Assembly (NCBI GenBank): GCA_013306675.1
Contig: JABLUY010000022.1
Location: forward strand, 160,347 to 224,346
Source of the DNA: Thraustochytrium sp. TN22
Taxonomy: Eukaryota > Sar > Bigyra > Thraustochytrida > Thraustochytriidae
Reading direction: 5' to 3'
Length of the DNA stretch: 64,000 nt
A model generated the notes under the pieces. The model was not told the origin of the DNA. It was given only the letters and a program-made list of their open reading frames with translations, and ran no database searches. Shown one piece after another: positions 1 through 64,000 of the stretch; the first letter of the stretch is position 1; every line of letters begins with the position of its first letter. Both the position numbers and the translations under genes were made by a program.

Positions 1-153
1 CACGCACACGCGCACCACCTCCACCTTCCTCACTACACGCACGGCGTGCAGGACACGCGCTCCGCGGAGGCGCAGGCAGCCGAGGACGCCGCTGCCGCCG
101 CGCACGACGACGACTGTGGTGGCCAGTTCTCCCTCGAACTGGAGGACATGTGA
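1..153 (+). CDS. C-terminal end of an unidentified gene cut by the window edge
   Basis: Frame 1 is open from the first base to a TGA at 151-153, giving about 50 residues. The peptide begins His-rich (HAHAHHLHLPHYTHG), has an Ala/Glu/Asp stretch and ends in an acidic tail, QFSLELEDM. This looks like a genuine C-terminus: the composition is non-random and the 550 bases after the stop drop in GC, as seen beyond other stops here. Too little is present to name a family. The gene would converge on the minus-strand BTB gene whose stop is at 712. Confidence 0.5.
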   Translation, partial: HAHAHHLHLPHYTHGVQDTRSAEAQAAEDAAAAAHDDDCGGQFSLELEDM

Positions 154-450
154 GGTGCGCCACGCGACCATTGCCGAGGCGACGAACTGGAGATCTGACT
201 GTGAATTGCTGCTCGCTGCGTGTTGCACTGCTGCTGCTCATGGCCTGGCTGCTGCACAGCTGCGCGATGTGACGAATGAAATCTCGAATGAGCAAAGGCG
301 CTGCAGCAGACTGATGACATGACACCAGTGGTTTTCCGAGAGAGAAGACCTGCGAGCGATAACGAGGCCAGCAAGCAGTGCAAGCAAAGTTGTGCAAGTC
401 GTGCAAGCAAAGTGCATGGTGGGTGGGTGCTGGCCTCCTCTCTTCTGTTT

Positions 451-452
<2 letters not shown>

Positions 453-486
<34 letters not shown>
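453..486. repeat. (CT)n microsatellite
   Basis: About 17 uninterrupted CT dinucleotides lie between the stop of the left-edge gene and the stop of the BTB gene. No other feature is evident in the 154-711 interval, which has lower GC than the coding DNA around it and is probably made of the two converging 3' flanks. Confidence 0.9.
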
Positions 487-489
<3 letters not shown>

Positions 490-711
490 CCCCCCACCTC
501 TCCCTTTTCTGATGTCTTTTCCCATGAGCGCTGTCGCAATGTGCAGAAAACAGTAACAGTATCTCGTAGTCTCGTCTCCAACTGCTCGCTGGCTGCACGT
601 CTCTGCCCCAGGAAGCCTTGGTCTCTTGAAGGTTCGTTTTGTTCTTTTAGAGTTAGGCTAGAGTACCTGTACCAGTTACTGTGCGAGGGCGCGCGGCACG
701 GCGTCCTCTCC

Positions 712-2772
712 TCATGGGCCTCGGCACGCCGCTGTGGCCGTCTCCGCGTTCTCGCCCCCCCCGGATGCCGCCGACGTGGCACGCGTGACGTGCGCCGGTG
801 CAGGCGGCGCAGACGCGGCCTCGTTGGAGGTCGAGGAGGACGCAGGGCTAGAGGAGGAGGACGAGGAGGACGAGCTGGAGGACGAAGAGCTCGAAGAGGA
901 CGACGACGAGGAAGAGGACGACGACGAGGTGGTGGCGACGTCAGCAGCCGGAGGCCTCGCAGTTTGCAGAAAAGGCGCGCTGCGCACCGGCGCCGAGGAG
1001 ACGAGCCCGCTCGAGTCGCGTACAAGCGAGACGACCGAAGTGACGGCAGGCTGCGACTGCGCCTGTGCCTGCGCCTGCTGCTGCTGCTGCGGCTGCTGCG
1101 ATGCGGCGGAGGACGCAGCTGTGGGGGCGGCGTGAGGCTGGGCCGAAGCCACGCGGTTCGCGACGAGAAGCGGGGGCTGCGCCGGGCTGTGCAAGCCCTG
1201 CAGAAAGTGCAGGCGCGACGGGTTATGCCGTGCCGTGCGCGGGCGCTTCTTGGGCGGGTGGCTGAGGTCGACGACAGAGTCGAGGATCTCGCGCATGAGG
1301 TTTGCGTCGAGGCGCGCGTAGTCGTCCGAGACCTCCGAGATGACCTTGATGTTCTCAGAGATAAAGTGCAGCGCGTGGCGCTTAAGCTCGGGCGCGTGCG
1401 AGGCGTCGGCGATGCTGAGCACGCTTGCCGCATTGTGCACCGAGAGCCCTCGCGTGAGCGTGACGGTGCAGAGGCTCTTGAGGCTCTGCACGTCGTAACG
1501 GTTGGCCAGCACGAGCAAGTCGGACGCCAGATGGAGCTGAGAGGGCTCGATAGAGTCTGTGTACATAAAGTGCACGAAGGCGTGCAGGGCGTCCGGGTCG
1601 ACCTCCTTGACGACAACGACGTTGTTGCGCGATTCGCGCAGACTCGAGCTGAACATGGCGTCGAAGACGACGCTGCGCGCAGCCAGGACCACACGGTGCA
1701 CCTTGAAGACACGGCCCTCGCAGTGAAGCTCCACGTCCGTATACTTTTCGGACTGGTAGAGCGCGACCAGCGCGTTTGACAACTGCGGCTGGTACGACTT
1801 GAGCGCGAGGTCGCGCGCCTTGTGGTCCTGCCGGTTGATGTGCTCCAGCAAGAGGTCGCGGATCAGCTCCAGCCGCTTCGTGACGTCATTCGCGATGACC
1901 TCAGCGCCGCGCGTGATCTCGATGAATTGCAGCACGAGTCCCAGGGAGTCGTAGCCCTCCGGGAAGAACGACTTGGTCTTGCCGGCCGCCGTCTGCAGGT
2001 ACCACTCGCCCTTGTATCGGCACACCTTCTCGATGTCCGCGCCATACTCGAGCAGCGTGGTGATGAAGTCCTTTACAAAGGCGGCCGTCTGGATGCCGTT
2101 GCGGCCCTCAGACCCCTTCCACGTCGGCATTTCCAGAATCGCAAGGTGCAGCGCCGTGCCGCCCTGCCGCTGCTCGCCGTCCATGTCGTACATGTTGATG
2201 TTGATGTCGCGGTGCTCCAGCAGGCACTTGACCGTGTCCAGATCACCCACCGTGATGGCCTGCCAGAACGACTTTTGCGCCGGGCTCGCCTTGCCCGACG
2301 TCAGCACGGCGCTCGCGACCGCCTCGTGGTCCGGGTCCGCGGCGGCGGCGGCCGCAGCCGCAGCCGCCACTGCTGTCGCCGCAGCCTGCGGGTCCACCCC
2401 GTGCTGGCCTCCGCCCTGGTTCTGCTGCTGCTGCTGGTTCTGCTGGTTCTGCTGCTGCTGGTGGTTCTGCTGCTGCTGCGAGTTTGAAGGTTCCTGCGGC
2501 GCCGACGTGGTGGGGTGCAAGGCCAGCGAGCGCGCCCCGGGCACGTGCGGGTGCTGCGGCGGCTGCACGAGCTGTTGCTCGCTCGGCGCGTGCTGCGGGA
2601 GATGCAGCACTGTCTGCGTCTGTTGCGACGACGGTGGACCATGGCTCGCGTCATCCTGCTGATGCTGCATCTGCGCCCGTGCCTGCGGCGGGTGCTCGGC
2701 CGTCTGCTGCACCTGCTGCGAGCCGGACTGCCGCGCCTGACGCGCGGACGGGATGCTAAGGGCGCCGTTCAT
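712..2772 (-). CDS. Ankyrin-repeat and BTB/POZ domain protein
   Basis: This 686-residue protein has a Q-rich N-terminus (about 20-150), an ankyrin-like part (about 167-260, with FWQAITVGDLDTVKCLLEH and TALHLAI) and a BTB/POZ domain (about 343-450, with YTDVELHCEGRVFKVHRVVL and VHFMYTDSIEPSQ). A BACK-like segment follows (LTRGLSVHNAASVL, about 445-505). The tail is basic (KKRPRTARHNPSR) and then rich in Gln and poly-Ser. BTB-BACK proteins of the SPOP/ABTB type usually dimerise and serve as cullin-3 substrate adaptors. That role is family knowledge; nothing here shows the substrate. The frame stays open upstream to an ATG at 3492, but those extra 240 codons are low-complexity Ala/Arg/Gly with an improbable Leu/Val run, so I chose the MNGALSIPS start at 2772. 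Confidence 0.85.
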   Translation of the reverse strand: MNGALSIPSARQARQSGSQQVQQTAEHPPQARAQMQHQQDDASHGPPSSQQTQTVLHLPQHAPSEQQLVQPPQHPHVPGARSLALHPTTSAPQEPSNSQQQQNHQQQQNQQNQQQQQNQGGGQHGVDPQAAATAVAAAAAAAAAADPDHEAVASAVLTSGKASPAQKSFWQAITVGDLDTVKCLLEHRDININMYDMDGEQRQGGTALHLAILEMPTWKGSEGRNGIQTAAFVKDFITTLLEYGADIEKVCRYKGEWYLQTAAGKTKSFFPEGYDSLGLVLQFIEITRGAEVIANDVTKRLELIRDLLLEHINRQDHKARDLALKSYQPQLSNALVALYQSEKYTDVELHCEGRVFKVHRVVLAARSVVFDAMFSSSLRESRNNVVVVKEVDPDALHAFVHFMYTDSIEPSQLHLASDLLVLANRYDVQSLKSLCTVTLTRGLSVHNAASVLSIADASHAPELKRHALHFISENIKVISEVSDDYARLDANLMREILDSVVDLSHPPKKRPRTARHNPSRLHFLQGLHSPAQPPLLVANRVASAQPHAAPTAASSAASQQPQQQQQAQAQAQSQPAVTSVVSLVRDSSGLVSSAPVRSAPFLQTARPPAADVATTSSSSSSSSSSSSSSSSSSSSSSSSSSSPASSSTSNEAASAPPAPAHVTRATSAASGGGENAETATAACRGP

Positions 2773-3098
2773 GGAGTATGAGTACACGGCGCCGGCAGAG
2801 CAGGCGCTGCACGCGCCGCCGCCACCCTTGCGACCGCCCCACGTGGAGTCTCGTCCAAGGCTGGGACTGCCGGCGCTGGGGGCGCGCCCTTGTGCGCGCG
2901 GGGCCCTCTCCGCGTCGCGCGCGTCGCGCGCGCCGCCGTTGCCGCCGCCTTCGCGCCGCCGCGGTGCTTCGCGGGCGGCGGGCGCGTGCGCGGTCTCCTC
3001 GCGGTCCCGCTCGTGAACTCTCGCCGCGCGTCGCGCAGGAGCCGCGGCCCCGTCGTCGTCCACCGCTGCTCGCCGCTGCTGCCTCCGCTGCCGCCGCT

Positions 3099-3130
<32 letters not shown>

Positions 3131-3312
3131 GCTCCTCGCCGTCGCCGCGCCGCGCTCCTCGCGCGACCGGGTTTGCCGCCCTGCGCCGCGGCCCGCCTTC
3201 CGCCATGCCGGGCCGCCCCCCTGCCGCCCGCCTCCGCGCCCGCGCGGCGCGCGCGGCCGCGTGCCGAGGCGGACGCGCCGCGGCCTCCGCTCCGCGCCGC
3301 CCGCGCGCCCCG

Positions 3313-3344
<32 letters not shown>

Positions 3345-3700
3345 GCCGGGACGGGCTCGCGGCGGCCAGCAGGCGGCCAAGCGCGCGGGCGCCGCCGCCG
3401 CCGCGAGGCGCGAAGACGCGGAGAACGAGCGGGACGAGGACGACGAGGACGGCGAGGACGACGAGCAGGACGAACAGCACGGCGAAGAGCACGAGCAGGA
3501 CGAGCAGGAACAGCAGGACGAGCAGGACGAGCAGGACGACGAGGACAAGAAGGGCGAGGAAGAGGACGAGGACGAGGAAGAGGAAGAGGAAGAGCAGGAC
3601 GACGAGGAGCTGACGGCCGGGCGAAGAGCTGAGAAGGCTGCAGGCGATGGAGGAGACGGACTCGACGGTGTCAATTGACTTGCCGAGGCCTCGACGTCAC
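2773..3700. other. Low-complexity GC- and purine-biased region upstream of the BTB gene
   Basis: The stretch has CCG/GCC runs (about 3060-3140) and a GA/GAC/GAG-rich tract on the plus strand (about 3418-3620). It is open in several frames at once: the purine tract reads as Asp/Glu runs on plus and as Ser or Leu/Val runs on minus. Simultaneous openness with trivial composition argues for leader or promoter DNA rather than a separate gene. The tract could still encode an N-terminal extension of the BTB protein. Confidence 0.5.
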
Positions 3701-3768
3701 GATGTGACTTGCAATGACAAGCGACGATGCCTTGCGACGACGAGCGACTTGCACTGGTGAACAACTAG

Positions 3769-3838
3769 CCTTGCGGCGCTCTTAGAGCGTTGAAGATGCG
3801 CGTCCTTGCGGCGCTCTTAGAGCTTTGAAGATGCTCGT
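3769..3838. repeat. 35-bp tandem duplication
   Basis: Two adjacent copies (3769-3803 and 3804-3838) share CCTTGCGGCGCTCTTAGAGC and differ at only a few positions after it. They sit upstream of the BTB gene and about 370 bases beyond the stop of the ZMYND10-like gene. The rest of 3700-4210 has lower GC and no supported gene. Confidence 0.85.
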
Positions 3839-4210
3839 CCTGCTCCAGCCTTGACGCCCTTTGACCTGCAACAGCTTCTTCTCTATCTCGTCATTTACTC
3901 CGAGGCCATGCTTATTTCGCTCTTGCACAAGGTCTCCATTTCACGCTCGGGCATCTGCTCCTCACTCCTCATGCACATGCTCGTGTTCGCGCTCGCGTCG
4001 GTGGCTGTTCTATTTGTCACGCAGGAAAGCTGCCGGCTTGTAGAGGTCGCAAAAGAGCCTTTGCATCGTTTTCACTTCCCGATCGCCTCGTTACTTTTGG
4101 AGTGCTTTGGAGTGCCGTGAGGGATGGCGGCGGCAACGCTTCGGCCTTTCATTCAAGTTGGCATTGACTGTGAGATCGATCGAGTTCAGAAGGTGTGCAC
4201 AAATGGTTCA

Positions 4211-5917
4211 TCATGGAGTTTCGTCCTGAGCGAGTGAGAGAAAGACAGCGCCGAGACGGAGGTCTTCATCGGCCGCGGGCTGATGACACTGGACCTGTGC
4301 GACCGCACCGTGCTTAAGGGCGCCGAGCTTGACCCAAGTCTCCGGCACGGCGAGCAGGTCAGCGGCAGGCAGGGACTTGGAAAAGATGGTAATGTCGTCG
4401 CCGCGCGAGCGGCGCACGACCATCTTGAGCATGAGGGAGTCGGCGAGCGGGAGGGCAACGTCGAGCGCCGCGGCGCTGGCGTTGGCTGCCTTGTTCTCCT
4501 GGTCAAAAGGCACCATTTGGAAGCGGAGAAAACGGCCCTTGGAGGTGGCCTGGTCCGTGCCCTGGTCCGCGAGCGGGGCGAGGCGCAGCTCCAGGCCAGA
4601 CTGAAGCTCGAGAACGGCCTCGCGAGGCGCGATGGCCTTGGGCGCCGCGGGCGGCTGCGCGGCATCTGTAGCAGCCTCGTCGGCCGGCGCGCCCGTCTCG
4701 GCGTCGATGTCCTCTGTGAGGAGGCGGTGGGTGAGGAGGTCCTCGACAGCGTCCTCGTTGTAGAGGCCAGCGAGACGGCGCACGAGCGGGTCCTCGTGGG
4801 ACTCCTTGCCAGCGAATACGTTGTCGAGGGCGTGGCGTACCTGCGCAGCCCAGTCGGTGCGGGATAGGAGGCGCTCGCGCACCTCGGCGACCTGCTCGAG
4901 CACGAGCGAGCCGGCAGAGGTAGCGGGCGGCGCGTCCATGATGGTGAGCTCGTCAAAGGTGCGCTGCAGGTCGGCAAGCACGGGGAGCTGGTCGAGCAGC
5001 GTCTGGTTGAGGTACTTGCGCACGCGCAGCAGCGAGTCCTTGCGGAAGGAGTGGAAGTGGTAGCGCTTGCGCACCTCGCCCTCGCAGAGCAGGTTGAAGA
5101 GAACGAGCCAGGGCTGCGCCTCGAGCGGCGTGAGCAGGAGGAGGTCCTGTGGGTCAACGCGCGCCCACTGGTGGTCCTTGAGCTTCTCCCACTGGCCCTG
5201 GCTGTTGCGGCGCGTCCAGGGCGGGTTCTCGATGAGCGGCACGATGAGGCAGGGCACGTCGTGGGTGTCGAGCAGGCGCGACATGGCGCTGAGCGGGAGC
5301 TGCACGACATGCTCGCAGATGTAGCGCAGCACGGCGACGGCGGCCACGGCGCAGCGCCAGGCCACCTCACGCAGCTGGCGCTCAAAGTCGCGCAGACGGC
5401 CCTCGGGGGACTCCACGTCCACCGGCGCCGCGTCGAGGTCCGCCCCCGCGGCCTCGGCGCCGTCCTCGCGCAGCGCCTCCTCGCACAGCCAGCGCACGCG
5501 CCGGCAGCAATAGTCGATGAGCTCCAAAATGAGGTCGCCGCAGGCCTGCGCCGCGTAGTCGTGGTAGAGCACCACCTCGAGCAGGTTGCACAGCGTCGCC
5601 TCGTGAAAGGCCACGTGGTAGCCGCGGATGGCGTGGTCCTCGGCCAGCCGCCGGCGCACCTTGTCGTCCGCCAGCACGCGCTCGCGCCACGCCTCCACCA
5701 CCACGAGCTCGTGCACCAGCACGCGCAGCTTATCGTGCGTCACCAGCCCCTCCAGCACGAAGTTCTCCTCGTTGCGCTGCACGCTCGCGTGCGCCTGCAG
5801 GTTGAGCTGCTGCAGGCGCACGTGCTGCGCCATCCACGCGGCGCCGCCCACGTCCTCCAGGCCCAGCTCCTGCAGCGCCTCGATCTCGCGCTCCGCGTCC
5901 GCCGCCGCCAGCACCAT
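4211..5917 (-). CDS. ZMYND10: ZMYND10-like dynein-arm assembly factor lacking the MYND finger
   Basis: This 568-residue protein matches the body of ZMYND10 (BLU). Characteristic blocks are MSRLLDTHDVPCLIVPLIEN, NPPWTRR, LTPLEAQPWLVLFNLL, SFRKDSLLRVRKYLNQ and LLDQLPVLADLQRTFDEL (roughly 200-330). In animals ZMYND10 acts in the cytoplasm with DNAAF11 and chaperones to preassemble axonemal dynein arms, so the gene implies motile cilia. The animal protein is about 440 residues and ends in a Cys-rich MYND zinc finger. Here no such Cys cluster exists; after about residue 400 there is an Ala/Pro linker and a roughly 130-residue segment with alternating hydrophobics (RFLRFQMVPF, WVKLGALKHGAVAQVQC). 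The start MVLAAADAE is preferred over an ATG at 6127, because the intervening codons cover an 11-bp tandem repeat. Confidence 0.88.
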   Translation of the reverse strand: MVLAAADAEREIEALQELGLEDVGGAAWMAQHVRLQQLNLQAHASVQRNEENFVLEGLVTHDKLRVLVHELVVVEAWRERVLADDKVRRRLAEDHAIRGYHVAFHEATLCNLLEVVLYHDYAAQACGDLILELIDYCCRRVRWLCEEALREDGAEAAGADLDAAPVDVESPEGRLRDFERQLREVAWRCAVAAVAVLRYICEHVVQLPLSAMSRLLDTHDVPCLIVPLIENPPWTRRNSQGQWEKLKDHQWARVDPQDLLLLTPLEAQPWLVLFNLLCEGEVRKRYHFHSFRKDSLLRVRKYLNQTLLDQLPVLADLQRTFDELTIMDAPPATSAGSLVLEQVAEVRERLLSRTDWAAQVRHALDNVFAGKESHEDPLVRRLAGLYNEDAVEDLLTHRLLTEDIDAETGAPADEAATDAAQPPAAPKAIAPREAVLELQSGLELRLAPLADQGTDQATSKGRFLRFQMVPFDQENKAANASAAALDVALPLADSLMLKMVVRRSRGDDITIFSKSLPAADLLAVPETWVKLGALKHGAVAQVQCHQPAADEDLRLGAVFLSLAQDETP

Positions 5918-5947
5918 GCTGCCGCCGCGCGCGCGCGCGCCGCCCCT

Positions 5948-6002
5948 CGCCGCGTCCTCGCCGCGTCCTCGCCGCGTCCTCGCCGCGTCCTCGCCGCGTC
6001 CG
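5948..6002. repeat. 11-bp tandem repeat in the ZMYND10 leader
   Basis: About five copies of CGCCGCGTCCT lie just upstream of the chosen ZMYND10 ATG. Because the unit is not a multiple of three, its reading frame changes from copy to copy, which argues against it being translated. Confidence 0.85.
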
Positions 6003-9000
6003 GCCTCTCCGGTCTGTCTGCCGCGCGCGTTGCTCGTGTTGGAGCGACTCGGAGACAGCGACGGAGTCCGAGACGGCGGAGCGCGCCAAGCCCAGTGCCG
6101 TTCAACGGTTGCTGTCCGAGTACACATGCGACGAGCTGGCCTTGCTCGCTCAAACTTTACGAATTAGCTAGCTAGCAAGTCAGCGGGCGCGGGCGCGGAC
6201 GCGGGCGCGGGCGTGGGCGAGCAAAAGTAATGTGCCAGCCTCGGCCTGCCGGTGCGGGCAAGGATTTGCGCGTGTTGCAAGATGAAGGCGGAGAGACAAG
6301 ACTTGGCTAAAGAAAGCGAGACGGCAGGCCGCGGCGAACCGTGATGCAAGGAAAGAAGAGCGAAGACATGTGTCTCTCATCATCTGGGCGCGAAGAAAAG
6401 GTGGGCACGAAGCATTGTTCCCCTTGAAGCAGGTGTTTCCCTTGTGTAACGGAGCAAGAGCAAGAGCGTGACTCTTGAACAAGAGCCTCGCCTCGCATTC
6501 GAATTTGAAAAGGTGTATTTCGCGCGGCGAAGTTCTGATCAGAGAGGCTTGTCGTTGAGTTTGCGTTTCGCGAGCCAGAGGATGTCCACTGTCCAAGAGA
6601 TCTCTGACTGGCTTGAGAGATCTCAACACACCAAGGCACACCAAACGAAGCCTGATCTCGCTGATCTCGTGAGCTGGAGAGTCATATGAGCTAGTCAGAT
6701 GAGTGGCTGAGCCTGAGCCTGAGCCACAGTCAGAGCGTGCGATGAGTGGCTCCCGGGCGTGTCATCACTCGAACACCAACACCATCGAACTTCGCGGGCC
6801 CGCACTCTCGGGTCCAGCGTTGCTCCAAGGTGTTGGAGCCACACGGCAAGGTGTTGAGGCCACTCGTGCCACTCATGCCAGACGGAGGCCAGTCACTGCA
6901 GCCAGGTGAACCACACTGGCAGCCCCGGGTGTTTGGCAGCAGCCTCAGACAACTTCCACACAAGCCTACTGTAGTCAAGGAACCGCTGGCTCAAGCCGCC
7001 CTGGCCGGCTAGCCTAGCCGCAGCCTGCGTGGCGCAGCCGCTGCACGTCACCCAGGTCGGCCGCGAACGGCCAGCGAGCCGCCTCATGCTGAGCTCGCCA
7101 AGGGCTTCACCGCCGACCCCGCGGCTGCGCTGGCCTGCGCTACACGCGTCTTCACGGTTTTCTCACCCTCGACACCCTCGGTTCTCCCGTCCGTCTCAAG
7201 ACTCTCACATCCTCGCAGCCACTGCCAGCTAACCTGAGCCAACCAGCCAGCTGAGCCAGCTGATGACGCACCCTTTGCTCTTGCATGGGTCATGCCTCTG
7301 ATGACAGCGAACGTGTGGCGGCCAGCCAGCCACTCGGCTCCGGCGCTGCCGTGGCTGGGTGGCGGCCGCCCAGCAGCGCGGAGCTCCTCCCGCCGCCGGC
7401 CGCCCGCCGCCGCGCGTCGCCGCGGCCAGCTCAGCCCGGGCGTCTCCTCCCCGGGCTCGTCGGCGCTGTGCAGTCGGCTGCTCCGCCTCCGAGTCGGCTG
7501 CAGCGCTCGCCCGATCTTGATCGCGTGCGGCGTGCTGCCGGCCTTGACTTCGCCGCGCAACACGCGAGCTGAGGCGACCCTTGCCAGGGTCGCCGGCGCA
7601 CGTGGACGCCGCATGGGCGGTGCCAGTGCGCGTGGCGCAGGCGTCAGCGCGGCTCAGCGCCGGCCTCGCGGGCGGTTGGCGGCCGCCCCGCCTCGCCCCG
7701 CCCGGCCTCGCCTCGCCTCGCCTCGCCCCGCCTCGCTGGCTGCGGCTCCGGCCGGCGAGGAGCGGCGGGAAGCGGCGAGAAGCCGCGGGAAAGCGGCGCG
7801 ACTGTCTGTACGCGGCGCGGCGCGGGGGAGGGTGGCGAACCGGCGGAGCCCGCCACGACGGAGCAAAACACATGCGACCGTTGCGGGCGGCGCGCACAAC
7901 TGCGTCGGTCAGTCCGGAAAACAGCGGCGGGCGGAAGCCCGACTTGGCCGCGGCGCATTCTTCACTTGCCCACGGGTTCATTCCCTCCCAGCTCGCTCTC
8001 TCTGCCCCCCTGCCTGCCTCCCTTCGCCGCCTGACCGTGAGAGACCTGGCCGCGGGCCGCGGCGGCGACGCCGGCGAGAGACGCGGGCTAGGCTAGTTTC
8101 CGGCCGCCCTCGCCGCCCACCCGCGACGCGACGCCCTCCCTCTCGCGCTCGAGCTCGGGCTCGGCGCGATGTGGGCGCGGAGATGACACGACGTTAGATT
8201 CAATCGCAGCCGGCCGACCCGCAGCGCGCGCACTGCGGGCGCGGGACCGGAGGGCCGGCGCCGGCTGCGGGGGAACCCGCGCGCGGCGGCGCCCACCCGT
8301 TCAAATGCGGCGGGCAGGCCAAAGGCAGGGCACGGCAGTCGCCTTCGCCGCCAGCGCAGCCCAGGCGCGGCAGGACCCGAGGCAGGCAGACGCCAATCGA
8401 CCGCCGCGCGGCGACCGGCCGCAGCGCGACCCCAGCGCCAGCGGGAGGGGCGCGACACCGAACTGGCCCGCGCGCCAGGCGGTTCGGCAGCGGGCATCGC
8501 GCGCCGCGACGCGCCGCGACGCGACGCTCGGGCCTGACGCAGCGAGACATCCCTGGCAAGAGCTCGCGACGCGTGCTCGCGCGGCGACGCGCGACGGCGA
8601 GGAGGCAGGCGGCGCACGCGCGCGACAGGCAGCGCGCTCGCGCGGCGGCGGCGGCGGCGGCGGCGGCGGCATCCCCAGCGCAGGACAGCGGCCAGCAAGG
8701 CGGCCTCCCGGTTTTGCCATCTGGGCCCGTGCCCAACTCGGGGCGTCTCCGACGCTCGCGACGTCGCAGGCGCGCAGACCCGAACTCGGCGGCCTTGCGC
8801 TCGCGCGTGCGCGTGCGCTTGCGCGCGGCAGACCGCGACCGGCCAAGCGCGGCGGCCTCGGGCTGCACGGAGACGGCCGGCGCGGCGGACGGCGACGGGG
8901 GGCCTGGGAACCGGCCTCCGCACCGAGCTGCGAGACGAGGCAGACGAGACGAGACGAGACGAGACGCGGCTCGGCGGGTCCGGCTGCCGGCCGAGGTGCT

Positions 9001-9105
9001 GCGCGTTGCGCCAAGCGAGGGCGACGACGACCTGGGCAGCGGCGGCAGGCGCGAGTGCGTCTAGGCTAGCGAGGGGACGGGCGGGAGAGCGAGAGGAGCG
9101 GCAGG
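6003..9105. other. 3-kb region without a supported gene
   Basis: 6180-6700 has relatively low GC. 7280-9060 is extremely GC-rich and open in four or five frames at once, with Arg/Ala/Pro/Gly-dominated translations and no recognisable domain. Short direct repeats occur, such as GAGACGAGAC units near 8936-8970 and a (GGC)n run near 8643-8670. I see no RNA gene or transposase. It probably holds the promoters of ZMYND10 (minus) and of the small plus-strand gene at 9106, possibly with non-coding transcripts. Confidence 0.5.
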
Positions 9106-9459
9106 ATGATCGCGGCCCGCGCAAGCTCGCACTGCAGGCGGCCGTCGTGGGAGACGCTGCGAGTGGCGCGCGTCTGGGCCGCGGCCGGGCCGGCCGAGGC
9201 GGCCGTGGCGCCGCTCTGCGCCGGCGCGCGGCGCTACATCCAGCAGGCAGCCGTGCAGGACCCGGTGGCGGGCCAGGACAAGCTGTCCTCGCTGCCCGGG
9301 ATGGACTTTAGCAAGCTCGAGGAGCCCTTCGTGGTGCTCGACCGCCGCGGAGAGTTCTACTACGAGCCCGTGCCCTGCGTGGAGAGCAGGCACCCGAGCA
9401 CCGCCGATGCGCGGAACAACAGCACCCCCGACGAGATCGAGGACCTGCTGTACCTGTAG
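9106..9459 (+). CDS. Small conserved-looking protein with a probable mitochondrial presequence
   Basis: This is a 117-residue protein. The N-terminus is rich in Arg, Ala and Ser and nearly free of acidic residues (MIAARASSHCRRPSW; ARRYIQQ near 42-48), as in mitochondrial transit peptides. The remainder is ordinary, soluble-looking sequence: LSSLPGMDFSKLEEPFVVLD, RRGEFYYEPVPCVESRHP and an acidic end, PDEIEDLLYL. Normal composition in the second half, unlike the Arg/Ala shadow frames around it, is the main reason to accept it. I do not recognise a family. It is followed 465 bases later by PSMG4 on the same strand. Confidence 0.6.
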   Translation: MIAARASSHCRRPSWETLRVARVWAAAGPAEAAVAPLCAGARRYIQQAAVQDPVAGQDKLSSLPGMDFSKLEEPFVVLDRRGEFYYEPVPCVESRHPSTADARNNSTPDEIEDLLYL

Positions 9460-9923
9460 CTACCCTAATTGGCTCCTCCAGCCTGGGCCATGGGCCGCCT
9501 CGTCTCGTCTCGCTGCGTCGCGTCGCGTCGCGTCGCGTCGTCGAACGAGCGAGTGAGCGAGCGAGCGAGCAAGTGGGCGGGCGGGTGACAGCCCGCCTCG
9601 GCGGCACCCTGAGCTGTATTCTACCTCATACCACCTCTAAGAAGCGGAAGGCGCATCATGTCATGGCAGGTTCCCTTTTCTTTGCTCTCGGTCGCGGCGG
9701 CACGGTGGCCGTCTCCCTTGGCCTGGCTGCTCACAGTCAAGCTCACTGGCACGTCGCACTTGGTCGTGACATTGCACTTGGTCGCGACATGCCTCTTGAT
9801 CTTGGCCAGTCCCTCTCGCCCTGGGGCCTGGCTGGCCACCGCCAAGACCAGCGGCAGCTCGGCTCTCGTGCTTCTGCGGGCAGACAGACAGACCTCTGCA
9901 AGCAAAGCCCCCACCAAGCCAAG

Positions 9924-10484
9924 ATGGCCTCGGAGAGCGCGGCGATGGACGCGGCGACGGGCACGGCGGATGCGGCGGCCGCAGCGGCGCAGGCCGCGGA
10001 GCCGCCCGCTGCGGCGCCGGTCCCAGAGAAAGCGGCGGCGGCGGCGGCGGCGGCGGCGGGCGATGAGGATGCCATGGAGCGCGGCGACGAAGAGGCCAAC
10101 GAGCCGCGCGTGGGCGTGGAGCGCTTCACGGTGGACGACCCGGACGAGGAGGGCAAGCGCGCGAATGTGATGCTTTGGCGCCTGGACCAGAGCTTCTTCG
10201 TGTGGGCTGGGCCGTCGTCGGCGCGGCCGGTGCTGCCGCACCTGGTGGCCGGTCTAGTGGGTAGGCGCAAGGGCGCCGAGCCCTTCGCGTCCACCGTCAC
10301 GGACATGGGCGGTGTGGCTGCGCAGGGCTCGCATGGCATGGCGACGCGGCTCGCCAAGCGCATGGCGGCCAGTGGCACCGGCATGGTCATTCATGTATCG
10401 TGCGCGCTGCCGGACGGCGAGCAGGGGCTGCGCCGCGCTGTGGAGCACGAGGTGGCACGCCGCATCGCGACGCCGCGCGTATGA
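9924..10484 (+). CDS. PSMG4: Proteasome assembly chaperone 4 (PSMG4/PAC4) homologue
   Basis: This is a 186-residue protein. Residues 1-65 are an Ala/Glu-rich leader. Residues about 68-186 match the PAC4 fold: RFTVDD, NVMLWRLDQSFFVWAG, STVTDMGG, GMATRLAKRMAAS and VIHVSCAL, followed by a C-terminal helix, AVEHEVARRI. The PAC4 signature order (a short strand ending in a 'FFVW(A/V)G' core, a small-residue loop, an 'LA+RLAK+' helix, then 'hhVS' before the last helix) is present. With PAC3, PAC4 escorts alpha-subunit ring assembly of the 20S proteasome. The MASESAAMD start, in an AAGATGG context, excludes an upstream stretch that reads as unrelated low-quality sequence. Confidence 0.85.
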   Translation: MASESAAMDAATGTADAAAAAAQAAEPPAAAPVPEKAAAAAAAAAGDEDAMERGDEEANEPRVGVERFTVDDPDEEGKRANVMLWRLDQSFFVWAGPSSARPVLPHLVAGLVGRRKGAEPFASTVTDMGGVAAQGSHGMATRLAKRMAASGTGMVIHVSCALPDGEQGLRRAVEHEVARRIATPRV

Positions 10485-10706
10485 GCATCGTACGGGCTGA
10501 CTTGCAAGGCGAGGTGACAAGGCTCAACCAACCAACCAACAAACCAACCAACAAATCAACAAACAAACAGTACGTAAGCTAGCTAGCTAGAGAGCGGCGC
10601 GCATGGAGCGTAGCACAAGTCGTTCTCTTTGCTTTAGGCCTAGGCGCGCTCATCTCAGGGGCACAAGTCAGAATATCTATCTTCAACGTCACAGACTCTC
10701 TCAATT

Positions 10707-10710
<4 letters not shown>

Positions 10711-10764
<54 letters not shown>
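10711..10764. repeat. (CAG)18 trinucleotide repeat between convergent genes
   Basis: Eighteen perfect CAG units lie 24 bases beyond the stop of the minus-strand AFF-like gene and 226 bases beyond the PSMG4 stop. They are therefore probably in the 3' untranslated region of one or both genes. Confidence 0.95.
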
Positions 10765-10766
<2 letters not shown>

Positions 10767-10788
10767 CGGGCACAGGCTCAGTCTCTCG

Positions 10789-11745
10789 CTATGGCCTTTG
10801 CTCGAGGGCCTGCGCAGCGCGGTCCGATGCGAGCATGAGGTCAAAGGCGCCCTCCATGAGCTCCAGGTGCGGGAGATTCTGCAGCAAGTCGCGAAAGACG
10901 TCCGGCGCGCTCTCCCGCACGGTGGTTTCCAGGAGGTCCGCCTGTTGCCAGTGGGACATGCCCAGAACCGAGTCGCGACCCTCCTCCAGGACGAAGTTGC
11001 TGTGCTGCTGGAAGTTCTGCTGCTCCTCTGGCGACACGTAAAAGGCGGCACTATGATGCGCCGACACCAGGGCGCCCGTGGCGCGCACGCGCTCGGCCTT
11101 GACCAGCTTCTTGCGCGTGGCCTCCACGGCCGCCCAGATCTTATTAAGCTTCTCGGACTTGACGCGGAATCGCGCCATGCGCACGGTGGCAGCCAGACGG
11201 CCGGCCAGCAGCGCCGCCAGCACGTACTGCCGCAGCGTCGACTCGTCGCGCTTCTTCAAGGCGGCTTCACACACCGGCCACGTCTTCTTGACCACGAACT
11301 CGAGCAGCTCCGCCGTGCGGTTCAGGAGCGCCACCTGCTCCTCCACTGGCTTGGACTCGATGAAGATCTGGCACAGGTCCATGAACTTGAGGCTTGACCG
11401 AACGTACAGCACGTACTTGTCCTCCTCAGCCGCCTTGTCAGCGCGGTGCTTGAGGTCGCTCGCGTGCGCCTTGATGCGCTCCGCATCCATAGCCGACAGC
11501 TTGCGCGCCGGCGGTGCAGGCCGCGGCGCCGGCGGCGCCGGCCGCCGCCCCGGGCCGCCGTCGCTGTCGTCCTTGCCGCCGTCGACGCCGGGGCGATCAC
11601 CGTCCGACTCGGACCCGGGCCTTGGCCGCTTATTGGGCGTGGCTGGCTCCAGCTCCGCCTCGTTCACGCCCGCCAGCCCGAGCAGCAGTGTCTCCAGCTC
11701 CTTGGACAGCTGCGGCGCCTTGTGCCCGGCCTTCTTCGACCCCAT
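10789..11745 (-). CDS. Protein resembling the AF4/FMR2 (AFF) C-terminal homology domain
   Basis: This is a 318-residue protein. Residues 1-80 are disordered and Pro/Gly/Asp-rich with a small basic patch (NKRPRPGSES). Residues about 85-225 are helical: AERIKAHASDLKHRADKAAE, SSLKFMDLCQIFIES, LLNRTAELLEFVVKKTW, AALLAGRLAATVRMARFRVK. The order 'A..LKH+AD', then 'LK(F/Y).D..L.FIE', then a helix with 'R..A..+M..(F/Y)R.K' resembles the C-terminal domain of AFF-family super-elongation-complex scaffolds. The match is by eye and moderate. A helical TPR-like protein of another family is the alternative. It converges on PSMG4 and diverges from the tyrosine phosphatase. Confidence 0.55.
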   Translation of the reverse strand: MGSKKAGHKAPQLSKELETLLLGLAGVNEAELEPATPNKRPRPGSESDGDRPGVDGGKDDSDGGPGRRPAPPAPRPAPPARKLSAMDAERIKAHASDLKHRADKAAEEDKYVLYVRSSLKFMDLCQIFIESKPVEEQVALLNRTAELLEFVVKKTWPVCEAALKKRDESTLRQYVLAALLAGRLAATVRMARFRVKSEKLNKIWAAVEATRKKLVKAERVRATGALVSAHHSAAFYVSPEEQQNFQQHSNFVLEEGRDSVLGMSHWQQADLLETTVRESAPDVFRDLLQNLPHLELMEGAFDLMLASDRAAQALEQRP

Positions 11746-13128
11746 GGTGCCGCCTCGCCGCCGCCGCTGCCGCCGCCGCCGCCGCTACCGCCGCCGCTGC
11801 CGCCGCTCCCCCCGCCGCCGCCGCCGCCTACCGCGCCCGCGCCGCCGCCGCCGCGCCGCCGCCGTCCGCGCCGCGCGCGAGGACTATGCCCGTTTGCGCG
11901 CTTACAGCGAGGCCGTCGTCGTCTTCGCCGTCAAGCCCGCTCCACGGTCACAGCAGTAGTAAGTCAGTGTCATGATCAGTCACCGCGATCCACGATCAGG
12001 CTCGCGAGCCTGGGCGAGCCCACCCGGCCCGCCAGCTGACGACCAACCCGACCGGCGGGCCAGCACGTCGCCGTGACCACGGTCTGGCGTTGCCCAGCTC
12101 AGGGCGGCCGCGGGGCGCGCTTGCTCGGCCTTGGGCTAGGGGGTGAAGTTGTTGGTGAGCGCTTTGACGAACTTGCTGAGAGCTTCGTGACCGCGCTGTG
12201 CCCGTGCAGATCGTGACCAAAGACGAGGCTCGCTCAGGCTGCAGTGCTTGATGAGTCGGACGTTCAGGCTGTGGAGCGAGCGCTGAGCAGTGAGCGCGAC
12301 AGCAGTCAGGCCCAGTTGGGCTGCACGCGCCAGTTCTCCACCTACCTTTGCACCGCTCTCGGCCCAGTTTTCCCTCTACTAGTAGCTAGTAGCTAGCTCT
12401 GGAGCTAAGAGCTAGCCACCTTGACGATCTTTCACGAGCCACCCCTTTGCGCTCTCGCCGCTCTCCGGCGTGGTTTCCTGGCCGCTCTCCGATCACGATG
12501 CGCTCTCCAAGTCATCTTCGTGTCCAAGTCCGCCCAGATTTCGAGCTCTTCAGGTTTCTTCAAGCCGCAGCTTCGCCACGGCCGCCGCGCCAGCAAACCG
12601 CAAAGCGAGCTCGCGAGCTCGCGAGCTCGAGCCGAGCGAGCTCCCGTGGCCGTCGCGCCGCCACCGCTTGCCTGCTCGTTTCCCTGGACGTCGTTCGTCC
12701 GGAGGGTTACGGTCGCCTGCTCGTCGTAGGGCGCGGTGGCGCGGTGCTGTGTGGCGGCGACGGCGGCGACGAGGCGGAGCGAGCGAGGGCGCCCGCGGCA
12801 GAGCCGAGTCGCGGCTGCGCGCGGGCGGCGGCGGCGGCGGCGGGCGGCGGCGGTGCGGCGCGGCGCAGCGCGGGCCGCCTCGGCGGCGCGCGCGCGGACG
12901 CAGGTCGCCAGGACGGGGAACGCGGGCGGAAAGCGCGCGCGGCATGCGCAGGGGGGCCGGCGCAGGAGCCTTCGAGGAGAGCGCAGCGGCGCGCGCGCGG
13001 ACGAGCAGCAGCAGCAGGACACGCGCGAGCGCGCCGTGGAGGGGCCCTCCGGGGAGAGGAAGAGCAGCAGCGGCAGCAGCAGCAGCAGCGGCAGCAGCAG
13101 CAAGCGCAACGAGGAACACGCCGCGGCC
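11746..13128. promoter_or_regulatory. Divergent intergenic region between the AFF-like and phosphatase genes
   Basis: 1.38 kb separates two divergent start codons. Both ends are CCG/GCC- or GCA-rich leaders (about 11756-11880 and 12780-13128). The middle (about 11950-12440) has lower GC and contains GCTA/CTAGT motifs at 12376-12412. I see no convincing TATA box and no gene. Confidence 0.45.
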
Positions 13129-14316
13129 ATGAGCGGCGAGGTGGACGTGGATGCGCACACCGCAGGCGGCGGCGCGGGCGCGGGCGCGGGCGCGGGCGTG
13201 GGCGGGAACGGGGGCAGCCCCTCCGTCGCAACGGCGCTCGGCCTGCTACCGGCGGCCGCGGAAGTGCGGCGCGCCGTGAACGTGGACGGCTTCCGCGAGC
13301 ACGCGGAGACGCTGGCGCGCATTACGGACGGCTTCAAGCAGGAGTACCACGCGGCGCGGCGCCAGGTCGAGGGCGACCCCGCGTACCGCGAGCGCATCAC
13401 CAGTTCGGTGCCGCACGTGCGCGCGGCCAACCGGTACGCCGACATCGTCTGTCTGGACGACACACGCGTGCGTCTCGCCACGCAGGCAGGCCATGACTAC
13501 ATCAACGCGAGCTGGGTCCGCCTCGAGGGCGTCGGCGGCCGCCAGTACGTCGCAGCGCAAGCGCCTATTCCAGACACCTTTGAGTCCTTTTGGCGCATGG
13601 TCTGGGAGTCCAGCGCCCCGCTCGTGCTCATGCTCACGCCCTGGCAGGAGGAGGCGCACGGTCGGGTCCGCGTCAAGGCCGACCCGTACCTGCCTCTGCG
13701 CGAAGGCGACGCCGAGCGCCACGGTCCCTTTAGCGTGCGCTGCGAGACGCTCGACCTTTCCGAGCATGCGCAGGGCATCGACGTGCGCAAGCTCGCCATC
13801 GCCAACGCCGACGAGGCCGATAGCCCGGAGCGCGTCGTGTACCACGTGCACTTCACCAACTGGCCCGACTTTGGCAGCGTCAGGGATCACGGCCCGTACC
13901 TCCAGTTGCACGCCACTGTGCACCGCTGGGAGGCGCGCGCCCGCGCCGAGAACCCGGATGGCGGCGCGGGTGCCCTGTTCGCGCCCACCATCAACCACTG
14001 CAGCGCTGGCATCGGCCGAACCGGAACCTACATCGCCATCGACGCCATTCTGGCCTGGATCACCGAGACGACCAAGAACAGCCCACGGCGGCCCGCCGAG
14101 CTCAGCGTCTCGGACTTCTTCATGCAGCTCCGCAACGCGCGTCCAGGTATGGTCGTCACGCTCGACCAGTACATCATGGTGTACCAGGTTATTTATTTCG
14201 CGCTCTTCGGCCGTGCACTCGGCGACGAGGATGATGAGGCGGAGTCTGCCGAGTCCTATGAAGGCATGGACGATGCCGACATTTACAAGGCGAAGCTGGG
14301 CGGCGGCCCCAAGTGA
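13129..14316 (+). CDS. Class I protein tyrosine phosphatase
   Basis: This is a 395-residue single-domain, apparently soluble phosphatase (domain about 70-370). Visible motifs in order: substrate loop ANRYADIV (the KNRY motif), DYINASWV, YVAAQAP, the WPD loop WPDFG with general acid Asp247, and the P-loop HCSAGIGRTG with nucleophile Cys291 and its Arg. The last is the Q-loop, which reads VVTLDQY; PTP1B Gln262 is replaced by Val343 while the second Gln is kept. The enzyme should hydrolyse phosphotyrosine through a phosphocysteine. Class I PTPs other than dual-specificity ones are sparse in many protists. The 45-residue N-terminus is Gly/Ala-rich; MSGEVDVDAH in a GGCCATGAG context is the chosen start, since the upstream frame is Ala/Arg/Gln-rich. 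No membrane or SH2 segment is seen. Confidence 0.93.
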   Translation: MSGEVDVDAHTAGGGAGAGAGAGVGGNGGSPSVATALGLLPAAAEVRRAVNVDGFREHAETLARITDGFKQEYHAARRQVEGDPAYRERITSSVPHVRAANRYADIVCLDDTRVRLATQAGHDYINASWVRLEGVGGRQYVAAQAPIPDTFESFWRMVWESSAPLVLMLTPWQEEAHGRVRVKADPYLPLREGDAERHGPFSVRCETLDLSEHAQGIDVRKLAIANADEADSPERVVYHVHFTNWPDFGSVRDHGPYLQLHATVHRWEARARAENPDGGAGALFAPTINHCSAGIGRTGTYIAIDAILAWITETTKNSPRRPAELSVSDFFMQLRNARPGMVVTLDQYIMVYQVIYFALFGRALGDEDDEAESAESYEGMDDADIYKAKLGGGPK

Positions 14317-14708
14317 ACAAGTGTGTGCAAGCGACCAAACGACCGAGCGAGCAAGCGAGGAGCAAGCGAGGAGCATGTGAAGTTGGGTGGAGAAAACGAA
14401 GGGAAGAACGGGGCAGGGGTAGGGAGGGAAACACAAGGCGCGGCGCTGATTGCAGATCGATCTTTGGCGACGAGCATGCCCTGCGAGCGCCACGGCTCGA
14501 GGACCACGGCTGCTCGCCAGCGACGCCTGAATGGGCGTGGCGAAGAAATGAGGACGAGGCTGACGGAGGGAGCGTCGCAAGAACAAGAATGAGCAAGAAC
14601 AAGAATGATCGACGCAACGCTTGATAGCACCGCGTCAGAACCCTTTCTTTGCTTATCGCATCGTATCGCATCGCTGCCAGCCTGCCCACCTATATGTGAT
14701 CGAGGTGA

Positions 14709-14957
14709 CGAACGTACGTAACTGGCAAGGAGCTTGCTTCTGCTACTGGGTTGGAACGATGTTTTAGCGATGGCTCCATCGCAACGGCCTTGACAGTGAG
14801 ACAATGGCTGACGCAATGTCAGGACCGAGTTTGGGTGCGCGTTGCCTGCCTGCCTGCCTTCCTGTGCGAGACCGAAAACCACGTTCATACAAGGCGAACG
14901 AAACTGGCAAGGAGATTCACCTTCGTTGCTGGGTTGGAACATTGTTTACTCTTACTT
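14709..14957. repeat. Imperfect direct repeat in a convergent 3' flank
   Basis: Two copies of about 55-60 bases (14709-14770 and 14895-14957) share ACTGGCAAGGAG, CTGGGTTGGAAC and ATGTTT/TTGTTT blocks in the same order, about 187 bases apart. They fill the 647-base gap between the stops of the phosphatase and the following minus-strand gene; nothing else is evident there. Confidence 0.7.
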
Positions 14958-14963
14958 GTCTTG

Positions 14964-16835
14964 TTAGTCGCTCGTGTAGCGGTACGGGACGCGCACGAGA
15001 GGACAGAGGTCGTGCGCCTCGATCTGCTCGCGCACAAGACCGCAGCCCAGCGCGAGCAGCTCGCGCATCTGCTTGCTACGCAGGATGCTCGCCTCCATTG
15101 CCTGGCGCTCCAGCATCTTGTTGCGCAGCCGCAGAAAGTTGCCCGAAGTGCACTTGTAGAGCGCTTTGCGCGTCTCGGGCGCCAGCGCACCAGCTGCCAT
15201 TGTGGGCCGCCAGAAAGGGTTCACGCGCAGGCAGAGCGCCTCGAGCCGCGTCTGTGACGTCTTCGCGTCGCGCGCCCATTGCTGCGAGAGCGCGTCCAGG
15301 AGCACCTTGTGCGTCTGGCTGTGCTCGATTTCAAACCTGCGCGCCAGGTCCAGGCGCTCGGCGCGCTGCAGCTCCACCTGCGCCTCGAGCGTCGCGTGCA
15401 GGCCGCGCGAGGTGCCGACGCGCGGGCGCCGCGTCGCGTTCGCCGCGCTGCCGCGTTCGCCGCCCAGGACGGCTGTCTCGCGCGTCAATGGCTCGTACCG
15501 CGCGTCCTGGACAATCTTGGCCACGGCGTCCTCCACCGCATGCAGAGGCTCGTGCCGCGACCGCCGGATGGACCGCAGACTCGTGCTCGTCGTGTTGCTG
15601 TTGCTGCTGTTGCTGCTGTTGCTGCTGCTGCCGGCGGGCACTTGCTCGGCCTGGCTCACCTTGGGCGCGGGCGCCGGCGTGGCTTTGGGCGCCTCCACCA
15701 CGCGCGCGCGCTTCTGTGCCGCTGCTGTCGGCGACGGCGAAGGCGACTTGCGCTTGGGCGTAGTGACCGTCGGCGCCGGTGCCGCCGTCGGCGCCGGCGC
15801 GGGTGCCTCCAATGCAGCCTTCTGAGCCTTTTGTTGCTCCTGCGGCTTCTCTGCCGTGGGCGACACGGGCAGCTCCGGGGCTGCGGCGCTGCTCAGCGTG
15901 CGCTTGGGAACCTCGCGCGAGGCCACGGCCATGGGCTTGGCCTCGCTGCCCTCGGGCTGCGGCGTCAGCGAGCGCGCGTTCTCGTCGTGGTCGGCTGGCG
16001 CCCGCCGGATGGGCGTCGTGGTCGCCGAAACCTTCGCCGGCGCCGGCGTCGGGGCGGGCGCCGGCGAGGCAGGCGAGGCCGGCGAAGCCGGTGAGGTGGG
16101 CGACGAGCTGGCCTTGCGCACCGTCTTCACCTTGGGCCGAGGCTTCTCTTCGTCCTTGACCTGTTCCGACGCTTGCTGCTGCGACGAGATCGTGCGCACG
16201 CGCGAGGGCGAGGACGCCTTGCGGCTCAGCACAGAGCGCAGCGAGGCGGACTCGCCGCTCGCCACGCTGCTAGCGTCGTCGTCGCCGCCCTTGTTGCGGC
16301 GAGGGCGCTGCTGGTAGTTCATGAAGAAGTCGCGCTCCTTGACCTCACGCTGCGCCTGAAAAAGAATGTTCGCGGAGCTGTGAATGTATTTGGGCTGCAC
16401 GCGCTTCTCGCTGCCGCCTAGCACGTAGCTGATCGCGAACGAGCCGTCCATGTTGCACCGCACAATCTTGCCCACGCCGCCGGGCTTGTTGATGCCGGGC
16501 CACGTGCGCGACTCCACGTGCACCACGTCGCCCACAACGAACTTGGGCGGCCGCGGCGCTGGCGCCGGCGCCGGCGCCGGTGCCGGCGGCGCGTGCGCCT
16601 GCTGCTTGACCGGCGCCGCCGCAGGCGCGAGCGCGGGCGCGGGCGCCGCCTTCATCGTCGGCGCCTGCGCCTGCGCCTCCGCCTGCTGCTTGAGCGTCGG
16701 CGACAGGGTCGCGCGCGCCTGATCCTCGCCGCCGTCGCGCCGCGGCGGCGTCGCGCACGCGAAGCCGCGGCTCAGGGCGCCCGGCGGCTCCGCCACCACG
16801 CGCCGCGCGTTCCCGCGCACCGGCGTCGCCACCAT
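14964..16835 (-). CDS. Nuclear-type protein with a Tudor-like segment and a basic, helical C-terminus
   Basis: This is a 623-residue protein of unrecognised family. Residues about 98-150 form one compact domain, FVVGDVVHVESRTWPGINKP followed by GGVGKIVRCNMDGSFAISYV, which looks like a small beta-barrel of the Tudor/chromo-like class. Such domains bind modified histone tails or nucleic acid; here this is inference. A long disordered middle (about 190-440) is rich in Ser/Pro/Ala/Lys with repeated SPASPASPA units and possible nuclear signals (PKRKSPSPSP, QKRARVVEAP). The last 180 residues are ordinary and probably helical (RRSRHEPLHAVEDAVAKIVQ; LARRFEIEHSQTHKVLLDAL; FLRLRNKMLERQAMEASILR) and look conserved. 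The start MVATPVRGNARR is preferred; the ATG at 17330 would add only Arg/Ala-rich sequence. Confidence 0.7.
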   Translation of the reverse strand: MVATPVRGNARRVVAEPPGALSRGFACATPPRRDGGEDQARATLSPTLKQQAEAQAQAPTMKAAPAPALAPAAAPVKQQAHAPPAPAPAPAPAPRPPKFVVGDVVHVESRTWPGINKPGGVGKIVRCNMDGSFAISYVLGGSEKRVQPKYIHSSANILFQAQREVKERDFFMNYQQRPRRNKGGDDDASSVASGESASLRSVLSRKASSPSRVRTISSQQQASEQVKDEEKPRPKVKTVRKASSSPTSPASPASPASPAPAPTPAPAKVSATTTPIRRAPADHDENARSLTPQPEGSEAKPMAVASREVPKRTLSSAAAPELPVSPTAEKPQEQQKAQKAALEAPAPAPTAAPAPTVTTPKRKSPSPSPTAAAQKRARVVEAPKATPAPAPKVSQAEQVPAGSSSNSSNSSNSNTTSTSLRSIRRSRHEPLHAVEDAVAKIVQDARYEPLTRETAVLGGERGSAANATRRPRVGTSRGLHATLEAQVELQRAERLDLARRFEIEHSQTHKVLLDALSQQWARDAKTSQTRLEALCLRVNPFWRPTMAAGALAPETRKALYKCTSGNFLRLRNKMLERQAMEASILRSKQMRELLALGCGLVREQIEAHDLCPLVRVPYRYTSD

Positions 16836-17255
16836 CCTCCCGCGCCGCGCCGCGCTGCCCCGCTGCCTCCGCCGCGCCTCCGCCGCGCCTCCGCCGCGCC
16901 GCCTGCCGCGCCGCTCGCTGCTGGTCTGCCGCCGCGCCGGCCGCCGGTTTTTCCCTCCGGTTTTTCCCAGCCCGCCCGCCACCGCGGCCGCCTGGCCGCG
17001 CGCGGTGGTTAGGTCGCGAGGTCGCGGCGCGCGTCGCCACGAGCCGCTGTGACGAGCGGCGCCGCGCTCGGCCGGCGCTGGCCTGCGCGCTGTGCAGCGG
17101 AAGGCCGGTGGCGCGGCGCGGGCGGCGGCAGACCTGCCTTTCTTTCTGTCTCTGTCTGTCTCCGTGTCTGTCTCGGCGTGCGCCGTGGTGGCGGAGAAGA
17201 GGCTGCCAGTGACCGGCGGCAACCGGGCGAACGGCGGTTGAGGCGCGGGTCTCGA

Positions 17256-17690
17256 GGGAGGGAGGGAGGGAGGGAGGGTCGAGGCGGGAAGGGAGGGCAG
17301 CGCCTGTACGCTTGGCGAGCGCGAACGCAAGGAGGAGGAACGGACATGAGGTGTGTGGATCCAAGAAGTCTCTCTTCATTTCACTTCTCACTTCACTTCA
17401 CTTCCCTTCGCATGATAATTTACTCAACGGCGGCCGCGGCGGAACGCGGGCGAGATCGTCGCGAGCTGTCTAAGGCTATGTGCTCGCTCGAAGGAGCGTG
17501 CAGGCTGATCGGTCGGAGTCCGACTGGCACTGGCATGCATCGCGGGCGTGGTCAGCTCCGCCCGCGCGCACAAAGACGTTTGCTACGGCGGGGCAACCTC
17601 TACGTGGGCCCCTCCCCTGGTCGCCCCTCTGTCGTGGTGCCTCCTCTCTCTCCCTCTCTCTCCTTCCCTCCCTCCCTCCCTCCCTCGCTC
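17256..17690. repeat. (GGGA)n and (CCCT)n tracts flanking a short AT-richer segment
   Basis: A (GGGA)n tract at 17256-17278 and a CT/CCCT tract at about 17640-17690 are near-complementary and could pair if transcribed together. They lie between the leader of the Tudor-like gene and the stop of PUS1. No gene is supported in 16836-17810. Confidence 0.7.
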
Positions 17691-17810
17691 CCTGAGCGAT
17701 CCGTCCTGGCCGATCTCTGTGCGGGGTCAGTGAGCACGCTTGTGCAGGCACCCACCCACGCATCATCATCATCCCCCGCCATTGGCGAAGTCGACAGTCA
17801 GCCAAACGCG

Positions 17811-19475
17811 CTATGAATGCGAGGACGCACTCCGCTGCAGACCATGGTGGTGGTGCTGCTGGTCCTCTTCGGTACGGAGCGGGACGGCCTCGGCCTGCTT
17901 GCAGGCGAGCTTGGTGGCATAGTTGGCGGCATCGGCGCGGTCGCGATGCGCGCGCCAGTCGAGGTAGCGCTGAATAGCAAGGTCGACGACGGGAGGCTTG
18001 AAGTTGGGCGCGAAGACGGTCTGGTAGAGCCGGTTGAAGCTCTCCCAGAGGCCGTGGTCGCTGAGGCGATCCTGCAGGACGTGGTTGACCTGGTTCCGCC
18101 GGAATTCCTCCATGCGCTTTTCGATGGGCTCGGTGAGCAGGAGGTGGGAGCCGGCGGTCTCGCTGGGACGCAGCGGGTTGAAGTGCGTCTTGGCGAGCAC
18201 GAGCGTCTCGGACGGCACGGCCGGGAAGCGCATACGCGCCGGCGGCGCGAGCAGGACCTCGGCGAAGATGTCCGGGATGTCGCTCTGCAGCATGCAGACG
18301 GCCGTGCCGATGAGGTGGCGGATCTGGTTGATCATGAAGGAGTTGGCGGTGATCTCGAAGCGCACGGCGGGCTCGGCGTCAGGCGTGAGCTGCAGCGGGC
18401 CGACCACCTCAAAGGACTGGACGTGGCGGTAGTGCGCCGAGGTGATTTGGTCCGACGGGACCTGGGCCTCGAGCCAGCGCAGCGTCGAGAGCTTCTGGCG
18501 GCGAGACTCGTCCTGCGGCTGGCCGCGCGCGCCCTCGGCTCCACTCCCTGCGTGGTGCAGCGCGCGCTCGTCATCCTCCTCCTCGTCATCGTCGTCGTCG
18601 AAGTCGTCGTCGTCCTCGTCGTGGTTCGCGTGCAGCGACTCGGCGTACTCGTCCGCGTCGTAGGCGCGAATCGTATGACGCAGGTGCGGCTGGACGTCAA
18701 GCGCCGGGGTGGCCGGGTCCTGCGCGGAGCGCGGGCGGCGCCAGGCGCGGCGACTGCCATTGTGGTTCTGGTAAAAGGCCCGCTTGGTGAAGTTATGAAA
18801 GGTGCGGTTGCCGACGAACTTGTTGAGGATGGCCTGCAGGCGCTCGAGGCGCGCCGCGTCGGAGGCCGAGCCGGAGCCGTCCAGGCCGATCATCCAGCAC
18901 GGCAGGTAGTAGTGGTAGGTGCGCGACTTGCAAAAGCCGCGCGCCTTGAAGGACTTGGTGACGCGCTGGACGGAGAAGACGCGCACGTCGTCCGGCAGGA
19001 AAAGATTGAGCTTGTCGGCCAGCTCGAGGCCGAGCGGGTCCGCCTTCCACGGGTTGTCGCTGCGCAGCAGCACGTCGGAGCCGATCACGTTGCAGAGCGC
19101 GTGCGCGCCCTTGTCGGTCCTGCTGCTGCGCGTCCATCCGATCTTGTCCTGCTTGCGCATGTTGGCGCCGCTGATGCCGCCCGCGTCGTAAAGCGCGCTC
19201 ATGAGGACCTCCTCCACGGTCTGCCCCCCAGCGCATCGCAGGTTCATCTGGCTGCCCCTGAACCGCGAGCCGACGTAGCCGTGGAAGATGGCCACGCGGC
19301 GCTTGCGCGGCGCCACCGCCACGTCGCCCGCCGGCAGCCCTGACCCGACGCCGCTCAGCTCCAAGGAGTCCTCATCATACCACGCGCTCAGCGCGCGCAC
19401 GCCACGCTGCGACGCCCGCGGCATGCGCACGAACTGCACGGGCGCGCGCGCCGCGCCGCTGCACAGCCCGAGCAT
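17811..19475 (-). CDS. PUS1: tRNA pseudouridine synthase, TruA/PUS1 family
   Basis: This is a 554-residue enzyme. TruA-family motifs are clear: the N-terminal strand RRVAIFHGYVGSRFRGSQMN, the catalytic motif SSRTDKGAHALCN with nucleophile Asp121, RVTKSFKARGFCKSRTYHYY, RTFHNFTKR and SFMINQIRHLIGTAVCM. It isomerises uridine to pseudouridine in tRNA (typically positions 26-28 or 34-36 for PUS1). An acidic insertion (about 290-315, mostly Asp/Glu) interrupts the domain between the two halves of the fold. The first 45 residues (MLGLCSGAARAPVQFVRMPR) are basic and hydroxylated, so dual mitochondrial/nuclear targeting, as known for PUS1, is plausible. It diverges from FHIP. Confidence 0.93.
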   Translation of the reverse strand: MLGLCSGAARAPVQFVRMPRASQRGVRALSAWYDEDSLELSGVGSGLPAGDVAVAPRKRRVAIFHGYVGSRFRGSQMNLRCAGGQTVEEVLMSALYDAGGISGANMRKQDKIGWTRSSRTDKGAHALCNVIGSDVLLRSDNPWKADPLGLELADKLNLFLPDDVRVFSVQRVTKSFKARGFCKSRTYHYYLPCWMIGLDGSGSASDAARLERLQAILNKFVGNRTFHNFTKRAFYQNHNGSRRAWRRPRSAQDPATPALDVQPHLRHTIRAYDADEYAESLHANHDEDDDDFDDDDDEEEDDERALHHAGSGAEGARGQPQDESRRQKLSTLRWLEAQVPSDQITSAHYRHVQSFEVVGPLQLTPDAEPAVRFEITANSFMINQIRHLIGTAVCMLQSDIPDIFAEVLLAPPARMRFPAVPSETLVLAKTHFNPLRPSETAGSHLLLTEPIEKRMEEFRRNQVNHVLQDRLSDHGLWESFNRLYQTVFAPNFKPPVVDLAIQRYLDWRAHRDRADAANYATKLACKQAEAVPLRTEEDQQHHHHGLQRSASSHS

Positions 19476-19524
19476 CCCTCCCGCCGCGCCGCGCCCCCGC
19501 GCGCCGCGCCGCGCCGCTCCCGCT

Positions 19525-19555
<31 letters not shown>

Positions 19556-20216
19556 GCGCCGCCGCCGCGAACTGCGCGGCGCGCGTGCGTGCGTGCGTGA
19601 GCGCAGCCGCGCTAGCGCCGCCGCCACTGCCGCACTAGCTCGCTCGCAGGCTCGCGCCGCCGCACCAGCGCCGCCCGCAGCCCGCCCGCAGCCCGCCGCG
19701 CCGCCGCGCGCGCGCTCCGCGCCGCGCCGCGCTGCCGCCGGGGCCTGACTGCCGCCGCGCGCCGCCGCGGCCGCCAGCGAGCAGCGCGGCAGCCAGGGCT
19801 GCCTGCCCGCCTGCTGCAGTGCTTGTCTGAGAGCCTGCAGTGCCACTGAAGGCTCGAGTCAGTCTACTGACAGTCAGAGTCCGCAAATGCCGCTGATGAG
19901 TCGATTAAAATATAAAAAGTCAGCTCTCGCTGACTGAGCCAGGGTCGGCCAGTGCTGACAGACAGCCAGGCAGGGTTTTAACTTTGAGTTGAGGCTACCG
20001 CGGCAACAGTGGGAAACAAAGATTGACCTAGTGACGGGAGTCGAGCCTACTGACAGAGCCGAGGCGCGCTCGCAGCCGCAGGTCGCGCGCGCGCGGTAGC
20101 GCGGGTAAGCGCGGCAGCGGCGCGCGCGCCCGGATCCGGGGCGCCCGGAAGCGGGGCGGCCGCGCGGCTCCGCTTCGTGGCCGCGGCGCGGCGGCGCGGC
20201 GGGCAGAGAGCGAGGG

Positions 20217-20282
<66 letters not shown>

Positions 20283-20328
20283 GCGGCGGCGGCGCGCGCG
20301 ACAGCGGGCGAGGGCGCGCCACGCCACG
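19476..20328. promoter_or_regulatory. Divergent PUS1/FHIP intergenic region with a TATA-like element
   Basis: The 853-base spacer has GCC-rich leaders on both sides and a lower-GC centre (about 19850-20040). The centre contains TATAAAAA at 19911-19918, about 410 bases before the FHIP start. Around it are repeated CTGACAGTCAG and GTCAGC...GCTGAC inverted motifs. A promoter role is inferred only from position and composition. Confidence 0.45.
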
Positions 20329-21419
20329 ATGCTGGCCAAGCTGCGGCGCACCGTCAAGGACCTTGCGCGGCAAGTGGCGGCCGAGCGGCCGGCGGTGGAG
20401 GACTTCAAGGAGCTCTGGGCCGCGGTGCAGGAGGAACATGACAGGCTGCTGCAGCAGGCCGGCGTGCAGCTGGACGACCCGCGGCTGCTGTCGCGCACGC
20501 AGATTCCGGCGAATTTGGACGCCATGGTGACGCTGCTGGTGAGGGAGGACCTGGGGCTCATCCGAGACTCGAACCGCGCCAATGGGGGCGCTGGCGCCGG
20601 CGGCGACCAGGACGACCCGGGCGGCAGCCACGCCGGCCCGCTGCGCGCCTGCCTCGAGTACACGCTCGAGAACCGCGTCTTCATCGACCTGTGCGCCAAG
20701 GGGCTCGCTGACCGGCCACGCGGCATGATGGCGCTCATCATCATCACCCTGCACCGGCTCATCGACAAGCTGCGGCACCCGCTCATCCCGTACAAGACGG
20801 CGCATGCGCCGCTGTGCCAGCTCATTCGCGTGGCGGCCGAGGTGGGCCAGGACGCTGCCCAGGAGCGCCTCGTGGCGCTGCTCAAGACGCTCTGGCTGCG
20901 CATGCGCAGCGACCCGTCGCAGCTGCAGTTCTTCTACGCCACCTCAGGCTCCTCCGGTAAGCTCGACCTCTTCACGGCGCTGCTGCCGCACGTCGTGGCG
21001 GACTCCGACACGGGTGAGCGCGCGCGCTACGCGGTGCTCTGCGTCTCCTCCATCTGCGATCCGGAGCTGCACGAGTACGTTGTGCGCCAGACCAAGTTCT
21101 GTGACATCCTCGCGCAGGGCCTTGTGGGCGCCTTTGAGGCGGTGCTCTCGGCGCACCGCGCGCGCGACCTCGCGCTCGAGCAGGACGGCGGCGAGGGCGC
21201 CGTTGTGCTTGCGCACCCAGACCACCCGAAGCTGCGAACGCCGGCCGACGACGCGGTGGACGACGCCGAGCGCCTCCTGCGCCTGCGATGGAAGTTCGCG
21301 CTCGCGCTCTCTACGCCGGGCATTTTCGCCGGCATTGACGTTAGTGAACAGGACCAAGACCAGGGCGCCGAGGCCAAGGCGGACGGCGACGCGGCCGACT
21401 CTGGCCCTGCCTCCGCGCT

Positions 21420-21452
<33 letters not shown>

Positions 21453-22950
21453 CGCACCGGCGCACGAGCTGCTCTCGCGTGCCGTGGTGGCGGCCGTGAG
21501 CACCGCGTTTTTGGAGGGCCCTCTTCGGGATGCCCTGCTGGAGACCCACGAAACCTCGGCGCGGGACGCCATGCTGGCCGTGGTCGTCCTGCTCGAGGCC
21601 GCCGCGGAAGCCGCCTCGGGTGCCGCGCTGCACGGGCCGCTGCAGTGGCGCTTGGTGTCCATGCTCGTGTCCCCGGCACTAGAGCCGGACCTGCGCAGGC
21701 TGGACCAGGAAGACGACGACAAGCTGGGCGAGGGCGCGGCGCCCCAAGACGCGCGCCTGCGCACCGAGCTGCTCGTCCGCATCGACTCCATGTCGCCGCA
21801 GGTGTGCGCCGCGGCGCTCAAGCTCTTCTCGGCGCTCTTGGACCTCAACGACGCGCGCGTGCTGCACAGCCTCGTGCTGCGCCAGCTCTATGGCGGCGCG
21901 CACCTCGAGGCGACTGGCGAGCCTGCCGGGGACGGCCTCCGCACGCCCACGCGCGGCCGCCGCGCGCGCGGTTCCGGCTCGCGCACGCCTCGCGGCGCCT
22001 CGGCTGGCGGTGGCGCCGTGGACTTCCTCGACAAGTACCCCGGGTCGCCCAAGCCGCCCGTCATTGGCTCGGGCCGCAAGGTCTCGGCCATCTCTGACCA
22101 GGAGCAGCGCGACCTCGTCGCCTTCGAGTCCTACCTCACCGACGAGCAGGCCCAGGCCGCCGCGCGCCTCGCCGCCTACACCTCGCCTGTGTCCAGCGCG
22201 CACGCGCGAACCTGCTCGCCGCAGAAGCGCTCGCGCGCCACGCACCGCCTCGCCGACACCACGTCCAAGGTCCTTGCCGCGGGCGATGCGGAGGAGGAGA
22301 CCGAGCCGGAGGCCAACGGGGAGGCCGCCGTGGACCAGGCGCAGGAGGAGGGCGCGCCTGCGCCCACCCCTGCGCTTGAGCCCGTCGAGGTCCCACAGCC
22401 CGCCAGCGGGCCCTTCGTCGAGGGCCTCTTTCTGGGCGTGATCCTCAACAAGCTAGAGCGCATGCTGGACAGCTCGCTCAAGGAGAATCTGCTCCTGACC
22501 GGCATTCTCGCCAAGCTCGCGCAGTGCCCGCACCGCGTCATCCACAGCTACCTCTTCGAGGAGGCCATCTCGGCGCGAGACTTTCGCGCGGCCTTTCAGG
22601 GCCGTCTGTGCGAGGCCTCGCCCTTTGACGGCACGCACTACGACGCCGCGCTCACGGTCAAGAAGGACGTGCGCACGCTGTCCAACGTGCTGGCCGGCGT
22701 CTGGCGCGAGGCGCAGGAGCGCGCCGCCGACCTGCAGCCGGAGTTTGCTCTGCAGCACGCTCACACGCGCGCACAGCTCGGCGTCGACGCCGACCTCGAG
22801 GCGGCGCGCGCCGTGCTCGCCGACTTTGGGCCCTCGCGCCAGCGCTTCGTCCAGGCCTATGTTGTCGTCGAGGAGTTCCTCAAGGAGCTCGCCTCCGTGC
22901 TCCAGGCCAAGCAAAATCTCGCCGTCCTCCAACTCGATCTTCAGGAGTGA
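20329..22950 (+). CDS. FHIP (FTS- and Hook-interacting protein, RAI16/FAM160) homologue
   Basis: This is an 873-residue protein. The helical-repeat N-terminal part has family blocks: DFKELWAAVQEEHDRLLQQ, RACLEYTLENRVFIDLCAKG, MMALIIITLHRLIDKLRHPL, LFTALLPHVVADSDTGERAR and YAVLCVSSICDPELHEYVV. A poly-Pro stretch (about 365-376) and a Ser/Arg/Ala-rich linker (about 540-680) separate it from a conserved C-terminal block (about 696-760, VEGLFLGVILNKLERMLDSS and LLTGILAKLAQCPHRVIHSY). In animals and fungi FHIP binds FTS and Hook and links early endosomes to cytoplasmic dynein. Linkers aside, length fits the family (about 750-1000). The start MLAKLRRTVKDL follows a (GGC)n-rich leader. Confidence 0.85.
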
Positions 22951-23559
22951 GGTGATCAGAGAGAAGAAAAAAGAGAGAGAGAGACGACTCGGAAACGCTG
23001 CCAGTGCCTGTCTCGCTCTTCGGCCGGCCAGCGGCTCCGCTCTGGCGCGCTCTGGCTGCTCTGCTCGCTGGCAGGCTCGCAACTTCGCAACAGCGGCCAA
23101 TCAGACATGATCGACTGGCCGGTCTGGCCACCACGTGGCAGTCTGGCACGGGAGCCCCGCCTCGGCCAGGGCCAGGCAGCCGCCAGCGCGCTGATCGCAC
23201 GCCGCCCACTCGGACATCGTCGGCCGGGCGCGGGTCTCCGAGTCGGTGCGTAGGTTACATCCAGGCCTAATCCAAGGTCAATCCACTGCAAGGAAGAAGA
23301 AAGCCAGAGTCCGGCTCACGGCGGCCGACCTAGCTGGCTGGTCAGCGCCTGCGCGCGACGCGCGGACGGCGGCAGTCGCGCTGCCGCAGGCGAGCGCGCA
23401 GGCACAGACAGGGGCAGACGCGCGGGCAGCGCGGAGCGCGCGGAGCGCGGAGCGCGCGCGCGGGCGCGCACGCACGCTCGCACGGCCGCACGCCAACGCA
23501 ACTCGAGAGCGCGCAAGGCAAGGTGGGAGCAGGCAGGCAGGCAGGCCTGCCGCCGCGCC
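22951..23559. other. Intergenic region between FHIP and the next plus-strand gene
   Basis: A short purine-rich stretch (22970-22985) follows the FHIP stop. The rest is GC-rich, with GCGCGG-type runs near 23430-23480 and (GGCA)n near 23530-23555 just before the next ATG. No additional gene is supported. Confidence 0.4.
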
Positions 23560-24246
23560 ATGGCTACGGGCTGCGACGTGTCCGCGGCCGGGTGGGCGTG
23601 CGACGACGAGGCGCAAGCGTGCTTCGCAGACGATGAATGCAGGGACGCCTTCGAGAGCTCGGACTTCTTGGAGAGCCTGAACTCCTACAAGGGCAGGGAC
23701 CTGATGTGCTGCTTGTACAATTTCTCGCCCGAGTGCGCCGATCTTGTCGAGGAGCACTTGGACTACTACGAGGACGACGACCGAAAGGGCGTGATCGATC
23801 AGTTTGAGGAATCCTGCATCGATGACGACGACGGCGTTGGTATCGGTGTGATCGCAGGCTGTGCGGTCGCCGCTGCCTTCGTCGTCCTCGTCGTGTGCCT
23901 TTGCGTCTGCTGCTGCAAGCGCCGCAGCTCGCAAAAGCCACCCGTTCAAAAGCATCAGGCGACCGCCGCCGCTGCGCAGCCGGAACCGCAACCGCAGCCG
24001 CAGCCGACGGTGCAGCAGCAGCAGTCGCGGCCCACGCCAACCCAGGCATACCCGACGGTTGCCACGTCCACGAGCTACAACGAGATCCCCGTCGCCAGCG
24101 CCGTCCCTTACAACGCCAGCGACGTTGTGCACCACGCGCACGCCGTCCCTGTGCATGACTCGCAAGGGCCGCCCACCTCAACGGCCCGTCGCTCGGGCTC
24201 CGACTCTGATCGCAACGACGCCGCCGGCGTCGTGACGGTCCTGTGA
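23560..24246 (+). CDS. Small single-pass membrane protein with a Cys- and Asp/Glu-rich N-terminal domain
   Basis: This is a 228-residue protein of unknown family. Residues 1-90 carry about ten cysteines among many acidic residues (GWACDDEAQACFADDECRDA; LMCCLYNFSPECADLVEEHL; ESCIDDDD). One transmembrane helix spans about 93-118 (VGIGVIAGCAVAAAFVVLVV) and ends in CLCVCCCKRR, a likely palmitoylation and stop-transfer site. The C-terminal 100 residues are Gln/Pro/Ser/Thr-rich (PEPQPQPQPTVQQQQ) with one YNEI and a C-terminal VTVL. No cleavable signal peptide is seen, so an N-out signal-anchor arrangement with a disulfide-bonded outer domain is inferred. Confidence 0.75.
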   Translation: MATGCDVSAAGWACDDEAQACFADDECRDAFESSDFLESLNSYKGRDLMCCLYNFSPECADLVEEHLDYYEDDDRKGVIDQFEESCIDDDDGVGIGVIAGCAVAAAFVVLVVCLCVCCCKRRSSQKPPVQKHQATAAAAQPEPQPQPQPTVQQQQSRPTPTQAYPTVATSTSYNEIPVASAVPYNASDVVHHAHAVPVHDSQGPPTSTARRSGSDSDRNDAAGVVTVL

Positions 24247-24960
24247 GACCCACCAACGCCTTCGAGCCTCTTCACGTTGTAGCCTAGCCTTCGTAGCCCA
24301 AGTGGGAAAGTAGGTGGGCCGTCCCTGCCCACCGCCCCGCCAACCAACCTAACGTTACCTTTCACCGACTCCAGACACTTGAGAAGAGAAGAGACCTCGA
24401 CGATGAACGAGTGCCTCCGGGGCCGGGCACTGGCCCAGGCCACTGGCCCGGCCACTGCAGCGTCCAGCCCACACAAGCGTGCAAGCAGGCGCACACCCGA
24501 ATGCACACCCGGTCCCGCACGACCCTGAGCACACCATAGCCGGGTGGCCCGCCGGGGCGCGCTCGGCGCGGCGCTCCAGAGCGCCAAGGGCTGCGCTGCG
24601 CGGCGGCGCGCGGGCGGGCGGCGCGCCGGCGGCGGGCGCGCGCGGCGCTGCACTGCGCTGCGCGCGGCGCGGCGCGGCGCGGCTGGCTGGCTGGCTGGCT
24701 GGCCGGCGCGCGGGCGGCGCGCGCGCGTGGGCGCGGCGGGCGCGGCGCGGCGCGGCGCGGCGCGGCGGCTGGTCGTAGATCCGCCGCGGTCGCGCCTTCT
24801 TCGCTCGCTCGCTCCTAGCCTCGGCGCGGTACGGCGCGGCGCGGCGGCGCGGCGCGGCGAGGCGAGGCGAGGCACGGGCGCGGCTTCGCTCTCGTGCGCG
24901 CTCCCGTGCTCGTGCTCGTGCTCGCTTGCTCGCTTGCTCGCTAGCGCGCGCAAGGCGCGC
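24247..24960. other. Intergenic, extremely GC-rich leader region
   Basis: After about 200 bases of lower GC, the DNA from 24540 to 24960 is almost pure G+C with GCGCGG, GGCT (24680-24700) and GGCGCGGCGA repeats. It is open in several frames with Arg/Ala/Gly translations. No gene is supported, though the downstream frame is open back to an ATG at 24544. Confidence 0.45.
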
Positions 24961-27090
24961 ATGGCTGGCGTGGCCACCATGCAGCCGCCGCAGCAGCAGG
25001 CGCCGGCCGTGGGCAAGGCGGCGCGCAAGCGCAAGAAGGTCAAGACGGACTACTTCGGGTACGACCCGAGCATCGTGGTGATGGAGGGCGACCCGCGGCT
25101 GTCGCCGCCGCCGAGCTGGTTCGGCGTGAACTATCACCCGTCGCAACCCATCAGCAACTCGTGGCAGGAGTGGTCCGGGGCGGACGTGGCCATGTTTGAC
25201 ATCTCCAAGAACAAGGCCATACCACTGCCGGCGGAGAGCTCACTGGCGCAGGACTCGCTCAAGCGCCGCAGGAATCACCACCAGCGGCTGGGCGCGCCTA
25301 CCGCGCCCGGCGCAGCCGGCCCTGTCGTGAAGAGGTCCAAGAAGCCAATTAGCAATATGACGCTGCACCCGTTCCAGCCCACACGCAACGAGTGGACCGA
25401 CTGGTACTCTTCGGTGGACTACGACCCGGACGCCACGCCACCGCGCGAGCTCACGCCTGTGCCGCCGCATCAACGGAGCGCGCCAGCCGCCGCCGGCGCC
25501 GCCGGGCGCTGCGTCGCCGCCGGAGCGCCCGGCGCCTGGGCTACGCCTAGCACGGCGCCTTCCTCAGGAACCGCCAGCACGGCTGCTGCCGCCGCGGCGG
25601 CGCCCCCTTATGGCGGTGGCACGGCTACTCCGGCTCCCGGCGGGCCCCATCAACACCAGGATGTCATGGCGCCCGTGCCGGAGCTCCGTCCTCTGCACAT
25701 GGCGCCGCAGCCACCAGCGGCGACTCCGTCAACAGTACCTGGACCACCACGCGCCCCGCCGGCGCTCCACGTGCACGCGGCGGCGGTCTCGAGCAGCGCG
25801 TCGCCGTCGACGACGACGTCGCCGGCGTCCGTCGCGACGAGCCGGTCTGCGCAACCGTCCGCGGCGCGAACGCAGTCCTCGTCGCCCAGGTCGGCCTCCT
25901 CCTCGCTCTCCAGGGCGAGCTCTGTGGTGTCGGAGCCCATGCGATCGCCACCGGCGCCGCCGCGCGGTGCCATGCGCGGCGTCACGGGGGGCGTGACGGC
26001 GGCGGGTACTGTGGCGGGTGCGTCTCCGGCCGGGGCGAACGGAGGCGGCGCGCAGCAGGGAGCCGTGCGCGCCCTCATCCCAGTGCCGCCGCCGGCGAGC
26101 CGCAACGGCAACAGGGACATGGAGGAGGAGGAGGACCTGGTGTCGGCGCTCAAGGAGGCGTGGGACGCGAACGAGCTGAAGCGGTCCTGGGCCATGTCCG
26201 GGGAAGACATGGACCAGCCCATCGAGGTGCGCAACAAGATCCTGGCCAAGCTGAACCGCATGCGCAAGGGCATGTACCAGTTCCAGATCGAGCAGCACCG
26301 CAGCCACCTTTTGGAGCTCATGCGCGTGCTCAGCACGCGCAAGGAGACGTATAGCGCCCACGAGCGCGCCCTCATTGGGCTCGCGCTCGCGGGCGACAGC
26401 ACCGACGGCCACGCGATCTCGCACGAGCACTGCGAGCACCGCCACAAGGACGAGAAACTGCGCGCCGGAACGATCGGCACGCCTGCCGCGACGGACGGCT
26501 TCGACCCGGAGAAGGCGCGCGCCAAGCTCATGGAGGAGCTCGCCACCAAGATGCACGTGCGCCGCATGCTGGTGTTTTTGCAGCAGGACGCCAAGACGCG
26601 CGTCGGCATCGCTGATCGCGCCTTCCACCAGATCCAGGTCGCCACGCGCGAGCTCCTGCACGCCTCGCTGGCCGCGCTGCTGCTTGCGGTGCCCCCGGGC
26701 GACGTTGGCGCGCCCGCGCCGCTCGGCACGGCGCACGCCGTGCAAGCTGCCGTTGGCCTCTCCGCGCAGCAGCGCCACAGCGCAGCGCAGGCCGCCGCGC
26801 CCGGCGCCGCGGACGTGCGCGCCGACTACGTGCGCGCGCTCGCCTTGCACCGGGTGGTGGTGTTTTTGCGCCGTCGCCTCTTCCCGCCCGAGGCCGCCGC
26901 CACCAACGCGAGGATCACCGACACGCTCAGCGACAAGCAGGTGCACAAGCTTCTGGCGCGCGTTGCCTCGCGCGAGGTCTTTGTGGACTCCACCGACCCG
27001 ATGGAGAACCTGCTCGACCAGATTCGCCGTCTGTCACTTCTTGCAGCGCCCGGCGCCCGTCCTGCTGCAAACGAGGCGAACGCGTCCTGA
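24961..27090 (+). CDS. Nuclear-type protein with a duplicated HPxQPxxNxWxxW motif
   Basis: This is a 709-residue protein of unknown family. It opens with a basic cluster (AARKRKKVKTDYFGYDPS) that could be a nuclear signal. A 13-residue motif, HPxQPxxNxWxxW, occurs twice: at 59-71 (HPSQPISNSWQEW) and 136-148 (HPFQPTRNEWTDW), each followed by an acidic stretch. Residues about 160-375 are Ala/Pro/Ser/Thr-rich. The conserved-looking C-terminal part (about 380-690) is helical: LVSALKEAWDANELKRSW, VRNKILAKLNRMRKGMYQFQ, LLELMRVLSTRKETYSAHER, KLMEELATKMHVRRMLVFLQ, ALALHRVVVFLRRRLFPPEA. The ATG at 24544 is rejected because its extension is GC-repeat translation. A regulatory role is a guess from composition. 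Confidence 0.8.
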   Translation: MAGVATMQPPQQQAPAVGKAARKRKKVKTDYFGYDPSIVVMEGDPRLSPPPSWFGVNYHPSQPISNSWQEWSGADVAMFDISKNKAIPLPAESSLAQDSLKRRRNHHQRLGAPTAPGAAGPVVKRSKKPISNMTLHPFQPTRNEWTDWYSSVDYDPDATPPRELTPVPPHQRSAPAAAGAAGRCVAAGAPGAWATPSTAPSSGTASTAAAAAAAPPYGGGTATPAPGGPHQHQDVMAPVPELRPLHMAPQPPAATPSTVPGPPRAPPALHVHAAAVSSSASPSTTTSPASVATSRSAQPSAARTQSSSPRSASSSLSRASSVVSEPMRSPPAPPRGAMRGVTGGVTAAGTVAGASPAGANGGGAQQGAVRALIPVPPPASRNGNRDMEEEEDLVSALKEAWDANELKRSWAMSGEDMDQPIEVRNKILAKLNRMRKGMYQFQIEQHRSHLLELMRVLSTRKETYSAHERALIGLALAGDSTDGHAISHEHCEHRHKDEKLRAGTIGTPAATDGFDPEKARAKLMEELATKMHVRRMLVFLQQDAKTRVGIADRAFHQIQVATRELLHASLAALLLAVPPGDVGAPAPLGTAHAVQAAVGLSAQQRHSAAQAAAPGAADVRADYVRALALHRVVVFLRRRLFPPEAAATNARITDTLSDKQVHKLLARVASREVFVDSTDPMENLLDQIRRLSLLAAPGARPAANEANAS

Positions 27091-27631
27091 CAGTGAGGTC
27101 GCCGTCCGCCGCCTGTAGACTATGATTTGGCTCCTTTCTGGGCTGTCGCTTTTTTGGACGGCCAAAAGGAGGGCGCGTACGTAGCCGAGGAACCCATGAA
27201 ACAAAACTTATACAAACTATGATTCTTTGGGCCGCCGCCGCAACGCAAGGCAAATCGCAATCGTCATCATCAATTTCATTGTCACATTGGCGAGTGAGCA
27301 CACAACGGTGCCACGCAAATACGTACGTACGGGGAGGAGAACACGAGTGACGAGCACGAGTGACGAGGAGAATGAGGAGAATGACAGCTGGAGCAGGAGC
27401 GGGGAAAATGTGCTAGAAGGCGCAAGGGCAGGTAGGCAGGCAGGCAGGCAGACGCGCATGCCAACCAGGCAGGCACACAGAGTGCCGGAAGTCGGTCGCT
27501 CACTCACGCCCGTTCGCACTCTCTGAGCTCTCGCTCTCTCTCTTCCACTCTCTTCCACTCTCTTCCACTCTCTAACTCTCTCTCTCTCTCTGCGCTCTTG
27601 ATCTCTTTTGCTTGCTCCGAGCCGACTCATT
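27091..27631. other. Convergent 3' flanks with CT-rich microsatellites
   Basis: The 540-base gap between two stops has markedly lower GC. It contains (GGCA)n at 27430-27450 and a CT-rich block at about 27525-27592, with three copies of TCTTCCACTC followed by (CT)n. No gene is supported. Confidence 0.55.
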
Positions 27632-28825
27632 TTAATTGGTGGAGCTCTTGGCAAACTTGCGCCACAAGATGAAGCGCAGAATGATGGCGCAAATCTGCTC
27701 GTAGGCAGCGAACATAAAGGCGGACGTGAGGCAGGTCTGCAGGAGCTTGGCCTCCATGCCGGTGTATAGCCCCGGAACACCCGAAGTGCGGTAAATGTCG
27801 CGCAGGCACGAGAGCGTGGTGAGAGAGCCGCCGGCCTTGGACGCGCCGTCCGTGGCCTCGGACGCCTCGGCACGCCGCTTCGCCTCAGCACGCATGCGCG
27901 TCTGCGCCACCTGCAGCGGGTAGGTGACAATGGTGGCGATCATCTTGGCCGTGGCGCCCAGTGCCAGGTACTCGAGGCTGGAGAGCTCGGTGCCGACCAC
28001 GGCCTCGCTCACGACCTCCTCCGTGGCGCCCTCCATGACGTCGCCGAAGTGCGCCAGGTCGCGCGCCGTGGGCTCCATCTTGAGCCGAAGGCGCAGCAGC
28101 GCGTTCTTGAGCCACTCATACGAGGCGAACTGCACCGACGGGTTCGACACGAGGATGAGCGAGGGGCCCAGGCCGGACCAGAGCGCGCCCAGACCGTCGC
28201 GCTTGGCGATCTTGACCACGGCGTCCGCCATGCCCGAGAAGGCCTCCTCGTCGGCCGGCGCCGGCGCCGGCGCCGACGCCGGCGGCGCCGGCGCCGATGC
28301 CTTCTTGGCCTCCTGGTCGTCCTCCGCGGGCTGCGGCTGGGGCTGCGGCTTGGCGGCCGGGCGCGGCATGCGCTGCACGGCGAGGCGCATGTAGGCGACC
28401 CAGAGCGGCGTGGTGAGCAGCACGTTGAGCGTGCCGGCGACCGAGGCCAGGATGAGGTTGCTGATGGGGCCGTTCGGGTCGGCCAGCACGCCGCGCGGCT
28501 TGCCGCGGCGCAGCACGTACTGCAGGCCCGCGCGCAGCGCCGTGAACCAATAAAAGTAGACAAAGTTGCTGGTCCCCAGCGCCACCAGCATGGGCTGCAA
28601 GCCGGCGTACAGCCCTTGCCAGCCCTCCTCGCGCACGATGGCGCGCATCACCTCCAGCACGCCGCCGCTCTTCTTGTCGCGCGACAGCTGCTTGATGGTC
28701 CTCACGCGGTCCAGGGGGTACGTGAGCGCCATGGCCACCACGCTGCCCACCGACCCGGACACCGCATGCGCCAGCGTCGTGCGCGACAGCAGCGTGTTCA
28801 CGCCGCCCTCCTCGCCCTTGCCCAT
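27632..28825 (-). CDS. Mitochondrial-carrier-family protein, PMP34/SLC25A17-like (peroxisomal)
   Basis: This 397-residue carrier has three homologous repeats. Repeat signatures are YPLDRVRTIKQ (about 36), TPLWVAYMR (repeat 2, the atypical PLW form) and YPLQVAQTRMR (repeat 3). Blocks diagnostic of the PMP34 branch are GTSNFVYFYWFTALR, SNPSVQFASYEWLKNALLRL and GMEAKLLQTCLTSAFMFAAY. PMP34-type carriers exchange CoA, FAD and NAD across the peroxisomal membrane. An Ala/Pro/Gln-rich insertion (about 150-190) lengthens the loop after repeat 2. The start MGKGEEGGVNT gives a normal carrier N-terminus; the ATG at 29011 does not. An acyl-CoA oxidase with a peroxisomal signal lies 13 kb to the right. Confidence 0.87.
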   Translation of the reverse strand: MGKGEEGGVNTLLSRTTLAHAVSGSVGSVVAMALTYPLDRVRTIKQLSRDKKSGGVLEVMRAIVREEGWQGLYAGLQPMLVALGTSNFVYFYWFTALRAGLQYVLRRGKPRGVLADPNGPISNLILASVAGTLNVLLTTPLWVAYMRLAVQRMPRPAAKPQPQPQPAEDDQEAKKASAPAPPASAPAPAPADEEAFSGMADAVVKIAKRDGLGALWSGLGPSLILVSNPSVQFASYEWLKNALLRLRLKMEPTARDLAHFGDVMEGATEEVVSEAVVGTELSSLEYLALGATAKMIATIVTYPLQVAQTRMRAEAKRRAEASEATDGASKAGGSLTTLSCLRDIYRTSGVPGLYTGMEAKLLQTCLTSAFMFAAYEQICAIILRFILWRKFAKSSTN

Positions 28826-29715
28826 GCTGCCGCCCGGCGCGCCGCGACGCCGCCCCTGCCCTGCTGCGCGCCACCAATGCTTTCTGCTCCTCGCGTCCTC
28901 GTCGCGCGCGCGACGACCGTGACTCGACCAATCGCCCTTCTGCACTCTGCGTGTGTGGAATCGACCAGCCAGCCAATCAGTGCCACTGCGATCAGCGCCC
29001 GTGAGGCGCAACTTGCAGCCAGGCCAGGGTCTCGCTCTGCACGCACTGCGACAGCCAAGCCTGCCTGCCCTCCTGCAGTGCCGCCAGCACGACAGTCGTC
29101 AGTCCTCAGCTCCGAGTCCAGGTCGAGCCTCAGCTCATCAGTGCCATCACCAAGCATGCATCGAGGCCTGCATCGCCTGGGAAATGAAGGCCTCCTGGTC
29201 CGCCCTCGGCTGCGCATTGCCTCGCCTGCCCAGCGCGAGCCTTGGCCTCTTCTTCGCCAGCGACCACGAGCGGACTTCATTCCTACGCCTGCATGGTCAT
29301 TGGCCAAGTTACCGGAGGGTGGCGAACGGCGCCTGCTCGTAGATGGCGGCGGGATCGGAGCCCGGCTGGCCGGCGTAGCCGAGCTAGTAGGTTGCAAGTG
29401 GCTCGAGAGCTAGCTTGGCGAGGCGGTGGCGAGGAGAGCGCGCTGCGCAGGAAAGTGGAGGAGGAGTGCAAGATGGCGGCGCGGAGGAGAGGAGCTGGAA
29501 TGAGCAGCGAGTCTCGGGGAGCTCGGAGTCGGAGCACGGCGCACGGCGTGCGAGGAGGGAGGATCGAGCTAGCGCGCACGCAGATGCTGACTGCTTTTGA
29601 AGTTAACTGGAGCAAGGAAAGAAAGATAGAGAGAGAGAGAGAAGGAGAAAGGCTGGCTACACATGCTGAGCTGGCCGCGATGCGCTGGTCCCTCGAGCAT
29701 AGGCCCACCATGGAC
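28826..29715. other. Region upstream of the carrier gene
   Basis: The DNA has moderate GC, with AGCC/CAGC repeats near 28965-29110 and GAGAGAGA near 29626-29640. Open frames on both strands give no recognisable domain. It probably contains the carrier promoter and the far 3' flank of the Cys-cluster gene. Confidence 0.4.
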
Positions 29716-30020
29716 GAGGGGAGGTGACAGAAGCATACAGGACGTGGCGCGGGAAGAGGTCCACGGCGCGAAAAGGCCACTCCGCAGCGACAAGCGGGCT
29801 GGTGGGGTCCGAGGGGAGGTGACAGAAGCATACAGGACGTGGCGCGGGAAGAGGTCCACGGCGCGAAAAGGCTGCTCCGCAGCGACAATCGGGCTGGTGG
29901 GGTCCGAGGGGAGGTGACAGAGGCGCAGAATCGGATGGACAGTCAATACAGGACGTGGCGCGGGAAGAGGTCCACGGCGCGAAAAGGCTGCTCCGCAGCG
30001 ACAAGCGGGTTGGTGGGGTC
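29716..30020. repeat. 95-bp tandem repeat, three copies, overlapping a gene 3' end
   Basis: Copies are 29716-29810 and 29811-29905 (95 bp each) and 29906-30020 (115 bp, with an altered, 20-bp longer segment near 29920-29945). Shared blocks include GACGTGGCGCGGGAAGAGGT and GGGCTGGTGGGGTCC. On the minus strand each copy spells the same peptide motif, PFRAVDLFPRHVLY or its close relative in another frame. The right-hand copy supplies the last codons of the Cys-cluster gene; the others lie beyond its stop. Confidence 0.92.
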
Positions 30021-30638
30021 GGGCTGCAGGTCGCAGAACTGGCCCCAGGGCTTGCGCGCCGCGGAGCAGGCGGCGCAGGCCTCGCAGCGCACGCACCAAG
30101 TGGTCTGGTCGCGGTCGCAGGAGGTGCAGCGCATGGCCTCCTCGGGCGCGCAGGACGCGAAGCGGTGCGGCGGGAACTTGTCGAGCGCCGCGCCGAGCGC
30201 GTCCCAGTGCTCCTGAGTGAAGGAAAAGTCGCGCACGCGGCGCGGGTCGAGGATGGCGTTGACGTCGTCCACGTCGACCTCGCCGGCCGCGACGATCTCC
30301 GCCCACCTGGCGGCGTCCTGCGGCGAGAAGCGCTTGCGGGGCGTGACGCGCGCGACCCTGTACTCCATGCCGCATGCGCGCGCGGCGCGCTCCAGGAACC
30401 TGCGCAGCTCCAGCACTTGGTCGCGCGTCGGCTGCACGCTGGCCGTGCGCCACGCCAGCCGCAGCAGGCAGTCCTCCACGGACTCCGCCAGCTCCGGCCG
30501 CCACACGCTCGTCGTCGGCGCGAAGCGCACGCACCGCCCCCGCCGCCGCCGCCGCGCCCCGCCGTGCGCCGCCGCCAGCGACGCGGCCGTCAGCCCGGCG
30601 CGCGCCGCGCCCTCGCCCGCGCCCTCCGCGCTGCCCAT
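29943..30638 (-). CDS. Cys-cluster (putative zinc-binding) protein
   Basis: This is a 231-residue protein of unknown family. A basic N-terminus contains GRCVRFAPTTSVWRPELAE, followed by helical sequence (LLRLAWRTASVQPTRDQVLE; RRFLERAARACGMEYRVARV). A C-terminal cluster, CTSCDRDQTTWCVRCEACAA and then C...C over about 34 residues (from about 178), has CxxC spacing suited to one or two zinc ions. The last roughly 20 residues (VAAEQPFRAVDLFPRHVLY) come from the first unit of a 95-bp tandem repeat, so the original C-terminus may have been different. It diverges from the Mpv17-family gene, with 1.15 kb between starts. The ATG at 31376 is rejected because it would prefix Arg/Ala/Gly-rich leader and a CCTTG repeat. 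Confidence 0.65.
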   Translation of the reverse strand: MGSAEGAGEGAARAGLTAASLAAAHGGARRRRRGRCVRFAPTTSVWRPELAESVEDCLLRLAWRTASVQPTRDQVLELRRFLERAARACGMEYRVARVTPRKRFSPQDAARWAEIVAAGEVDVDDVNAILDPRRVRDFSFTQEHWDALGAALDKFPPHRFASCAPEEAMRCTSCDRDQTTWCVRCEACAACSAARKPWGQFCDLQPDPTNPLVAAEQPFRAVDLFPRHVLY

Positions 30639-31041
30639 CGCGCGCCGCCGCCGCTCGCCTTTGCCGCGCCTCGCCTCGCGCGTGCGCGTCACCCGCACTG
30701 CGCCAGCCAGGCAAGAAGCACTCTCATCTTTTTCGAGCACTGGCAAGGCAGGAGGCGCGGGCAAGCGCGACGGCGCGACGCCCAGGCAGACCTGCGGCCA
30801 GGGCGCAGCCCGCGGGCAGGCGGGCCGCGGCCACGAAGCGCCTCGGACCTCGGTGCTTGCGAAGTTGCGAGGCGTGGAGGCGGGACCGTGCCGCGGGGAG
30901 ACCGACCGCGCGGCGGCCGGCGTGCCAGCGCGCGGAGACCACGTGCACGACAGGCAGCCATGCGCTCGCTCGAGTCGCTCGCCGCCGTCACCGATGCTGC
31001 AGTGCGAGCGTCCACGCGCGACCCTGCACGCTTCATTCACA

Positions 31042-31089
31042 GCCTTGCCTTGCCTTGCCTTGCCTTGCCTTGCCTTGCCTTGCCTTGCT
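31042..31089. repeat. (CCTTG)9 pentanucleotide repeat
   Basis: About nine perfect CCTTG units lie in the 1.15-kb divergent spacer (30639-31786) between the Cys-cluster and Mpv17-family genes. The rest of the spacer is GC-rich and probably contains both promoters. A shorter CCTTG-like run recurs near 35740-35755. Confidence 0.9.
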
Positions 31090-31786
31090 TGCCCTTGGCC
31101 CTTTGCCTTTCGCGTTTCCGAGCCACGCCTCGCACCGCGCCCCAAGCCGCTGCGGGCCCGGACTTTGTTTTCCTGCCACGCACCGTCCGAGCCAAGCCCG
31201 CCCGGCAGCCCTGCAGCCCTGCCTCGCCGCGGCGCCGCCCGCGCGCCCGCGCGCGCCTCCGAGCCTCTCGCCCGCCGCCGCCGCGCGGGCGGCGCCGGCG
31301 TCCCCGGCCGCGCGCCGGACCGCGCGCCCGCCCGGGCCGAGTGGCCGCCCGACTGACCGCGCGCGCGTGCACGCAAGCGAGTGCGCGCAACGCAACCAGC
31401 GCACAGTCAAGGCGCGCTGTCAAGATGATTGCGCATGGCACGCCGCCTCGGGCTCGCGGCGACCCGGCGCGCGCGGCGCGGCGCGGCGCGCGCGGCGCGG
31501 GCGCGGCGTCCGCGCGCGACGCGCGCGGCGCTCGACGCGCGACCCCGCGGTCGGCCCGGCCCGGCGCCGCCCGCCGGCGCGGCGGCGCGGGAGGCGCGTG
31601 AGCTGAGCCGGACGCCGTCATGGTGATGACGCACGCAGCAGAAGGCCGCAGAAGCCGCCTCGGAGCTTGCAGAGCTTGGAGAGGGAGGTTGGAGAGGCCG
31701 GAGAGGGACGGCGCGCGAGGCGGCGGCAGAGCGGCAGAGCCGGAAGGAGGCGGCGTCGGCGAGGCAGAGGCGCGGCGCGCGGGAGG

Positions 31787-32431
31787 ATGCTGTCTGCGGC
31801 GCGCGCGCTGCCCGCGCGCGGGTGGGCGCTGTACAATGGCGCGCTGGCGTCGCGGCCGCTGGCGACCAAGATGGCGAGCGCCGCGGTCATCTACGGCGGC
31901 GGCGACGTGCTCGTGCAGGGCGCAGAGGCGCAGGCGCAGCCCGGAGGCACCCGCCGCTGGGACGCGGCGCGCACGGGACGCATGGTGGTGTACGGAGCGC
32001 TCTGGCTGTCGCCGTTTCTGCATGTGTGGTACCGCGCGCTGGACAGCGCGGTCAAGGGCACCGGCGGCCTGGTGCTCGCGCAGAAGCTGGTGCTGGACCA
32101 GACCATGGCGGCCGGAACCAACATGGTCATGTTCCACTCCATCAACGGCGTGCTGGAGGGCCTCTCGCCGCGCGACATGCTGGACCGCCTGCGCGACAAG
32201 CTTTGGCCCACCATGACGGCGCTCTGGACCATTTGGCCTGCCGTGCAGATCTTCAACTTCACCATGGTGCCGCTTCCCAAGCGCGTGCTGGTCGTCAACT
32301 TCGTCGGCGTTGGCTGGTCCATGTTCCTCTCCTACATGGCCAACACCAAGACCATTCCGACAACGCCCATCGTGCACGACCTCGTCGAGCTTGAGTCCGA
32401 TACGCGCACCGCCGCGGCGCTCGGCTCTTGA
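31787..32431 (+). CDS. Mpv17/PMP22-family membrane protein
   Basis: This is a 214-residue protein matching the Mpv17/PMP22/Sym1 family over its whole length: ALYNGALASRPLATKMASAA, VIYGGGDVLVQ, GRMVVYGALWLSPFLHVWYR, and the C-terminal signature WTIWPAVQIFNFTMVPLPKR followed by a final hydrophobic segment. Four hydrophobic segments are expected for the family. Members sit in the inner mitochondrial or the peroxisomal membrane and behave as small-molecule channels; which membrane is not decided by the sequence. MLSAARALPARGW is the first in-frame ATG after an Arg/Glu/Gly-rich leader. A decayed copy of its 3' end lies immediately downstream. Confidence 0.9.
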   Translation: MLSAARALPARGWALYNGALASRPLATKMASAAVIYGGGDVLVQGAEAQAQPGGTRRWDAARTGRMVVYGALWLSPFLHVWYRALDSAVKGTGGLVLAQKLVLDQTMAAGTNMVMFHSINGVLEGLSPRDMLDRLRDKLWPTMTALWTIWPAVQIFNFTMVPLPKRVLVVNFVGVGWSMFLSYMANTKTIPTTPIVHDLVELESDTRTAAALGS

Positions 32432-32613
32432 TGGGCGTACGTAGAGACCTGGCTTCGTTCGTCCGAGGTTGATCCTTTCAGTCCGCAGGCTTGCGCCCGC
32501 AGGGTTGAGATTGAGCCCGCCCGCCTGCCTGCCTGCCTGTCTGTCTGTCTGATCGTCAAGCAAGCTCGACGAACTAAACCCTTTGTACAACAATACGTTT
32601 TTGTTCTCTGTCC

Positions 32614-32832
32614 TGGCCAACACCATGACCATTTTGACGTGCATGACCTCGTTGAACTTGAGCCCGATACGTGCACCTCCTCGGCGCTCGGCTCTTGAAG
32701 AGCGTTTCAATTAATCAAGACCCGTCCTCCAAGGCTGATCCTTCGAGCCTGCCTGCCTGCCTGCCTGTCCGATCGTCAAGCAAGCTCGACAAACGAAACT
32801 CTTTGTACAATCATTCGCTTTTGAATTCTCTG
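32614..32832 (+). pseudogene. Decayed duplicate of the Mpv17-family gene 3' end
   Basis: From TGGCCAACACC at 32614 onward the DNA repeats the last about 30 codons of the gene (from 32338), the stop and the 3' flank. Matching landmarks are GGCGCTCGGCTCTTGA (stop region), GGCTGATCCTT, the CTGC repeats, GATCGTCAAGCAAGCTCGAC and CTTTGTACAA. Small deletions have broken the reading frame in the second copy. Copy 1 is 32338 to about 32610. The two are adjacent and in the same orientation. Confidence 0.88.
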
Positions 32833-32995
32833 ACTTCACAAAAAAAATTGACCATTCGTTCATGCAGAAAAGTCTCACGAGAACGCATGAACCAGCCCAC
32901 GCACGAGCCCATTGCGGCAAGCGAACGCTCATTGCAGCGACACCCATGCGGACGTCTTTCGCGATTCGTCTCCACTCTTCCACTTGCAAAAGTCG

Positions 32996-34909
32996 CTAAG
33001 CCGTCATGGCCGGCTGCTTGGTCTGGCAGTCGTCGTGCAAGCCGCTACAATGCGCACCAAGCACGTTTTGAACCTCGGGGATGGTCTCGTGGCGCTGGAG
33101 GGTCGGGCCAGTGCCAGGGATGGTCTTGGAAGGGGCCTCTGCCACCGTTGTTTGAGCCTTGCGGTTGAGCGTCGGGGCGCCGCGAACCGGCGCCGTGGGC
33201 CGCCGCGGCCGGGTTTGAGGCTGCCGCGGTGGCTGCGGCTTGAAGGCTGTCTGCACCGCAGCAGATGGCGGCGGCTGCAGCGATGCTTGCAACGGATCCC
33301 GTTGTTGCTGCTGTTGCTGCTTCTCGCGCCTCTTGTGCTGCCTCTGCTGCCTCTGCTGCTGCCTCTCCTGCTTCTCCTGCTCCTCGAGGCGCTCAAGCTC
33401 CTCAAACTGCTCCTGCATCCGCTTGAACTGCTCGTGGTACTGCTGATGCTGGTAGGAAGAATGCTGCTTACCCTGCTGCTGCTGGTGCTGGTGCTGCTGC
33501 TGCTGCTGCTGCTGCTGCGATGTAGAGCGCTGGCGAAAGGATGAGGTAATGTCGGCTGCGCGGGGCGCGGGCGAGGGCGGCGGCGAGTCCTCCGGAACGT
33601 CCATGTACACTGGGCCGCCCGTGCGCGTGCTGGTGAGCGGGCGCACCTGGCCGAACTGGTTTGTGGCCGTGCAGCCGTTGCCCATGCGCGCCTCGCGGTG
33701 CGAGCGCGACATCTCGAGCGCCTGGACTTCAGCGGCGTTGGAAAACTTGACGGAACGCTGGCGCGTCGGTCCGTGCTGACGGCCCGCACGGTTGTCATGC
33801 GGCAACTTGAGCGCCGACTTGGCGCGCACTAGCGTCGAGCCGGAGCGACCAAACTGGCGATCCGAGGGAGCGCGGGAAAGCTTGGTGTCGCCACTCGCAC
33901 CCGCGCTCGCGCCCGGGCCTGGTTCCGGTACTGGGACAGGCTGCAGCCCGGGGTACACCTTGGGCATGGCGGCGCCAGTGCCGGGCACAGTGAGCGTGAG
34001 CGGCGGCGGCGGCGGCAAACTCGGTGCGGAGAGCTCGCAAAAGATCTCCGACGAGGAGGATGCCGTGGAGCTGGAGTTCATACTGCCGCCCTCCACGGCA
34101 ATGCGCGCAAAGCTCTCGCCCGCCGTGGCGGCGTACTCGTCGTCCGAGTCCTCGTAGTCGACCTCATCCGGGTCCAAGCTGGTCCAGAGCGAATCGGCAT
34201 TGTTGTCGAGACGCGCTGCCTCGAGCGCAAAGGCGCGCTGGAAAAGTGAGGCGCGCCAGCGGCCGGCAATCTCCTCAACCAGCATCTCGAAGCCCTTGGT
34301 GGAGACACGCAGCTTCTTGCCAAGCATCTGCGCCAGGCCCTGCGCCAGCAGGTTCATGTTGCCGCCCGAGCCCTGGCGCACGAGCCGCGGGTGCGCGTTG
34401 AGCCAGGTCAGGTACAGCGAGGCGTACGCCGTGCTTCCCTGGCCGTAGTCGCGCACGACGAGCTCCTGGACCACCGGGAACTCAAAGTGCGTGTCGCACT
34501 TGGGACCGCATAGAAGCTTGTGCTGCTGCAGCTCGTACGCCACCACGACGTTCTCGCGCACCGTCACGCCCTCCACGAAGCCGCAGTAGCGCGCCACATC
34601 CGCGAAAACCTGGCGCGCCTTGGCCGCCGTTACACTTGGGCACAGGTCCACCTTGATGGTGCGCTTCTCGCTCTGCGGCGCCTCCTCCACCGCCCGGAAC
34701 GCCTCCAGGGCGCGGGCTTTGCGGGCTTCACGGCTCGCCGCCATCTCGCTCGACTTGCGCTTCAGCTTCCAGCTACCGCCGCTGCTCGTCACGCCCATGT
34801 TCATCATCTCCTCCTCGCTGCCGGAGTCCTCGCTGCCGCCCTTGCCGCCCGCGCGTTTGCCGCTGCGCAGCTTCGGCATGCGCCCGAGACTCGCCACGCG
34901 CGGGAACAT
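32996..34909 (-). CDS. Basic, Q-rich nuclear-type protein of unknown family
   Basis: This is a 637-residue protein. The N-terminal 50 residues are basic then acidic (PKLRSGKRAGGKGG; SEDSGSEEEMM). The ordinary, probably folded part is about 85-245: TIKVDLCPSVTAAKARQVFA, VARYCGFVEGVTVRENVVVA, HFEFPVVQELVVRDYGQGST, KKLRVSTKGFEMLVEEIAGR. The remainder is low-complexity: acidic DEVDYEDSDDEYA, Ser-rich, then poly-Gln with a charged helix (MQEQFEELERLEEQEKQERQ). A motif RQRSVKFSNAAEVQALE lies near 370-390; SVKF fits the loose consensus for PP1 docking. No catalytic motif is seen. Either M1 or M11 (MPKLRSG) could be the start. Confidence 0.75.
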   Translation of the reverse strand: MFPRVASLGRMPKLRSGKRAGGKGGSEDSGSEEEMMNMGVTSSGGSWKLKRKSSEMAASREARKARALEAFRAVEEAPQSEKRTIKVDLCPSVTAAKARQVFADVARYCGFVEGVTVRENVVVAYELQQHKLLCGPKCDTHFEFPVVQELVVRDYGQGSTAYASLYLTWLNAHPRLVRQGSGGNMNLLAQGLAQMLGKKLRVSTKGFEMLVEEIAGRWRASLFQRAFALEAARLDNNADSLWTSLDPDEVDYEDSDDEYAATAGESFARIAVEGGSMNSSSTASSSSEIFCELSAPSLPPPPPLTLTVPGTGAAMPKVYPGLQPVPVPEPGPGASAGASGDTKLSRAPSDRQFGRSGSTLVRAKSALKLPHDNRAGRQHGPTRQRSVKFSNAAEVQALEMSRSHREARMGNGCTATNQFGQVRPLTSTRTGGPVYMDVPEDSPPPSPAPRAADITSSFRQRSTSQQQQQQQQHQHQQQQGKQHSSYQHQQYHEQFKRMQEQFEELERLEEQEKQERQQQRQQRQHKRREKQQQQQQRDPLQASLQPPPSAAVQTAFKPQPPRQPQTRPRRPTAPVRGAPTLNRKAQTTVAEAPSKTIPGTGPTLQRHETIPEVQNVLGAHCSGLHDDCQTKQPAMTA

Positions 34910-36450
34910 GATGCTATGCTCTGGGTGGGTGAGCGCTTTTGGCCTTGGTCTCGCTCTCCGCGCCGCCGCTCACGGCCAAGCAGGCCAACCTCGAGTTGAG
35001 CTAGCTAGTCTGCTTGAGTCTTGCTCAATCTCTCGCACGATCGTTCTTTGGCTCCGCGGCGAGCCTGGCTGTAGAAAACCAGAGCGTGAGCGCCGACCGA
35101 CGCAGCCCGCAAGCCCGCCAGCCAGCCAGCCAGCCAGCCAAGACCAGCCGCCGCAGCGCGCGATCGACGACGCGCACGATACGTACATGCATGCTTCGGA
35201 GCGCGCCACGCCGCTCCCGGAGCTGAGGCGCGGCCCGCACGCCCTGCGTCGCCTCGACATGGCCCGCGCCCACCGGCTCCAGCCCCAACCAGAGGCGGAC
35301 CTCCGCGGCCGACGTGGCGACCCGGCAGAGAACGACACCGGACCCGGCAAAGGGACGACCCAGAGTAGCACTGTTGGACGGTGACCTCAGACGGTGTCCG
35401 GTGCGAACTGCACGAGCTGCGCGAGGCACGCGAGCAGAGAAACGGCGTGTGTGGGACTGCAGAGACGTGGCTCGCTTTATACCCGCGAGAAAGACAGAGG
35501 GAAGAGGAGAAGAGGAGAGGATTGAAGAGAAGAGAGAAGAGGAGAGGAGAGGAGAGGTCTCACGCTTGAAGTTCATTCCGTGACCGCACGCAGGGGAAGC
35601 AAACCGTGGCGTGGTGGTGTTTTTTTTTGGAGCCGCGCGCGTTAGGCCCGGGGCCCCGAGCGCTCCAGCCTCGCGGCGCGCCGCCTCGCCCTGTCTTGTT
35701 TGCCCTGTGGGTCGCCTTGTCTTGCCCGGGCCCGGGCCCTTGCCTTGCCTTGCCGTGCGTTGCGTTGCGTTACGTAGGGGCGCTGCGCTTAGGTCGCCCG
35801 CGAGATGCGGGGCAGTGAGGGGTTAGTTAGCCTAGGCAGACTGGGGTGGGTAACCGTGGTGCGCGCAGCAGTTTCTCTTTGAAGGAGTCCACGCCACCTC
35901 GCTGAGGGTCAGAGACAAGTTCCCCCACGGGCCGAGCGAACGCATGGCCGAGGTCTCGACAGCCCCAGAGGTCTTGCAGCGAAGTGACAGGGCGGAGGCA
36001 TGGCTTGGGCTCGGGCCAGTAGAAAGTTAGGTCTGGCTGGGCGGACGAGCGCTACGGTCTCTTGCTCTTGGTCGCCCGCGATGCGAAGACGACCACCCTC
36101 AACTTTGGATCGCGACAAGAAAAGCGACCTTCGCAGCACCAAGTCGGTGGCAAGCTAGGAGCTGACTGCCTGGCGGACTGGGCGCGAAACGCGGCACCCA
36201 CATGATTGTTTCGGCAAGGACAAAAGCAAGGAGCGGGAGAGAGAAATCGCGGAGCCCGTGCGCGCGCGGATGGCTCAACGGTGCGATGATGACATTTGTT
36301 ATTGACTGGCACTACGGCCGCCGTGCGCGACCAGCATCAAGTTCGGGACCCTTGATCGCAGTGCGAATCGACGCGAAACCGACCGACCGCAAGAGTCGCC
36401 CCAAAGTCGAGCTCCGGGGGCTCTTGTAATCAAAAGCCCACACCCGAAAA
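34910..36450. other. 1.5-kb intergenic region without a supported gene
   Basis: It contains CCAG repeats near 35119-35140, a purine tract of GAGAAGAGGAGAG units at about 35497-35556 and a T10 run near 35621. A CCTTG/CGTTG-like run lies near 35738-35772. GCTAGCTAG motifs occur close to the upstream gene (35001-35009). Short frames are open but have no domain or composition supporting translation. Confidence 0.5.
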
Positions 36451-36588
36451 CTTGCCGCACCAACCCGAGGACTTGCCGCACCAACCCGAGGACTTGCCGC
36501 ACCAACCCGAGGACTTGCCGCACCAACCCGAGGACTTGCCGCACCAACCCGAGGACTTGCCGCACCGACCCGAGGACTTGCCGCACCA
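36451..36588. repeat. 21-bp tandem array, about six to seven copies
   Basis: The unit is CTTGCCGCACCAACCCGAGGA, nearly perfect from 36451 to 36588. On the minus strand it can be read as a seven-residue unit, VGAASPR, within a 152-codon frame (36312-36770). On the plus strand it reads HQPEDLP. It lies about 250 bases past the stop of the four-pass membrane gene. Confidence 0.95.
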
Positions 36589-36785
36589 AGATGGACCACC
36601 TCCTCGTAGTACTGGTCAGCCCCGCAGTCCCAACTCACTTCTCCGCCATATGTCATCGATCCTCGCGCGCACGCTGCACATGGCCCCGACGAGTAGGACG
36701 GACTTGCCGCACCAAGATGGACCACCTCCTCGTACTGGTCAGCTCGCGGCACCCCGCAGTCCCAACTCACTTCTCCGCCGTATGT
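36575..36785. repeat. Duplicated pair containing a copied piece of the membrane gene
   Basis: Segments 36575-36654 and 36701-36785 are near-identical (GCCGCACCAAGATGGACCAC; CCCAACTCACTTCTCCGCC; TATGTC). Between them, 36653-36700 matches 36988-37035 inside the neighbouring CDS (CCTCGCGCGCACGCTGCACA in both, with only a few differences across about 45 bases). That CDS piece encodes the end of its fourth membrane segment. All copies have the same orientation. Confidence 0.88.
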
Positions 36786-36833
36786 CTCTGGATTATCTTG
36801 CTAGTTTTATGCTAAATGTACACATGGACCGGA

Positions 36834-37763
36834 TCAGACGGCAAAAACTGCCTGTGTCATGTCCTTGTCCGCGGCCTTTCCACTGCGGGCGTCCGCCTCG
36901 GCCTTGACTTCAGCGCTGTAACCCTCAAAGACGGGCGGATTCTTTGCATCGGGCACCGCGTCCTCCTCGTGCGCGAGTTGGCGGCACACATCGTTCCTCG
37001 CGCGCACGCTGCACATGGCCGTGACGAGCAGCACGAGCGTCGACGCGACGAGGCCAGCAAAGCCCGGGCCATAGGAAAGCTCCGTCTCAACCTGGAGCCC
37101 GTAAACGCTGCCATCAATGTGCACCGGCATATACGCCGTGCCGTCGCGCAGGTCCGCAAAGTAGTTCCACGAGGCCGCCTGCGCGACGGCCGCGGCGCCA
37201 AAGATGGAGCCCAGGGCGGCGCAGATGGCTGCCAAGCAGAACCCGCGCGAGCGCCGGCGGAAGGAGCACTGACCGAACAGCAAGAGCGCCGTGGCCAGGC
37301 CTGACACGGCGAGCAGCAAGATCATCGCCTGCAGCACGCGCGCCTGCGGCGGGATACGCGCCTCGCCGTTCGGCTCGGTGCAGAAGCCGTACTCGTACGC
37401 CCAGTCCTCGAAGTTGTTCACCTCCACCACCTCGTCCGTGCCGGGAATCGTCGTGCTGACATCCTCGTCCACGCACGCCGAGTCTCCGATGGACACCGAC
37501 GAGAAGCTCGATGTCCCGCTCACCACCACGTACTCGCCGTTGCTACTCCTGGCCGCCAGCTGCACGTGCGACACGGTGAAGGCCCCGACGCCGTAATTCG
37601 CCGTCGCCGTCCAGCCGACCAGCATCGACGACGACAAAACCGCGTAGATCGCCAGCACCGTGGACACGCACGCGCACGCCCCGGCGCTCGGCCGCGACTC
37701 CCGCACGCGCAGCGCCTTGGCCGCCGTCGGGACCAGCTCCTCGGGGCCCGTGCGCGCCGGCAT
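36834..37763 (-). CDS. Four-pass membrane protein of unknown family (claudin/tetraspan-like layout)
   Basis: This is a 309-residue protein with four hydrophobic segments: about 31-52 (ACVSTVLAIYAVLSSSMLVG), 143-164 (AMILLLAVSGLATALLLFG), 175-197 (FCLAAICAALGSIFGAAAVA) and 234-253 (FAGLVASTLVLLVTAMCSV). A 90-residue loop lies between segments 1 and 2 and includes two Cys (ACVDEDV; GFCTEPN). A shorter loop with WNYFADLRDG lies between 3 and 4. The N- and C-termini are hydrophilic, the latter acidic. The long-first-loop, short-second-loop plan recalls claudin- or SUR7-type proteins, but no signature motif is present. Function is unknown. Confidence 0.75.
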   Translation of the reverse strand: MPARTGPEELVPTAAKALRVRESRPSAGACACVSTVLAIYAVLSSSMLVGWTATANYGVGAFTVSHVQLAARSSNGEYVVVSGTSSFSSVSIGDSACVDEDVSTTIPGTDEVVEVNNFEDWAYEYGFCTEPNGEARIPPQARVLQAMILLLAVSGLATALLLFGQCSFRRRSRGFCLAAICAALGSIFGAAAVAQAASWNYFADLRDGTAYMPVHIDGSVYGLQVETELSYGPGFAGLVASTLVLLVTAMCSVRARNDVCRQLAHEEDAVPDAKNPPVFEGYSAEVKAEADARSGKAADKDMTQAVFAV

Positions 37764-38558
37764 GTTGCAGAGCCCGGCGCCGCCGTGTGCCTAGGCAGGC
37801 CTGCCTGCCTGCGCCTGTCGCTCGGCCTCCGCTCGCGCCTCTGCGCCGGCCGGCCGTCGCCGCGACCTCCCCTCCGAGTCCTGACGATGATCTTGGTCTG
37901 CCGCGGCCGCCTCCTCGGCGCTGGCCGCCTTGCTCAGCGCACTCTGCCCGGACGCAAGCTCTCACTGGCAGGGCTAGCTGGTTCTGCGTTTTCGTTCGCT
38001 GCGACAGTCACGGTGCCACTGCCGCCAGGCCGGCTCCGCTCTCCGCGAGCGAGGAGAGTGCGTCCTCGCAGCCGTGCTCAGGCGTGCTGAGCGTGCTCGC
38101 CTTTTCTACGCCTCGCCGGCGGGCCGACGGTCAGCGCCTAGCCCGCCCACTGCAGCGAAAGCGGTAGGCCGCGTTCGTCGCGCCGTTGAGTGTCGATGGT
38201 GCTATCCAAGTCAACGCCTGACTCAGATCGAAGAAAGAACTTGAACGACGCGACGGGACCCGACTCGACTCGGACGCGACCCGACGCGACGCCACATACG
38301 CGAGCGCCGCCAGCGAGGCGCGACCGCCGCACGGCGCCGCGGCGCGAGCAGCAGGCAGCCCACCGGCGCGCCGCGCCAACCCGGCCAGGCCGTGCCCGCG
38401 CTGAGCCACGGCCACGGCGCCCTTCAAGTCGCCTTCCTCGCTCGGGCGCTGCACGGGCCCCGGTTCGGCGGCGCCGGCGTCGAACGGGGTCTCACAGCAC
38501 TCGCCCGCCGCCCGCCTCGAGGTCGCCGCGGCGCCCGCCAAGGGCCGCCAGCGGGCCT

Positions 38559-38590
<32 letters not shown>

Positions 38591-38920
38591 GACGGCCGAG
38601 CTGGAGTTCTGGGGTTTGACATCTGCCCGTGGATTTGACTTTGCCTCTGGATTTGACTTTGACTTTGAATTTGAAATTCAAATCGTTCGGCGAGCGAGGA
38701 CGACGACCAGCCAGCAGAACCTCTTCAAGTTCAACATCGCGGAGGACGCCGGCGCGGGCGACTCGGAGGGCGAGAGCAGCGCGAGCAGCGCTGCTAGGCC
38801 GGAAAAGCCTGCCAGGTGACCTGAGAGTGACTCACTGCCTCATTGGGTTCGCTGAGATCGATCGTGGCCGGGGTCGTCATGGTGCAGAGCGTCGTCTCGA
38901 GCGCCGAAGTGCTTCGCTTC
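37764..38920. other. Intergenic region upstream of the four-pass gene and downstream of the sulfatase
   Basis: It contains GCCTGCCTGC repeats near 37795-37812, an Arg-rich multi-frame open stretch (38190-38620) and an AT-richer patch with AATTTGAAATTCAAATC near 38669-38685. One plus-strand frame ends in a plausible-looking tail near 38720-38817, but its first part is Arg/Ala/Pro repeat translation, so no gene is called. Confidence 0.4.
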
Positions 38921-41515
38921 TTAGCTGATCAGGGCAGGACAGGGCAGGGGCGTAAAAGAGGTGGACGCGGGGTCGAGCCAAGGCGCAAAGGCGCCGCAGC
39001 GGCGGGCCTGCGCCATGGCGCGCGTGTCGAAGAGGAGGTCGTCGCCGGAAAAAGCGCAGAGCTCGGAGCGCGGGAAAGAGAGCTCCGTGGAGAGGAAAGG
39101 GTCGAGCAGCGTCTCTAGGCGGCCAAGCAGCGCGGCGTCTGCGCCCAGGTCGACCGTCTCGCTCGGGTCCGCGGTGAGGTTGAAGATGCAGGGCCTGGAC
39201 TCGCACGCGAAGGAGGCCGGCGGCGAGGTGGCCTGAAGCGCGGCCACCTCGGCATCGTCCTCGGAGCGCTCTACGGGGACGTGGATGGCGTCCCAGGCCG
39301 TCTGCCGGCGCTTCTTCTTGGACGGACGAAGCCAGGCGAGGCCGTTCAGATAGCCCGGGTAGCCCCGGAGCAGCTTGACGAGGCTGCCATCGAGGACGGC
39401 GAAAAACACGAAGCGGTTCGCCTGGGCCCAGACCTGCAGCGGCAGCGTGGCGCGTACCTGCGCGAGCCCGGTGTGCGGCGCCGTCCCGTTGAGCGCGGCC
39501 CAGTGCGACTCGCTGTCGAGGCCGTCGCGACCGCGGCGCGGAGCGAGGCCGGCGGCGTGAAGCAGCGTGCGGAACCAGTCCGTGGACGCAAAGAGGCCCC
39601 CATAGGATGTGCCCCGCGCGCTCGCCGGCAGCGCGCCGCCCGCGACGAAGGCCAGCGTGCGCACGCCGCCCTCCCAAAAGGTGAATTTGGAGCCGCGCAG
39701 AGGCCAGTTGCTGGCGGCCACCTGGCGCGCGTACGTGCTCGGACACGAGGTCCGCGACAGGCCCTCGTTGTAGCCGCCGTTGTCGCTCGCGAACACAAAG
39801 ATCGTGTCGGTCCACATGCCGCGCTCCTCGAGCGCCGCCAGCAGCACGGCGTGCGCGGCATCCAGCGCATTCATCATGCCGGCCACCTTGCGCCGCGTGC
39901 GCAGCGCGCACGTCTCGTTGCCCATCCCCGTGGCCTCCTGGAAGCGCGCCGGCGCCTCGTGCGGGTCGTGCGGCGAGTCCCAGGCCGCGTACAGAAACAG
40001 CGGGCCGGCGTCCGCGTCGTGTGCCGAGATCAAGCGTGCCGCCTCGTCCGCCAGAAGCAGGTCCGCGTAGTCATACGCGCTTGCGTACGCCTCACGCGTC
40101 ACGGACCGCAGACCGTCCGCAGCCGACGCGTTGAAGAGCTGACGCGCCGTCGCGCAGTTGGTGAACTTGCTCCACGCGCATGTGCGCAGTCGGTCCTGGC
40201 CCGGGCACGTGCACTTGGTACCCGTGAAGATCTCCAGGTCCTCCGTCGTCACGCCCTGCACGCCGCCAAAGTAGCCCACGAAGCTGTCGAAGCCGCGCTG
40301 CGTCGGTAAGACGTCCTCGCGGAAGTGGCCCAGGTGCCACTTGCCCACCATGTGCGTCGCGTACCCTGCCGATTGCAGCACCTCTGGAAGGGTCGACAGC
40401 TCGCGCTGTAGCCCGCACCGCAGCGAGTCGTACGGGTTCAGGTTGATGTCCGTCTGCTGCCCATAGCGCCACGGGAGCACCCCGGTGAGCATCATGGACC
40501 GCGACGGCGAGCAGAATCGGTACTGGTAGTGCCGCTCCAGCTTCACGCCGGTGGCCGCCAGCGCGTCCAGCGTCGGCGTGCGAAACGCCTCGTTCTGGTA
40601 CCCAATGTCGTTCCAGCCGAGGTCATCCGCCACGCTGAGGATGATGTGGGGCTTCTTGTTGTTCTTGTTGCTGCTGCTGCTGTTGCCGGACGTCGACTCG
40701 GCGGCGCTCGGCGCCGCGCGGCAGCGGTCGCACATGAACCGACACCCGGCGTCCGCCTCGCACGCGTTCGCTGCCTCCTTCAGGGAGGCGCCCACGCCTT
40801 GCACGGCACATCCCGCGTCCTCTCCGGACACCGCTGCCTCAAGTGGCGCCGATGGGTATATGCCGTCGCGCACCTCGCACCCGCCCGCCTCGGTCCACGC
40901 ACAACGCCAGTTGTGGCACCGTGACTGGCACTGCGTCTCCGTCTCAAAGCCGCAGAACGTCTGCGCTGCGTGGCATCCGTACGCGAGGCCGGAGCTATCC
41001 GTCTCGAAGTAGAACACGCACGCCGGGTCGGTCTGGCACGCCACGCGGCCTAGGCCGGCGCACTGTGACTCCTCCTCCGTCTCCTCGTCAGGGTCTCCGT
41101 CGCCGTCGGACCTCGTGCCGTCCTCGGTGGTGCAGCACGCCACCCTGTGCACTGCGCCGGAGTCCGTCTCGCACCGCACTCGCTTCGGCTTGTGCGAGAA
41201 GACCTTGAAGCCCTCCAGGCCCTGGCTCTTGCACGTGGACTGCGTCCAAAACGTCTCGCGCTTGAGCGCGTTGTCCTCTTCCGCGCAGTCGAGCAGGTCC
41301 TTGGCCAGGTTTTGCTTTTTCAGCTGCTTCAGCGTGCAGACCTTGGCCGCCTCTTCGCTGCAGAGCGTCGCGGCGTCGCTTGCACTCAGGCTTGTCTCGC
41401 AGCTGCTCGCCGGCACTAGCCCACAGATGCCTTTTTTGCACTTGGCCGCGCCCAGTGCCGCTGTGGCCGCAACGACAAGCGCCACGGCCAGCAGCGCGCG
41501 CCGCCGCGCACGCAT
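38921..41515 (-). CDS. Secreted sulfatase (arylsulfatase B-like) with a Cys-rich N-terminal domain
   Basis: This is an 864-residue protein. A signal peptide is clear (MRARRRALLAVALVVAATAA, cleavage near 23-25). Residues about 25-275 form a Cys-rich region with more than 20 Cys (for example CAGLGRVACQTDPACVFYF and CQSRCHNWRCAW). The sulfatase domain runs from about 287 to 800: metal-binding IILSVADDLGWNDIGY, the formylglycine motif CSPSR with Cys335, MVGKWHLGHF, DSPHDPHEAP and FASDNGGYN (about 577). Cys335 would be oxidised to formylglycine; the enzyme should cleave sulfate esters of glycans in the secretory pathway, lysosome or outside the cell. Sulfated matrix or host polysaccharide is a reasonable substrate guess. 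The ATG at 41917 is rejected because the signal peptide begins at 41515. Confidence 0.93.
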   Translation of the reverse strand: MRARRRALLAVALVVAATAALGAAKCKKGICGLVPASSCETSLSASDAATLCSEEAAKVCTLKQLKKQNLAKDLLDCAEEDNALKRETFWTQSTCKSQGLEGFKVFSHKPKRVRCETDSGAVHRVACCTTEDGTRSDGDGDPDEETEEESQCAGLGRVACQTDPACVFYFETDSSGLAYGCHAAQTFCGFETETQCQSRCHNWRCAWTEAGGCEVRDGIYPSAPLEAAVSGEDAGCAVQGVGASLKEAANACEADAGCRFMCDRCRAAPSAAESTSGNSSSSNKNNKKPHIILSVADDLGWNDIGYQNEAFRTPTLDALAATGVKLERHYQYRFCSPSRSMMLTGVLPWRYGQQTDINLNPYDSLRCGLQRELSTLPEVLQSAGYATHMVGKWHLGHFREDVLPTQRGFDSFVGYFGGVQGVTTEDLEIFTGTKCTCPGQDRLRTCAWSKFTNCATARQLFNASAADGLRSVTREAYASAYDYADLLLADEAARLISAHDADAGPLFLYAAWDSPHDPHEAPARFQEATGMGNETCALRTRRKVAGMMNALDAAHAVLLAALEERGMWTDTIFVFASDNGGYNEGLSRTSCPSTYARQVAASNWPLRGSKFTFWEGGVRTLAFVAGGALPASARGTSYGGLFASTDWFRTLLHAAGLAPRRGRDGLDSESHWAALNGTAPHTGLAQVRATLPLQVWAQANRFVFFAVLDGSLVKLLRGYPGYLNGLAWLRPSKKKRRQTAWDAIHVPVERSEDDAEVAALQATSPPASFACESRPCIFNLTADPSETVDLGADAALLGRLETLLDPFLSTELSFPRSELCAFSGDDLLFDTRAMAQARRCGAFAPWLDPASTSFTPLPCPALIS

Positions 41516-41975
41516 CCTTCTCGCTCCGTATCGTGACTGCTTTTTCCTCCACGATCGATTGCGGCCTTGATCGCATCGATCGTGGTGCGCACGCGCGATC
41601 GCCCGTGCCGTCCGCCTTGGCGAGCCTGCATTGGAATGGAGCACGTTGCGCGACCCAGTGGGCTGACGGATGTGGCGAGCGTTGCCGAGGAGGGCCAACG
41701 GCCGCGGCGTGCGTGGCAACACAAGGCTTGGGACCCGCGTCCCAAGCGCCACAGAGGCGAGGTGCAGAGGTGGAGAGGTTGCGGGGAGGCGAGGCGGGGA
41801 GCCAGCAAGGCCGTCAGATGAAGCAAGCGTTGCGCGCAAGCAACCAGTTAGCAGGGGCGGGGCGCAAGTAAGCGTGCCAGGTGCTGAGGACTTGTTTGCT
41901 AGCAACGCCGACGCCATCCGAGCTTCTTCAAGTTGGAGGAACGCCTACTACACTTTATTCTCAACTGATCAACCT

Positions 41976-42973
41976 CTAAAGCTTGGAGGAGGGGTAAGAC
42001 GAGGTGTCGTCCGGGTCGCAGGCCGGGTCCGGGCGGTTGCGCAGGCTGAGAAAGTCCTTGTCGACGAATTCCTCAATGGCGTCGAGGAAGTCGGGGCGCT
42101 TGTCTGGGTTGCTGTTGATCTCGGCCTGTACGGCAGCGAGGTACTGACGCTCGTAAATGTTGCCGTCCTTGGCGCCGATGGTGGAGTTGAGCGCGGCGTC
42201 GGTGTAGTCCCAAGCGTCGACGAGGGCGACGGCATCGGGGCGGAGGTCAGCGCAGACCTGGCTGGTGGCCTCCTCGATGAGGGTGGCCATGGAGATGTCG
42301 AAGAGGCCGTGCCACTGACGGCCGTCCATCATGTCGCCGAGCGCAAAGAGCACGCAAAGGCGCTCGAGCACGGCCTTGCAGGCGGCGTCCTGGCAGGTGG
42401 CAAGAACCTCGGCGAACTTGGAGAGCATGAAGTAAAGCACGAAAGACTGGCCCGTGTAGATGGCGCGCAGCGTGAGGGCCTTCCAGGCCTCGTTGAAGGT
42501 CTCGCCAGCGGCCATGCGCGCGTCGAGCGCGTCCTTGGTGAGCTTGACCTGGGTGACGGCGCGGTAGCGAAACCAGGCGAGCAGCGCGTCGATGGAGAGC
42601 AGGTCCTGCACGGCGGCGGCGGCGCGCGGGCGCGCGGTGACGGGCGACCAGGACGGGTCGCGCAGGACGTCGAGCGCCTGCGTGAGGCCGGAGAGGCGCT
42701 CGCCGGCGAGCGCGCGGTCGCAGGTGCGCATGAGGAACTTGGCGGTCTCCAGCAGCATGACGTTGGTGTCGCCCTCGGCCGTGGCGCGCCACTTGTAGTC
42801 GGCCTCGAGCGCCGCAATGCCGCTGGCCTTGAGGTAGCCGGCGCCGCCGCACGCCTTGCGCAGCTCCTCCAGGCCGAGCGCCGTGGCGTTGCAGCAGTAG
42901 CCCTTGAGGCCGGCGGCGGAGGCGTGCAGCTCCGGCAGCAGCTGGTCGTTGCCGCCGGCCTCGGCCTCGCCGG

Positions 42974-43005
<32 letters not shown>

Positions 43006-44153
43006 ATCTCGTCCATGCGATCCGAGAGCCAGTTGCTCGTGAAGCGGATGGCAAAGGCCAGCGCCAGGTTCTTGAGCAGCACGAAGCGGTTCATGGTGTA
43101 GTCGATGATCTTGTTCTGCTCGGAGAGGTAGGACTGCTCGCGCGCATGGTCCACAAAGCCCTGGCGGCGCACGGCGCTGTACCGCACCGCGATGGTGGCG
43201 CCCTTGGACAGAAAGACGCTGGCGGTGGACACGAGGCTGACGCGCGCCGTCATCATGGTCAGGTAGTGGCCCTTGCCGCCGCTGCCGTCGCCCAGCTCGT
43301 GCTTGACGTAGGTCCCGTCCGGCTCCACGTGCTGGCGCTTCTCGAAGAGGTGGCGGCGCGGGATGCGCACGTCGCGCAGGCGCAGCAGGCCAATGTCCAC
43401 TTCGTTCTCGCCCACCTTGGTGCCGAGGTCCAGCACCTCGATGCCCGGCAGCGGCGCCAAGTTCTCGTCGCGCACCTGCATGAAGAAGGGGTGCACGCCG
43501 TGCTCCTTGCCGTCGATGATGAGCTGCGCGTAGACCACGGTGTGCGTGGACGTCGTCAGCGACGAGGGCCACCACTTCATGGACGCCAGCGTCGGCGTGT
43601 TGAGCACGAACTCCTGCGTGTCCTTGTCGAAGGTGGCGGTCGTGCGCAGCGCGCGCACGTTGCTGCCCGTGCCCAGCTCCGTCTGCGAGTACGACCCGGT
43701 GATGCCCATGGTGTAGGTGCGCGGCAGCCACCAGCTCAGCTGCTCCGGCGAGGCCTGGCCCACGAGCGTCGCGAGAAAGAGCCCGAACCCGGGGTAGCCG
43801 CCGCCGACCTGGCCCATGCTCATGTACATCATGTCCTTGCCCTTGGGCACGTAGAACCGGTCCAGGTGCTTCTTATGCACCAGCATGAAGTCGCGGAAGT
43901 TGCGCGCGATGGCGCCCTTGCTGCCCACGCGCTCGCGGTCGTGCTTGCCTGCGTTCTCCATCTCCTCCGTGGACCCCGTGATCCACCTGCGCTGCAGCGT
44001 CTGCTTCAGGCCCCCGTCGATGAAGTTCGTCATCTTCTCCACATCGAAGCTCGCCTGCGCGCGCTCCGCGGGCAGCTCGCCTGCCGTGCCGCCGCAGCTC
44101 CAGCTCTCCCGCGTGCCGGCCTGCACCAGCGCCTCGAAGTCCTCCAGCTTCAT
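41976..44153 (-). CDS. Peroxisomal acyl-CoA oxidase
   Basis: This is a 725-residue flavoenzyme. Family blocks are GYPGFGLFLATLVGQAS, MGITGSYSQTELGTGSNVRA (FAD/substrate), EFVLNTPTLASMKWWPSSL, YSAVRRQGF and LRKACGGAGYLKASGI. The sequence AEGDTNVMLLETAKFLM (about 455-471) carries the Glu expected to be the catalytic base. The protein ends Ser-Lys-Leu, a canonical PTS1 signal, so it acts in the peroxisome. It oxidises acyl-CoA to trans-2-enoyl-CoA with O2, making H2O2, the first step of peroxisomal beta-oxidation. A run of about ten Gln (near 384-393) is inserted in the C-terminal half between otherwise conserved helices. The start MKLEDFEALV fits the family. It diverges from the F-box-like gene. 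Confidence 0.95.
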
Positions 44154-45184
44154 CCTCGCCCCGGGCTCGCCTCGGCCGCGGCTCTGCGTCTTTACCGCGC
44201 TGCGCTGCGCTGCGCTGCGCTCGCGGGCGCCGCTGCGGATCGGCTCGGGCTAGAGGTCTGCCGCGCGCGCCGCGCCGCGCCGCGCCGCGCCGCGCCGCGC
44301 CGCCCGCGCGCGCGCGCCGCATGGCCAAGCCAGGTCCCGCCGCTTGCGCTCGCTGGCGCATGCCCGTCGCGGCGGTCGTCGCCGCCGGCGCGCGCGGCCT
44401 CGCCGGCGCGCGCGCGGCCGGGGCGCGCGCGCGCCGGCCTCGCCGGCGCGCCGCGCGCCGCGCGCCGGGCCGCCGGCCGCGGGCGGCGCGCCGCGGCGCG
44501 GGCGACGTGGCCCATGGACGGGCATGACGCGGCGCGGCATGACGTGGTCGCCCGCCCAGCGCGCGGCCGGCGCGCGCCGGCGCGGCGCGGCGCGCCGGCG
44601 GCGGCGCGCGGCTCGCTCTGCGCGCAGCAGACCTGATACCGGCGGGTCGAGGCCCGGCTGCGCGAGCGCGCCGGTCGCGGGGTCGAGCGCCGCAGCGCGT
44701 GCAGGGAGCGCGCGTCCCATTCGCGCCTCATCCCGCGCGCGGCGAGGCCACGAACCCAGCCGCGCCGTCGCGTGCGCTGCGCTGCGCCGCGCTGCGCCGC
44801 GCCGCGCTGCGCTGCCTGCGCTGCGCTGCCTGCCGCGCCTTCGCGCTCGAGCTCGGCTCGCTCGCGGCGCTCCCGAGGTCGCTCCAGGTCAGCGTCTCGC
44901 GGCGGTCCTTCGTTCTCCAGGCCGCGCCGGAGCGGCGGCGCCCGGCTCGGCCCCGCCGCGCCGCGGGCCCGGGCATTCGCTCGGCGCGACCGGCGCCGGC
45001 CTCGGCGCGGGCCTCGGCCTCTGCCCGGCGTCGGCCCCGGCCCTCGGGTACGAGCTGGAGGCGGACCCGGAGGAGGTGGACACGGCGGCGGAGCCGGGCG
45101 TCGCGGACGTCGCGGACGCGTCCGGAAAGAAAAGGACGGCGGGTTCCGCAGCGCGGGTCTCGAGGCGCGATCAAAGCGCAGTCG
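44154..45184. promoter_or_regulatory. Divergent spacer of extreme GC content
   Basis: About 1 kb lies between divergent starts. It is dominated by GCGCC/GCCGC and GCTGC runs (44200-44310, 44770-44830) and is open in most frames, with Ala/Arg-rich translations. I see no TATA-like element. It presumably carries both promoters; no gene is supported. Confidence 0.45.
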
Positions 45185-46471
45185 ATGCTGGAGCGGCGCG
45201 CGGCGGAGGAGGCCGGCGCGCGGGCGTGGGCGCGCGCGGGGGCGCTGGCGGGGCGCGCGGCGCGGGCGGTGCTGGCGGCGCCGGAGCGGCTGGAGCCGGC
45301 GGCGGCCATGGTGCTGTCGGCGGTGCCGCGCGAGTACCAGCTGCGCGCGAGCGCGCTGACGCTGCAGTTCGGGGAGCTCTGGCAGAGCGTGGCGGCGGCG
45401 GCGGCGGCGGAGGCCGCGCGCGAGGGCCAGGGCGCGGCCAGGGCCGGCGGCGCCAGCGGCGGCGGCGGCGCCGGCGGGCAGAGGTTCGAGTACTTCGGGA
45501 GGCTGAACGGCGACGTGGCGCAGCGCGTGCTCGAGTTCCTGGACGCGGAGGCGCTGGCCGCGCTCAGCGGCGCGTGCAGGGCCATGCGCCAGTTCTGCGC
45601 AGAGCCGCACCGCGAGGCGGCGCTCTGGCGCCCGCACTACCAGCGCGCCGCGGCGAGGCTCTGCGTGGAGGAGCCCGTGGCGGCGGCCGGCGCGGGCGCG
45701 CGCCGCGCCTACCTGCGCCTGCGCCTGCTCGAGACCGAGGCGGAGCTGCGCCACGTCACGACGCAGCGCAAGCTGCTCGCCGCGCTCTGCCAAATGCCCA
45801 AGGGCTCGGTGGTGCGAGTGGTCAGCAACATTGGCTACTTCGAGGACGCCGCGGTCTCGCTGGCCGTCAGCCACGCGCGCCAGCCCGCCCTGTCGGCCGT
45901 CATCCTCTCGCGCTCCAACGACGCCATCGTCTTCCGCCGCACCACCGACTACCGCGGGCCGGTCTCCTTCTACTCGCAGGACAACATCTCCTCGCTGCTC
46001 ACGCCGCACCCGTCCTCCGCCATGCCGCCCATCGAGGCCGAGGGCTTCGTCGGCTACGCCGTCAACCTCGTGCGCCTGGCCCCGGAGGAGGAGTACCTGC
46101 GCTACACCATCTTGCTCGCCGCCTACAAGAATCTCACGCTCTGGACCTCGCGCGACCACATTGCGCGCGCGCGCGCGTCCGGCGCGCTGCCTGCCTCGAT
46201 TCGGGCGCAAGGCCTTGATGTCTATCGCGCCGAGCCTCCATCCCCGGACGACCCGGCTGCGTCGAAGCCGGCCGCCGGTCCGCCACAGACGCTGCTCCGC
46301 ACCTGGCTGCGCTTTGGCACGATCGCCGGCGAGGCCTACCCCTTCTTCGTCTCCGTTGGCCGCCCGCGTCGCCGCCTGCAGACACAGACCCAGCTCGACG
46401 ACCATGTCGCCATGTTGCAGGCGCACAGGGACCGCCTTTTGCTCTCGCTCGTAAACCTCTTCGAGCCCTGA
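45185..46471 (+). CDS. F-box-like protein
   Basis: This is a 428-residue protein. Residues about 100-150 fit an F-box: FEYFGRLNGDVAQRVLEFLD, AEALAALSGACRAMRQFCAE and then EAALWRPHYQRA. F-box proteins dock on Skp1 to select substrates for SCF ubiquitin ligases. The C-terminal 260 residues are ordinary and conserved-looking but unrecognised (KGSVVRVVSNIGYFEDAAVS, FYSQDNISSLLTPHP, PEEEYLRYTILLAAYKNLTL), and no WD40 or LRR repeats are seen. The N-terminus is Ala/Gly-rich. MLERRAAEEAG at 45185 was chosen; MVLSAVPREYQ at 45308 is an equally good alternative, and the ATG at 44699 would add GC-repeat translation. Confidence 0.65.
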   Translation: MLERRAAEEAGARAWARAGALAGRAARAVLAAPERLEPAAAMVLSAVPREYQLRASALTLQFGELWQSVAAAAAAEAAREGQGAARAGGASGGGGAGGQRFEYFGRLNGDVAQRVLEFLDAEALAALSGACRAMRQFCAEPHREAALWRPHYQRAAARLCVEEPVAAAGAGARRAYLRLRLLETEAELRHVTTQRKLLAALCQMPKGSVVRVVSNIGYFEDAAVSLAVSHARQPALSAVILSRSNDAIVFRRTTDYRGPVSFYSQDNISSLLTPHPSSAMPPIEAEGFVGYAVNLVRLAPEEEYLRYTILLAAYKNLTLWTSRDHIARARASGALPASIRAQGLDVYRAEPPSPDDPAASKPAAGPPQTLLRTWLRFGTIAGEAYPFFVSVGRPRRRLQTQTQLDDHVAMLQAHRDRLLLSLVNLFEP

Positions 46472-46902
46472 CATTTCGTGCTGCACCTCGACCGGCTGGC
46501 GCAGCTGGTGCATTTTTTTTTTCTTTGGTCTGCAGTGCTGCGCCTCTGTGTATTCTAAAAGGGTCCGCGCCGCCGTTCACCGTTCACTCTCCCGCTCGCC
46601 ACGCTCACGCTCGTCATGATGTTGTGTAAAGCGCGGACCGCTCTCTTTCGTAATGACTTTGATGATTTCGTTGATCTCCCCTTGCTTGCCTGTGATGCGC
46701 CAGCCAACAAAGGTGTCTCACAAGTGAAAAGTGTTGGAACACACAGTGGAATACATAAATACAATGTTCGTGTGGTACAATGGTCACACAACCAAACGAA
46801 CCTTCTCCCAAAAACCAACTCTCTGAGACCCACCACGAAGAACCTGACCTGTGCCTGCACGGTACTCGCCGGCCACGACTCGCTGAGCCGACAATAATAC
46901 GC
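46472..46902. other. Convergent 3' flanks of low GC
   Basis: This is one of the least GC-rich stretches of the window, with a T10 run near 46514. It separates the stops of the F-box-like gene and of the first coiled-coil gene. No gene is supported. Confidence 0.5.
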
Positions 46903-49900
46903 TCACTTGCCGGGCTCGTCCGACCGCCAAGGGTCAAAGGAGGGCCGCTTAAAGGCGAGGGCGACCGACTTGCGCTTCGCGTCGCGGTCGGCATCTGTCT
47001 TGATGACCTTTGCATTGTTGCCGAGCGCAGGAGACGTGCTGCTCACATCACCTTCCCGCAGCTTGCGCTTCTGCTTGCCGGCGGCGTCCCGAAGCCGAGA
47101 GCATTCCCTCTCGAGGCTAGCCAGCTGCTGCTTCAGGTTCTTGGCCTCAGTGCGCGCGGCCAGTAATTTGGTTTCTACAACCTTGGCGTGTGATTCTGCA
47201 CTCGAGAGCTCCGCGCGCAAGTCCGCGACGACCGCGCGCGACCTGGCAAGTCGACCCCGCAGCTTCTCCAACTTCGCGGCGCCGGGCGCGTCCTCCGATA
47301 CCACGGCGGGCGCCGGCATCGGTGTCGGCGTCGGCGTCGGTGTCTTCTCGCGCTCCGCACACAAGGCGCGCACCTCCGCCTCGAGCACCTTGCAGCCCCG
47401 CAGCTGTTCCTCGACTAGCACGGCCAGCTCGTCGCGCTCCTTGCGCTCCGCGGCCAGCTCTTCCTGTAGCTCGCCTTGCCGCAATGCCAGCTTGTCGCGC
47501 AGCCCAACCAACTTGGCCATCTCCATGCGAAGCGAGCTCACCTCCGCCTTGGCCGCCGACACCTCGGACTGCGCACGGGACAATCGCCGCTCCACCTCGC
47601 GCCGAGCGCCCTGCTCTTGTGTGCGCTCCAGCTCCAGGGCGCGCAACTGCGTCTCGGCTTTGGAGACCTGCTCCTGCTGCTGCATTTTGTGCGAAGCAAG
47701 CAGCTGCATGCCTCCGTGCTCCAGCGCCGCACACCGGGCCCGCGCCTGCATGAGCTCCGCCTGCAACATGGAAATCACAAAAACGTGCTGCTGATTCAGG
47801 TCGTTCGGCTGTTGGTGTTGTTGTAGTTGTTGTAGATGTAGTTGTAGTTGTTGGTGTTGTTGGTGTTGGTGTTGTAGCAACTGTTGTTGTCCCAGTTGTT
47901 GTCCCAGCGGCTGCTGCGGCAGAGCAATCACAGCAGCACCTTCCGAGGCGTGGATCTCAGACTGGGCTCCTTCCGGGTCCCTGGTGGCGGCGGCGGCGAG
48001 CGACTCCCGCAACGAAGACACGAGGCCCTCCGCAGCCTCGGCGCGCGCTTTCCACTCCTCGCTCCCAGCTCCCGCGAGCTGCTTTTGAAGCGAAGCCACC
48101 TGCGCCCTGGCAGCCGCCAGCTCACTCTCGGACGCGGCCAACTTCACGCCGAGCTCCTCCTCCAGGGCGGACGACGCCGGTTCATTCGGGCGGGCCGCGG
48201 TCGCCCGCAAGGTCTCCAGCTCCAGCTCCAGAGCATTGACGCGGACGCGCCGTTCATCAGCGAGCTTGCGCACCTCCCCGTGTTGCCGCCGCAAATCAGT
48301 CACGGACGACTGGAGCTCGTCCAGACGACCCTGGCGCTCGTCCGCGAGCTTGCGGACCTCAGCGAGCTCCGTGGTCTCTTTTGCGAGCTTGGTCTCAAGC
48401 TGGGCCTCGCGCTGACGCAGCTTCGCCACGTCCCCCCTGAGCTCCGCAACATCGGTGCGCAAGGCATACGCCTCGCCCTCCACAGCAGAGAGCTCCTCGT
48501 GGTGCTTGGTCTCGAGCCGCTTCTGCAGGCTGTCCTGCAAGCTATCCTTTTCTTCGCGAGACAAAGGGCTCTCACGCGGTGCGGCAGCGGCCGCCACGAC
48601 CAGCTTGAGCGAGGCGTCAGCCAGGTCACTCAGCGCCTTGCGCACATCATCCATCGAGACGGGCTGCTCACGAGGGGAGCCTGGGCCCGCGCGCGGGGCC
48701 GCCGCCGTTGCGCAAACGGCTACCGCCCCTTCGAAAGACGGCCGCAGCCGACTCTCCAGGCTCTCTGACGTCTCCCTGGGCGGCGTCCGGCTCAGCGTGG
48801 ACGCCGTGCCAGACAACATGGCCTTGCCCAGGGCAAGGAGGGCGTTACGCGTCAGCGCCAACTCCCCGCGCACCCTCTTGGCGGCGTTGCTGGCAGCCGT
48901 GGCCTGGGCGCGCGCGTCCAACACCTCGGTGGTGAGTTCCACGATACGCGTGCCGCAGGCCTTGGCTCCGATGTCGCCGCGGCGCCGCTCCACAGACACT
49001 TCACGGCGCAGCGTGGTGGCCTCGGACCGAGCCGCCTCGAGCTCCGCGCGAAGGGCCTTGGTGCTCGTCTCCGTGATCGTGTTGCACATGCGCCAGCTCT
49101 CCACCTCCGCCATGAGGCGGACGATCTTCGTTGACATGGTGGCGAATGTGGCGGCATCCGTGGCGGCGACTGCGGCAACGTCGGCCTGCGCGCTTGGCTC
49201 GGCGTTGGCCACGGCCTTGCGCTTCTTGCTCTCTGGCGCACGCTGACTTTGCTCGATGTCCGCAGCATCATTCGAGCTCTCGCCGAGACCCCGGGCGCGA
49301 GCCACGTCCTCGCGCGCATCCGTGGTAGAAGAAGCTCCCGCCGACGAGGACGAGGCCGCCCGGGGCGTAGCATTGAGCTCCGTGACAGCTGCCTTGGTCG
49401 CGCCGTCCTCTGCATCGCTCGTCCCCTCCTTTTCTGGACGGTCGTTCTCCATGGAGTTGGCACGCTTGCGACCTCTGCCAGACTTGCCGCCAGCCGCAGG
49501 CCTGGGCGCGGCTATCCTGCCCGGGCTCAGACTCCCCGGCCCGCGGACTGAGCCTGACTCTGACCTGCGGGCGTGGGCTACCCAGACGAAGCCTTCCATT
49601 TTCCCGATTGGGGTGTGCCCCAAATCAGTGCTTACAACAGTGAAAGGCGTCGTCGACAGAGCCATGTCCAGAACTTGGCGCACCGTGTTCGGATCCTCAT
49701 TGCCAATGATTGCGAGCTGCTGCTGCAGTACCGCAAAAAAGACGGGCAATTTTTTCAGGTACTGAGAGTACTGCACGGCCGGCGCCCTCCTCTGTCGGAA
49801 GACGCAGGTCTTCACCTCATTCGCTGGCGAGTCCTGAGAGAACTCCATCTTACAGCGAACCCAGTCCGGCACCTGGCTCACTGCCTTCCTCACAAGATAG

Positions 49901-49992
49901 CCCAAATGTCCTCGCAAGGTCTTCAAATTGCTCTTGCTGAGCTTTGTCGTCCATCTCGGGGCTCTGCTGGCGCAGCTGGCCGCGCCCTGGCT

Positions 49993-50052
<60 letters not shown>

Positions 50053-50444
50053 TTCGGCCTCTTCCCCCCCCCTCGGCGTCGTCCTCGTCGGCCCGATTCT
50101 CATTATCCCGATCTGGGTCACGGTGGTAGCCACTATCCGCGTCCTCGTCACCCTCTTCTTCCTCGTCGTCCTCCTCGTCAATCTCCTTGCTTTCCCGTGC
50201 ATTACCGTTCTCCTCGTTCGCCACCATTGAGTCGTCCAGGAGGTCATTCTCGATATCGCCGTCCTCGTCCTCGTCGTCCTCGTCATCATCTTCCTCGACA
50301 TCTTCGGCAGCGGGCGCCTCTCGGCCACGGCCCGTGCTAAGCGGACGGTCCAAGCTCTCGAGCAAGTCCCCGGGCTTGCGGAACTCGCTCTGGTGAAACT
50401 TATTGTTGCTGCTGTTGTCGTTGTTGATGTTGCTGCTGCTGCTG

Positions 50445-50482
<38 letters not shown>

Positions 50483-50884
50483 CCCTGCGACGAAATGGCG
50501 GGTCCGCTGGACGCGCAGGACGCCTTTGAAAGCGCCCGTACCGCCCTTCTCCACCCAGCGCACCTCGCAGCGCTGCACCTTCATCCCGGGGCAGTACTTC
50601 TTCATGCTGGCCAACAGGAAGGCGGTGAAGCTGTCCTCATTGGAGACCACCGCGGACCCGACCAACCTTTTGCACACCACGGGCAGGCCTTGGGCCTGGA
50701 CGCGAGAGTTGCGCTGCTTCTCGCTCGGCCCAATCCGCACGGTGACCTCGTCCGTGAGTGTCAAGCCGCCGAAGACCAGAATGAGCTGCTGCCACTGACG
50801 CCACTGGCTCGTGGCCGTCCGCACCACGTAGTTCAACAGCGCGCCCAGCCGGTGCGACTGCGGGTGCATCGCCGCGCGCTCCAT
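46903..50884 (-). CDS. Coiled-coil protein with two copies of a novel domain; one-base frameshift at a G9 tract
   Basis: Two overlapping minus-strand frames make one gene of about 1,325 residues if one base is removed from the G9 tract (minus strand) at 50064-50072. The upstream frame (from MERAAMHPQSHRL) has domain copy 1 (about 10-130), a poly-Ser tract, then an Asp/Glu-rich region. Left uncorrected it continues as an RG-repeat and stops at 49850. In the shifted frame the acidic run continues as (ED)n, then domain copy 2 (about 49560-49935), a basic stretch (SGRGRKRANS; ESKKRKAVAN), long heptad coiled coils, a Gln/Leu/His-rich insert (47800-47930) and a basic tail ending FKRPSFDPWRSD. A sequencing error, a polymorphism, a real mutation or a short intron could explain the shift. 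Function is unknown; nuclear location is inferred. Confidence 0.75.
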
Positions 50885-51589
50885 CGCGCCGCACGCGCCG
50901 GCCCCGCCGCCGCCGCCGCCGCCGCCGCGCGCGCGCCGCGCCGCGCCGCGCCGCGCCGCGCCCGCAAGCCTTTTCCGCCTTTGCTGGCCGCTCAGGTCGC
51001 CGGCGGCGCCAAGGAGGTCGTTAAGCTCGCTAGCTACCACCGGCGGAGGAACCACTGGCGACCAAGTCCTCTCTCTTCTCTTCTTTCACGTCCTTGCAGG
51101 ATTCTCCTTCGGGGGTACCACGTCCTTCTGCGCCGCTAGCTAGCAGCTAGCTAGCTAGCTAGCTACCCCACCATGAACACCCGGTGTAATCACGACCGTG
51201 CTCTGTGCTGCTCGAGCTCGGCGCCGAGCTCGGCCAAGACGCAAGGGAGGAGGACGACGACGACACGGCCAGGACGTCAGGGTCACTGGCCTGCAAGTCG
51301 AGAGCCTCTACAACCCTACAGTGGCACTACACGGGGAGAGTTACTTAACGTTACAACATCATTTGCATTTCATGCACAGAGGTAGGCCGGGAGAAGGGGG
51401 AGCTGAGCCAGGTGATGTGCGCCAGAGCCTTCTTCAGCGGCAGCAGAATGGAGTGGCTCTGGGTTGAGGGTGTGAGAGCTCGCGATGGCGTGACATGGCG
51501 TGCTCGGCTCTCTCACGTGGTCTTGGAGCTATGTACTTTTCCTTGGCGCGCTCCGAAGCGTGTATACATTGGACCACCCAAGTGCCGCT
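50885..51589. other. Intergenic spacer with (GCTA)n motif
   Basis: (GCTA)n-type repeats at 51134-51165 (GCTAGCTAGCAGCTAGCTAG) lie between the start of the first coiled-coil gene and the stop of the second. CGCGCC runs occur near 50910-50960. No gene is supported. Confidence 0.55.
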
Positions 51590-53803
51590 TCAGTCGCTGG
51601 GGACGGCCTTCTCGATAAGGTCATTATACGAGGGACAGTCGCGGGGGATACGTGAGGTGACTGCAAGTGCAAGCTGACGGACACGGCTCTCCCAGGCAGA
51701 GTCGGAGTCAAAGGGAGAGGTGTCCCAGGGCGGGATGGTGATGTTGCGGTCGCATGGGCAGGCCTTGTTGTGCTCTTCGAAGGCGTGCAGAAGCTCGTTC
51801 ACCTTGTGATAGGAGGCCTTTTGAAACCTACGGCTGACCTCGTGCGGGTGGAGGGGCGACTCACGCGGGCCGTCCGTTGGCGTGTCAGAGCGCATGCGCT
51901 TCTTGAGCGCGGGCCCGCGGGCGTCCGCGTACTCCTCGCCCTGGCGCGCTTCCAACGTCCGGATCTTGGCCTCAAGCTCGCTGCACCTGAGCACGAGCGT
52001 TTCGTGCTTGCTGCCCTCGAAGCGTGCCAACTTGGCGTCGCTTTCCTTCAACGCCAGGCGCAGGGTGCGCAGCTTGGTCTTCATCTCGCTGTGCTTCTTG
52101 CCGATGATGTTCGTACTGGCCACCGCAACTTCATGCTCGTCCTTGAGTTGCAACACCTCGTCCTCGAGCTTCTCGCACTTGCGGAGGGATTCGTCGTGCT
52201 GCGCCTGCAGGCTCGCGACGCGCGCTTGAAGGCGGTCACACTCCAGGGTGAGCTCGGCCGAGCCACCCGCGCTTTTCTGCAGGTCCGCCAGCTCCTGTTT
52301 CAGCCCAGCCTGGTCCGTCCTCAGTCTGACGACCTGCTCGTGCGCCCGCTTGAACTCCTCGGCGGCTTCGTCTGCCCCGCGAATGGCGGCGTCGCGCTCG
52401 TCCTGGACCGCCGCCAGGCGCGCCAGAGTGTGCTTGAGCTCGGCCTCGGCGGCCGTAGCGCGCCCCAGCGCGGCGCCTTGCGCATCCCGCTGGGAGGCCA
52501 AGTCGGCCTTGAGGGCGTCCTGCGCTTGGCGCGCGGCGTCCCGCTCCGCCCAGGCGGCCTTGAGCGCGGCGTCCGGGTTTGTCAGGCCGGCGCCCCGGCG
52601 TAGCGACTGGCAGTCCGCCTCGAGCTTCATCTTCGCGGCCCGCTCGTTGCGCAGCTCCACAAGCAGCTGTTCGCGATCGGTGCGCTCGCGGAGGAGGACC
52701 TTGTTCTGCTCCGCGGCTGACTTGCTCGACTCCGTCTCGCGGTCCTCGAGCGCCTCGCGGCGGCGGCGCTCGCTGGCCAGCTGCAGCTTCAAGTTCTCCA
52801 CCGCCTTCTTGCTGGCTTCCAGCGACTCGCGCAGCGCGGCGGCCTCCTCCGCGGTCCTGACCGCGTCTCTGCTCTGATTTCGCAACTCTGCAAGTTCGTC
52901 TGCGAGCTGCCCCCGGCGCGCGCTGTCGCGCCGGATCTGCTCGCGCGTCTTGGTGATCTCGGCACTCTGCATATCTAAGCGGCGCACCTGCGCCTCGCTC
53001 GCGGCCGTGCGCTCGGCCAGCTCCTTGCGCAGCCGCGCGATCTCAGCGTCTGCCGCCTCCACCGCAGAAGCCGACGCGGAGCGCGCCAGGTTCATGTCTG
53101 GCATCAGGAACGGCGGCTCCGCCGGGGTCGTCATTTGCGCCGGCGGCCGATGCCCGTGAAGACTACCGCTGCCGCCGGGAATGACAGGCCGCGGCGCCGA
53201 AAACCTCGGCGGCGCCGGGCAACCCTCTTGCGGGGACTGCGAGCCGTGTGAGGCGTTCTCGGAGTCTCTCGGCGATCGCAGCGACGCCCCAGACAACGAG
53301 CGCTGCAACTTTTGCTCCCGATCCCGGACCTTGTTAAAGTCGGGCTTGACGTAGCCATCGTAACGCAACCTGATCGTGCCCGAGAAATACCCGGTCAGCT
53401 CGCTGTGCGGGCGGGGAACAAGGTCGTGCCATCTCAGATGCGCCTCTTTGATACGAATGGTGTCCATGGCTCCTCGCCTGCGCTGCTTATACTTCTCCGC
53501 GTAGATGTCTTGCAGCAGCTTGCAGGCAGCGGCCGACGTGATGGGGTCGCCGCGGCGCTCCAGCTCGATTCGCAAGAACATGCAAAAGGTGTCCAGCTTG
53601 CTCGTGCGTACGCGCAACGGCCTCTCCCGGCCGTCGTCCGCGTGGACTAGCACCAGGCCCTTTTCACACGCCTCCACGATGCCCTCCGGGTCGTCGCGCA
53701 GCTCCACCACGCACTCCCGCCACCAGTGCTTGGTCGTCCCGGCCACCACCGCGTAATGCAAAAAGCCCGACATCATCGCCCACCGGTCCTGCACCGCGCT
53801 CAT
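51590..53803 (-). CDS. Coiled-coil protein with one copy of the novel N-terminal domain
   Basis: This is a 737-residue protein. Residues about 9-155 carry the domain shared with both neighbours: SGFLHYAVVAG, then WWRECVVEL, RVRTSKLDTFCMFLRIEL, LRWHDLVPR and LTGYFSGTIRLRYDGY. A Ser/Pro/Gly linker follows (about 175-250), then about 400 residues of uninterrupted heptad coiled coil (ADAEIARLRKELAERTAASE through KLRTLRLALKESDAKLARFE). A basic patch, LKKRMRSD, precedes a compact C-terminal segment with WDTSPFDSDSAWESRVRQLA. Long homotypic coiled coils suggest dimerisation or a filament-like scaffold. No enzymatic motif is visible. It is the middle member of a head-to-tail array of three, with spacers of about 0.7 kb. 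Confidence 0.88.
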   Translation of the reverse strand: MSAVQDRWAMMSGFLHYAVVAGTTKHWWRECVVELRDDPEGIVEACEKGLVLVHADDGRERPLRVRTSKLDTFCMFLRIELERRGDPITSAAACKLLQDIYAEKYKQRRRGAMDTIRIKEAHLRWHDLVPRPHSELTGYFSGTIRLRYDGYVKPDFNKVRDREQKLQRSLSGASLRSPRDSENASHGSQSPQEGCPAPPRFSAPRPVIPGGSGSLHGHRPPAQMTTPAEPPFLMPDMNLARSASASAVEAADAEIARLRKELAERTAASEAQVRRLDMQSAEITKTREQIRRDSARRGQLADELAELRNQSRDAVRTAEEAAALRESLEASKKAVENLKLQLASERRRREALEDRETESSKSAAEQNKVLLRERTDREQLLVELRNERAAKMKLEADCQSLRRGAGLTNPDAALKAAWAERDAARQAQDALKADLASQRDAQGAALGRATAAEAELKHTLARLAAVQDERDAAIRGADEAAEEFKRAHEQVVRLRTDQAGLKQELADLQKSAGGSAELTLECDRLQARVASLQAQHDESLRKCEKLEDEVLQLKDEHEVAVASTNIIGKKHSEMKTKLRTLRLALKESDAKLARFEGSKHETLVLRCSELEAKIRTLEARQGEEYADARGPALKKRMRSDTPTDGPRESPLHPHEVSRRFQKASYHKVNELLHAFEEHNKACPCDRNITIPPWDTSPFDSDSAWESRVRQLALAVTSRIPRDCPSYNDLIEKAVPSD

Positions 53804-54543
53804 CGTGCCCTCCGCCCTCGGCCGCGCCGCCGCCCTCGCCGCCCTCGCCGCGCGCCGCCGCCGCCGCCGCCACGCGGTGGTTTGGTCGCGTGCGTGCCCC
53901 GCCGCGCCGGGGCGCCTCCGATGCCGCCGCCACCAACGCGCCGCGCCGCCGCCCCGGCTCCCGCGGGCGCCGCCGCGCCGCCGCGCCGCCGCGCCCCGCC
54001 GCGCCCCGCCGCCGCCGCGCCGCCGCCGCGCCGCGAGCGCCTCGCTCCAGCGGCGACCTCGCCCCGATTTGGTTTTGGTTTGGAATTTGAATTTTGATTC
54101 ATCGCGGTCTGTTCAAGGCTTCAAGCAGGGTCTCGCGCCGCTCCCCAGCGGCACTTGCGCGGCCGCGCGCAAGTGGGTTATCGGGCGGCCGCAAGTGGCG
54201 CGCGCGCGCGCGTGAGTGGGAGCCACGGAAGGCGAACGGTAACAACGCGAACTGCAACGTTTGTCGCGTTTGTGGAGGGTGGCTCGAGCAGGCGCAACAA
54301 GGAACTCCTGCCAATGTGGCGCTTGCGCGCGGCGCGGCGCGAGCAACTTGCACGGAGGAATCAAGGCCGAGCAAGGCAGGGAGCGGGCAAGACGGAATTC
54401 GCGAGCGAGGCTGGACGCTGGGGCAGGCGGAGATGCAGCTGCAGCTGGCCGGCCCCCGGCCTGCCGAGGGAGCTGGACCTGGAAGGGCAGCTCCGAGCGG
54501 AGAAGATAACGCCGAGGGTGGTCCCGGAGGGACCAAAGGCAAG
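53804..54543. other. Spacer between the second and third coiled-coil genes
   Basis: GCCGCC-rich DNA (53810-54060) is followed by an AT-richer patch (TTTGGTTTTGGTTTGGAATT, about 54069-54100) and an ordinary-GC segment. It probably holds the promoter of the second gene and the 3' flank of the third. No gene is supported. Confidence 0.45.
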
Positions 54544-56901
54544 TCAAATGCAGGCGGGGTCGTCGCTCGGCTTGGGAGGCGGAGGCGGCGAGTCGAACCT
54601 CACGCGCTTGGGCGGGCGCACGGCAGGGCTGCAGTTCGCACAGCGGCGAGACGCGCGCTCCTGGAGGAGCTGGCGCTCGTGCTCGCAGCGGGCGAGCTGC
54701 GTAGTGCCCAGCGCAGTGATGGCTTTCTCAAGCTTGGCCTCGAGCTCCGCCACGCGGTTCTCAAGGCGTGGAACACACGCGGCCTCGCGGCGCAAGGCTT
54801 CGCATTCCGCGGTAAGTGCGGCAACCTTGCGGCCAGTGTCCGAACCATCTTCGTGGACAGCAAGGCGCGCACGGAGCTTTCGCATCTCGTCCTTGTGCTG
54901 CTTCGCCTGGCGCGTGCTGCTCTCTTCGTAGCAGTTCATCTCCTGCTCGAAGGTCAGGCCGAGCGCGAGCTGCTCCTCCCGGGCGGCCTCTAGCGCAACG
55001 CGCAGGCTGGAGGCCTCTTTCGCGGCGGCCTCTGCTGACGCCTTGGCCTCCGTCACATCTTTCGCGAGCTGATCCGAGCGGTCTCGCATGTTGGCCACCA
55101 GGCGCTTGCGCTCGTCCATCGCGCTCTGATGTGCCGCCTCAAGTTGACTGTGGACCTCCGTCTGCTTCTCAAGCTTCTGCGTGCAGGCCTGCACCTTTGT
55201 CTTGAGCTCCTCATTCTCCTTCTTCAGGAGTGCGGCGCCTGCACGAGCAGCCACCAGCTCCCGCTCCGCCTCCTCGCGCTCTGCTCCAAGTCCTTCTAGA
55301 AGGGCCTTTTCCGCGGTGAGCGCCGCCTCGAGCTGCGTGCTCTCAGCGATGATACGCTTGAGTTCCGCCTCGAGTCGGCCCTGCAGCGATTTCTGCTCCT
55401 CGAGCTGCTGCGTGCAGGCTTGCACCTTCGTCTCGAGCTCCATGTTCTCCCTCTTTAGCTTGTTGAGGTCTGCACGCGCAGCCACTAGCTCTTGGTCCGC
55501 CGTCTCGCGCTCAGTCCCGGGTCCAGCGAGAATGGCCTTGTCTGCGATGAGTGCCCCCTCGAGCTGCTGCGTGCATACCTGCGGGTCTTGCTTTAGCTGC
55601 GCGTTCTGCTTCTTCAGCTTGGAGGCGTTGGCACGCGCGGCAGCCAAGTCTTGCTCCGCCTTGGCCTTGGGCAGTTTGCGCTCCGCTTGTGCTGCGTCTG
55701 CGTCGCGTCTTACCTCTTGGGCCTTTTCCTTGTTCTTGTTCGATTTCTTCGCAGCGTCACGGACATCCTCCTGGACCCCCTCCAGCAACGCTGCGAGCGC
55801 GCGCTTGGTTTCAGTAGCTTCGGCGAGTTTTGCGCTCGTCGCATCCAGCTTTCTCTTTATGAAAGCGTACTCTGCCCGAATGCGGTCAAGTTGCTTCTTG
55901 AGCGCGTCCAACGCGGTAGCATGCGAGGAACGCGCCACCTCCAGGTCCTTGCGGGCGATGTCCAGGTCATTCTGCAGAAACGTTGCTGCGTTCTTTTGAC
56001 TCCTGGCAGCCGTTTGCTCCGCCTGCAGCTTCCTCTGCACCGCGGCGAGCTCGTGACTAGCCTTCCTGGCTGCCTTGACGCTGGCCTTTTCAAGGGCATG
56101 CAGCTTCGTCACCAGCTCGGACTTGGAGCGCTCTTGCTCCTCGCCGCGCGCGCGGGCTTCCTCCAGCTCCTTCTGAAGACGTGCCGTGGCAAAGGTCTCG
56201 GCGGAGTTGGGAGCCTGGGCGGCCTCCTGCGATGACTCCACCGGCAGGATTGGCTGTGGAACAGGCGACGACAACTGACTGGGTGTCTGGAGCTGCGCGA
56301 GGCAGGCCGTGCGCCAATGAAGGCAATCCTGATCCTGAAAGCCTGCGCACGGAGAATGGGACGACCCGGACGACGCGCTGCCCGGCTCGCTGGGCAAGGT
56401 GTTTGGGAGCGCGAGAGCCGTGGGGCCCCAGGGAACCTTTGTGCGCTTGAGCGAAATTGTTCCATGGTAGCACCCGTAGATGAGGTCGTCTGATGTAGGA
56501 GGAGTCAAGGGATGCCAGGAGAGGCTCGTGTCCGTGACATCCAGCCGCCAACGGGGGTCCTGGATGTCTGGCTTTGTGGTCGACCGAATTGCGTCCTTGA
56601 GAATGGCCAGCAGCGAGATGCGCGAGTTGAGGCGCAGTTGCGCTTCGCGGACTGTGGCGATGTCGCAGCTGAACGCCACGAGCGCCTGCGTCATGACGCG
56701 GGTCGGCTCTGAGCATTCGTGGGGAACCTGGCTCGGCAAGCGGCAGCTGACCATTGCGAAGCCCAGTTCCGGGCATCTCATCACGTCCAGGTTGGTGGGC
56801 AGACGAATCCAGCAGTCCTCCCATCCGTGCACTGGCGAGCTGCTCATTACCAGGCACATGATGAAGTCTCCAATTCTTTCGAGGCGCGCCTCCTTCTTCA
56901 T
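54544..56901 (-). CDS. Coiled-coil protein with a diverged copy of the novel N-terminal domain
   Basis: This is a 785-residue protein. Residues about 9-160 align with the neighbours: RIGDFIMCLVM, GWEDCWIRLP, RVMTQALVAFSCD, LLAILKDAIRST, LSWHPLTPP and LIYGCYHGTISLKR. A short Ser/Pro-rich linker (about 165-240) follows, then about 500 residues of coiled coil with internal near-repeats (AARADLNKLKRENMELETKV and AARAGAALLKKENEELKTKV; QACTQQLEEQ and QACTQKLEKQ). The C-terminus has CANC, then PPKRVRFDSPPPPPKP, which combines a basic nuclear-type patch with an RVRF motif fitting the PP1-docking consensus. It is the first gene of the three-gene array in the direction of transcription. Function is unknown. 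Confidence 0.87.
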   Translation of the reverse strand: MKKEARLERIGDFIMCLVMSSSPVHGWEDCWIRLPTNLDVMRCPELGFAMVSCRLPSQVPHECSEPTRVMTQALVAFSCDIATVREAQLRLNSRISLLAILKDAIRSTTKPDIQDPRWRLDVTDTSLSWHPLTPPTSDDLIYGCYHGTISLKRTKVPWGPTALALPNTLPSEPGSASSGSSHSPCAGFQDQDCLHWRTACLAQLQTPSQLSSPVPQPILPVESSQEAAQAPNSAETFATARLQKELEEARARGEEQERSKSELVTKLHALEKASVKAARKASHELAAVQRKLQAEQTAARSQKNAATFLQNDLDIARKDLEVARSSHATALDALKKQLDRIRAEYAFIKRKLDATSAKLAEATETKRALAALLEGVQEDVRDAAKKSNKNKEKAQEVRRDADAAQAERKLPKAKAEQDLAAARANASKLKKQNAQLKQDPQVCTQQLEGALIADKAILAGPGTERETADQELVAARADLNKLKRENMELETKVQACTQQLEEQKSLQGRLEAELKRIIAESTQLEAALTAEKALLEGLGAEREEAERELVAARAGAALLKKENEELKTKVQACTQKLEKQTEVHSQLEAAHQSAMDERKRLVANMRDRSDQLAKDVTEAKASAEAAAKEASSLRVALEAAREEQLALGLTFEQEMNCYEESSTRQAKQHKDEMRKLRARLAVHEDGSDTGRKVAALTAECEALRREAACVPRLENRVAELEAKLEKAITALGTTQLARCEHERQLLQERASRRCANCSPAVRPPKRVRFDSPPPPPKPSDDPACI

Positions 56902-58932
56902 GTCTGTCTGGGGCTATGGTCGCTCTCGAAACCACGCGGAAGGAGAATCCGGCGTCTTGCTCGATCGTGGCGGCCGCACGTTGCAAAGAGGCAGGCGGCA
57001 GCTATCGACTGCCCGGGCCGGATTGCAGACGCGCCCGCCCCGCTTTCTCAGTTTCGGGTTTGCTCCGCGCGGCCCAGCCCGAGAAGATGCCTAACGGCCG
57101 CTCGGCACTCTCGGACGCCGCTCGGTCGCCGTTTCGTCGTCGGTCGCTCGGGCGAGAGAAGAGGGGGAGGCAGTTGAAGCGATCTTGCGTCAAGGCAAAG
57201 CTGACACAGGGAGCGAGCGTAACCGCCGTCAAACGACAACTCGCTCATCATTTAGCCTGAGCCTCGCCTTAGCGCGGGTTGGCCCTCCTTGGGCCTGCCC
57301 GCACTTCGAGGCGATGGTTTCTGCGTCCACGCTTGCGAAGGCGTTCAATGGGCGCGAGCAGCTTTCCTCTTGCGGATTTCCAGCCAACCATGACGTTACC
57401 AGTACGGGCCAAGAATGGCTGTCGCGGCGCTCTGCGTTCGACCAAATCCCGAGGAGCCGATTCGCGCGCCCTGAATGAAACACATTGCGACCGCCGTCTC
57501 ATGCAAGACCCGGTGCGAGCCTCCGCCTGCATCAGGAAGCCTCCTGGAACGGCCAGCCCCTATGACTGTGCTGGTTGGTGAAGAGCATCATTTCTCGGCT
57601 TGCTTGGGTACCAGCGTGCGAGCAAGCGCATCCAGTGTACGATCTTTTCCGTACTCCGTACGACCCTCACGTCGCGAAGAAACTGCACATGGACAATGAG
57701 CGTGCAGTTTAAAAAAACAAGTGAAGAAGCACTGATCGGAAAGCTAAAAGATGGACAGGTCTGAGAAACGCAACGAAGCCTTGCCCCCGCGCCGGGCGAG
57801 GGGGCCGGGCGAGCAACGGGGCGAAAAGGGGTATGGTACGGTCGAGAGCTGCAAGGCAGGTCGAGCCGGAGTTGCGAGCCTGCCGAAGCCGCTGGAAGGC
57901 TTGGCGCCAGACTGAAGGTTGCGAGGCCTCTCGTGGTGCTGCGTGAACGGGCACGGGGTGCGTTCACGGCAGCGTGCGAAGTGTTTGAGCGCTCGGGCCT
58001 GGTCTCGATGAGATTTTGCCGCTTGCCCGGAATCGCCCCGAGGTCGCCCGAGCTGGGCGCGTCACACGAGGCTTCCGACGGGGCGGGCATCCAGGCGTCG
58101 CTCTTGTTGATCTTCCACCCTCTGAGCCTGTCGCACGTCATCCCTCGATAGCAGTACACTCGGTCAGCAAGCTCGCTACCCAGACCTGCAGCGAGTAAAG
58201 AGGGAGTCGTCGAGTGGAACAACGGCAAGTCACGCCAAAGTCTTGGGCAGTTCGCTTGGACCTGCAAAGAGACATCACGAGCACAGCTGCCACCTTCGTC
58301 CCTTGCCCTCTGTGTGCCTTGAATGACGTTAGCTAAATAGGCCGGTCTTTGGATTTCTTCCTGTTGCTGGCACTTCTAAAGGTTGACGAGCGGGAGCCGT
58401 TCAGCCCGATACGCGCTCTGCCCTGAAGGCTGCACCTGCAATACACATATGTACGCAGAGCGTCCCACGAGCCTGCGTGCTCCAGACATGACTCTGAAGA
58501 AGGACACCAACGATTCTCTTGGAGTCACGTATGGCATGCTGAACAGGATGCCCCACTTCAAAAAGCTAATTGTGATTCGCAACGATGGGATTGCGGGGCC
58601 ACGTGCGGAGCGAAAAAGCTGCTTCTTCGTCGTGCTTCCCTCCCAGCGCCATTTTCACTGCCCAACCGGTCTGGCCGCCCGAGCTCGCCGATGGCGCACG
58701 CGCAAAGGTGGTGTTGCCCTTGTCTCGAGCAAGTAGGAGGGAGGGAAAGGTCTACAGCTCGCACTCTGGCAGGCATGCAACCGAGGGCACTTATTCCAGG
58801 TCGCCGGGATGCACTTGCTCGGAATTTACTTACAGAGTCTACGTCCTGAACCGAATGAACGCTCTGCTTTGTTTGCACCTTTGCATGTTCGCTTGCCATA
58901 GCCGAATCGAGTCCTGCGTAGTCCTCGCGTTC
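56902..58932. other. 2-kb region of moderate GC without a supported gene
   Basis: GC is visibly lower and more even than elsewhere. Only short frames occur, none with a domain or coding-like composition. An A7 run occurs near 57713, and short AT-rich patches lie near 58330-58375 and 58560-58575. It could contain the promoter of the third coiled-coil gene, decayed sequence or a non-coding transcript; I cannot distinguish these. Confidence 0.45.
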
Positions 58933-59285
58933 GGATGAGAGGGGCCCAGCGTCTCGAGCAAAATCCGCTTGCTCGCTGGGAGTGGCTCAGCGCCATGGCT
59001 CAGTTCCTGCATGCGCAGTGATCCGTCCCCATGCTGTCGAGCGTGGTCGCCACGTCAGGATGCCGCGACGCGAGGGCTTCTCTGCTGATCGACAGGTCTT
59101 ACTCATAGCACCGCAGCGCCTCCTTGTAGCGACCCTGATTGGAGTACTCTCCACCCACATTGTTGAGGGTGGCAGCCGCTGAAGGATACCACGGCCCGAG
59201 GGCTTCTTGACCAATCGACAAAAGGTTTGCTTGAAGCACCGCAGCGCCTCCTCGTAGCGGCCTTGAGAGTTATACACGCCACTCT
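58933..59285 (-). pseudogene. Decayed TPR-gene fragment
   Basis: On the minus strand this contains about two and a half TPR units recognisably derived from the neighbouring TPR gene: NSQGRYEEALRCF in one frame, then the remainder of the unit in another frame. Shared DNA landmarks are GAGCGTGGTCGCCACGTCAGG, CACCGCAGCGCCTCCT and GGGGCCCAGCG(T/A)CTCGAGC, the last marking the gene's C-terminal region. Frameshifts and substitutions have destroyed continuity, so it is a relic rather than a working gene. It lies 275 bases downstream of the intact copy, in the same orientation. Confidence 0.85.
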
Positions 59286-59560
59286 CCGGCGCGCCTTGCT
59301 GAGGCGGGCGCAAACGTGCCTGCCGCGGCTCCGATCGTCGACGGCCCTGGCTGGCGAGCAAGCAGACCTGGAGCAGCGAGCGCCTCGCACCGTCTCACAA
59401 GCAGGCAATTATGACCTTGGTCTGGTGCGCGGGGAACGCTTGGCGGCGCTGCCAAGCGAGAGCACCCCGGCGGCCAGGTCAGCTGCTGACAAACTCGCCA
59501 GGCGGCAAGCGAGAATCAGGGCGGTGCGTTTGAGAAAAATCTGATTCATCAGCTACAGCA

Positions 59561-60913
59561 CTACAGGTTCTGGCGACAAACGCGGATCCACATCTGGACG
59601 TTTTGCGTGTCGGGATGGCTGGGGCCCAGCGACTCGAGCCAGATGCTCTCGGCCTGCTGAAAGAGGGCAAGCGCGGCGCTGGACTCATTACTGAGGAGGT
59701 GCACCCAGGCCATGTTGTATAGCGTGGTCGCCACTGAAGGATGCCGCGGCCCAAGGGCTTCTTGCCAAATCGATAAACTTTCCTCGTAGCACCGCACCGC
59801 CTCCTCGTTGCGGCCCTGGGCCTTGAGGACTGCACCCATGTTGTTGAGCGTGGCCGCCACGTCAGGATGCCGCGGCCCGAGGGCTTCTTGCTGAATCGAC
59901 AAACTTTCCTCGAAGCACCGCAGCGCCTCCTCGTAGCGGCCCTTGGCGTCGTACACGTCACCCATGTTGTTGAGCATGGTCGCCACTGATGGATGCCGCG
60001 GCCCGAAGGCTTCTTGCCGAATCGACAAACTTTCCCCGAAATACCGCAGCGCCTCCTCGTAGCGGCCCTGGGCTCTGTACACGCCACCCATGTTGTTGAG
60101 CATGATCGCCACTGTAGGATGCCGCGGCCCGAGGGCTTCTTGCAGAATCGACAAACTTTCCTCGTAGCCCTGCAGCGCCTCCTCGTCGCGGCCCTGAGCT
60201 CTGTACACTTCACCCATGTTGCTAAGCGACTGTGCCACTAAAGGATGCCGCGGGCCGAGGGCTTCTTGCCCAATCGACAAGCCTTCCTCGTAGCACCGCA
60301 GCGCCTCCTCGTAGCGGCCCTGGGCCTTGTGCACGCTACCCATGTTGTTGAGCGTGGTCGCCACGTCAGGATGCCGCGGCCCGAGGGCTTCTCTGTAGAT
60401 CGACAAACTTTCCTCGTAGCACCGCAGCGCCTCCTCGTAGCGGCCCTGGTTCCAGTACACGCTCCCCATGCCGACGAGCGTGGTCCCCACCTCAGGATGC
60501 CGCGGCCCGAGTTTGTCCTTGTAAATCTCCATGGCCTCGCGATAGTACTGCAAGGCGCCTTCGTAATCGGCTTGCTCACCCACCAAGAACCCGACTTGCG
60601 CAAGCACTCGTCCCATCTGGAGCATGTCGCCGCCTTGGCGCCGGGTCTCGTCGACCTTGCCGCGCGCGATGCCGGTCAGCCAGTCGCGCTGGCGGCCCTG
60701 CACCTCCGCGTTCAGCGTGGTGTATCCGTCCGGGAGCTTGTCGTTGACGGCGGCGTCGATCATGGCCTTGTCTTCGGCCTTCCAGCACTGCGCCTTGTTA
60801 CGCATGTCCATGTTGCGGTCCATGATGGTGGCGACCTGGTCCCGCGGGTTCTGGTCGTCAAAGTGCTTCCCAGCGCCCCCAACGAGGTCCGCGACGCGCC
60901 TCGCGCGCGGCAT
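59561..60913 (-). CDS. Kinesin-light-chain-type TPR protein with near-identical repeats
   Basis: This is a 450-residue protein. Residues 1-95 are non-repetitive (DQVATIMDRNMDMRNKAQCW; DGYTTLNAEVQGRQRDWLTG). Then come eight 42-residue TPR units of the KLC/TPR_10-12 type with consensus MG-VY-AQGRYEEALRCYEE followed by SLSI-QEALGPRHP-VATTLNN (about 100-445); the first and last are diverged, and the inner ones are very similar in DNA as well. Such arrays form superhelical peptide-binding surfaces and are common in fast-evolving recognition proteins. No NB-ARC, kinase or CHAT domain is present in this frame. A TAG stop lies in frame just upstream of the ATG at 60913. Confidence 0.88.
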   Translation of the reverse strand: MPRARRVADLVGGAGKHFDDQNPRDQVATIMDRNMDMRNKAQCWKAEDKAMIDAAVNDKLPDGYTTLNAEVQGRQRDWLTGIARGKVDETRRQGGDMLQMGRVLAQVGFLVGEQADYEGALQYYREAMEIYKDKLGPRHPEVGTTLVGMGSVYWNQGRYEEALRCYEESLSIYREALGPRHPDVATTLNNMGSVHKAQGRYEEALRCYEEGLSIGQEALGPRHPLVAQSLSNMGEVYRAQGRDEEALQGYEESLSILQEALGPRHPTVAIMLNNMGGVYRAQGRYEEALRYFGESLSIRQEAFGPRHPSVATMLNNMGDVYDAKGRYEEALRCFEESLSIQQEALGPRHPDVAATLNNMGAVLKAQGRNEEAVRCYEESLSIWQEALGPRHPSVATTLYNMAWVHLLSNESSAALALFQQAESIWLESLGPSHPDTQNVQMWIRVCRQNL

Positions 60914-60965
60914 GATGGACCACTACTCGCTCGGCTTGAGTACCACGTCCTGGCCCAGCATCACG

Positions 60966-61268
60966 TCAAAAGCCCTCGCCCACGTAGGCGGCCTTCACTT
61001 GGACGAGGTCGTCGCCAAGCTCGGCCACGAGCCGCAGCGTGGCCCCTTTTTCGACGCCTTCGCTGAGGTCGCGCGTCGCCACGACCAGCACGACGTCCTC
61101 CGCGAGCCTGCCGTCCGTGACGTCCTCGAGCACCACCTGCAGCGCGCGCAGGCTGATGCTGCGGTAGTCGACGATGAGCCGCTGCTCGGCCTCGTACGCC
61201 TCGCCCTTGCCGCTGCCGCGCCTGCTCAGCCTGCCGAGGCTCCTGCGCACGCTCGACGCCAGCCTCAT
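60966..61268 (-). CDS. Small protein of unknown family just upstream of the TPR gene
   Basis: A 100-residue frame begins MRLASSVRRSLGRLSRRG after a hexanucleotide repeat and continues with ordinary sequence (AEQRLIVDYRSISLRALQVV; DVVLVVATRDLSEGVEKGAT; LVAELGDDLVQVKAAYVGEG) to a TGA at 60966. One base past the end, a T4 run offers a frame reading FDVMLGQDVVLKPSE before a TAG. The product may therefore be about 15 residues longer if there is a one-base error. It ends 52 bases before the TPR start, in the same orientation, so it could be a separate gene or a 5' exon of the TPR gene. The basic N-terminus could be a targeting sequence. No family recognised. Confidence 0.55.
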   Translation of the reverse strand: MRLASSVRRSLGRLSRRGSGKGEAYEAEQRLIVDYRSISLRALQVVLEDVTDGRLAEDVVLVVATRDLSEGVEKGATLRLVAELGDDLVQVKAAYVGEGF

Positions 61269-61274
61269 TTTCCC

Positions 61275-61385
61275 TGGTGCTGGTGCTGGTGCTGGTGCTG
61301 GTGCTGGTGCTGGTGCTGGTGCTGGTGCTGGTGGAGCTGGTGCTGGTGCTGGTGCTGCTGCTGCTGTGGTGCTGCTGCTGGTGCT
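61275..61385. repeat. (GGTGCT)n hexanucleotide repeat
   Basis: An almost uninterrupted run of GGTGCT units, with a few GGAGCT or GCTGCT variants, lies directly upstream of the small minus-strand gene. On the minus strand it can be read as (Ala-Pro)n in frame with that gene, or as (His-Gln)n. Confidence 0.93.
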
Positions 61386-64000
61386 GGCCGCCCTGGCCTC
61401 GATTGAGCGCACGCCCGCGCCCTGCCGCCCGTGACCGCCGCGCCGTGCTCCCCGTCCTCTGGGTTCTCCTGGAGGCGCGCGGTCAGCCAGCACGTGCCAC
61501 GTGCAAGCTGAGAGCGTGCAAGAGAAGTCGCCGAAGTGCGCGCCGCCTGCGGCAGAGCGCGCCCGCGCGCGGAGAAGCGCGCAGCCGCGTCCGCCCGGCC
61601 GCGCCGATCGGGAGCACGAGCGGCAAGCGAAGTTGCGGTTCTGCCGAGGCCTGCCGAGCCGCGCGCGCGAGAGCGGCGACACGCCAACTCGCACACGCGC
61701 TGGGCGGCGCGACCCGCCGGACGGGCCAAGCCGTTCTTCCAACTTGAAGTGGTAGCTACGCCCGCCACCGCGTGCAGAGCACCGTCCTGCCAGTGAGCGG
61801 CTGCAGCAGCGACTTGGAGTTGGCGGCGAGGCGACTCAGGCGAGGCGAGGCGAGACGGCCGCGGCGCCGGTGTCGCGCTGCAAGCCCCGAGGCCGCTGCC
61901 CTGCGCGCTGCCGGCCTGAAAAGGCCGTGCTTGTGGGCTTGCTGGCTGCGCGCTGCTGCTCGGAGTCGTCCGTCCCCGTCGGCGTGACGCCGTGTGCAGG
62001 CCGGCCGCGCCAAGCCACCCACCACCAGCACTGCCGCGCAGTGCTTGCTCGACTTGCACGGCCACGGCGGCGCGTGCCCCGACTTTGGCCAAGCGAGCGA
62101 AGGCGTGTAGATTCCGAGTCCGAGTCACTTGTTCTGCAACAGTTTAGCTTCACTGCACCGCAGCTGCCCGCGACTGACCATGGCTGACCAAACGACGGCC
62201 AGGCGCCGGCGGCGGCCGCCGCCCGCCTCTGCCAGTGGCAGGCCGGCGCAGGCCGCGCCTCCGCCGGCGACGAGTGCCGAGTCTGCCGACCGTGACGAGC
62301 ACGTGCCCGGGCCAAGCATGTCGCGAGCGGCGAGCGCAACGCAGCCTGCTCACCTTGACCTCAAATGCAGCGCGAGGTAGAGGTAGCCCGAGCTGCGCCG
62401 CAGCGGCTCCGCCGCGACAGGCTCCGCCGCGTGCTGTCCCTCGCCGCTCGCGCGTGCCTATCCTGGCGCAGTGCTGCGCTGGCGAGGCGCGCCTGCTCGC
62501 CTGCTGGCTGCGCGCTGCTTGCAGACTGCTGCTCTGCCCGTCACTCGTCCGCGCGTGCAGCGCACCAGAGCCACGCCGTGGCATTCATTCATTCCGGGAC
62601 AGCCGTCTCCCACAGGAGTTCTCCCGCCGCTCTACGACCAGTGCCAGAGCCCGGCAGCTGCCCTGGCCGTGGCCGCGAGGCGGCGTGGCCGGCGCGCGGC
62701 GCCTGCTGGCTGGCGGGGCGCCGCTGCGCCGCCGCGCCGCACACGCCGCGCAGGACACCGCGCGCGCGCGGGAGCGAGCGGCCGGGGCCCGGGCCGGCCC
62801 GGCCGGGCGACTCGCGCGCACGCAGGCTGGGCCAAGGACAGCGCGCGCGCGGGCAAGTGCAAGTGGGCGCGCGCGCCGCGCACTGCAGCGCGCCGCCACG
62901 CGCGGCGCTGGCCTCGGTGCGCCTTGTGCGTGAGGCCGGCCGGCGGCGAGGCCCGGTTAGCCGCGCGGCGTGGCTGCGCGGCGCGTTTGACGCGCGCGAA
63001 GCGACGTGGGCGGCGCGGCGGGCTGCATGCCATGCAGTGCCAGTGCCACTGGCAGGCCAGGCGGGGCGTGAAGGAGCCGAGGCGCGACGGCCGGTCAGAG
63101 CCTCCCGACGTCGCGGCGACTGGGTCAGCAGCCACTGGCGCTGGTCATGGCAGCGCACTGCACTGCAGCCTGAGCTGAGCGCGCGGAGCCTGAGGGGCGC
63201 CCCTGCGCCCCGCACTCTCGGAGACGGCAAGGCAAGCGCTTTCCGGCTCGTGGACGACCCGGACGTAGAGCTTTCGGACGCGGCCTTCTTCATGATCAGC
63301 AGCAGATGGGCAAGGCGGCAAGGCGCGCACCGCGCTTCGGCCGGGGGACCGTGAAATGGGGCTCTGCCATGCCATGCCAAGGCTAACGTCGAACTGCTTG
63401 CAGCCCGGTCGGGCGGGCGGCACACGCGGTTTGCTCGACTTGCTGCAAGTTGCGCTGCGGCGCGTGCTCCGGTTTTGGCCAAGTGAGCGAGAGCGTGGAC
63501 GTAAGGAGGCCAGGCCGCGCCTCGGTCTGGCGGATAAGTGATACTCATTGACCACGGTGACGAGCACGTGCAAGCACGCCGCAAGCGCAACGCGGACGCA
63601 ACTCGGCTCCCAGAGCAGGCAGGCTCTGCGCGGCGATCGGAGCGCGCGCAACTTGGGCTAGGGCGCCCAGACCTTGGGCTCCTGTTTTGCGACATCGCGA
63701 GCAGCCAGAGACACGCCAAGCGCACCAATGGACGCGCCTCGGCGAGGCGGTCGCAGCCATGCATGCCTCGGCGCCCTCCGCGTGGTTTTGAGCTCGCAAG
63801 TGGAGTCGGCGCGACGCGGCGCAGCGCGTCGCCTTGACTCTAGCGAAGCAAGCCCTGAACGACCTCAAGCCCTCGTGCAACGTCGCGGGCAGCCAGGCCA
63901 GCGCCAAGCACACCAATCGACGTGCCTCCGCAGCGCGGTCTTACTCTGCCTTGCGCAGCGTCCTGTGTGCCTGGCTGGCGAGGCGCGACACGGCGCATCG
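61386..64000. other. GC-rich terminal region with dispersed repeats and no supported gene
   Basis: Several frames are open on both strands with Arg/Ala/Pro/Gly-rich translations, and none has a recognisable domain. Related segments recur: 62044-62110 resembles 63431-63500 (GCTCGACTTGC; TTTGGCCAAGCGAGCGA versus TTTTGGCCAAGTGAGCGA), and 63691-63752 resembles 63878-63940. TGGCTGCGCGCTGCT occurs near 61944 and again near 62506. The region looks like accumulated duplicated non-coding DNA. Confidence 0.5.
63691..63940. repeat. Imperfect direct repeat, about 187-bp spacing
   Basis: Copies 63691-63752 and 63878-63940 share GCAGCCAG, CGCCAAGC, CACCAAT and GCGGTC blocks in the same order and orientation. 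The right copy lies close to the window edge, so a longer array may continue outside. Confidence 0.75.

Follow-up and report, generated by a model that had tools for sequence, protein, structure and literature searches.

In the XRCC4/SAS-6 superfamily, a beta-sandwich head carries a rod that is attached to it directly. Proteins of the XRCC4/XLF/SAS-6 type, which we take to combine a small globular head with a long coiled-coil rod, presumably resemble in this respect the three proteins of Thraustochytrium sp. TN22 described here. In contrast, a helix opens the head predicted here, which is separated from the rod by a long low-complexity linker. No XRCC4-type or SAS-6-type chain was found among the structure matches listed for the models of two of the heads (B and A1). 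The rod of protein C matched the Pfam family XRCC4_CC with E 0.13 (12.8 bits, under the cut-off of 27), a match that concerns the coil alone. The Alba and KCTD1 domains are presumably smaller or otherwise built than the head, and profiles of the head pairs gave no match among PDB sequences. A further described system is the PAS-like N-terminal domain of PilB/PilT/GspE/VirB11-type ATPases, whose order of helices and strands matches most of the predicted head.

The genome comprises 37.9 Mb in 453 contigs and encodes a PfaA-type PUFA synthase (a 3044-aa frame, 2539.7 bits against a family cut-off of 1010.1), an enzyme typical of thraustochytrids, which agrees with the stramenopile origin guessed originally and makes a labyrinthulomycete source probable. 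We analyzed a window of 64,000 nucleotides with a G+C content of about 68% (mean of 32 values). Apart from the array, four of the nine window frames scanned match Pfam as single long frames: an acyl-CoA oxidase, a sulfatase, a RAI16-like protein and a TPR protein, the last of which (59564-60913) adjoins the array and has similar repeats of about 42 residues. All array features given below lie on the minus strand. Gene C (54547-56901, 785 aa) is a single open frame with a GC content by codon position of 0.673/0.462/0.761 and encodes, in this order, a head, a Pro/Gly-rich linker, a heptad-rich rod and a short tail. Gene B (51593-53803, 737 aa; 0.681/0.474/0.845), likewise a single open frame, encodes a head, a linker, a heptad-rich rod and a C-terminal segment of about 90 residues. 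Gene A (46903-50884) is apparently one gene spread over two frames (49850-51085 and 46903-50580), in which a Ser-rich, acidic linker joins head A1 to head A2 and a further linker leads on to a heptad-rich rod and a basic tail. A GCTA tetranucleotide repeat is located upstream of it at 51135-51165. The frame positions thus bear out the predicted tandem arrangement of three adjacent genes on one strand. In the frames of A, B and C, GC is lowest at codon position 2 and highest at position 3, like in the acyl-CoA oxidase gene, as calculated for minus frames only. Eight of the 15 plus-strand frames of at least 150 aa that overlap 46903-56901 were scanned for coding on the opposite strand and gave no Pfam match at E <= 0.01; the same holds for two minus-strand frames beside the array.

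According to the original prediction, the leftmost gene carries two head copies. No single open frame holds both, since A1 is found in 49850-51085 while A2 and the rod are found in 46903-50580. One might therefore suspect two genes or a decaying gene, in which case two heads in one protein would be an artefact. However, the coding-like GC pattern in the first frame gives way directly to that in the second, switching between the 300-base windows 50391-50092 and 50091-49792. Furthermore, the acidic tract continues across the junction. It contains, in the region of the frame change, a run of nine G (50064-50072), and in such runs length errors or polymorphisms commonly arise. We consider the artefact unlikely. 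The frame change may reflect an erroneous length in the assembly, a genuine frameshift or a short intron, and two heads in the product of gene A are probable.

The head of C (56428-56901) comprises 158 aa, that of B (53336-53800) 155 aa, A1 (50486-50881) 132 aa and A2 (49549-49950) 134 aa, the last aligning with A1 at 23% identity. Within the pairs B-C and A1-A2, identity amounts to 21-23%. None of 2000 shuffles reached the B-C score, and 1 to 7 of 2000 reached that of A1-A2. Thus a common head domain, as originally claimed, is significant within each pair, and by these sequence comparisons the heads of each pair are shown to be related.

The claim that all four heads are copies of one domain goes further, and the link between the pairs is not proven by sequence. 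The four pairwise comparisons across the pairs are not significant (Z -0.5 to 2.8). Searched up to E 20 against the contig's ORFs from all six frames, the {B,C} HMM found neither A1 nor A2, and the {A1,A2} HMM found neither B nor C; the four-row HMM scores all four heads, which are its own members. In contrast to this empty cross-search, hhalign of {B,C} against {A1,A2} gave a score of 18.3 (P = 0.033) over 113 collinear columns (6-154 against 8-130). Only 12 of 1500 column shuffles reached this score and none aligned at least 100 columns, while reversed profiles scored 11.2 and 11.7. Single heads against {B,C} performed less well, with P 0.15 over 118 columns for A1 and P 0.061 over 33 columns for A2.

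These values leave some room for two unrelated head families, with B/C as a tandem pair and A1/A2 derived from a different domain that was duplicated internally. The likeness across the pairs would then reflect a common alpha/beta arrangement with tryptophans. The non-significant pairwise scores, the empty cross-search, the single-head P values and the low confidence of the A1 model all speak for such a scenario. Against it stand the shuffled profiles, the adjacency and similar architecture of the genes, and the A1 model itself, which was built without B/C and nevertheless has the same element order and fold neighbors in common with B. We judge two separate origins to be improbable; all four heads are probably one domain and form one family of four copies.

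The structural evidence comes from models of two heads. For the B head, the best AlphaFold2 model has a pLDDT of 78.3 and a pTM of 0.78 and is predicted to follow the order helix-strand-strand-strand-helix-helix-strand-strand. The A1 model shows this order too, at a weak pLDDT of 48. For both, the best-scoring structure rows are the PAS-like N-terminal domain of PilB/PilT/GspE/VirB11-type ATPases. The head might accordingly be a known domain that has diverged past sequence recognition, namely a PAS-like module similar to the N-terminal one of pilus and secretion ATPases, which would serve for dimerization or sensing on a coiled-coil rod. We regard this as conceivable, yet doubtful. Pfam listed no ATPase family at E <= 1 in the search for a RecA-like ATPase domain (B, C, head A1 and the second A frame from 50031), and the array proteins consequently do not belong to the PilB/VirB11 ATPase family. 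More speculative still, and in our opinion quite unlikely, is that a eukaryotic head with this bacterial fold, absent from the libraries searched, was joined to coiled-coil rods and expanded by tandem duplication in labyrinthulomycetes, yielding a scaffold for a structure that this lineage alone has. HSP33 was the best Foldseek PDB chain for both the B model (E 0.11, TM 0.19, rmsd 14.5) and the A1 model (E 0.003, TM 0.32, rmsd 11.5) and was discarded on account of its poor superpositions. The next chain for A1, the mitoribosomal assembly chain 6sga_FR (E 0.038, TM 0.43, rmsd 6.5), was set aside because of the pLDDT of this model. In the viral structure library BFVD, the best E for the B head was 0.084.

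Database searches agree with the prediction of a head without a described domain: with the HMMER filters on, Pfam listed no family for any of the four heads at E <= 10. NCBIfam matched the B head only (best E 0.025, 15.1 bits against a cut-off of 234) and PHROGs A1 only (E 0.27). The three genes look like an old, fast-changing family, none of whose heads reaches a cut-off in Pfam or NCBIfam or a significant E-value in PHROGs. Scans of the whole proteins against Pfam gave matches below cut-off only, and coiled-coil families account for almost every one of them. The strongest match, to ATG16, lies in the rod of A (E 7.3e-05; 23.5 bits, where the cut-off is 33.7). Three profiles searched against PDB sequences reached E 0.71 at best, and whole C gave nothing there at E <= 0.001. 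Relatives were found neither in viral contigs with {B,C} or {A1,A2}, nor in bacterial and archaeal genomes with {B,C}, nor in phage records with B.

For a fifth head copy, HMMs were run against 2257 six-frame ORFs of at least 60 aa, taken from the window, the rest of its contig (in overlapping pieces) and locus L007 on contig C320. The best non-member had E 0.23, and three genome searches with short cores, run up to E 10, returned self-matches only; copies with a divergence like that between A and B could escape both kinds of search. L007 shows a partial match of 31% to residues 4-62 of A1 (E 0.227), likely by chance, and was set aside because the {A1,A2} profile gives its frame only E 2.6. 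The C-terminal segment of B (51593-51859) is not coiled-coil-like, and the genome search gave no convincing relative for it; a match of 36% over 39 residues on contig C277 (E 0.834) lies in a frame that is kinase-like by eye and was also put down to probable chance. Literature searches yielded no paper on labyrinthulomycete coiled-coil gene families, and the papers found on thraustochytrid coiled coils were apparently off topic.

Behind the heads, the predicted low-complexity linkers are present in the proteins. The predicted coiled coils are supported by a heptad periodicity above that of shuffles in all three rods, although the excess is modest: 1.61 against 1.01 in A (reached by a fraction of 0.015 of 1000 shuffles), 1.69 against 1.02 in B (0.042) and 1.88 against 1.01 in C (0.003). 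A Gln/His-rich low-complexity tract breaks the heptad region of the gene A rod (46906-50031). The similarity of the regions after the head was compared with a null of 7-mer blocks. It amounts to 185 for B-C (null 118, SD 15; reached by 0 of 150) and 209 for C-A (null 145, SD 15; reached by 0 of 150, best null 208), and the 152 of B-A was reached by 3 of 150. In the rod of C, two adjoining copies of a 77-residue unit, equal to 11 heptads, are found at 55102-55567; 42 of 77 residues are identical, with 76.7% DNA identity over 176 bp. Another match, of 104 bases at 70%, indicates a portion of a third, older unit. Judged from these repeats, the rod of C is one that grows without loss of heptad register. 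Basic tails were predicted for all three proteins and are found in A and C (net charge of the last 80 residues +9 and +3), but not in B (-1).

The suggested nuclear role is not supported. NLS-like motifs (two in A, one in B, two in C) are no commoner than in shuffles, since 30%, 63% and 31% of 2000 shuffles, respectively, reach these counts. An RVxF-like motif near the end of protein C (KRVRF) was considered as well; its two pattern matches are reached by 0.037 of shuffles, exceed chance only a little and were given no weight.

We consider it reasonably likely that the three adjacent genes represent one old tandem family of elongated scaffold proteins with alpha/beta head, linker, heptad rod and short tail. 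Of the predicted tandem-expanded scaffold family, the relatedness within pairs, the adjacency and the linker and rod stand, while the unity of the four copies is only probable. Each protein would consist of a mixed alpha/beta head of about 130-155 residues (alpha-beta-beta-beta-alpha-alpha-beta-beta), followed by a flexible linker of low complexity, a long rod of heptad repeats and a short tail. The rods most likely dimerize or oligomerize and the heads may bind a partner or one another, whereby the proteins would bridge or space other components. The family alone opens no long-standing question. If the four heads are one domain, they would represent an undescribed protein domain in four very divergent copies within one genome, a sufficient basis for a profile with which to search stramenopile genomes, together with a coiled-coil rod enlarged by in-register duplication of 11 heptads.
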